A DNA stretch of 47,016 nucleotides from an uncultured Candidatus Melainabacteria bacterium (GTDB lineage: Bacteria; Cyanobacteriota; Vampirovibrionia; Gastranaerophilales; Gastranaerophilaceae). The position numbers were made by a program, and so were the translations under genes. Each line of letters begins with the position of its first letter. The first letter of the stretch is position 1. Positions 1-47,016 of this stretch are shown here, one piece after another. The DNA lies in assembly GCA_949741915.1 (NCBI GenBank), contig CATJOM010000095.1, forward strand, positions 1-47,016, given 5' to 3'. The notes under the pieces are model-generated. The model was not told where the DNA came from. It did no database searches and worked only from the letters and a program-made list of their open reading frames with translations.

Positions 1-176
1 TAGTTGATAAAACCAAGCTGCATACTTCATGGATATTTATAAATTTAGTTTTTTATGATAAATAATTTAGCGTTAAATTATTGCAAACAAAACTGTAAAA
101 AATACACTTTGTGGTTGTCAAAAATTATTTTTTTAATGATTTATTTAATATGTACCAGTTAAAAAAAGGAAAAATT

Positions 177-755
177 ATGTTAAAAATTCCAACTATAAAT
201 ATAAAACCAACAAGATGCGTACGGCCTAGTTTCTTGAATGCAGCTAATACAGCTATAGCAAAAGCAAAAACCATCTGTGATAGTTTTGTGAAAACACCTG
301 AAAATGCAGCGCAAAAATTTAGTAATCAGTTTAGCCAAATATTAAATCCTGAGGATTTGCCAATGTATAAGTACAAGTGTGATTTCAAAGAATCGACCCT
401 TCCTTTTGCCAGAACACCGGAAGAGCGTGCCTATTTATTTAATTCGTCAAGTAGAGTGCAAAAAAAGACATTGGAATGTATTAACAAAATTAATGATTAT
501 TTGCAAGGGCGAAATAAAAATTTTGAACGAGGTGTACATACAATAAGAACATCTGAAATTCATTTTAAAAATGGGGTTGTAATTACAGTTGCTAAAGCAG
601 AAGATGCTAATCTTGCCAAAACAACGCCCATAAAAACCTTGGAGCTGAGGTTGAAAGACTCCAAAGAGAAATTAAAACTTCTTGCATATTCACATAAATG
701 CGATGAAGCAATTAGTAAAACATTTAAAATAGTAAATAATACAATGATTAAATAA
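177..755 (+). CDS. Hypothetical protein, 192 aa
   Basis: I do not recognise a family. The start is placed at ATG 177 because an AAAGGA ribosome binding site lies just upstream; an in-frame start further up at 111 has none. The product begins MLKIPTINIKP and is mixed polar/basic with no signal peptide or membrane segment. The middle (around residues 75-110) carries an FARTPEERAYLF stretch that looks like ordered protein. The gene stands alone, with a 336-base gap before panD. Function unknown. Confidence 0.7.
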   Translation: MLKIPTINIKPTRCVRPSFLNAANTAIAKAKTICDSFVKTPENAAQKFSNQFSQILNPEDLPMYKYKCDFKESTLPFARTPEERAYLFNSSSRVQKKTLECINKINDYLQGRNKNFERGVHTIRTSEIHFKNGVVITVAKAEDANLAKTTPIKTLELRLKDSKEKLKLLAYSHKCDEAISKTFKIVNNTMIK

Positions 756-1075
756 TACTAGCAGAAAGCTTTTTTGTAAGTGTTTGCAGCATTATAATGC
801 TCATACTTATATGTTTTTCTACATCTGATTGTAGCACCCTAATGAGTATTGGCATTATATTATAATTTATCGCAAGCACAAAGAACAAAGAAAAAACCGG
901 TTGAAACCGGTTAAATTTACCACATATTAGAGAGAGGAATTAGAGAGAAAACTTTTTAAATAACCTATGGGTTATTGTTTCTATATTTAGTTAATTCCCA
1001 ATTTTGTTTTACTTATAACGGAGTAAACAAAAAAATTAATTTTTCTTAACAATACAAAATTAAAGATTTTTTTGT
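756..1075. other. Intergenic gap before panD
   Basis: No gene is visible. At about 895-915 two ACCGGTT copies form a short hairpin (AACCGG, loop TTGAAA, CCGGTT). It is followed by AAATTT rather than a clear T tract, so a weak terminator or mRNA stem is possible but unproven. Confidence 0.3.
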
Positions 1076-1081
1076 TAAAAT
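1074..1081 (+). promoter_or_regulatory. Extended -10 of panD (near-leaderless)
   Basis: A TG-N-TAAAAT element ends at 1081, only 10 bases before the panD ATG at 1092. No good -35 is present at the right distance. Transcription would start about 4-5 bases before the ATG, leaving no room for a Shine-Dalgarno site. Confidence 0.4.
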
Positions 1082-1091
1082 AGTCTTTGTT

Positions 1092-1445
1092 ATGAATATG
1101 GAATTTTTATACGGGAAAATTCACAGGGCAACAGTTACCGATGCAAATTTAGAATACATAGGCTCTATTACCCTTGATAAGAATTTAATGGATGCATCAG
1201 GTATTTTGCCTAATCAAAAAGTTGAAATTTTAGATGTAAACAATGGTGAAAGGTTTTGTACATACGTCATTGAAGGAAAAAAAGACACTGGTATTGTATG
1301 TTTAAATGGTGCTGCTGCAAGAAAGGTGCAAAAGGGTGACAAGGTGATAATTGTAGCCTATGCTTCAATGACACTTGATGAATATAAAAATTTTCTACCA
1401 AAGATTGCCCATGTCGATGAAAACAATAGAATCATCCATGTTTAG
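1092..1445 (+). CDS. panD: Aspartate 1-decarboxylase
   Basis: It decarboxylates L-aspartate to beta-alanine for pantothenate and coenzyme A synthesis. At 117 aa it has the normal length. The self-processing site is visible as YIGSIT with Gly24-Ser25; in this family cleavage there turns Ser25 into the pyruvoyl cofactor. The AYASM segment near residue 90 and the N-terminal HRATVT segment are typical. There is no Shine-Dalgarno site, and a -10-like element sits 10 bases upstream, so the mRNA may be nearly leaderless. The 3' end overlaps the convergent gene at 1432-1827 by 14 bases. Confidence 0.95.
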
Positions 1446-1827
1446 GCTTTTTATGTATTGGTTTTCCATTTGCAACAGGAGGTCTTTTGAATGCAGGTTT
1501 TGGATGATATTTTTTGCGATAAATGGGCCTTAAGCTTGTATTAATTCTGAACCCTGGTCTGTAGTAACTTGCATATAATTCATTGGAGACGCTAAAGCTT
1601 ATATTTGGGGTAGAGTAGCTGAATGATACACCTGGTGTTGTATAAGAATAATGCTTTGAGTTTGTGTTGCAATATGTTGTGCAATTCGTGCCTTCACAGA
1701 CTGTTTGTGATGGTGTGCAAGGGTTTGGACATGGAGAATTACAATAAGCCGAGGCATTCAAATTGTTCCCAGCTAAAACGAGAATCGCGCCAAAAATTTC
1801 TAAAAACATTTTTAAATTCTTTTTCAT
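1432..1827 (-). CDS. Small secreted Cys-rich protein
   Basis: A 131-residue protein with a lysine start (MKKNLKMF), a hydrophobic segment ([12 protein letters not shown]) and a plausible signal-peptidase site near NASA-Y, so it is probably exported. The mature N-terminus is rich in Cys and Pro (CNSPCPNPC then CEGTNC). A Ser/Tyr-rich middle ([12 protein letters not shown]) and a basic Pro/Lys/His tail follow. No known family is recognised. It converges on panD with a 14-base overlap. A structural or cell-surface role is possible but not shown. Confidence 0.6.
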
Positions 1828-2157
1828 AAATCCTAAAGCCTCAAAAGTTTTACATAAATTAAAACGATTGTGCGGGCCAAAAGTTCATTTATGAAATAAA
1901 AATCAATTAATAAACTCAGATTTCAGTAAAACTCATATGGCTAATAAATATTTAATAAATTTTTATAAGAATTTAGATGATTATATACAATTTTAAACCA
2001 CTTTGTTAAATGTTTTTCTATTGGGTGTCATATGTGCAAAATAAATATCCCGACAGGCTCTTACAAATCAAAACTCTTACAAGAAAAAGTTAAGTAACTT
2101 TTTGTATAAAATTGCACATATTTGCAAAATTTTATTTTTGGCAAAAAAGCTATAGAT
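1828..2157. other. Intergenic gap downstream of ilvN
   Basis: No gene is visible. An 8-bp AT-rich hairpin at 2084-2103 (AAAAAGTT, loop AAGT, AACTTTTT) could act as a weak bidirectional terminator for the ilvBN operon. Confidence 0.3.
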
Positions 2158-2664
2158 TTAAGCATTCTTTATACTTACGAATTGATTGCCTTTTGACATA
2201 GCAATTTTTCCACTTCTTACAAATTCCTTAACGCCATATGGTTTGATTAATTCAACAAGTGCCTGAATTTGTTTTTCAGAGCCCACGGTCTGAATCGTGT
2301 AAGCCTTGTCTGTCACATCAATAATTTTAGACCCTGTTGCCTCAACAATTCTCAAGACGTCGCTTCTTTCCTCGTCTTTGCAGTTTAATTTTACTAGCGC
2401 CACTTCACACTCAAGTGCTTCACTAAGGCTTAAATCTCCTACTTTTATAACAGGAATAAGACGGTTTAGTTGTTTATTGATTTGTTCAATCGCATCAGAA
2501 TCCCCATCTGTTACAATTGTTATTCTAGAATACAGTCTGTCTACAGTTGGTGCAACAGTGAGGCTTTCAATGTTATAGCCCCTTCCTGAAAACAAGTCTA
2601 CAACACGCGATAGTACACCCGATTCATTTGTAACGAGTATTGAAATTGTATGAAAAACGCCCAT
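2158..2664 (-). CDS. ilvN: Acetolactate synthase small (regulatory) subunit
   Basis: Regulatory subunit of acetohydroxyacid synthase, the first common enzyme of branched-chain amino acid synthesis; the family binds valine through its ACT domain. The 168 aa length is normal for the long IlvN/IlvH type. The N-terminal ACT domain is clear (ISILVTNESGVLSRVVDLF, then RGYNIESLTV), followed by a C-terminal ALS_ss_C-like domain with the typical VVEATG-type strand (IVEATGSKIIDVTD). It starts 13 bases downstream of ilvB, so the two form one operon. Confidence 0.95.
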   Translation of the reverse strand: MGVFHTISILVTNESGVLSRVVDLFSGRGYNIESLTVAPTVDRLYSRITIVTDGDSDAIEQINKQLNRLIPVIKVGDLSLSEALECEVALVKLNCKDEERSDVLRIVEATGSKIIDVTDKAYTIQTVGSEKQIQALVELIKPYGVKEFVRSGKIAMSKGNQFVSIKNA

Positions 2665-2677
2665 TTATATAAATTCC

Positions 2678-4393
2678 TTATTTTGCTGCACAATCATTAG
2701 ATAATAAAACTTTTGTCAAAGGTTCGCCCGCAAGTACCCATGGATAAACCATCTCAAAGTTTTCAACTACAAAGTCAATAAATACAGGCTTTTTGGCCTC
2801 AATTGCCTTTAATATTGCAGGTTCAATCTCTTCTTCTTTTTCAACCCGGATGCCAACAGCGCCATATGCCTCAGCCACTTTAACAAAATCAGGCCCTGAA
2901 ATCTGGGTTTCGCTGTAATGTTTATTGAATAGTTTTTCCTGCCACTGGCGCACCATTCCAAGATAGCCGTTATCAATAATACAGTTAATCACATTAAAAC
3001 CGTAATCAACGCACGTGGCAAGCTCCTGAATATTCATCTGTATAGACCCATCGCCCGCTATGTTTAATACAAGTTGCTCGGGTTTGCCGGCACAGGCGCC
3101 TAATGCTGCAGGAAAGCCAAAACCCATGGTGCCAAGGCCGCCCGATGTTATTAATTTTCTGGGTTCATTAAACTGAAACAGCTGCGCCGTCCACATTTGG
3201 TGTTGACCAACCTCTGTACATACAATAGGATTATATTTTTTTGTTATTTCATAAAGTTTTTGAATAACTGTTATTGCACTTAATTTGTCAGATGCAAATG
3301 GCGGGATAGCGCGCTTTTGTTTCCATTCGTCTATCTGTGAAAACCATTTTTTCTTATCATCAAGATATATATTGAGGTCTTCCTTTTTGAAAAGCTCAAT
3401 CATGCCAAGAAGCACATTTTTAACATCTCCGACAATTGGAATATCTGCTTTAACATTTTTTGAAATTGAACAGGGGTCAATATCAACATGGATAACATGC
3501 GAATCCCTTGCAAAGCGCTTTAAGCATCCTGTAATTCTGTCATTAAACCTTGTGCCAAGTGCTAATATTACATCAGCATGAACGACTGCATAATTTGCCC
3601 AGTAGTTTCCGTGCATTCCAAGCATACCAAGACTTGAATCCAAAGAATCAGGATAGGTGCCTGTTCCCATAAGAGTGTGCGTTACAGGCGCCTGTACAAG
3701 CTCTGCTAGTTTTTGCACCTCGTTATGTGCGCCAGACATTAAAACGCCACCTCCAGAAATGATAACAGGTCTGTGTGCTTCTGCAAGCATTCTGACAGCC
3801 TTTGCCATCTGGAGTGGATGACCTTTGTAATTAGGATTGTATCCCGCGAGTTTAATTGTTTCAGGATACTCAAAAGTGCTCTTTGCAGTCTGAACATCCT
3901 TTGGTAAGTCAATTACAACGGGTCCAGGTTTTCCAGTTGTTGCTATATGAAAAGCCTCTTTTATAACCCTTGGGATATCTTTAATATCCTTGACGAGATA
4001 ATTATGTTTACAACAAGATCTTGTAATGCCAACGATATCAGCCTCCTGGAAAGCATCGTTACCGATTTGTGCTAAACCCACCTGTCCCGTTAGAACAACA
4101 ATAGGATAACCGTCATAATAAGCATTTGCAATACCTGTAATCGTGTTGCATGCCCCAGGGCCCGATGTTACAAGTGCAACACCGCATTTTCCTGTTGCTC
4201 TGGCATATCCTTCTGCAGCGTGCACTGCAGCTTGTTCGTGCCTTACAAGGTAGTGTTTTATTTCATTTTGATTATACAAGGCATCATAAATTTTTATGAC
4301 TTGGCCGCCTGGATAACCGAAAATCTCCTTCACACCTTCTTTTACAAGGGATTTTAATATGATTTCAGCACCTGAATATAATTCTTTTGTCAT
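2678..4393 (-). CDS. ilvB: Acetolactate synthase large (catalytic) subunit
   Basis: A ThDP-dependent enzyme that condenses pyruvate to acetolactate, or pyruvate with 2-oxobutyrate. The 571 aa length is normal. The N-terminal PYR domain shows FGYPGG and RHEQAAVHAAEGYAR, in which Glu53 is the cofactor-activating glutamate. The middle domain follows, and the C-terminal PP domain carries the ThDP/Mg motif beginning GDGS (NIAGDGSIQMN) and ending CIIDN. It is the first gene of ilvB-ilvN and is divergent from the SulP gene, so promoters for both lie in the 53-base gap. Confidence 0.96.
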   Translation of the reverse strand: MTKELYSGAEIILKSLVKEGVKEIFGYPGGQVIKIYDALYNQNEIKHYLVRHEQAAVHAAEGYARATGKCGVALVTSGPGACNTITGIANAYYDGYPIVVLTGQVGLAQIGNDAFQEADIVGITRSCCKHNYLVKDIKDIPRVIKEAFHIATTGKPGPVVIDLPKDVQTAKSTFEYPETIKLAGYNPNYKGHPLQMAKAVRMLAEAHRPVIISGGGVLMSGAHNEVQKLAELVQAPVTHTLMGTGTYPDSLDSSLGMLGMHGNYWANYAVVHADVILALGTRFNDRITGCLKRFARDSHVIHVDIDPCSISKNVKADIPIVGDVKNVLLGMIELFKKEDLNIYLDDKKKWFSQIDEWKQKRAIPPFASDKLSAITVIQKLYEITKKYNPIVCTEVGQHQMWTAQLFQFNEPRKLITSGGLGTMGFGFPAALGACAGKPEQLVLNIAGDGSIQMNIQELATCVDYGFNVINCIIDNGYLGMVRQWQEKLFNKHYSETQISGPDFVKVAEAYGAVGIRVEKEEEIEPAILKAIEAKKPVFIDFVVENFEMVYPWVLAGEPLTKVLLSNDCAAK

Positions 4394-4426
4394 ACTTCTT
4401 TATCTCGCTCCAAAAAAATAAATTTT

Positions 4427-4435
4427 TGCTATAAT
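4427..4435 (+). promoter_or_regulatory. Extended -10 promoter of the SulP gene
   Basis: TTGCTATAAT contains an extended -10 (TGCTATAAT), with TATAAT at 4430-4435. The ATG is at 4447. The predicted start near 4442 leaves a leader of about 5 bases and no ribosome binding site. Confidence 0.5.
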
Positions 4436-4446
4436 CAAATTATACT

Positions 4447-6036
4447 ATGAATATGAGAAATGTGTCAGGAGATTTAATAGGCGGTTTTATCGGGGCTACA
4501 ATTGCTCTCGGGCAAGCGCTTGCCTTTGGTACCATGACAGGTGCTGGTGCACTTGCAGGTTTGTATGGTGCCATGTTTTTGTGTCTTTTTTCAGGGTTAT
4601 TTGGTGTCAATGTACCTATAATTTCAGGACCTACCGGCCCGACAGCTATTGTTATAGCCTCTGTTTATGCAACAGTAGGGGGGAACATTAATGCTTTGTG
4701 GGCAGTGTTATTCCTGGCAAGCGTGTTCCAGATAATTTTATCGTTTACAAAAATTCCAAATTTGGTTAAATATGTTCCGTATCCGGTAATTTCAGGCTTT
4801 ATGAATGGTGTCGGTATAATTCTTATAATTCTTCAAATTCCTCCCCTGCTTGGCACAACGGGGTTTGCAACCCCTGTATTAACTTTTCAAAATTTATCAA
4901 AGGTTTTGTCAAACATAAATACCGATGCCTTTGTTATTGGGCTTCTAAGCCTTGGAATATTAATTTATACACCCAAGAAGATAACTAAATATATTCCTGC
5001 AGAAATTTTTGCACTAATATTTGGGACCATATTTTCGTTTTTCTATAGGATGAATGTCCCAACTATAACTGGCATGACAGGCGAGCTTCCTTCTATCGTG
5101 ACAGCAGATTTTTCAAATATAGTGCAGATTTCATCTCTGGCAATAATGATTGCAATTATTTGTTCCACTGAAAGCCTGATGACAGGCCTTGTTGTATCTT
5201 CATTAACCAAAAAGAAAATAAATAATCAAACCATGATATTTTCACAGGGTATAGGAAACTCAATAGCTGCATTATTTGGCGGGATTTCGGGTGCTGCGGC
5301 TACAATGCGCTCTGTGGCAGCCATAAAGACTGGCGCAACAACGAAAATTTCGCCGATTTTTTCAGGCGTTTTAATATTATTTATAATTTTGTACGGGGCA
5401 AGTTTGGTAAATCTTGTGCCAATGGCCGTACTTGCTGCTATTCTTATAAAAATAGGATATGGTATTATTGACACTAAATTCCTGAAAGTGATTCGCTATG
5501 CACCTAAAGAGGATTTAGTAGTAATGTCTTTGGTGCTGTTCTTAACTATTTTTCATGACATTATTTTTGCAGTCGGTGTCGGCATAACCCTTTCTGCGGC
5601 GCTTTTTGCAAAGCAGTTGGCAGATAAAACAACGCTCAATATTAAGGAAGTTGATAATTCGGATATAGCAAAGCTTGAAAAGCAAGTTCATGATGAAAGT
5701 CATTATAAAATAAGGGTTGTGCATATTCAGGGCGAATTTTTCTTTGGCTCTGCTACGCAAATTATCTCCCAGTTTGAAGAATTGTTGGGCACAAAACATA
5801 TCATAATTTGCTATGATTCAGACAGAAAACTTGATATAAGCGCCGTCTTTGCGCTTGAGGATATTCTAACTCGGCTAAAATCGCAAAATATTAAGGTTTT
5901 TCTTGTTTTGAAAAACGAAGAAATATTAAGGCAAATAAATGAACTTCACATAAAAAGACAATTAACTGACGATGAAATTTTCTATGAAGAAATTGATGCA
6001 ATAGAAAAGGCCAAAGAAGAACATAAAAATTCATAA
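4447..6036 (+). CDS. SulP family anion transporter with STAS domain
   Basis: Inner-membrane SLC26/SulP-type anion transporter. The 529 residues comprise about ten or more hydrophobic segments (residues 5-390) and a C-terminal cytoplasmic STAS domain (about 420-515, from YKIRVVHIQGEFFFGSATQ onward). Landmarks include SGPTGPTAIV near residue 60 and GGISGAAATMRSVAAIK near 278-294, matching the conserved SulP core. The substrate (sulfate, bicarbonate or other) cannot be read from the sequence. The gene stands alone, ends in a strong terminator, and is probably expressed from a leaderless or near-leaderless mRNA. Confidence 0.9.
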   Translation: MNMRNVSGDLIGGFIGATIALGQALAFGTMTGAGALAGLYGAMFLCLFSGLFGVNVPIISGPTGPTAIVIASVYATVGGNINALWAVLFLASVFQIILSFTKIPNLVKYVPYPVISGFMNGVGIILIILQIPPLLGTTGFATPVLTFQNLSKVLSNINTDAFVIGLLSLGILIYTPKKITKYIPAEIFALIFGTIFSFFYRMNVPTITGMTGELPSIVTADFSNIVQISSLAIMIAIICSTESLMTGLVVSSLTKKKINNQTMIFSQGIGNSIAALFGGISGAAATMRSVAAIKTGATTKISPIFSGVLILFIILYGASLVNLVPMAVLAAILIKIGYGIIDTKFLKVIRYAPKEDLVVMSLVLFLTIFHDIIFAVGVGITLSAALFAKQLADKTTLNIKEVDNSDIAKLEKQVHDESHYKIRVVHIQGEFFFGSATQIISQFEELLGTKHIIICYDSDRKLDISAVFALEDILTRLKSQNIKVFLVLKNEEILRQINELHIKRQLTDDEIFYEEIDAIEKAKEEHKNS

Positions 6037-6057
6037 TTTTCATGTACGATTTTACAT

Positions 6058-6114
6058 AAAAAAGAGCGTTTCAAATAAGTTTCCTGCAAAGTGAAACTTA
6101 TCCCGCTCTTTTTT
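6058..6114 (+). terminator. Rho-independent terminator after the SulP gene
   Basis: A long stem pairs AAAAAAGAGCG (6058-6068) with CGCTCTTTTTT (6104-6114). A second inner stem pairs ATAAGTTTC with GAAACTTAT. The A/T ends make it usable in both directions. Confidence 0.8.
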
Positions 6115-6379
6115 ATACATAGGGACTGAAATGAAAACATTTAATGAACAAGTGTAAAATTGTACATAATTACCTTTTTTATTATACACATTTAAGAATC
6201 AAGTGCGGTAGTTATAAATCGAATTCATTTTGAAGTAGATTAGTACTCCTTAACTAATTGCTAGTGCCTTTTGGGGTAATTTAAAAATACGCGTTTTTGT
6301 TTCATCTTAGGTGTTGGACAATGGAGGCCTTTGTTTTTATTGGGCTTTCAATATGCCATACTCTAGGAAGGGAAAAATT

Positions 6380-6793
6380 ATGACACAAAAACTTGAAATT
6401 TTTAGGTGCAATATTTGTAAAAATATTGTAGAGGTAATTCTTGAAGGCGAAGGAACACTTGTATGCTGTGGTGAAGAAATGGAATTATTAAAACCTGGCA
6501 CTACTGATGGAACACAGGAAAAACATGTTCCTGTAATTGACTATGACTGTGACGAAGGTGGTGTAAAAATAAGGGTTGGTGAATTACCTCATCCTATGGA
6601 AAGCGAACACTATATACAATTCGTTGAAGCCATTGGAAACGAAGGTAAAACAATTCACAGAGAATATTTGCATCCTGGCGAGAAGCCTGAAATTTGTGTA
6701 AATTGCAGAAGTGATTTAGCAAAAAGAAGAGGTCTGAAGGCCAGGGAATATTGCAATATACATGGACTGTATAAAAGCGCAGACGAAAATTAG
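6380..6793 (+). CDS. dfx: Desulfoferrodoxin (superoxide reductase)
   Basis: Reduces superoxide to peroxide without releasing oxygen, a defence typical of anaerobes. The start is ATG 6380, preceded by AAGGGA; an in-frame upstream extension lacks a ribosome site. The 137 aa contain an N-terminal desulforedoxin Fe(Cys)4 domain (Cys10, Cys13, Cys29, Cys30). The superoxide reductase centre follows, with Glu47 and His49 in EKHVP, His71, His77, Cys125 and His128 in EYCNIHGLY. All expected ligands are present. The ferritin gene follows after 15 bases, so peroxide defence and iron storage are probably co-expressed. Confidence 0.95.
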   Translation: MTQKLEIFRCNICKNIVEVILEGEGTLVCCGEEMELLKPGTTDGTQEKHVPVIDYDCDEGGVKIRVGELPHPMESEHYIQFVEAIGNEGKTIHREYLHPGEKPEICVNCRSDLAKRRGLKAREYCNIHGLYKSADEN

Positions 6794-6808
6794 AATGGAG
6801 ACTAAAAA

Positions 6809-7312
6809 ATGAAGATGGATAATACTCTGCTAGAAAATATTAATAAGCAGATAAACAGAGAGTTTTACGCAGCATACCTTTATTTTGCGATGGCAACATA
6901 TTTTGCTGAAATCAATATGGAGGGTTTTGCAAAATTAACAAAAAACCATGCCAAGGAAGAACTAGAGCATGCTAAAAAATTCTATGATTACCTGATATTA
7001 AGGAATGAGAAGGTGTCTCTTTTTGAAATAGAGGCGCCTGATACAAATTGGAATAATCCTATCGATGCTATAAATGCAGCGCTTGATCATGAGAAATTTG
7101 TATCTGACCACATAAACAGGCTTTATAAGGAATCAAAAGAAAAAGGCGATTATGCGCTTGAGGTTTTTATGGGCTGGTTTGTGAATGAGCAGGTTGAAGA
7201 AGAGCATCTTTTCCAGTCAATGCTTGATAAAATGAGCTATATCAAAGATTGCAGCTGCGAAATTGTCAACATTGACAGAGAACTAAAGGTTGAAAACGAA
7301 TATGTAGAATAA
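6809..7312 (+). CDS. Non-haem ferritin
   Basis: Iron-storage ferritin of the bacterial FtnA type. The 167 aa form a four-helix bundle. Ferroxidase ligands are visible: Glu18 (NREFYAAYLY), Glu51 and His54 in EELEHAKKF, and the later EQVEEEHLFQ helix. It oxidises and stores Fe(II) in the cytoplasm and limits Fenton chemistry. It is the second gene of the dfx operon, has a GGAG site upstream, and is followed directly by a terminator. The acidic, Cys-containing tail (DCSCEIVNI) is slightly unusual. Confidence 0.93.
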   Translation: MKMDNTLLENINKQINREFYAAYLYFAMATYFAEINMEGFAKLTKNHAKEELEHAKKFYDYLILRNEKVSLFEIEAPDTNWNNPIDAINAALDHEKFVSDHINRLYKESKEKGDYALEVFMGWFVNEQVEEEHLFQSMLDKMSYIKDCSCEIVNIDRELKVENEYVE

Positions 7313-7317
7313 TTACC

Positions 7318-7342
7318 AAAGCCCCTTCATTAGGGGCTTTTT
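7318..7342 (+). terminator. Terminator of the dfx-ferritin operon
   Basis: Perfect stem AAAGCCCC / GGGGCTTT with a 7-base loop, followed by TT. Confidence 0.85.
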
Positions 7343-7403
7343 AGTACTCATTATTACATTAGATTGTATTATAAAATCAAAGCTTTGACAAACAAAGACG
7401 GTG

Positions 7404-7730
7404 CTACAAAAATTTTCTTAAAATTTCATATAAAATTGCAACTTTATCCTCATCATCTTTTATGAATTCTATTTTGTCATAGATGCCTTTTAGGTTTTGT
7501 TCCTTATTATTTGTGTTATCAAAATTAAACAGTTCACGCACCTCAATACCGAGCACTTTGGCTATCTTGTCAAAATTTTCAGACTTTGTAAGGTGTGAGC
7601 CCGTTTCTATATTTGATATTGTTTTTGTACTAAGTCCAAGTTCTTCTGCAAGAATTTCCTGTGAAATTCCTTTTATTTTTCTTAATTTTGCAATGCGTTT
7701 TCCAAATGATATCTTGAATTCTTCACTCAT
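7404..7730 (-). CDS. XRE-family transcriptional regulator
   Basis: A 108-residue Cro/C1-type helix-turn-helix DNA-binding protein. The HTH spans about residues 10-65 (FGKRIAKLRKIKGISQEIL, then GLSTKTISNIETG). A short charged tail with a C-terminal helix may mediate dimerisation. It has the same plan as the regulator at 27106-27435 (HTH, then ELFNF/DLFNF, then a short tail), so the two are probably paralogous types. It stands alone. A near-palindromic CGT-TTAATTAA-GACG at 7763-7777 upstream could be its operator. The target is unknown. Confidence 0.85.
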   Translation of the reverse strand: MSEEFKISFGKRIAKLRKIKGISQEILAEELGLSTKTISNIETGSHLTKSENFDKIAKVLGIEVRELFNFDNTNNKEQNLKGIYDKIEFIKDDEDKVAILYEILRKFL

Positions 7731-7798
7731 TTTAGTAAATTATCCCTATCAAAATATCCTAACGTTTAATTAAGACGAAATTAAGGAAATAAAGTTAC

Positions 7799-7826
7799 TT
7801 GACACTAGAAATATTTTTGCTATAAT
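7799..7826 (+). promoter_or_regulatory. Consensus sigma-70 promoter
   Basis: TTGACA (7799-7804), a 16-base spacer and TATAAT (7821-7826), with an extended TGC before the -10. No protein-coding gene lies downstream on this strand. Confidence 0.7.
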
Positions 7827-7832
7827 AAAAAT

Positions 7833-7962
7833 ATAGAGGGGTTGAAAAAACAGTTTTCACCCCTTTTTGACCTTAAGGCGACATGTATTTTTATACATGT
7901 CGTTCTCTTATAACCAGACATTATAAGACAAGATTGCCCTGCAACTTATGCGGGATTTTTTT
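7833..7962 (+). ncRNA. Candidate small non-coding RNA
   Basis: A consensus promoter at 7799-7826 drives about 130 bases with no coding gene but three hairpins. The first is GGGGTTGAAAA / TTTTCACCCC near 7837-7864, followed by TTTTT. The second is a perfect 10-bp stem CGACATGTAT / ATACATGTCG (7879-7888, 7893-7902). The third is CCTGCA / TGCGGG (7938-7943, 7949-7954), followed by ATTTTTTT, a good terminator. I could not match it to 6S, SRP or tmRNA. The first hairpin could itself terminate, giving a shorter transcript. It converges with higA. Confidence 0.5.
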
Positions 7963-7990
7963 AAACTATTACATTAAAATATCTTACCAA

Positions 7991-8275
7991 TTACAGCGCT
8001 ATAACCTCAACATCATCAAGGTTTACACGCTGCCTAGCCTGCCAAAGATCATACTGCGTCTGCATATCAAGCCAAAGTTTTGGCGTTGTCTTAAAGGCTT
8101 TTGCAAGTTTGAGAGCCATTTCAGCCGTAACCCCGTTTTTGCCGTTTACAAGCTCTGACGCTGTTGTTCTTGAAACACCAAGTTTTAAAGCCAAGGCTGT
8201 GACCGATATTTTGTATTCATTTAGATATAATTCTTTTAAAACCTTTCCGGGGTGCGGCGGATTATACATTTCCAT
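7991..8275 (-). CDS. higA: HigA-type antitoxin
   Basis: A 94-residue XRE-type antitoxin of the HigBA family. The opening HPGKVLKELYL and the later TTPKLWLDMQTQYDLWQA are characteristic of HigA/VapI proteins, and the HTH lies between (ALKLGVSRTTASELVNGK). Such antitoxins bind the toxin and repress their own operon. An AAAGGA site precedes the ATG. It starts 12 bases after the toxin reading frame, in the usual higB-higA order. Because the toxin gene is frameshifted, this copy now probably acts as an orphan antitoxin or regulator. Confidence 0.9.
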   Translation of the reverse strand: MEMYNPPHPGKVLKELYLNEYKISVTALALKLGVSRTTASELVNGKNGVTAEMALKLAKAFKTTPKLWLDMQTQYDLWQARQRVNLDDVEVIAL

Positions 8276-8287
8276 ATTTTTCCTTTC

Positions 8288-8574
8288 TTAATGATAGTCT
8301 TGATAATCTAGAATGTAAACGTCCAGGGTGTTTTTATCAATTTCAAAAGTTAAACGCCAATTGGCCTGCACGGTAACTGAATATAGATTTTTCATATTTC
8401 CCTGCAGCTTGTGAAATCTGAGAGCAGGAGAAGCTAAATCATCCATAGAGCCTATATATTACAAAGCAAAAATAGTAATGCACTTAGCTTATTTGCATGC
8501 TTTGCCTGTATTCCTTTGGTGGAGCCTGTTTTGAAAAATTCTTCTAAGCCTTTGTGCTTAAATGACTTTATCAT
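8288..8574 (-). pseudogene. higB: HigB-type toxin, frameshifted
   Basis: HigB is a RelE-fold mRNA-cleaving toxin. The first frame starts MIKSFKHKGLEEFFKTGS and runs 40 codons to a TAG at 8452-8454. The rest of the family sequence continues in another frame (DDLASPALRFHKLQGNM, then YSVTVQANWRLTFEID) to the stop at 8288. The whole stretch is 287 bases, one short of a 95-residue gene, so a single-base loss near 8450-8465 explains it. The truncated product lacks the catalytic half. The antitoxin gene higA remains intact downstream. Confidence 0.85.
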
Positions 8575-8688
8575 ACCTATATTATAAATTGTAAACCATT
8601 GGTTGTCAATATGAAGATCTTTTTAAATCTTGTATTTATTACAACCTGCAGTTTTGCACCAAATTAATACTCAATTATATTGTTAAAA

Positions 8689-9327
8689 TTACACAACCTT
8701 CATACAGTATTTCTCAATAGAACATTCTGAACATTTTGGTTTTGTTGGCTTGCAGATGTTTTGTCCATGTGTCACCAAAAGTGTATTAAAATCTATCCAA
8801 TGTTTTTTTGGGAGTTTGTCCCGTAGGGCAAATTCGGTTTCTTCCGGGTTTTTGGTTTTAACATAGCCGAGCCTGTTTGAAATCCTGTGTACATGTACAT
8901 CCACGCAAATTGCGGGCTTATTAAACCCCTTTGTTAAAACAAGGTTTGCCGTCTTTCTTCCCACCCCTTTAAATTTTATCAATTCCTCAATCTCATCTGG
9001 CACTTGCGAATCATATTTTTCAACAAGCTCTTTTGATAATTGAATTATTTGTTTTGCCTTATTCTCATAAAATCCCACTGGATAAATTGCCTTTGAAAGT
9101 GTTTCAATATCAAGTGCTGCAATCTCTTTGGGCGTCTTCCCAAGCTCAAGCATCCTCATAGAACAGGGATATGTTGTCTTATCATTTGTTCTAAGGCTTA
9201 GAATGCAGCAAATCAGGACAAGATACGGGTCGTTTACCCCTTCCATAAATTTTACAAACTCTGTCTGGACTACTCTGTTTGTCGAATTGTCTTTTCTTAA
9301 ACTTTCAACTATCTTATCTATATTCAT
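8689..9327 (-). CDS. nth: Endonuclease III (DNA glycosylase/AP lyase)
   Basis: Base-excision-repair enzyme that removes oxidised pyrimidines and cleaves abasic sites. At 212 aa it has the normal length. The helix-hairpin-helix is FKGVGRKTANLVL with the catalytic Lys125, and the catalytic Asp143 sits in VDVHVHR. The [4Fe-4S] cluster cysteines are 192, 199, 202 and 208 (C-x6-C-x2-C-x5-C). The substrate-side loop reads LSLRTND rather than the common LSAQTTD, a variation seen within the wider family. It is divergent from trxA. Confidence 0.93.
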   Translation of the reverse strand: MNIDKIVESLRKDNSTNRVVQTEFVKFMEGVNDPYLVLICCILSLRTNDKTTYPCSMRMLELGKTPKEIAALDIETLSKAIYPVGFYENKAKQIIQLSKELVEKYDSQVPDEIEELIKFKGVGRKTANLVLTKGFNKPAICVDVHVHRISNRLGYVKTKNPEETEFALRDKLPKKHWIDFNTLLVTHGQNICKPTKPKCSECSIEKYCMKVV

Positions 9328-9386
9328 ATTATTCTAGGCGCCCCGCGGCTGTCATTGCCGCTGCGGCAGGTTAATACAATAATTCT

Positions 9387-9415
9387 TTGACATACAATAT
9401 TGTCATGATTATAAT
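9387..9415 (+). promoter_or_regulatory. trxA promoter with internal palindrome
   Basis: TTGACA (9387-9392), a 17-base spacer and TATAAT (9410-9415) form a consensus promoter. A perfect 10-bp palindrome ACAATATTGT (9394-9403) lies between the two boxes, where a repressor could bind. Confidence 0.65.
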
Positions 9416-9443
9416 ACAAAATGAGAAATAAAGGAGATTTTTA

Positions 9444-9770
9444 ATGAGTAATGCTGTTGATATAACGGATGCTACATTTGAAAATGAAGTTTTAAAGAAT
9501 GATTCAATCACAGTGGTTGATTTTTGGGCACCTTGGTGCGGTCCTTGCAGAAAAATGGGTCCCGTATTAGATGAAATTGCTGGTGATTTTGCAGGTAAAA
9601 TCAAAGTTGCAAAAATTAACACAGATGAAAACCTGAAAACTGCAAAAGAATACCAGATTTCAGGCCTTCCGAGCATTGTAATCTTTAAAAACGGTGAAGC
9701 TAAAGAAACCTTAGTCGGCCTAATGCCAAAATCTGCAATAGTCCAAAACATTGAAAAACATTTGGCATAA
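9444..9770 (+). CDS. trxA: Thioredoxin
   Basis: A cytoplasmic dithiol-disulfide oxidoreductase that supplies electrons to ribonucleotide reductase, peroxiredoxins and repair enzymes. The 108 aa are typical. The active site is WCGPC (Cys32, Cys35), the cis-proline loop is SGLPS, and VDFWAPWCGPC is canonical. The AAGGAG ribosome site is well placed 7 bases before the ATG. It is a single-gene unit with a consensus promoter and its own terminator. Confidence 0.96.
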   Translation: MSNAVDITDATFENEVLKNDSITVVDFWAPWCGPCRKMGPVLDEIAGDFAGKIKVAKINTDENLKTAKEYQISGLPSIVIFKNGEAKETLVGLMPKSAIVQNIEKHLA

Positions 9771-9786
9771 TAAAGCATTTGCATAT

Positions 9787-9822
9787 AAGGCCCCTGCGAG
9801 GATATGACAAGGGGCCCTTTTT
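9787..9822 (+). terminator. trxA terminator
   Basis: The stem AAGGCCCCT / AGGGGCCCTT (one bulge) is followed by a T tract. Confidence 0.8.
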
Positions 9823-10206
9823 GATTCTTTGCAAAAAGACTTTATAGAGTAAAAAAATTTAATATTAATACTAAAAAATTAGCTAAAGAATAAAGATTTT
9901 TTCGGGCCCAATCCTTTCTCTTTTTATGCAAGAAGTGTGTTCGTTTAGCCTGTTTGCCTATTTAACAAGCTTTTTATGAGATAAAATTCTGAAACTCCAA
10001 TTCTTTTTACCTTTTTATGTTGCACTTAGTTTATAAATCTCTATATGACATGCAATATTAATAATTGTTATACTGATATTATGAAACAAGCTTGAATGCA
10101 TTGTAATATCATATTTACATATGATATTATTTTTTTAGGTACATAATTCATTTATTGTTTGGTATGCTTATCTAAACTAAAAATAGTATGGCGTCTTGGA
10201 GTGCGG
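9823..10206. other. Intergenic gap with an AT-rich hairpin
   Basis: No gene is visible. At 10105-10136 a 10-bp stem (AATATCATAT, loop TTAC, ATATGATATT) is followed by ATTTTTTT. It looks like a terminator on the + strand, yet the nearest upstream gene, trxA, already has one. A short untranslated transcript ending here is possible. Confidence 0.35.
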
Positions 10207-13114
10207 TTGAAAAAAAGGTTACATTTTAAAAGTTTTTTGCATTTTATTTTAAATAATAACTATACAACTCTTATAGTTGGCAAAAGTACACTGTTATTTA
10301 AATCCAAAAAGGATGTTGGAGTAATTAAATTAAATTAAATGATATTGACTCTGTAAGCGTTAAAAAAGGTTTTTTGTTTTCAGATGTTGTGGTTTTAAAA
10401 GTCAATAAATACAAAGAAGAGTATAGGCTTATTAATATTCCTTCATTAAAAGTGGAAAAAATTAAACAATATCTAGATTATTGTATGAATTTTGAGATGA
10501 TACAAAAGGACTTTAGCCTGTATGATTCAATAACAGACGGGGCAAGGTATGTTCCATATTCTATAAATCAGGCTATGATAAACAATATAAAACATTCAGT
10601 ATTATTTAAAATCGGAATCCCTGCCTATGATGCGTCGGGACAGGACAAATGCAAAAAGTATTTAAAAGCATACAAAGCCTTTCTGGCAAATCCTGAAAAA
10701 ATCCGTTTAGCCAATAATAATGCGTTTTTAAAACAGGAGCTGGACAGGCATAAAACATTTTTCGATAAGATTGAGTCAAATCCCTTAACGAAGATGCAAA
10801 GGATATCAATTATTACAAATGAAGACAATAATCTTGTGGTTGCAGGGGCTGGCTCAGGAAAAACAAGCGTAATTGTCGGCAAGGTTTTGTATTTACTTAA
10901 AAAACGCCTTGCCAATGCTAATGAAATTCTTATTCTTGCGTTTAACAAAAAAGCGCAGGAAGAAATACAGGAAAGGCTTTCTGAAAAATTAGAAATCATA
11001 CCAGACGTTAAAACATTTCATAGTTTGGGAAACTATATTCTGAGGTTTGGGCAGAATCAAAAAGGATTATCCAAGCTTGCAACCGATGATTTTATGTTTA
11101 AGAATGCAATTAAAGCAATTATTCAAAACTCCCTTGAGGATTCTGATTTTGTGGACATTATGAAAATCTATTTCCAAGAGTTTTTCTATCCTGTTCCAAA
11201 TATTGCACAATTTAAGGTAGAGGGAGATTATTATAACTATCTTGAAAATTTTGAAATTAGAACCCTTAATACAGAGAAGGTCAGAAGTTTAGAAGAATGC
11301 TATATAGCAAACTTTTTATATCTAAATGGAATAGAATATGAGTATGAAAAAGCATATCCTTATGATTGTGGCAAGATTGATTATGGAATCTATAAACCTG
11401 ATTTTTACCTTCCTGCATACGATATTTATATTGAGCACTTTGCCATAAATAAAAATGGCACAACCCCTTCTTTTATCGATAATAAAAAATATATTGAAGG
11501 TATGAAGTGGAAAAGAAAACACATAATTTTTATAATACAAACCTCATAGAAACCTACAGCTATGAAAATCATGATGGTGTATTGCTTAAAAATCTAAAAC
11601 AAAAACTCTTAATATGTGGTGTAAAGTTTAAGCCCATTAAAAAGACAGAAATATTTGCAAAACTTAATAATGCAAAGCATGTAGATTCATTCACAGAGCT
11701 TGTATCAACGTTTTTAAACCATTTTAAGTCTAACCAATTTGATTTTGATACTTTGTTTGACAAAATTAGTGCAAACTTAACCATGCATCTTGATGATGAA
11801 GAAAAATTTGACTTACAGCAAGAAAAAAGAAAACAGGCATTTCTTAAAATTTTTAAAGTTATAGAAGCAAGATATGAAGAAGAATTAGAAGAGAAAAACG
11901 AGAATGATTTCAATGATATGATTTTGCTTGCTACAAAGTTTCTTAATGTCGGTTTTTATAAACCTAATTATAAATATATCCTTGTGGATGAATTTCAGGA
12001 TATCTCAAAAGGGCGCGCTATGCTCTTAAAAGCATTGGCTAAAAATAAAGGGGTGAAGCTATTTTGCGTTGGTGATGACTGGCAGTCGATATACCGTTTT
12101 GCAGGCAGTGATATCTCAATTATGACAAATTTTGAAAAGGAATTCGGTTATACAAAACGAATAGACTTAGATATGACATTCAGATTTAATAACCAGATAA
12201 ATGATGTTGCAACCAAATTTATTACACAAAACAGAAACCAGCTTGTAAAACAAATAAATGCAGCAAAAAAGAGCATAACACCCTGTGTTTTTATCTATTA
12301 TAAAAATGATGAAACAGATTCCCTTCAGACTGTTTTAGGGGCAATAGCATCAAATATTAAAGATGCGGATAAAAACAGGGTTTTGATTCTGTCCAGATTT
12401 AATAAAATAAAAGATAAAGACAAGGTTTCAAGGGAAGACTTTAAAGACAAGCTTGAAAACTGCCGCAAAATATTTCCAATGCTAGAGATAGAGTTTAGCT
12501 CGGTCCATGCCTTTAAGGGTTTAGGGTTTGATTATGTTGTTGTAATTGATGTAAACAGAGGGGCATTTCCGCTTGAAAAAATAGATGACCCTATTTTAAA
12601 TATGGTTATGCCTGTTCCCGAAAATTATCCGAATGCCGAAGAAAGAAGGCTGTTTTATGTAGCGCTCACCAGGGCAAAAGAAAAGGTCTATCTAATCTGT
12701 GATACAAAACCATCATCCTTTGTGGAAGAACTTGAAAATGGTGATTATAATGTCGGAATATATGGCGATTTAGACTTAGCAAGAAAAATGAAGTGCCCAA
12801 AATGCGGGACGGGCTTGTTAATAAAATCTAATTCAAAGAAAACATTTTTATGCTCCCACACAAATTACTGCGATTTTATGACTCCCGTGTGTGACAATTG
12901 CGGCAAGGGATATATAAAATATGACCAAACAAATGATGCTTTTGAATGCACAAACCCAAGATGTCATGAAGTTAAAACCAAATGCCCGCTTTGTAATGAG
13001 GGCTATCTTATTAGGCGCGAGGGAAAATTTGGCGAGTTTTATGGTTGTTCAACTTATCCAAATTGCACGTACACAAAGAATATTTTCTTTGGGCGCCGCA
13101 GTATTAAAAAGTAA
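10207..13114 (+). pseudogene. UvrD/Rep-like (helicase IV type) DNA helicase, two frameshifts
   Basis: A superfamily-1 helicase in three reading frames. A TTG at 10207 with GGAG upstream opens the first frame, which ends near 10330. There ATTAA occurs three times in tandem; removing one copy restores VIKLNDIDSVSV. The second frame carries Walker A (VVAGAGSGKTS) and stops at 11549. Losing one base near 11510-11525 moved the frame, and the third frame (start about 11507) resumes through the Walker B-like LVDEFQDIS, motif VI (VALTRAKEKVYLI) and a C-terminal topoisomerase-type zinc finger region with repeated Cys pairs (MKCPKCG, CDNCGKG, CPLCNEG). Total length 2908 minus 5 plus 1 equals 968 codons, so exactly these two lesions restore one gene. 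Confidence 0.85.
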
Positions 13115-13136
13115 AGGAGGGACAATGCCCTCCTTT
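13113..13136 (-). terminator. Hairpin between the helicase and phosphohexomutase genes
   Basis: Perfect 9-bp stem AAAGGAGGG / CCCTCCTTT with a 6-base loop, between the convergent genes. T-rich flanks are visible mainly on the minus strand. Confidence 0.55.
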
Positions 13137-13163
13137 AAAAATTCGATAATGATTCATAAAACC

Positions 13164-15377
13164 CTAAAACGCATAACGAGGTACCTTAAATTTTCTTGTA
13201 TCAATACCGTTGTTTGCGTATGAATCATAGAGTTTTAGTGATTTTTCTTTTGAAGAGTTTACAAAATCTTCATCCATATATTTTATGTAGGTTTCATTTA
13301 AATCTCCTGAATAATTGCCCAAAGTTTTAGACCATACAGCGAGGAGTTCTTTGTCAGACCCTCCTGCATATGCTTTTGTCTTGGCATCAGTGCCAGACGG
13401 CCTTATTTCAATAAATTTATCGTCAAAATCAAGATAGGTGCCATCTCCGGCAAATTTTACTGCTAAAAGATTTGAAAAGTCAAGTTTTGGGAATGTTTCA
13501 GATAATATTTCTTTTGCATTTTGAAGTGTGATTTTTTCTTCCTCAAGAGCTATTGCAATAGCAAGATAGAATAAATCATTCTTGGTTCTTAAGGCCTCGC
13601 CTGAAAGCTTTGCAGCCTTTAATTTTTCAATATCAGGCTCTGACTCATTATAATATGAAATATCGTCTCTAACATCAAATCTGGCCTTGATTTTATTCTC
13701 ATCATAAACATTTACAAGGTGTCTCCATAATGGAATATCTAAACTTGCAATTAATCCGGATGCCGCTATAATGGCTTCGGTTGCACTCTTCTCCCTCATG
13801 GCAAGGGCACATCTACCGTTAAACGATTTTATTATATCATTTGAGCCAATTATCATCCCGCCAGATTCTTCCCCGCCAAATATCATTCTTGGCCCGCCAG
13901 ATTCAGCATTACCAAGCTCAATCTTATTTTTAAATATATCCTCAACGATGATATTTTCTGCACCGTTTTCAAGTTGGAATTCTATTTTTTTAATGGTGTT
14001 CGCAATTTCCTTGAATCCTACAGGTGTATTGATTACCTTGATGTCATTGTTCTTTGCCCACTCATCCCAGCTTTTAGAGCTTGCTGTTGTTTTGACAATA
14101 AACCTTGCATGCTTATCAAATTCGCCTGTTTCTTTGAGCTGTTTCGCCCAAAAATCCATTATCATTAAAAATGCCTGGTTTGCGCTGAATATACAAAGGA
14201 TTCTGCCATTGCCTAATTCTGCAATGTCAACTCCTGCTTTAATTACAGCTTCTTTGTTTGCACTATCCTCAACCTGCACAACGCTTAATCTGTCGTGGTC
14301 AGGATCTGTCACAAGGCAAACTGTGCCAATTGGATAATTTGCAAGTTTTTTATCATAGTGAAGTGAATTTATAACCGGAAAATAAGGCTTGCCATCCTTG
14401 TCCTTTGCAGTAACTGTAATATCAAGCGACCAGTCATAAAATGCACCATTTTTAATGTCCTTTCCAATAGAATGGAAAAACGGGTCTTCCTCAGTATTCA
14501 GCCAGTCATAGGTGTTTGAAATATTAAGTTCCGTCAATATTTTTGATAACGTATTATACGCAGCCCCGCCAACTGCATCTATTATTATCTTTTTATCAAA
14601 ATTTTTTATTTTATTTAAAATCTCATCATTTGCAACGTTTGACCTCAGATATTCCACATATAAATCAATTCCGTTATTTAATCTTTCCATGGCCTTTTCG
14701 TCTATTAAAGCATCCTCAGATGCTGAAAATTCAATCTTGTATTCACCCTCTTTTTCGGCCTTTTCTAAAATTTCTTCAATCTTATTTACAAACTCAAGGC
14801 TCTCATTTGGTAAAAACTGCGACCCCTGATTATTAAGATCTTTTGTGGCATTCTTGACACTTATTCCATGAGAGCTTGTGATGTATTCCGCTCCAACTAA
14901 ATCAAGCTTAAATGCCAAAAATGATGCAAGCCATATAGGAATGGTTTGTCTTTGGCTTGGTACAAGCGTCTTTATGCCAAGTGCTGCCTGAATTCTTGCT
15001 ATTAAATCAAGATAATTTTTGCTATTATAGCGGACTTCGCATCCTGCAAGTTTTACAAGTTTTTTGTCAGGATATTTGTCTTTTAAGACAAGTGCTTTTG
15101 CAAGTGTTGCAAGGGTAATGCCAATGGTGTTAATGGGAAATCTGGTGTCATGTGGATAGAGTATATTTTGTGGTCCTCTTATTCCTGCTGTTGAAACAAG
15201 TGCTTCTTTTTTATATCCTTCAAACCACTTCCATAAATCAAGCTTGTGAACCAAATCCTTTGTCAGCCCGAATGTAAACTTTTCCTTATTTGTATAATCA
15301 AATACCTTATCATTCTTCACAAAATCGGGTGTATTCTTCTCTACGCCTTCATATAAAAGCTTCTCTAAATTTTCCAT
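13164..15377 (-). CDS. Phosphoglucomutase/phosphomannomutase family enzyme
   Basis: An alpha-D-phosphohexomutase, 737 aa from ATG 15377, which has a GAAGGA site. All four active-site loops can be seen: the phosphoserine loop as TSSHGIS, metal loop DPDHDR, sugar loop GGEESGG, and phosphate loop RPSGTDAK. It interconverts sugar 1- and 6-phosphates; the preferred hexose cannot be decided. It is longer than the usual 450-580 residues. The serine loop reads SSHG rather than the common ASHNP, so a distinct subfamily is likely. It is convergent with the helicase. Confidence 0.88.
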   Translation of the reverse strand: MENLEKLLYEGVEKNTPDFVKNDKVFDYTNKEKFTFGLTKDLVHKLDLWKWFEGYKKEALVSTAGIRGPQNILYPHDTRFPINTIGITLATLAKALVLKDKYPDKKLVKLAGCEVRYNSKNYLDLIARIQAALGIKTLVPSQRQTIPIWLASFLAFKLDLVGAEYITSSHGISVKNATKDLNNQGSQFLPNESLEFVNKIEEILEKAEKEGEYKIEFSASEDALIDEKAMERLNNGIDLYVEYLRSNVANDEILNKIKNFDKKIIIDAVGGAAYNTLSKILTELNISNTYDWLNTEEDPFFHSIGKDIKNGAFYDWSLDITVTAKDKDGKPYFPVINSLHYDKKLANYPIGTVCLVTDPDHDRLSVVQVEDSANKEAVIKAGVDIAELGNGRILCIFSANQAFLMIMDFWAKQLKETGEFDKHARFIVKTTASSKSWDEWAKNNDIKVINTPVGFKEIANTIKKIEFQLENGAENIIVEDIFKNKIELGNAESGGPRMIFGGEESGGMIIGSNDIIKSFNGRCALAMREKSATEAIIAASGLIASLDIPLWRHLVNVYDENKIKARFDVRDDISYYNESEPDIEKLKAAKLSGEALRTKNDLFYLAIAIALEEEKITLQNAKEILSETFPKLDFSNLLAVKFAGDGTYLDFDDKFIEIRPSGTDAKTKAYAGGSDKELLAVWSKTLGNYSGDLNETYIKYMDEDFVNSSKEKSLKLYDSYANNGIDTRKFKVPRYAF

Positions 15378-15500
15378 CAAAATTTTTCCTTCAATACATA
15401 GTTTTAAAAGTATTCTATCATAAAGAAATAAAAATACTTAAAGAAGTGGGTGCCACGTTAAATAAGTATTTGGCTATTGTTATTGCGTAATTGATTGGGC

Positions 15501-18365
15501 TTATTTTTTATTCTCAGCCTTTTCACTCAACATCTTTTTGCCGGTTATTCTTGCCATAAATCTGTAATAGGCACCGATTGGTCCTTTTTTCTCTATATGC
15601 TTTCTTTCATGCTCGTTTATGGCTTCTTTTGATTCCATCCGGCGAAGCGGTACGCCAATGGATGCCCTGACGCTGCTTTCGTTTGTAACCTCGGTTGCTG
15701 CTGCAACAAGTGTTGCTCCTGCTAGGCTTCCAAGGTGTGCTTTTTCAAATGTATGATTAAATAAATTCATAAAGAACTGGTTCAACACAAAGTTTGAAAC
15801 CTTGTGCGCAGTGCGCTCCTTTGTAACTTCTGCTGCCTTTTGAGTATTTTTACCGTTTGATTGTATTAAAACCTCATTCCTAAAGTCGTTAATGAAGAAA
15901 TAACTTGAAATTAATGTTACTAGTGTCCTTGAAATAGATGCAAGAGAACTCTGTGGGTAGCTTGGCGTGGTGTCAGTGTTTAAAACTTTGGTGTTCACAT
16001 CATTTATTAGATAATCGGAAAATTTGGCTTTGTCAATTTTGCCGTTCTTGTATTTTTGGAACATAACGGAGCAATCTCTGTATAATTCTCCTAAATCAGG
16101 CACTTCATATGGATTTTTTACTTTTTCTTCTTTTTTTACCAAAAGCGATTTTATGGGTTTAGATGGAAGTTTAATTAGATTTTTTATTGCATTAAACGGA
16201 TAAGTTATGGCATCTATCAGCACTTTTCTTTTTCTGTTTTTTATATTTCCAAAATTAAACACGGCGTCATTCATTGTATAATATTCGCCATCTCCACTGC
16301 TTTTAGGGCTGTTTAAATCTATTTTGAAATCAATCGTACTAAATTTTTGTCTGATTTGTCCATCAAGATTTTTGTTTATTGTATAATTGATTTCATTATT
16401 GATGTTTTCTGTCCTGCTAAAGCCTTCAATGTTACTAATGCGTCTTTCAATGCTTTCTCTTGCGCTTCTTTCGTATGCACCATTGAATATTTTATTATTT
16501 TTATCAATATGGATAATACCATCTTTTGAAGCTTTTAAGAGCTCTTCGGCCTCCGCCTTTGTGAATTTGACATCCATAATTCTTGCATAAGCATCTTTTA
16601 TAGAACCCATCCTGCTGTCGTTAAAGCCCTCAAGAAATTTTCTTAAATCATTGTCTTCTACGATTAAATCTTTCTTTGTAAGTTTTTTGTAGCCTGCAAT
16701 TATGCTGTCATTAAATTTTACAACAGCATTATTAAAGCCTCCTTTTCTTTGCATTAGTAGATAATAGGCTATATCAACCGCAAGCGCAGCAAGTGCTGCA
16801 AGACCAACTTTTTTTAAGGTTACTGGACTTTTTTTATCGTCAGTTTCCTGGCTGCTTAAGGTTTTTGGCTGTATGTCTTCTTTTGATTTATATTCATTGT
16901 CTGCTAAAATAGTGCTTTCGATGGTGTTTTGAATGCCGAATGACGGTTTGAAAGGTTTAAACACATTTTTACTTTCATCGTTCAAAAATGCATTACTTAA
17001 AGAACTTCCAGACTGTCCCAAAATAGCGCCTGCTGTATTTTTTTGAGCACTTATTTGATTCTGTGCTGCAAATGCCTGCTGCTGTGGCATTATCGGGCTG
17101 TTTTGCCTTAAGGAAGGTATCTTGCTATTACCTTCTGATTCTGAATTTTTTACACTAGTTTGTAAAATTTGTCCCTTGTTTGTGTTTTGCAAATTGTTAA
17201 TTGAACTTTTATTTGTTTTATTATTTATATTGCCCAATACACCCTGCGTGGAAACATTTTTATCTGCCTTTTGCTGTGTATTTAAATTTTCTGCCTTATT
17301 TTTTCTAAAGAGCCCAAAAAATCCATTCTGTTTTCTTTGTGCAAGTTTTTCGTTATATTTCTTTGCACCCTCGGGGCTTAATGGCGTTAGCGGCGTGCCT
17401 GTAATAAGTCTTGTTGTTATCTCTGCAAATAAAGCAGAGCCTGCAATTGCAGCGCACGCAAGGTTTTTGTTTTTATTTATATAACTTGAAAACGCCCCGA
17501 GTATAGAATAAGACATAAGTGCATTGATTCCTATTCTCGAAAGTTCTCTGTATCTGCGTTTTCTTTCTGTTTTTTTTGCCTCTTTTTTGTCATTTTTTTC
17601 ATACATTGTAAGATTGTAAAAATCCATTCCTACAAATAATGATGAAACAAAACCCGTTCCAAGCCTGTTTAGGGCCCTTTCATCTTTTGTATTGTAGTTT
17701 CCGACAGGCTTTCCTGCTGGAATATTTAAGATTTTACTTCTTAATGCAAATGGGTCGTCCTTGTATTCCGCAAAGCCTTTAATCTTATAAAATAGCTCCA
17801 TTGATTGCTTTTCGGCATTTCTTTTTTGCAGAATAGAAAGGTTTGATAAGTTTTTAACAGCAGCAGCATCTTTTATAAAAGGAATTTTTTGCAATCCATT
17901 GACACTTGCACCTAGAATATCTATAGGCAGCTTGGCTACATCTGACAGACCTCTTAAAATTTTTCCTGCAAGGTTTTTTTCATGGATTGTAAGAGAATCA
18001 TTTTTAATCTCTATAAATTTAGATGTTTCATCGCCTTTGAGTTTTGTAAAATCCTCTATAAAGCCGCTAACAAAGTCTTTTCCTATGTATCCGTCAAGTT
18101 GCCTTTTAAATGCACTGAAATTTTCAATAACAATATCCTGATTTGCAGGCTTTTTAAAACCTTTTGAAACTCCGGCCAAAGAGCCTGCGGCAGAGGCAAC
18201 TTTTCCTGTATTCAGTCCTTGAAAACTAATTGTTTTATCTACAATCTGGCTTAAATTGTTTTTAGGGACTTCAGACATATACGAAGAGGAGCTGGCATTG
18301 GGGCCTTTCGCGCTTCGAAGGGCACTTTTCTGCCTGTAGTTCTTATCTATCAAACCTAATTTCAT
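15501..18365 (-). CDS. Large membrane-associated hypothetical protein
   Basis: Unrecognised protein of 954 aa. ATG 18365 is chosen because GGGGAATT lies just upstream; an earlier in-frame start 14 codons up has no site. Near the N-terminus is a short TISFQG motif. Hydrophobic segments occur around 290-335 (two, ALMSYSILGAFSSY and CAAIAGSALFAEI), about 530-550 (LAALAALAVDIAYYLLM) and about 855-870. The region between about 365 and 520 is low-complexity, rich in Asn, Gln and Ser, and probably disordered. The C-terminus is basic. It is divergent from the histidine kinase gene. An envelope-associated scaffold is one guess; no domain supports a function. Confidence 0.75.
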   Translation of the reverse strand: MKLGLIDKNYRQKSALRSAKGPNASSSSYMSEVPKNNLSQIVDKTISFQGLNTGKVASAAGSLAGVSKGFKKPANQDIVIENFSAFKRQLDGYIGKDFVSGFIEDFTKLKGDETSKFIEIKNDSLTIHEKNLAGKILRGLSDVAKLPIDILGASVNGLQKIPFIKDAAAVKNLSNLSILQKRNAEKQSMELFYKIKGFAEYKDDPFALRSKILNIPAGKPVGNYNTKDERALNRLGTGFVSSLFVGMDFYNLTMYEKNDKKEAKKTERKRRYRELSRIGINALMSYSILGAFSSYINKNKNLACAAIAGSALFAEITTRLITGTPLTPLSPEGAKKYNEKLAQRKQNGFFGLFRKNKAENLNTQQKADKNVSTQGVLGNINNKTNKSSINNLQNTNKGQILQTSVKNSESEGNSKIPSLRQNSPIMPQQQAFAAQNQISAQKNTAGAILGQSGSSLSNAFLNDESKNVFKPFKPSFGIQNTIESTILADNEYKSKEDIQPKTLSSQETDDKKSPVTLKKVGLAALAALAVDIAYYLLMQRKGGFNNAVVKFNDSIIAGYKKLTKKDLIVEDNDLRKFLEGFNDSRMGSIKDAYARIMDVKFTKAEAEELLKASKDGIIHIDKNNKIFNGAYERSARESIERRISNIEGFSRTENINNEINYTINKNLDGQIRQKFSTIDFKIDLNSPKSSGDGEYYTMNDAVFNFGNIKNRKRKVLIDAITYPFNAIKNLIKLPSKPIKSLLVKKEEKVKNPYEVPDLGELYRDCSVMFQKYKNGKIDKAKFSDYLINDVNTKVLNTDTTPSYPQSSLASISRTLVTLISSYFFINDFRNEVLIQSNGKNTQKAAEVTKERTAHKVSNFVLNQFFMNLFNHTFEKAHLGSLAGATLVAAATEVTNESSVRASIGVPLRRMESKEAINEHERKHIEKKGPIGAYYRFMARITGKKMLSEKAENKK

Positions 18366-18476
18366 AATTCCCCTATTGTACCATACTAAAAAGTCATGCC
18401 CTGCCATATAGTATAAAACATATAAATAAAATTTTTTGCTAAATTTGCATGCTTTTTTGTATTTTTGTAAACATAT

Positions 18477-18505
18477 TTGTCTAAAACATAAAAATATCTT
18501 ATTCT
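18477..18505 (+). promoter_or_regulatory. Promoter giving a leaderless kinase mRNA
   Basis: TTGTCT (18477-18482), a 17-base spacer and TATTCT (18500-18505). The ATG at 18512 is 7 bases after the -10, exactly where transcription should begin. Confidence 0.55.
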
Positions 18506-18511
18506 GTAAGT

Positions 18512-20125
18512 ATGTTAATCACTGGAAAAATAGCCATCATAGATGATGAAAATATGGTAACAAAAACCCTTAAGACTCTTCTTAAAATTGAGGGCTTTTC
18601 AAATGTTGATACCTTTAATAACCCTGATCATGCCCTTGAAAGCATTAAAGATAATCCCTATGATTTAATAATTTCTGACTTCATTATGCCGGATATGAAT
18701 GGTATTGAATTTTTATCAAAGGCTAAGGAAATTCAGCCTGATACCACGCAAATCCTATTAACTGGATATGCTGATAAGGAAAATGCCATACGGGCGATTA
18801 ATGAAGTAGGAATCTTTAAATACATTGAAAAACCTTGGAATAACAGTGATATTATAATAAATATAAAAAACGGTATTGAAAGAACAAGGCTAAAAGCTCA
18901 ATTAAAAAATAAAATTAATGAGCTTGAAATAGCTAACAAGAAACTTGAAGAATACTCTAAAACTCTTGAAAAAAAGGTTGACGATAGGACAAAAAGTCTT
19001 AATATTCTTAACATAAAGTTGAATACAATAATAGAAAATCTGGCTGATGGGCTTGTTGTTTTTAACGCAAATAATGTGATATTGCAGGCAAATTCTACCG
19101 CAAAAAAAATGTTTTGTGCTGATGAAAATTCAATTACTGGCAAAAATTTCTTTGAACTTATAATTAATGAAAAAAACAAAAAAATCTCTAAAAGTGATAA
19201 AATCCTTAGAGATTTCAGTATAATAGACTATAACGAAAATAAAAAAATCCCCGTCGAAATTAGCCTTGCAAGTATAGATGTAGATGGTGAAAATCTTTGT
19301 GTTGCTTTGATTAGAGACATAACTTTTCAGAAAGAAAACGAAAGATTGCGGGATGATTTTATTGCAACCTTAACTCATGACCTTAGAACGCCCCTTCTTG
19401 CTTCAATTAATGCTCTTGATTTTACGCTAAATGGTGAACTTGGCGGTGTTAGTGATGATTTAAAAGAGCTTTTATCTGTTATGAAAAAAAGCTCAGAAGA
19501 TATGCTGGGCCTTGTAAATGCACTTCTGGAGGTGTACAGATACGAATCAGGTAAATTATTCTTATGTAAAACCCATTTTTCCCTGAATGAACTTGTTGAA
19601 GAATGTACAAAAAAACTCGAGCCCCTTTTAAGGGAGGATAATTTAACCTTTGAAATTTGCTCTCCGGAATATGCTTTTATAGAGATTCCCTCCAGCATAG
19701 TGCATTCTGAACCTGCGAATCTTGCTGTTGCGCCTAAATCGGGCATTGAAATTTTAATTAATGCCGATAAAAATGAGCTTAGGCGAGTAATTTCAAATTT
19801 GCTTGGCAATGCCATAAAACATAGTAAAAAAGATGGCAAAATTCAGATAAAAACTGTATATGACCTTACAAAAAAGGCCCTAAGACTTGATATTGTTGAT
19901 TTTGGCGAAGGTCTCAACAAGGAAGACATAGAAAAATTATTTAAAAGATTTTCGCAAGGGACTAGCAGAAAGCGTTCTGCCTCAACAGGTTTAGGACTTT
20001 ATCTTTCGCGCCAGATAATAGAAGCACATGGCGGAAAAATCTTTGCAGCAGGCGAACCAGGCTTGGGCTGCACATTTAGCTTTATTTTAAATAATTCAGT
20101 TATTGAAAATCAGGCGGTTTTATGA
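18512..20125 (+). CDS. Histidine kinase with N-terminal receiver and PAS domains
   Basis: A 537-residue cytoplasmic signalling kinase with no membrane segment. Order: receiver domain (1-120, phospho-acceptor Asp56 in DLIISDFIMPD, Lys of IEKPW near 110), coiled coil (about 130-165), PAS-like domain (about 168-275), HisKA (His289 in LTHDLRTP), and HATPase_c with the N box (RVISNLLGNAIKHSK), DFGEGL and a GLGLYLS loop. The N-terminal receiver suggests it is itself controlled by another kinase. Its stop overlaps the next start by 4 bases (ATGA), so it is translationally coupled to the response regulator. Confidence 0.93.
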   Translation: MLITGKIAIIDDENMVTKTLKTLLKIEGFSNVDTFNNPDHALESIKDNPYDLIISDFIMPDMNGIEFLSKAKEIQPDTTQILLTGYADKENAIRAINEVGIFKYIEKPWNNSDIIINIKNGIERTRLKAQLKNKINELEIANKKLEEYSKTLEKKVDDRTKSLNILNIKLNTIIENLADGLVVFNANNVILQANSTAKKMFCADENSITGKNFFELIINEKNKKISKSDKILRDFSIIDYNENKKIPVEISLASIDVDGENLCVALIRDITFQKENERLRDDFIATLTHDLRTPLLASINALDFTLNGELGGVSDDLKELLSVMKKSSEDMLGLVNALLEVYRYESGKLFLCKTHFSLNELVEECTKKLEPLLREDNLTFEICSPEYAFIEIPSSIVHSEPANLAVAPKSGIEILINADKNELRRVISNLLGNAIKHSKKDGKIQIKTVYDLTKKALRLDIVDFGEGLNKEDIEKLFKRFSQGTSRKRSASTGLGLYLSRQIIEAHGGKIFAAGEPGLGCTFSFILNNSVIENQAVL

Positions 20126-20805
20126 TAAACAGTACTGTTCAAAGCATTGATACCATTAAAATACTTCTTGTCGAGGACCATATTATGGCAAGAATGGGTA
20201 CAGCCCTATTTATCAAGAATAATCCGGATTTTGACCTTATAGGGCAGGCCGAGGATGGCCTTATGGCGGTGGACTTAGCAAAAAGGCTTAAACCTGATGT
20301 AATTCTTATGGATATTGGTCTTCCAAAGATTGACGGCATTGAGGCCACAAGAAAAATTAAGGAAAATGGTTCAGATTCTGCAATTTTAATGCTCACATCA
20401 AGAGAGGCCGAGGAGGATGTTTTTGCCGCCTTGAATGCAGGTGCTGATGGATATATTATGAAGGGTTCAAACCTAGAAAGCCTTACCAATGCTATAAAAT
20501 CGGTCAATCAAAAGGCTGGCTGGCTTGATCCGATGATTGCAAGAATTGTCCTTGGCAGTATGCAAAATAGTGTTCTGCCAGTGCCCAAAAAAGAAAAAGG
20601 CGAAAATAACGTCTATGGCCTAACAAAGAAGGAGCTTGAAGTGCTTTCTTTGATTTCTGACGGGCTTTCAAATCAGGAGATTTCACAAAAATTGGTTGTT
20701 TCAATATCAACCACAAAGGCTCATGTGCACAGTATTTTGCAGAAATTATATTTAACAGATAGGACAAAAGCTGCAATAAAAGCCCTAAAGGAAGGCCTCA
20801 TATAA
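20122..20805 (+). CDS. NarL/FixJ-family response regulator
   Basis: A 227-residue DNA-binding response regulator. The receiver domain has VEDH and phospho-acceptor Asp64 (LMDIGLPKIDG), followed by a switch Thr (LTSREAEED). The C-terminal LuxR-type helix-turn-helix is LTKKELEVLSLISDGLSNQE and following residues. It overlaps the kinase gene by 4 bases and abuts the next gene with no gap, so the three are one operon. The kinase and regulator are a probable cognate pair. Confidence 0.94.
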   Translation: MINSTVQSIDTIKILLVEDHIMARMGTALFIKNNPDFDLIGQAEDGLMAVDLAKRLKPDVILMDIGLPKIDGIEATRKIKENGSDSAILMLTSREAEEDVFAALNAGADGYIMKGSNLESLTNAIKSVNQKAGWLDPMIARIVLGSMQNSVLPVPKKEKGENNVYGLTKKELEVLSLISDGLSNQEISQKLVVSISTTKAHVHSILQKLYLTDRTKAAIKALKEGLI

Positions 20806-21867
20806 ATGTTTGCCCCTTTTTTTCACCCAAATAAGCTTCTGGGCTTGCTTTTTACACTATTATTAACCACAAAAACAGCTCAGGCGCTTGATTTGCCGTT
20901 TGGCCTGCACTTTGATGCCCCATGGAGCGAGGCTTACAAGCAAAAAAAACTCCAAAAGCAGCAAGAGAAAGAGGTTGAACCTATGGTGCAAACCGTTGAT
21001 GAATGGATGGAAAGAGCTACAGACATCAAAATGCAGCATAGGGAAGTTGAGCCATATAAGGAAGAAGTAAATGCAAGGCTACTTGAAAAGGCAGACTGGC
21101 CTGTGTTTTTCGAAAAATATAATAACCGTCCCGGCTCCAGGGAATTTAATTTAGAAAAATTGCAAGCAAACAAAAACGCTCGCTCTGAGGGTGTTATAAG
21201 CCCAAACTTTAAGCTAATGGCCTACACCGAGTGTTATTACCATCCCTCAAGCCAGCAAACGTCGTCAGCCTTTTTTATTTACCCTTTTGATACCTCAAAA
21301 GGCAAGAAACAAAGGGTTTTGGAGGCTAATGTATTTGGCGGTGCAAAGAAAATGCCTCTGATATCCTCTAGCAGTGAGGCTTTGAAGCAATTTTTGTTTT
21401 CATCTTTCACAATCGTCGATTGGTCAAAAGACAATAGGTCTGTGCTTTTAAAGGAAAAAGTTGGCTCTTCTGTTGAGGGTATTTATCAAACCTATATATG
21501 GGTTTATTTTTTGGATGAGGATTCCTTTGAGGACGATGATTTTGGTAGTACATTTAGTGCTTTAACTGCGTATGGCAAGCGTTTTGATGGCCTGAATGAA
21601 ATTGTAAAACAATACTGGTATTCAAAAAACAATCTGAATTTGAATCATTACAGGTGGGATATTAAGCCTCTGGGATTTCTTGCAAACAATGAAAACATAG
21701 TAATATCAAACGCTTACACCTATGATGAAAAAAATAAGGAGCATATTTTTCTTGGCAGCTGGAGTTTGGATATTACAACCGGTGAAATAGCCATTCTATC
21801 TGAATCTGCGGCTGATGGCTTTGAAATTTCAACAAATGGCATTGTGTTGATAAAAAGATTACCCTAA
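20806..21867 (+). CDS. Exported hypothetical protein in a two-component operon
   Basis: Begins immediately after the response regulator stop codon, with its ATG at 20806. The 353 aa have a signal peptide (LLGLLFTLLLTTKTAQA, cleavage likely after AQA near residue 26). A Lys/Gln/Glu-rich helical stretch (about 43-75) follows, then a mixed alpha/beta region with several Trp/Tyr-rich strands. No family is recognised. Location after the kinase-regulator pair suggests an exported sensor or an output of that system, but this is inference. Confidence 0.8.
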   Translation: MFAPFFHPNKLLGLLFTLLLTTKTAQALDLPFGLHFDAPWSEAYKQKKLQKQQEKEVEPMVQTVDEWMERATDIKMQHREVEPYKEEVNARLLEKADWPVFFEKYNNRPGSREFNLEKLQANKNARSEGVISPNFKLMAYTECYYHPSSQQTSSAFFIYPFDTSKGKKQRVLEANVFGGAKKMPLISSSSEALKQFLFSSFTIVDWSKDNRSVLLKEKVGSSVEGIYQTYIWVYFLDEDSFEDDDFGSTFSALTAYGKRFDGLNEIVKQYWYSKNNLNLNHYRWDIKPLGFLANNENIVISNAYTYDEKNKEHIFLGSWSLDITTGEIAILSESAADGFEISTNGIVLIKRLP

Positions 21868-22837
21868 AACCTTATTGGGTATGCTTTTTGAGCCATTGTG
21901 AGTATTTTTTATACACAAATTTTTCATGATGATTGATGTTTTTATAAAGCGTGATGATTACAAAAGTTTACCGTGAAATATAAGCTCTAACTGCCGTTGA
22001 GGCTATTTGTCTCCATTTGTTTAGCAAGGCCAATACCCTAAAACAGTCTGTATACTTAATTATGGCCCAATGCTTTTGCGTGTAGCTTTTAATAAATTCC
22101 CCAAAAGCCCTGCTGTATAAGCTTTTTGATTTATGATGCGGTTTATTGTTTTTATTATTTTTCTTTATCATAAAATTTATCATCTCTTTATTCTTACTAC
22201 TGTCTGCTTTTTGGGCAATGCTATGCGTTAAAAACCTTTATTGGTAACTATTTATATGTTTTAATGTGTCATAAAACCTTGTCATATCAGTGTTTAGATA
22301 TGTTTTATATGTCAAATACCCCAAGGTTTAGGCTGGGCAATACTTTTAACCGTGCACAATCCTGAAAAACCTTGTCCTGTTGCTATTATTGATACAAGTA
22401 AATTTAGCAAAATTTTTTATATCTAAATTAATATTCTTAAAATGCTTGTCTGGACTGCATTATCGCGTTTATCTATCTGTGAAATGCTATCTATAACGCT
22501 GATACCATTTTATTAAAGCTCTGAAATCTTCTATTTTTGATTAATTTCACTGTTATCCATGCTCTATAACGTTGCGTGGCAAGTATTTTGCCGATTTTTT
22601 GCTTTTACAAAGCAAACATTCTCCTTTTGTGCTCTTTGTTGTTTTTGCACGTATGCGGCTAGAAAATATTTAGAATATTAAGTTTTTTTACAAAAATTCT
22701 TTAGTATTATGTAAAGAAGTATTACTTCAACCCTGAAAACCCTTATAAAAATTCTGTTTTACTTTCTAAAAATCTTCAAAATCACTTATTTAACTTGATT
22801 TTAAGCTTGGTTATCCCGATAAATTCAATAATATTAA
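21868..22837. other. Long gap, mostly non-coding
   Basis: About 970 bases without a convincing gene. The + strand is T-rich. Only one weak reading frame (21968-22183, minus) stands out, listed separately. Confidence 0.4.
21968..22183 (-). CDS. Possible small basic protein, doubtful
   Basis: A 71-codon frame beginning MINFMIKKNNKNNK with a Lys/Asn-rich N-terminus and a more protein-like second half (RAFGEFIKSYTQKHWAIIKY). The ribosome site is poorly spaced and no family is recognised. It could be a chance frame in this AT-rich gap. Confidence 0.22.
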   Translation of the reverse strand: MINFMIKKNNKNNKPHHKSKSLYSRAFGEFIKSYTQKHWAIIKYTDCFRVLALLNKWRQIASTAVRAYISR

Positions 22838-22876
22838 TAAAAAAAGGGTGCTGAGGTTACAAAAAAACAGCACCCG
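22838..22876 (-). terminator. Terminator of the glycine-rich prepilin transcript
   Basis: The stem GGGTGCTG (22846-22853) / CAGCACCC (22868-22875) is followed on the minus strand by a run of T (complement of 22839-22845). It lies about 430 bases past the prepilin stop codon. Confidence 0.75.
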
Positions 22877-23303
22877 AAAAGTTGTTTTATTGTTTTAAAT
22901 TTTATATAAGCTGCACATCTCCTCCCACTCTAGCTTCCAGCTTTTCATTTTGGCTCAAACACTTTATCTGCGCTTTTTTCTTCTTATAAACTAGCCAAAA
23001 CTCTTATCTATCAGCTTTTTTGTCACGCTTGCCAAAACTCGCCATTTGTTATTTTTACTCTGTGGCGAATTTTAGTCTGTCTCAAGCCTTTATCTGCCAG
23101 TGTTTAGCTTTTTTCCAAGCTTAAAATCCTCTTATATTGCTATTTTATCTTGATTTTTGATTTGTATTTATCTGAAAACTCTTGCCTCGCTGCTTTATAA
23201 TGATTGATAGTCTTTGAAAAACTTCTAAGGGCTGTCAATTGCGGGCCTTGAGGCAGGCTAAAGGCTGGGCAGGGTTGCCTGTGGGCGGGTGGCTGAATAT
23301 ATT
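22877..23303 (-). other. Long 3' untranslated region of the prepilin gene
   Basis: About 430 bases between the prepilin stop and its terminator, with no open frame on the minus strand. It contains degenerate repeated words: GCCAAAACTC occurs twice (about 22992 and 23033), and three variants of a TTATCTGC/TTATCTATC word run into CTTTTTT. It may be a decayed duplicate or a structured 3' region. Confidence 0.4.
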
Positions 23304-26300
23304 TTACTCCCACCATTCCAATATTATTTTGCCGTTTGAGCCTCTGCCGCCTTCGTTTTCGTTCTTTGTTATGTTGGCTTGGGAGGTTGAATTCACTTGG
23401 CCCATGTCTCTTATGGCGGCACCTCCGCCCCCTGAAGCGTATCCTGGGTTTTCAGCGCTTTTTCCGCTGCTGTTATCTCCTGGGGTGCCCCCTTCTCCGC
23501 CTATGCCGCTGATTAATTTTTCTACTGTGCCTGAAACACTTCCACTATCTGGGTTTGCAGCATTTGTTGCAATTTCTACTTTGATACCTGCAAAGTTTGC
23601 ACCCTCTCCCCCTGTGAAACCCTTGGCATCACTGCCTTTTGCGCCTTTTATACATTTTTTGTCGCGGCTGAAATCTTTGCCTGTGCCAACAGTACAGATT
23701 TTATCCCCTGGAATGCCGCCCCCGGTACCATTTTTCAGTGTTCCGTCAGAATTTACGCTAACACTTGCGCCTCCGCTTCCGCCAAGCGCCTTGATGTCTC
23801 CAAACACTGTGTTTCCTCCTTTTTTGGCTTCTATGAGCGTGTTATTCAATACGTATGCCCCTCTTCCTCCTCTACCTATTCTGAAAGGTATCATTTGTCT
23901 GCTTTTTGCCTGTATTGTATAGGTGAAAACGTTGCCACTAGCGCCTCCCCCTCCTGCGCCCGTCCCTGCTAATTTGTATGAATTTGAAGCTGTATCCCAA
24001 TATTTATTCCAGCTGATTCTTGCATATCCTCCGGAACCAGTGCCTCCGTTGGTTAAACCATATCCGCCGCCCCCTCCACAGCCGTATCCGCTTGCATTGC
24101 CGCCCGTTGGATAATCTGTTGTTCCGCCTTTTCCGGGTGTACATGTGCCTGTAAATGGTGTTGTTGTTGTGCCGCCATCTCCGCCTGTAGAGCCGTTTGC
24201 AAATGTTATATTGCCTGTTTGTATTGTGTTACCAGCGGTTTTGCCTACTGTACTAGTGAATCCTGAAACGCCTATGTGTCCATAGTTTGCAGGATTACCA
24301 TTTGTTATGGCGCCAGCCAAAGAGCCATAGGGATTGCAGATTGTGCCGCTCCAAACGCCTCCAAATAAGCCATGCTGGCTGTTTTGCGGTGTTGTTAAAA
24401 TTGTGTTTGTTCCTCTTAATATTTTTGTAATCAGTGGCGTTACATTTGTATCTGAACCCTGCCCTGTGGTTGGATTCACGATTGTGCCACTATTGTTTAT
24501 TGAGCCTGGCATGCCTCCAGTGCCGCCTGTACCTATTTTTACACTCAGTGCCTCATTTTGTACCACATTTATTTTTTGAATAGGTACAATATGAGCAGCA
24601 CCGCCACCTGAGCCTCCTGGGCCATGAGTCAGGTAGGAAATTCTCAAGGCGCCTGGCTTTCCGTTGTTTCCGGTCCAGTCATTCCATGTGTCTCCACCGT
24701 TGCAGTAGTTGTCGCCAAAAATTGTAGATATTTTTCCACCTGAAACGGCCGAACACAGGTAGGATGCATTACTGGCACCGTTTGCACCGCCGTATCCTCC
24801 ACCCCCACCCCCACCTGCACTGCAGTTTGAATTGCCGCCTGTGCAAAAACCGCTTGCGGATGATGAATTAATCCTTGTAGCAGAAAGCCCGCTTTTGCCG
24901 CTGCCTTTGCCAATGGTACTTGTCTTATAACCTACACCCCCACCCCCACCGCCTAAGCCATTAAAGCCCCCTCCGCCGCCGCCACCCCCTGCACCATAAC
25001 CTCCACCGCCGCCTCCGCCTCCGCCTGCAGGGTTACCATAGTCAATATTTCCGCCACCCCCTCCTCCTCCACCGCCGATTTGAAATATTATAGAATTTTC
25101 ATTTGTTCCAGCAGCATTTGTTATGGTTGTTGGTCCGCCACCTCCGCCCCCTGTGCCAGAGCCTCCATCATCTTGGGTCCAGCTGGTGCCCCCGGCTCCT
25201 CCGCCTGCCCATACCGTACCCCTTCCGCCTCCTCCAGCATAATTGTTTCCATTGTTTCCATGGCTTCCGCCACTGCCATTTGCAAAAACTGTGCCAATTG
25301 TGCCATTGCCACCACTGCCGCCATTTGCGCCTATTGCCCCATTGCCTCCTTTTCCACCATATGCACCGCCCGCAGCTCCTGCATGGGTCCATCCACCTCC
25401 ACCGCCGCCTGAATAAAATCCACCATTATTGGGGCCTGCGCCGCTTCCACCACCCCCTCCGCCGCCAGGGATTTTTATATAAATTGTACTAGGAATTGTT
25501 ATGGGCACATTTTGTACATAGCCACCGCTTCCACCGCTTGCAGCTTGTGCACAACCCCCAGCACCTCCGCCTCCTGCGCCCCCGCCCCCGCCACACGCTG
25601 TTACAAGTACGTTTTTGTTTTGTGCAATTGCTGGCACACTCCAGCTGGTTTCACCTTGTGTTTTAAAATCAACATCTGTAAGTTTTTGTCCTCCTGCGCC
25701 CCCGCCAGCACCTCCTGATATCAGTGTTGCTTCAATATTTCCTGTCATGGCAGGCACAGTAAATGTGTTCGTGCTTCCGGCTGTTGTATATTCAGTGAAA
25801 CCCGCAGTTGGTGCCGTACCTCCGCCCCCGCCAGCGCTTATTACAGTTGCTTTTATGTAGCCGTTGAATTTGTTTCCTGGAACCTCAAATTCACCTTCAC
25901 AGTATTCACTGCCATCAGTGTCTATTTTTATATCAGCGCAATCTGCAGAACCAAATTCAATCTCCTGGGTTTTTCTTGTTGTCTCTGCTGTTCCGATATT
26001 GCCTGTCACGTTTATGTTTTCACTGAATTTCTTTGTCATAACAGGTGCCAACGCTGCAAGCAATAATGATGCAATAAGCAGCGCCATAAGCATTTCAACG
26101 AGGGAGAAAGCGACTTGCTTCTGATTTTGTTTGGTTTTATTGCTTTTCTTTATTTTATGGTTGTCGTATGCAGCCGTATACTCTTGAAAAGCAGACATTT
26201 TGCGCAAAGTCAGAGAATTTTGGCAACCGCAAACAAATAAATTCAGTATAATGGTTGCATATTGGGATGTGAAATTTAAATATTTTTCTAATGTTTTATT

Positions 26301-26534
26301 CTTATTTCCTTTAGGCGCTGAATGCCGCACAATGGATTTATAATCCTGTGTTTGCCTTTCTTTGCTGCTTTTTGGTAAGGGTATCTTATCAGCTGGCGCT
26401 GAATTTTTCCTAAAAGCCCTGCTGATTTGAACTTGCCTTCTTTTCTTCAAGACCTCTATTTTAGTACAAAATAGGTCTTTTTTGAGAGTTTTTAGGATTT
26501 TACCGTGTAATGATTTTGTTGACTTAATTGTCAT
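23304..26534 (-). CDS. Glycine-rich prepilin-like surface protein with long leader
   Basis: Of 1076 aa, about residues 138-170 form a type IV prepilin-type motif and transmembrane helix: VA|FSLVEMLMALLIAS, cleavage after Ala142, Glu147 at +5. Behind it lie several modules of VPA...N...GGGGG, extremely Gly-rich, ending in strands such as GALRISY, YARISW and KIILEWWE. These resemble glycine-rich domain proteins of filaments and fibres. The first ATG (26534) has a good AGAAGGAA site; a later Met113 has none. The leader is therefore about 142 residues, basic, far longer than usual. The local GC rise comes from Gly codons. It should be exported and assembled as a pseudopilin or adhesin; partners are not in the window. 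Confidence 0.85.
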   Translation of the reverse strand: MTIKSTKSLHGKILKTLKKDLFCTKIEVLKKRRQVQISRAFRKNSAPADKIPLPKSSKERQTQDYKSIVRHSAPKGNKNKTLEKYLNFTSQYATIILNLFVCGCQNSLTLRKMSAFQEYTAAYDNHKIKKSNKTKQNQKQVAFSLVEMLMALLIASLLLAALAPVMTKKFSENINVTGNIGTAETTRKTQEIEFGSADCADIKIDTDGSEYCEGEFEVPGNKFNGYIKATVISAGGGGGTAPTAGFTEYTTAGSTNTFTVPAMTGNIEATLISGGAGGGAGGQKLTDVDFKTQGETSWSVPAIAQNKNVLVTACGGGGGAGGGGAGGCAQAASGGSGGYVQNVPITIPSTIYIKIPGGGGGGGSGAGPNNGGFYSGGGGGGWTHAGAAGGAYGGKGGNGAIGANGGSGGNGTIGTVFANGSGGSHGNNGNNYAGGGGRGTVWAGGGAGGTSWTQDDGGSGTGGGGGGPTTITNAAGTNENSIIFQIGGGGGGGGGNIDYGNPAGGGGGGGGGYGAGGGGGGGGFNGLGGGGGGVGYKTSTIGKGSGKSGLSATRINSSSASGFCTGGNSNCSAGGGGGGGYGGANGASNASYLCSAVSGGKISTIFGDNYCNGGDTWNDWTGNNGKPGALRISYLTHGPGGSGGGAAHIVPIQKINVVQNEALSVKIGTGGTGGMPGSINNSGTIVNPTTGQGSDTNVTPLITKILRGTNTILTTPQNSQHGLFGGVWSGTICNPYGSLAGAITNGNPANYGHIGVSGFTSTVGKTAGNTIQTGNITFANGSTGGDGGTTTTPFTGTCTPGKGGTTDYPTGGNASGYGCGGGGGYGLTNGGTGSGGYARISWNKYWDTASNSYKLAGTGAGGGGASGNVFTYTIQAKSRQMIPFRIGRGGRGAYVLNNTLIEAKKGGNTVFGDIKALGGSGGASVSVNSDGTLKNGTGGGIPGDKICTVGTGKDFSRDKKCIKGAKGSDAKGFTGGEGANFAGIKVEIATNAANPDSGSVSGTVEKLISGIGGEGGTPGDNSSGKSAENPGYASGGGGAAIRDMGQVNSTSQANITKNENEGGRGSNGKIILEWWE

Positions 26535-27018
26535 GTTTAATTCCTTCTATTTTTTATTTAATATCCTTGATTCCTGCTTTGGGTTTTACTTATATCTGTT
26601 TTTATAGGGTGTTTAAAATATTGCAAATGAACTGTTAGAGCCAAAATAAGGCACGCCAGTTGATGCTATCTGCCGGTGTAATTATTTATTTTTAACCGCA
26701 GCAATAAATAAGGTGCAATTTTTTTGCCAAGCTTAAATGCCAAGATTGACAACTAGATAATGGTAAACCCTTTTATTGCTTGTACGGCAAGTGGTTTAAT
26801 ATTATATAGGCCACAGAAAAGCATTTTGTTAAGATATTTTTGCAGTTTAATTTCAAAAAAGTGTACGTAAAGCGGATGAACTTTTCTTCATTTTTAAGTA
26901 ACCTTTATTTAAGATAAACAAAACAAGCGATTTTAATTTTATCTGTCCTTAAATGCCTGTAAATACAGTTTTTTAGGAGAGTCAAAGAATATTCAAATTA
27001 AAACCTTGTTTTTATCTT
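26535..27018. other. Gap between the prepilin and XRE genes
   Basis: Holds the promoter region of the prepilin gene (reading leftward) and AT-rich sequence. No gene seen. Confidence 0.4.
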
Positions 27019-27056
27019 ACGACTTATTAAGTATAGTGTCAACACTTTTAAGTCGT
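27019..27056 (+). promoter_or_regulatory. Nested inverted repeat upstream of the XRE gene
   Basis: Outer arms ACGACTTA (27019-27026) and TAAGTCGT (27049-27056) enclose a tight inner repeat AGTGT-CA-ACACT (27035-27046). It sits 50 bases before the regulator start. It could be an operator for autoregulation. The T-rich TTATTTTTT after it also allows a terminator. Confidence 0.5.
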
Positions 27057-27105
27057 TATTTTTTAAATGATTACAAATTACCATAAAAAATAAGGCGGAA
27101 TAAGC

Positions 27106-27435
27106 GTGAACGGGACTGATTTTAAAAAATATATAGGCGAAAACATCGCCAAGATAAGGAAATTTAGAGGTTACAGCCAGGAATACATGTCAGAAATTAT
27201 TGACATGACGCCAAATTCCTACAGTAGAATTGAGCGAGGACAAAATTTTCCATCAGCTGAAAGTTTCGCTAAAATAATTGATGCACTTGACATTAAGCCT
27301 GTTGATTTGTTTAATTTTCCAAACGAGGAATCGGATTTAAAAATCAAAAAAGAGATTTACAGAAAACTTAAAATATTAGAAAAAGATCGTGAAAAAATGG
27401 TGAATATCTGGCTGTATATTAATTCTATTATTTAA
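27106..27435 (+). CDS. XRE-family transcriptional regulator
   Basis: A 109-residue Cro/C1-type regulator starting at GTG 27106, with AAGGCGG upstream. The helix-turn-helix covers about residues 9-65 (IAKIRKFRGYSQEYMSE, then MTPNSYSRIERG). A short charged helical tail follows. It matches the layout of the regulator at 7404-7730. It is the only intact gene directly upstream of the cassette array and reads towards it, so control of array recombination or of the prepilin gene is conceivable but unproven. Confidence 0.85.
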   Translation: MNGTDFKKYIGENIAKIRKFRGYSQEYMSEIIDMTPNSYSRIERGQNFPSAESFAKIIDALDIKPVDLFNFPNEESDLKIKKEIYRKLKILEKDREKMVNIWLYINSII

Positions 27436-27860
27436 CAAACGCTGAATTTTTTATGGTTTTTAGGATGTAGGCCCTGTCTTTGTGGTAGAATTTATTTTGT
27501 AAAGTTTTGTGAAGAAAGATATACATTACTGTAAGCAAAGCGCAAATTAAAGTTACAAGCTGAATTTTTGCAAAATATTTTAACCTCTCTTTTTCTTATA
27601 AATTGTCGTATTTGCCAAAATTTCTTTTTGCAGTTAGGATACTATTATTCCCTAAGAGTGTTGAAGTTTACGGATTTCAGCAGAATGGGGCTTCAAATCG
27701 TCGGCAATGTCATTTTAAATGATTCAGCTTTGCGCAGTCTTTCTTTATTCTGGCGCAGATACCGCCTGTTAACGTATATTTTATCAGGTTAAAGTTTTTG
27801 CCGTTTTTTATAGACACAGTGTGCCGTTGCCGGATTCCATTCTTTTGACTGGCTTTTTAG
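27436..27860. other. Gap leading into the cassette array
   Basis: No supported gene. A 74-codon frame at 27568-27792 lacks a ribosome site and family resemblance. Composition becomes G+T-rich on the + strand towards the right end. Confidence 0.35.
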
Positions 27861-27964
27861 GTGTGCTCCAGGGTCAATGTTTTGCACGTTGATAATTTTA
27901 AGGTTTGCACTGGTTGTGTGCACTTGCTGGCTGTGCTCCAGAGTGCTATGCTTGTGTGCGCTTG

Positions 27965-28191
27965 CTGTGCGACGCTGGTGCGGCAGGCTCTGTGCGGTGT
28001 GATTGGGGCCCTGGCGGCTGTGCGGGCTCAGCGGATGCCCACTGCTACCCGCTTGATGTGTGGTCTGGTGTTATGGTTCACACTGGGGTGTATTGGGCTG
28101 TGCCTCATTTGTCCGAAGGTGTCGCAGTACTTACGGGTGCTTGCGGTACCTTGGCTTCCTCGCATATACTGCTATGTCGGCGCCTGTGTCG
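27965..28191 (+). repeat. Cassette 1 (frameshifted, variant end)
   Basis: Starts LCDAGAAGSVRC, then GGCAGSADAHCYP and VWSG. The end block is the variant TCGGCGCCTGTGTCG (AMSAPVS), shared only with cassette 2. It is out of frame with the start, so a small indel lies near 28150. Confidence 0.7.
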
Positions 28192-28419
28192 AGGGTTTGT
28201 ATATAGTCTGCGGTGGTTAGCTTGTACTTTTTGACCGGGTTTTGTGTGTTTTACAGCTGGAGGTTTTGTAGAGCTGTGTCGTCACATACTATGCTTGCCA
28301 TATGCTTATTAGTAGTGCCTTTGCCTTTTTCCTCCTTGTTCGGCAGGGGTTTTGCGGTTTTTCTGGCTGTAGGCCTCTGTTTTATGTCAGCCTGTTAGCT
28401 TTCCTCAAGTTGTGTGCAG

Positions 28420-28650
28420 CTGTGCGACTGGGGTGCAGCAGGCTCTGTGCGGTGCTACTACTTGGCTGGCGGCTGTGCGGGTTCTAATGGTGGCTCCTGC
28501 TGGCCGTACATTGTATGGTCAGGCAGTTTACAGGCCCCAGGGTTTTACTTTGCCCCGTTGCATTTTGCTGGCGGCAGCGTTGGTTATACCAGCGCTTGCG
28601 ATACTGGCTACTGTATTTCTGGTACCGCTTTTTCGGCGCCTGTGTCGTGG
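28420..28650 (+). repeat. Cassette 2 (open, variant end)
   Basis: LCDWGAAGSVRCYY, GGCAGSNGGSCWP, VWSGS, YTSACDTGYC, ending AFSAPVSW. Open from start to end block. The end block replaces SVRC with SAPV. Confidence 0.75.
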
Positions 28651-28723
28651 TTTTGCTGTAGTGGTGTACACTGTTTGCAGGTGTGGTGACTTTGTTTTTG
28701 CCTGTGTGCGTGGCGCCTAGCGG

Positions 28724-28933
28724 CTGTGCGACCAGCAGTCGACAGGCTCTGTGCAGTGCTCACATATTGCTTGTGTGGGTGCTTTTCAGGGCGGCTGCTT
28801 TCCGTATTCCGTATGGTCTGGCGCAGCAGCTTCTGTTGGTTATTACTATAGCTACGACTTAAGCGGTGGTCGGTTGTTTGAGTATAACGGTCCTGCTGGT
28901 CATACGCAGGTGTTCTCTCTTTCGGTGCGCTGG
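28724..28933 (+). repeat. Cassette 3 (open)
   Basis: LCDQQSTGSVQC, a shortened ACVGAFQGGCFP, VWSGA, YYYSYDLSGG, ending SLSVRW. Open throughout; the final Cys is Trp. Confidence 0.75.
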
Positions 28934-29026
28934 CTTGTGTCTTTTAGGTTTTGGTTTCCAGAGTGCGTTTGGTGTTCTTCTAATGTTGCTTTGTATTATA
29001 GGTCTCGAGTTCCACGTTGTTTATAG

Positions 29027-29307
29027 CTGTGCGAGGGCTGCGCAGGATTCTGTTTGACGAAGTGACTAATTGTTGTGTTGGGCTTGAAGTAAGCACCTCG
29101 GCAGCAGCTATGGCGAGGGCTGTGTAGGTATTATCAGGCCCTGTATGCTGTGACAGCTTATCCCTTAGTTGTAGTGAGGCCGTCTCTCCTGTTTGTTGTT
29201 TTTATGTGGTTTGAGGTACTGTTTCAAGTTAAGGTGCTGTATCCGTACGTATGGGTGTGCTCTCTATACTTCTCTGATGTGATTATCGCCCATTTTCGGT
29301 GCGCTTC
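29027..29307 (+). repeat. Cassette 4 (degenerate)
   Basis: The 5' block is recognisable (CTGTGCGAGGGCTGCGCAGG) but a stop follows within 13 codons. A GGGC-like block appears near 29110 and the end block TTTTCGGTGCGCTT at 29294-29307. The middle is scrambled. Confidence 0.5.
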
Positions 29308-29531
29308 CTGTGTGTCTTCTGGTTTGTATATATCCCAAGTTGCCAAGTACTTTGGTAAGTATGGAGCTTTGAGACTGTTTCCTTGGGCACATTGGTTTGT
29401 GGGCGTATTGTTTATGTGTCTTTATTTTTGTAGAGTTTTTCTTGCAGACTTATGCATGTATTCACTGTAGGTGTTTCTGTGGCTGTTTTCTGTCATCCTC
29501 TTTGTGCTGTTGTTTGGTGCAAGCTTTACAG

Positions 29532-29732
29532 CTGTGCGACTGGAGTGCTGCAAATGCCCTGCGGTGCGATGCTCGTGGCGGAGGCTGTGCGGGTTCAGCT
29601 AATGATGGCTGCGATGCGCATATTTTTTGGGGTGCTAAAGTGGGTGGATTACCTGTTAGTGGCCATTTTAATATTGGCGTTTTATCTGTTTCTACAGATT
29701 TTAACACGTTTTGGGCTATTTCGGTGCGCTGG
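29532..29732 (+). repeat. Cassette 5 (open)
   Basis: LCDWSAANALRC, GGGCAGSANDGCDA, FWGAK, ending AISVRW. GSVRC has become NALRC. Open from first to last block. Confidence 0.75.
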
Positions 29733-29870
29733 TTGCTTCATCCTTGGTTATAGTGTTTGGTGTACATATTTTTTATGTGGTCTATCTGTGCTCGTCCTTT
29801 GGCTTTGTTGCACTGTGTTTGCAGGCTTTGTTTGGTAAAGTTGTCCTATTAGCTTTTGTACTGTTTGCAG

Positions 29871-30074
29871 CTGTGCGACAGCCTTGCAGGTTACGGCTCT
29901 GTGCAGTGCCTATGGGGCAGTGGCAGCTGTGTAGGCTCTTACAATAGCCACTGTAATCCGCATTACCTGTGGTCAGGCAGTGTGCAGTCCGGCAGTGTAT
30001 ATCATGGTAGTGCCTTAGGCAGTGGCGATTTTAGCGCACACAAGGACTCCTCTGTATTTCCCTTTTCGGTGCAC
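29871..30074 (+). repeat. Cassette 6 (open)
   Basis: LCDSLAGYGSVQC, GSCVGSYNSHCNP, LWSGS, ending FPFSVH and a stop two codons later. CGC of the end block reads CAC. Confidence 0.75.
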
Positions 30075-30422
30075 TTGTTATAAGTATTTATTGGCTTAGA
30101 ATTTACTTGGTATTCATTTGCGTTTTAGTACTTTATGGAGTTGTTGTTTTTATATAGTGTCTGTATTATTGGGTGTTTTGGCGGTTGGTTGTTTAGGTGG
30201 TAGTTTACCGTTCATTGTTGCACTGAGTTGCTGCCGTGTAATCTTTGTTTGGTGCTGGGTGCCGGTGTATAGGTTGCTCTTCCTAGGTGCACGGTTATGC
30301 AGCGCCCAAGCTGCAGCTACGGTCTATTTAGCGCAAGGCGTTAGACTGGGTAGTTGCAGTGTACGCCGTTTGTGTGTGGTGGCGTATGTAGTGGTTTCTG
30401 CTCTCTGGGTGGAGTTACTACT

Positions 30423-30650
30423 TTGTGGATGGGAGAGTTTAGCGACGTTTCCTCTGTGCAGTGTGGCACGCTGGTTGCTGCCTGTGCGGGCTCAGATGGC
30501 GGCTCCTGCTACCCGTATCATATGTGGTCTGGGTCATCCTATGTTGGCGCTAGCTATTGGGTACCTGGGCTGCACAGTGGTAGCTGGGATATGGGCTTTG
30601 CCTGTGGTTCTGGCTATTGTGGTTTCGCCTATGCCTTTTCGGTGCGCTGT
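30423..30650 (+). repeat. Cassette 7 (open)
   Basis: The start is diverged (LWMGEFSDVSSVQC). It continues ACAGSDGGSCYP, MWSGSS, FACGSGYCG and ends YAFSVRC with the exact end block. Confidence 0.75.
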
Positions 30651-30762
30651 TTACTTCTTTCTTGGCTGTGGTGTACTGTTTCTTACGGGCTTTGGGGTTA
30701 GTGGAGTGTTTCTCATGTTTGTTTTACTGTGCTTTGGCAGGTTTGTTTACCTGCTCTATGTC

Positions 30763-30966
30763 CTGTGCGACCACTCAGCAGCAGGCTCTGTGCGGTGTGC
30801 ACGCCTTACTGGCGGCTGCCTGGGTGCTACTGGGCCATGTTACCCTAGTCATATATGGGATAGCTATGTTCTTGATGGGCATTACTACTATACTGACCTG
30901 GTGTCGGGTGTTTTGTCGGATCCGTTGGGCAGGTATAATTCTCCTATTTATGCCTTTTCGGTGCGC
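30763..30966 (+). repeat. Cassette 8 (open, ends SVR-stop)
   Basis: LCDHSAAGSVRC, GGCLGATGPCYP, IWDS, HYYYTDLVSG, YAFSVR. The end block reads GTGCGCTAG, so the terminal Cys codon is replaced by a stop. Confidence 0.75.
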
Positions 30967-31213
30967 TAGTTATCTGTGCTCTAAGACGAGTTAGAGGAGT
31001 GTTGCGTTCATGGTAGGCTTGCTCTGGGTAGCTATCTAGCTGCCCGAGTTTGCACTGTTGGTTTTGAGTCGTTATAATATTTCGTTATGCCTCCAGGTTC
31101 TTATGCGGTTTAATTTGTGCATCAAGAAGCTGATTTTAGCTTTGCAGGACTTTGTTTGCAGACTGATTAAAGTTCGCTTTGACTGTTAGTGCAAGTGTTC
31201 TCAGGAATGGTGC

Positions 31214-31432
31214 GTGAGCTGCATCTGTATTTTGGGCTCTGTGCAGTGTTATGAGTGGATTGGCGGCTGTCCAGGCTCAGCGAACAGTTGGTGTTATCCT
31301 CAGTTGATTTGGTCTGCCACTGCAAGGTCTGCAGGTGAGTTTTATGCCCCATATCTGTCTAGTGGCACTATGAATTTTCATGGTTCTTGTGGTGTTGGCT
31401 ATTGTACCCTAGGCTGGGCCTTTTCGGTGCAT
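31214..31432 (+). repeat. Cassette 9 (open)
   Basis: CICILGSVQC, GGCPGSANSWCYP, IWSAT, SCGVGYC, ending WAFSVH. The 5' block is diverged and CGC reads CAT. Confidence 0.75.
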
Positions 31433-31510
31433 CTGTTTCTATAAGGCGTTGTTGGCTGGGCAGTGTATTGGCTTTATATGCTGCCCTGTTGGTTTTTATA
31501 CTGGTTTCTT

Positions 31511-31702
31511 ATATTGTATGTAGCTTCTATGCAGTGTCAAGCTAAGTCAGGCGGCTGTGCAGGTTCTGACAATAACTGCTGCCATCCGCATCACTATTGG
31601 GCTGGCTTGGTTTCTTCTGATAAGCGCCATGCGAATTGGTTTGACACAGGGGTTTCTGGGGGTGGCCTTTATTCTTTTCGTAATGCCCATTCGGTGCGCT
31701 GT
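31511..31702 (+). repeat. Cassette 10 (open)
   Basis: YVASMQC, GGCAGSDNNCCHP, YWAG, GVSGGGLYSF, ending AHSVRC. It shares one continuous reading frame with cassette 11. Confidence 0.75.
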
Positions 31703-31780
31703 GCTTTATGCCTTGAAGCTGCTGTGTGCAGTATTTTGCTGCATTTTGAAATGTTTCCTGACGCTGTTTTTTGCATATAT

Positions 31781-31960
31781 CTGCAGCAGTACTGCTTGGT
31801 TGTATATTCTGCTGGCTCTTACAATGGCCGCTGCTACCCGTACCCTGTGTGGTCTAGCACGTCTGCAGGTGGCGTGGACTATTATAACCAGGAGTATATG
31901 GGCGGCAGTTTCACCACAAGTCTTGTTCGTGCCTGTACCTACGCCTTTTCGGTGCGCTGC
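31781..31960 (+). repeat. Cassette 11 (5'-shortened, twin of cassette 21)
   Basis: Lacks the GSVRC...GG segment. It continues AGSYNGRCYPYPVWSS, GGVDYYNQEY and YAFSVRC. About 84% identical in DNA to cassette 21 by hand alignment. Confidence 0.8.
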
Positions 31961-32089
31961 AGGCGTTGTATCTTGTAGTGCTTCCAGGGGTTGTATTGCA
32001 CCAGTTTTACATTGTGTCTTCCTGGTTTTGCAAATGGCTTTTTATACTGTATTAATCTAAGTTTGCATCACTCTTTGTGAAACGTTTGG

Positions 32090-32269
32090 CGTACAGCTGG
32101 CTGTGCGGGCTCTAACACTGGTGCTTGCTGGCCTAATGCGCTTTGGTCTATTTCACCCAAAGAGGGTATACTTTATTATGACTATGCCCTAGTGTCGGGA
32201 AGCTTTGTTCCTGATACTTGTCAGGGAGTCCTTGGTTGCGGCACTACCTATCCCTTTTCGGTGCGCTGT
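32090..32269 (+). repeat. Cassette 12 (5'-shortened)
   Basis: Begins at AGCAGSNTGACWP, then ALWSIS, LYYDYALVSG, TCQGVLGCG, ending YPFSVRC with the exact end block. The LCD/GSVRC segment is missing. Confidence 0.75.
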
Positions 32270-32403
32270 TTTTATGGCTTTGTTTGATGTCATATTTGTG
32301 CTGTACAGCATACTGTGTTGCACTGGAAGGTGCTGTTATATACTAGCCTAGTTTTAGATGCCTGCGGAGTTTTGTATCTTTTGCTCAAGTCAGCTTCTTA
32401 TAG

Positions 32404-32649
32404 CATTGTATTATTGCTATTGGCTCTGTCCGGTGCTTTGAGTCTGGTGGTATGTGTGCGGGCGCCTCCTCTGGTACTAGTTGGCCTAATAACTGCTACC
32501 CGCGCAGTATATGGTCTGCGTCGCCCTCCCCGTCTTATGGAGACTTTGTCTTTCACACTGGGTTCTTGTATAGTGGCAGCCTGGTGCATGATTATTGTTA
32601 TGCTTTAGGCAGTGGGTGTCCAGGCCCTCTTGTCTTTTCGGTGCGTCGC
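32404..32649 (+). repeat. Cassette 13 (open)
   Basis: IAIGSVRCFESGGMCAG, GTSWPNNCYP, IWSAS, ending LVFSVRR. The LCD block is lost. The end block reads GTGCGTCGC. Confidence 0.75.
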
Positions 32650-32781
32650 TCGCTCCTTGCCTTGCCGCTATGTTTAGTAGTTTAGTGGCAGAGCTCTGTT
32701 TTGTGCTCGGATATGGCTTACTGTGTTTGGGTTTGGCCCCGTATGACTTGTTTATACTAACTTTTGAGACATGCTGTACAG

Positions 32782-32985
32782 CTGTGCGACTGGTATGCTG
32801 CAGGCTCTGTGCGGTGCGATAATGGTTGGCGGATGTGTCCAGGTTCCATTGATGATAGGTGCGTTCCCTTTGACGTTTGGACCTCTACACCCTCTACGTC
32901 TGCAGATTACTATAGAGGACACTTGCAGAGTGGTGTTTTTGAATATTGGTATTTTAGTGGGCTGTTTCCCTTTTCGGTGCGCTGG
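32782..32985 (+). repeat. Cassette 14 (open)
   Basis: LCDWYAAGSVRCDNG, MCPGSIDDRCVP, VWTST, DYYRGHLQSG, ending FPFSVRW. Both boundary blocks are well preserved. Confidence 0.78.
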
Positions 32986-33128
32986 CATTCTATATAGTAC
33001 TGTTATTGTGCGTATACTTGCCAGAGTTGTAATTTCTATGCTTATAAGCCCGTATGTTTTTAATAGTGAGCACTGGTTTTGGATTTGATATCTTGGTTTT
33101 AGTTTATTTGCTGTTAGCCGTGCAGATT

Positions 33129-33310
33129 TTGTGTGATGCAGCATCCTGGGTGGCGGCTGTACAGGCTCTAGCAACGGCTACTGCCACCCAGGTGACTTCT
33201 GGTCAAGCTCACTTATAAGCGCCTCAGCTGGATATCATGATTTCTGGCTTGGAAATGGAAGCGTTGGCGGTGGCGCCAGGGTGGTTACTTACGCCTTTTC
33301 GGTGCGCTGT
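33129..33310 (+). repeat. Cassette 15 (internal deletion)
   Basis: LCDAA is followed directly by a GGGC block in a different frame, so the GSVRC segment is deleted. It continues GGGCTGSSNGYCHP, FWSSS and YAFSVRC, open to the end block. Confidence 0.72.
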
Positions 33311-33382
33311 GCTTTGTGGCTTTTTAATGCAATTGACTTTCGTTACTAGGACCTTCTTTGTTATAGCTGGGTTTATTAGTGT

Positions 33383-33583
33383 TTGTGCAGCCCCTTATCT
33401 GCAGGCTCTGTCCGATGTTGTCCAGTAAGTAGCTGTGTAGGTTCTGTAAATAACTATTGCAATCCAGACACTTTCTGGCTGTACACTCCAGGAGCAGACG
33501 GCTACCACGACAGAGGGTATCTTTACATAGGCTATATTGGCTCAGGCATGTATCATGACACTGACGCCTTTTCGGTGCGCTGT
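33383..33583 (+). repeat. Cassette 16 (open)
   Basis: CSPLSAGSVRC, SSCVGSVNNYCNP, FWLYT, YIGSGMYHD, ending DAFSVRC with the exact end block. Confidence 0.77.
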
Positions 33584-33698
33584 GTCTTGGGCTTTATATT
33601 TGCTAATAATATAGTATTATGGTCTTTGGCTTTGTATGATAAGTTGGTCTACTTAAGAGTTGTGTTTACTGTTTGCTTGTGTATTGTATCCCCTACAG

Positions 33699-33899
33699 CT
33701 GTGCGACGCCAACGCGGCAGGCTCTGTGCAGTGCTATTGGCACTATGGCTGCGCAGGGGCTGAGGCTGGTTTGTGCAGTGCAAGGCAGATGTGGTCACAG
33801 TCTAAACTTTCTGTTAATACCTGCAATACTGGGTATCTTAGTGGTGGTTGGTTTGGTTTGATGCCAGATGCTTGTACGTACGCCTTTTCGGTGCGCTGG
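33699..33899 (+). repeat. Cassette 17 (open)
   Basis: LCDANAAGSVQCYWH, GCAGAEAGLCSA, MWSQS, GYLSGGWFG, ending YAFSVRW. Canonical CAGCTGTGCGAC start. Confidence 0.78.
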
Positions 33900-34221
33900 T
33901 TGTTTTTGCTCTGTTGTTACGGATGCGGGTGTAGCCGCAAAGCTCTTTTTGCCCTCGGTTTACGGCATACTGTTAAGGCTTTGCCTGCAGCTTTTGACCT
34001 GCTGGCAGGCATACATTTTGTGCGTTTTATTGTATATAGTAGTTAGTATTGTCTTCGCTATAGTGCTCGTTGTGATTTTGCTGTGTGCAGCTTTTGCTTG
34101 CTTGTTGCTTTAGCAGTGGGTTGTTATAGCTGTTATTTATTCGGCTGGGCATTGCAGTTACTTGTTTGGTATGCTGCTCATCCTAGGTTGTAGTTTTGGC
34201 ATGGCGGTTTTGCAATGCTAT

Positions 34222-34458
34222 CTGTGCGACTACCAGCTAGCAGGCTCCGTACGGTGCTACTGGTTATCGGGTGGTTGTGCGGGCTCTTCTATTGGCAGTG
34301 CATTCATTGGTAATTGCTATCCGAGCCATTATTGGTCTTTTACTCCACAGACAGCAGGTGTTTACCGGTCGCCTGTATTGCTTGGAGGTGCCGTTAATAC
34401 GCATGATGCTTGCGTTGTGGGCTATTGTCCTATCACTCTTGCCTTTTCGGTGCGCTGT
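34222..34458 (+). repeat. Cassette 18 (open, longest)
   Basis: LCDYQLAGSVRCYWLSGG, then an expanded GSSIGSAFIGNCYP, YWSFT, DACVVGYCP, ending LAFSVRC. It shares a continuous frame with cassette 19. The hydrophobic residues before it come from T-rich spacer. Confidence 0.78.
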
Positions 34459-34566
34459 TTAGCCCTCATGCTGTTGCCGTGTAGGAGTATGGTGATAAGT
34501 TTTTGGCCTAGGCTGTGGCGCGCTGTTATGGCTTTGTTTGTTGTTTTTAGCTTACGGCGTAGCTTC

Positions 34567-34764
34567 TGGTGCAAGGTTTGCTCTGCAGCCTCTGTGCGGT
34601 GTGGCAATGCTATTTATTGTTCAGGCTCGTACGATGGCTGTCATACTTATGCTTTGTGGTCTTATACAGTATCTTTGTATGCGGCCTTCTGGGATTTTTG
34701 GCTCTCAGGAGGGGTGTTTTATACAGACGCGTCTGCTTATGCACGAGCCTTTTTGGTGCGCTGT
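34567..34764 (+). repeat. Cassette 19 (open)
   Basis: WCKVCSAASVRC, YCSGSYDGCHT, LWSYT, LSGGVFYTD, ending RAFLVRC. In the end block TCG reads TTG. Confidence 0.75.
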
Positions 34765-35005
34765 GCCATCAGGAATTGTAATGTTTTTCTAACCCGCTTT
34801 ATTAGTACCGACTTTAGGTGGCTTGAAATGTTTAAAGCCACAATACAAGTATGCTTACAATCACAAGCATCTCAGCTCTTTTGTTGTTCGTTATTGCCTG
34901 AAATACATACACAGGTTAATAGTTTTTTGCTTGTACTGTCTAGTCATATTGGTTTAATCTGTGTTTACAAGTTGGCTATAGTTAATTTAGCTGCTGGCAG
35001 TTGCG

Positions 35006-35215
35006 CTGTGCGACGCCTATGCAGCAGGCTCTGTGCAGTGTGTTCAGTGGGATGGACATTGCTCTGGTGCTGGTACTGATGGCGGTTATCTTAACTGGTG
35101 TTTTCCTTATATTTTGTGGGGTGCACAAAGCGGCTCGGATTATTGGCGCTACTGGCTGAATACTGGAGTATTTAGTATCAGCAGTTGGCCTATGGGCAGC
35201 GCCTTTTCGGTGCGT
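35006..35215 (+). repeat. Cassette 20 (open)
   Basis: LCDAYAAGSVQCVQWDG, a GTDGGYLNWCFP insertion-like segment, LWGAQ, DYWRYWLNTG, ending SAFSVRL. Confidence 0.77.
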
Positions 35216-35309
35216 CTGTGGGCGCACTATGTTTAGTTCCCTGTGTCACCTTGGGTTTGATATGCGGTACTATAGGTATATTAAGAATGTCATTGTCTAA
35301 AACTTCTTT

Positions 35310-35477
35310 ATGGGCGTATGCAGCTGCTCTGGCTCTTACTATACCCACTGCTACCCGTACCCTGTGTGGTCAAGTACTTCTGCAAGCGGGGTAGACTATT
35401 ATAACCAGGAGTATGTGGGTGGCAGTTTTGCTACAAGTTTGGTGCGTGCTAGTACTCACGCCTTTTCGGTGCGCTGT
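35310..35477 (+). repeat. Cassette 21 (5'-shortened, twin of cassette 11)
   Basis: CSCSGSYYTHCYP, VWSSTSASGVDYYNQEY, GGSFATSLVRA, ending HAFSVRC. By hand it has 23 base and 8 residue differences from cassette 11 over 49 codons. Confidence 0.8.
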
Positions 35478-35718
35478 TACCTCTTTGTCTTGCAGTTAGT
35501 TTTAGTGGTCGCGTAGTCTGTTAACTTTTTGCTTTTAGCTGCTACGCACTGTGTCTTTTGGGCTTGCTACAGGCATGTTGCTTCTGCATGGTATTCACTA
35601 GGGCACTGGTGTATTATGTACGCCCGGGTTATGATTGCTTGGGATTGATACGATATACCTTTATTTAGTATATGCTTTGACTTGTTTTTAAGGCGGATGC
35701 CATACTTTGTACTTACTA

Positions 35719-35922
35719 CTGTGCGACTCTGAATCTGCACACTCTGTGCGGTGCGCTGAGCGTACAGCTGGGTGCGGAGGGTCTTTAAGTAATATTTGTT
35801 TTTCGCGTATTATCTGGGGCATACTTTCTACGAGTGGTATACCTTATTCTGGTCATATGTATTCAGGCTTCTTTGGAGTGTCTTCAGGCTATGACAAGCC
35901 GCGGGCCTTTTCGGTGCGCTGT
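35719..35922 (+). repeat. Cassette 22 (open)
   Basis: LCDSESAHSVRCAERTAG, CGGSLSNICFS, IWGIL, MYSGFFGVS, ending RAFSVRC with the exact end block. Confidence 0.77.
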
Positions 35923-36020
35923 TTGCTTATTGCTAGTGGTTCTTCTTCCCTGGAATTTGGCAGTGGCACGTTGTGTTGGCTTTATGGCTATGGTTAATAT
36001 GTGCTGGAACTTCAATGCTG

Positions 36021-36227
36021 CTTGTGCGGTTAAAGAGATGTGCTGACTCTTTGCAGTGCTACCACTTGGCTCGTGGCTGTGCGGGCGGTTCTAATACTAA
36101 TTGTGACCCATATATCATGTGGTCTGGCTCGTCTGCTAATGTTTCTTTATACTATTATTTTGCTTTTTCAGGCGGTTCATTTTCGCAGTCTTCTTATGCT
36201 GCTGGGCAGCCCTTTTCGGTGCGCTGT
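36021..36227 (+). repeat. Cassette 23 (open after a start-block frameshift)
   Basis: The start block TTGTGCGGT is out of frame. The downstream frame reads CADSLQCYHL, GCAGGSNTNCDP, MWSGSS, SLYYYFAFSGG and QPFSVRC. Confidence 0.74.
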
Positions 36228-36402
36228 TGCCTTATTGGTGTATTCAGTGCTCCGGCGGCAGCCTTTACTTTTGCTTTAGCTGCTACGCACTGTGTCTTTT
36301 GGTTCTGTGGTGGTTTTGGCATATTTTACAATATTTATTCTTATATATTATCATCAGCGTTACGCAATTGTTTGTGTTGCTGAAGGGACATTCTGTTTTC
36401 TA

Positions 36403-36612
36403 TTGTGCATGAAGGGTTCTGTGCAGTGTAGCAGTCTGAATGGCGGCTGTGCTGGTGGGTCTGGTGGTGTAGGCTGGCTTAATAGTTGCTACCCAAAGCA
36501 TATGTGGTCAGGCACTTATTCTTCCGGCTCTGATTACTATGACTGGCACTTGGATGCAGGAGTCTGGCGCCAGCAGGTGATAGTTTCTACTTATGCCTTT
36601 TCGGTGCGCTGT
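36403..36612 (+). repeat. Cassette 24 (open)
   Basis: LLCMKGSVQC, GGCAGGSGGVGWLNSCYP, MWSGTYSS, DYYDWHLDAG, ending YAFSVRC, then FRI and a stop. Confidence 0.78.
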
Positions 36613-36690
36613 TTTCGGATATGATTATCATATTAATTGTTGTCATCTTTTGGGTTTTGCGTTATTTGTTGAAGCTGATTTTATAAAAGA

Positions 36691-36852
36691 GGCTGTGCAG
36701 GCGCTTATGATGGCAACTGCTACCCGTACGTTGCATGGTCAAACACTCCTAATACCCAGCAAGACTATTATCGCGGGCATTATTTGGATGGCGGGCATTT
36801 TTATGATAACCCTGGCAATCCGCACAAGCGTATGTCTTATTCGGTGCGCTGT
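36691..36852 (+). repeat. Cassette 25 (5'-shortened)
   Basis: GCAGAYDGNCYP, AWSNTPNTQQDYYRG, HYLDGGHFYD, ending SYSVRCVWVLN. No ATG-led reading frame covers it. The extra VWVLN tail resembles the VRVLQ tail of cassette 26. Confidence 0.75.
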
Positions 36853-36883
36853 GTCTGGGTTTTGAACAATTTATTTTAGTCTG

Positions 36884-36998
36884 CAGTGCGACGTTCGTGA
36901 GGCAGACTCTATGTAGTGCTTATGGCGGGGTGGCGTCTGTGCTAGTTCTAACGATGGCAATCGCTACACGCGCAATGCAAGGTCTAGGTTCTGTCTAG
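36884..36998 (+). repeat. Cassette remnant, 3'-truncated with nonsense codon
   Basis: QCDVREADSM, then a stop in place of the SVQC glutamine, then GGVCASSNDGN. It breaks off near the WS block and has no end block. A decayed donor. Confidence 0.65.
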
Positions 36999-37063
36999 TT
37001 AGGTAGATGCTGCTCTTTGAGGGTATATTACCTGAGGCTTAATTTACTTATGTTTTAGGCAAT

Positions 37064-37288
37064 ATGCAGTGTTTTTCATCAGGCGCCTGTGCAGGCGCTT
37101 CCTATGCTACTGACTGGGCCGGTACCTGCTATGTTTACCATATTTGGTCTACTGGTTTGCGTGAAGATAATTGGCGCTGGGCGCCATATTTTGGCGATGG
37201 AGGACTTAGTCTGTATTCAGCCTGCGGCACAGGCTACTGCCCGTCTTCCTTTGCTGCTTCGGTGCGCTGTGTCCGGGTTTTGCAGTAA
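37064..37288 (+). repeat. Cassette 26 (last, with natural-looking C-terminus)
   Basis: MQCFSSGACAGASY, GTCYVYHIWST, SACGTGYCP, ending AASVRCVRVLQ and a stop. The SVRCVR tail is closest to the usual C-terminus of FISUMP-like domains. No convincing ribosome site precedes it. Confidence 0.72.

Positions 37289-47016: not shown

Follow-up and report, generated by a model that had tools for sequence, protein, structure and literature searches.

The window analysed here is a stretch of 47,016 nucleotides, contig C95 of the draft genome (G000) of an uncultured Candidatus Melainabacteria bacterium. Its features are collected in Table 1. The array consists of 25 head-to-tail cassettes and one degenerate fragment, all on the plus strand, in agreement with the original prediction of 26 or more cassettes on one strand. 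Profile A1, derived from 21 cassettes, gives 25 good matches in the window, with E-values from 5e-25 to 1.5e-9, and the degenerate fragment stands apart from these. The spacing of the cassettes is irregular, ranging from 255 to 808 nt. Each has about 68 intact codons following the pattern LCD..AGSVRC....GGCAGS....CYP...WS......Y...L..G........AFSVRC. The start region and the upstream protein are absent around the cassettes, and the approximately 370 upstream prepilin codons are present in none of them. By this anatomy the cassettes are silent.

Table 1. Features of the window, with position, strand and the evidence for each.
Feature	Position	Strand	Evidence
Glycine-rich prepilin-like paralogue without cassette domain, neighbour	23304..26534	-	ORF; N_methyl just below cut-off, Gly_rich_2
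Silent cassette array, 25 cassettes and one fragment	27965..37270	+	profile matches, codon table
Cassette 1	27965..28156	+	profile match, E 1e-14
Cassette 2, donor of 64-nt exact block of expressed gene	28420..28620	+	profile match, exact-block comparison
64 nt identical to nt 1149-1212 of C26 expressed prepilin gene	28443..28506	+	exact match, silent-cassette control
Cassette 3	28724..28933	+	profile match
Cassette 4	29532..29732	+	profile match
Cassette 5	29871..30071	+	profile match
Cassette 6	30444..30650	+	profile match
Cassette 7	30763..30966	+	profile match
Cassette 8	31235..31429	+	profile match
Cassette 9	31523..31702	+	profile match
Cassette 10, without 5' end	31790..31960	+	profile match
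Cassette 11, stop at 5' edge	32069..32269	+	profile match
Cassette 12	32416..32646	+	profile match
Cassette 13	32782..32985	+	profile match, E 5e-25
Cassette 14, stop at 5' edge	33125..33310	+	profile match
Cassette 15	33383..33583	+	profile match
Cassette 16	33699..33899	+	profile match
Cassette 17	34222..34458	+	profile match
Cassette 18	34570..34764	+	profile match
Cassette 19	35006..35215	+	profile match
Cassette 20, without 5' end	35322..35477	+	profile match
Cassette 21	35719..35922	+	profile match
Cassette 22	36042..36227	+	profile match
Cassette 23	36412..36612	+	profile match
Cassette 24, without 5' end	36685..36852	+	profile match
Degenerate 5' cassette fragment with stop	36887..36973	+	profile match, E 0.5
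Cassette 25, TR-type 3' flank GTGTCCGGGTTTTG	37058..37270	+	profile match, flank comparison

The conserved Cys and Trp landmarks claimed earlier are present: the alignment of 23 window cassettes (A2) has G, C, W and G at fully conserved positions, and in the A1 alignment this holds for C, C, G, C, W and S-V-R. The approximately 125 silent cassettes in the genome contain 5 in-frame stops among 8196 codons, whereas the same DNA has 565 stops when read in its two other frames, and the reading frame is kept in more than 95% of cassettes. The coding frame is therefore maintained although the cassettes are not genes, and chance is excluded as the source of the kept frames. The coding strand of the window array is strikingly poor in adenine (0.155 in cassettes and 0.164 in spacers, against 0.34-0.36 in the flanks). 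A search of phage DNA with the window array gave no match. Block duplication of the C80 array was considered as a source of the window array and rejected; a few partner pairs seemed colinear, but the full table was not.

The cassettes had also been described as lectin-like. A cassette alone has no convincing family match in Pfam, its predicted fold (pLDDT 51) is too poor for a structure search, and a sequence search of the PDB gave no convincing match. Whole domains of relatives match Lcl_C (PF07603) with an E-value of 5e-5 and 23.9 bits, below the cut-off of 34.9. This part of the description was not confirmed, and a C-type-lectin-like fold of the domain is weakly supported.

A six-frame scan of G000 (126 contigs, with breaks at the arrays) with profile A1 places the silent cassettes on 12 contigs: C95, C57, C80, C88, C66, C22, C47, C35, C102, C20, C45 and C63. 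About 100 of them lie outside the window array. Within long open frames the domain was found only on C26, C39, C68 and C82, of which the last three encode prepilin-like proteins that are rich in glycine and in which the domain has diverged. The C26 open reading frame has a prepilin N-terminus with the signal AFSLVEMLMALLVASLLLAALAPVM, followed by a variable domain ...LQLCDYQPAASVRCYYLAGGCAGSNGGSCWPNYMWSGVIHYEGIDYTRAISVRCVQDTVST of the LCD...SVRC type, and runs off the contig end; the 3' half of the gene opens contig C118 in a 600-codon open frame. This type IV prepilin-like gene, the one matching gene in G000, is referred to as expressed in the sense that it is intact and encodes an export signal. 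Its prepilin signature resembles Gastranaerophilales. It is broken at the variable domain, and only the reading frame and an overlap of 36 nt link the halves. The two contig ends have about 36 nt in common and then diverge into different tails, which means that the sequenced population contained two or more versions of the variable tail. The genome thus has, outside the window, the predicted gene that combines a prepilin N-terminus with this domain.

The variable domain on C26 spans 154 nt, and 95% of it is covered by exact blocks from three silent cassettes in three arrays: 37/37 nt from C80, 64/64 nt from the window and 59/59 nt from C35. The second population variant, on C118, shares 60 of 61 nt with a cassette on C47. 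As a control, each of 124 silent cassettes was compared with the others; the longest exact match has a median of 20 nt and reaches 30 nt at most, and 122 of them have no 30-mer coverage at all, against a 64-nt match and 95% coverage by exact blocks of at least 30 nt in the expressed domain. The expressed domain is thus a mosaic of exact silent-cassette segments, one of them from the window array, as expected of a donor library for a surface protein encoded elsewhere. The original inference is supported, and the outcome named beforehand as refuting it did not occur.

The same relationship was found in two relatives. G001, of the same genus as G000, has the orthologous gene with the same neighbours (infB/rbfA/truB-type gene series), also broken in the domain. 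The edges of its domain are identical to one silent cassette over 55/55 nt at the 5' side and 37/37 nt at the 3' side, the next best cassettes reaching 23 and 33 nt. In G117, of genus g53, a 401-kb contig contains the whole system within 13 kb, in the order bAvd (reading frame), reverse transcriptase (RT), convergent prepilin gene and 31 cassettes, which recur about every 265 nt and are separated by conserved spacers of about 52 nt. The expressed domain is identical to cassette 27 at 212 of 215 nt, 187 nt of them in an exact tract, while the next best cassette reaches 75%. This expressed copy is frameshifted just 3' of the domain.

It is important to note the genes beside the target. bAvd and the RT adjoin the expressed gene on C118, and they are next to the target in each of the three genomes with an array (G000, G001 and G117). 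The C118 RT contains YVDD and, as IGNLTSQ (within GLPIGNLTSQ), the [IVL]GxxxSQ motif of diversity-generating retroelement (DGR) RTs, matches RVT_1 with an E-value of 4e-17, and in tblastn matches 120 phage records, Bordetella phages among them. The bAvd protein matches PF22296 with 46.3 bits (cut-off 40), and NF033474 (NCBIfam DivGenRetAVD) below the cut-off of that model. Between the G000 and G001 orthologues the RT has a dN of 0.155 with saturated dS and bAvd has a dN/dS of 0.02, which indicates strong purifying selection on both. In the six-frame profile scan of G000 no cassette copy was found near the RT on C118 or upstream on C26, and the genome has no other template or target for the RT and bAvd. 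The conserved 3' end of the cassette occurs in G000 only in the cassettes, the target and one prepilin pseudogene.

The locus of G137, which also belongs to genus g53, contains bAvd, the RT, a prepilin gene and one adenine-rich template repeat (TR) at the exact position of the G117 array; 20 of 21 mismatches are at TR adenines. With RT orthologues of other genera, the mismatches between TR and variable region (VR) at TR adenines are 15/15 (G018), 12/12 (G043) and 13/14 (G010), and from their sequences these three loci look like working DGRs. G198 has 2-3 copies adjoining the RT. The RT-adjacent copy of G022 was considered as its TR and rejected, since the mismatches are not at the adenines of the copy. 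A TR-type 3' flank, GTCC(T/A/G)G..TTT, is found on cassettes of G001, of G117 and of C47 and C80 in G000, and the target-type flank is not found on them. At the most variable codons of G001, Asn (AAY) is modal, with 48% of cells; AAY-rich variable codons are the usual make-up of a DGR template. Because of the G137/G117 locus series, these flanks and these codons, the cassettes look like amplified template repeats of the neighbouring DGR. Within genus g53 only G117 has an array, which suggests that amplification took place at least two times or was followed by repeated loss. Adenine mutagenesis was considered as the source of divergence among the silent cassettes of G000 and rejected, C/T differences being as common as A/G. 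The DGR origin of the cassettes is new and goes beyond the original prediction, from which the DGR RT and bAvd neighbours and the roughly 100 further cassettes were also absent.

These observations allow us to propose that the window array is very probably a donor library for one expressed prepilin-like gene, with cassettes derived from a DGR template and a near-faithful read-out. It would be one of about a dozen silent libraries serving a single prepilin-like surface protein. Cassette stretches, from a few tens of nucleotides to nearly a whole cassette, would overwrite the matching part of the expressed variable domain, the silent copies staying in place during transfer. The cassettes would descend from the TR of the DGR beside the expressed gene, with its bAvd and RT, and both in the genus of G000 and in a single species of a related genus, the one adenine-rich template would have been multiplied into an archive. 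In the read-out, near-faithful copying of many templates would then have replaced the adenine mutagenesis of a single one. The variation may alter the tip of a pilus or fibre.

The fidelity of copying bears on the mechanism. The exact tracts contain 67 unchanged donor adenines, 21 in G000 and 46 in G117; the G117 tract thus has 0/46 changed, compared with 20/60 in the G137 TR/VR pair (Fisher p 2e-6). In all comparisons of expressed and donor sequences, differences are found at 4 of 86 adenines and at 0 of 366 other bases (Fisher p 0.0012), but two of the four substitutions are at tract edges, one is 5 nt from a contig end and the donors were picked after the fact, so that the adenine bias is a hint only. 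Adenine-specific differences of the kind seen between the template and variable region of a DGR were not found in these comparisons. Copying is nearly faithful and therefore compatible with gene conversion. Each of the few changes falls on an adenine, and selection maintains the RT and bAvd in a genome with no other template or target, which is likewise compatible with low-error copying by the RT. The unchanged adenines of G117, unlike those of a working DGR, leave the involvement of the RT short of proof. Copying by the RT appears somewhat probable, and copying by ordinary homologous recombination has slightly under an even chance.

In its strict form, the recombination account accepts the same donor library and attributes transfer to RecA-type gene conversion only, as in pilE/pilS, with the RT and bAvd otherwise employed or rarely used. 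It would explain the exact tracts and the three-donor mosaic in one copy, which is typical of gene conversion. However, it leaves aside the constant position of the RT and bAvd beside the target, the selection on them, and, within the limits of position and donor choice given above, the restriction of all four substitutions to donor adenines. This account is a real possibility, though not the probable one.

Sequence identity alone is directionless and retroelement copies could land anywhere, and the cassettes might thus be an archive written from earlier expressed versions. In this case one expressed copy must seed three parts of three cassettes in three arrays, and the cassette flanks are TR-type rather than target-type, which makes the reverse direction improbable. 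In our comparison, which is of end states and not of a time series, parsimony (three partial donors, one recipient) and flank type point to transfer from donor to expressed gene.

Even less probable, and strongly disfavoured, is an ordinary DGR in which the cassettes are many TRs and adenine mutagenesis accompanies the rewriting of the expressed gene. The DGR RT, bAvd and AAY-modal variable codons would fit, and the single-TR relatives behave exactly so. However, the BPP-1 RT in E. coli changes 30.65% of adenines (PMC12875486), and with this expectation of 0.3065 per adenine a count of at most 4 in 86 has a P of 2e-9; the difference between G137 and G117 has the same meaning. Decayed tandem genes or an assembly artefact without a role, as the draft state of G000 with its breaks at arrays and the decayed appearance of the window spacers might suggest, are refuted in the main by the intact frames, by exact blocks that are shorter than the approximately 99-nt contig-end overlaps and so cannot come from misjoining there at shared sequence, and by the replication in G117 on one long contig.

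Within the preferred reading of a donor library derived from a DGR template, we tentatively consider, at a little less than even probability, a retroelement-driven antigen archive. The DGR RT and bAvd may copy RNA of any of about 125 templates almost faithfully into one surface gene, a mutagenic single-template system having become a combinatorial archive, perhaps more than once. One locus would unite mutagenic retrohoming and silent-cassette conversion, two textbook routes of surface variation thought to be separate, with living intermediates of one template, 2-3 templates, 31 and about 125. The origin of silent-cassette libraries, and the DGR RT as a faithful multi-template writer, thereby become testable. 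No report of a comparable system was found in the literature searched, which consisted of open-licence papers only.

The most fitting name is DGR-derived silent-cassette system. The system was not classed as a DGR, because neither a nearby TR nor adenine-specific differences were found. Like a DGR of the Bordetella BPP-1 type, it has bAvd and a GLPIGNLTSQ/YVDD RT beside the target and AAY-rich variable codons, and its single-TR relatives show adenine-specific TR/VR mismatches at the same locus. Unlike a DGR, it has 31 to about 125 template-like cassettes in place of a single TR, and its copies are nearly free of adenine changes and may be mosaics of several donors.

The parallel drawn originally with pilS and vls holds for the way of working, though not necessarily for class membership. 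As in the silent-cassette variation described for Neisseria pilE/pilS (PMC3899283, PMC12108084), one expressed prepilin-type gene is accompanied by many silent partial copies with short conserved ends, conversion of the variable part is segmental and mosaic, and the expressed variable region is composed of segments identical to silent copies. However, the domain and the bacterium are unrelated, the donors here would come from a DGR template, and an RT and bAvd are at the locus; Neisseria pilin and the C26 product have in common only the general N-terminal methylation motif. The Borrelia vls silent cassettes (PMC2780311) are likewise contiguous, head-to-tail, on one strand, and feed one surface-protein gene. 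The vlsE product is a lipoprotein rather than a prepilin, and vls is without an RT. Borrelia vls has about 15 cassettes, in contrast to the approximately 125 found here over 12 contigs.

The cassette array of the window is distinguished by its base composition. On the coding strand, A makes up 0.155-0.164 and T 0.32-0.41 of the bases; this sharp strand asymmetry is limited to the array, while in its flanks A and T are balanced. The mismatches between similar cassettes tend towards C/T and A/G, a pattern unlike that of adenine mutagenesis.

Apart from the arrays and the target, the conserved cassette 3' end occurs only in a prepilin-like pseudogene, whose reading frame is interrupted by a stop downstream of the signal peptide and whose domain ends in SYSVRC. 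The glycine-rich proteins of about 800-1080 aa, with closely similar prepilin N-termini, form a large family, and many contigs break off within its conserved start region. An A-rich run of 52 bases is located immediately 5' of an ORF in the window.

The relatives of genus g22 (G022, G255 and G301; loci L134 and L140-L143) present the mirror image of the present cassette system. About 100 domain copies are found inside long open frames, frequently in tandem within prepilin-like proteins of about 1000 aa, and short copies near the reverse transcriptase are few.

In two species of genus g53, G117 and G137, an identical loss of one base directly 3' of the domain (GGTTCGC to GGTCGC) causes a frameshift in the remainder of the prepilin gene. 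The same loss is present in two silent cassettes of G117. It could possibly serve as an on/off switch.

Locations of the features described
Feature	Location
Asymmetric base composition	window 28000-37000
Prepilin-like pseudogene	L122:4128-5500 (= C88:28127-29500)
Glycine-rich prepilin-like family	window 23304-26534; contigs C39, C68, C82, C48, C116, C58, C69, C91
A-rich run	window 42411-42463
ORF 3' of the A-rich run	window 42514-43635
One-base loss, G117	L157:7676-7885
One-base loss, G137	L160:6177-6377
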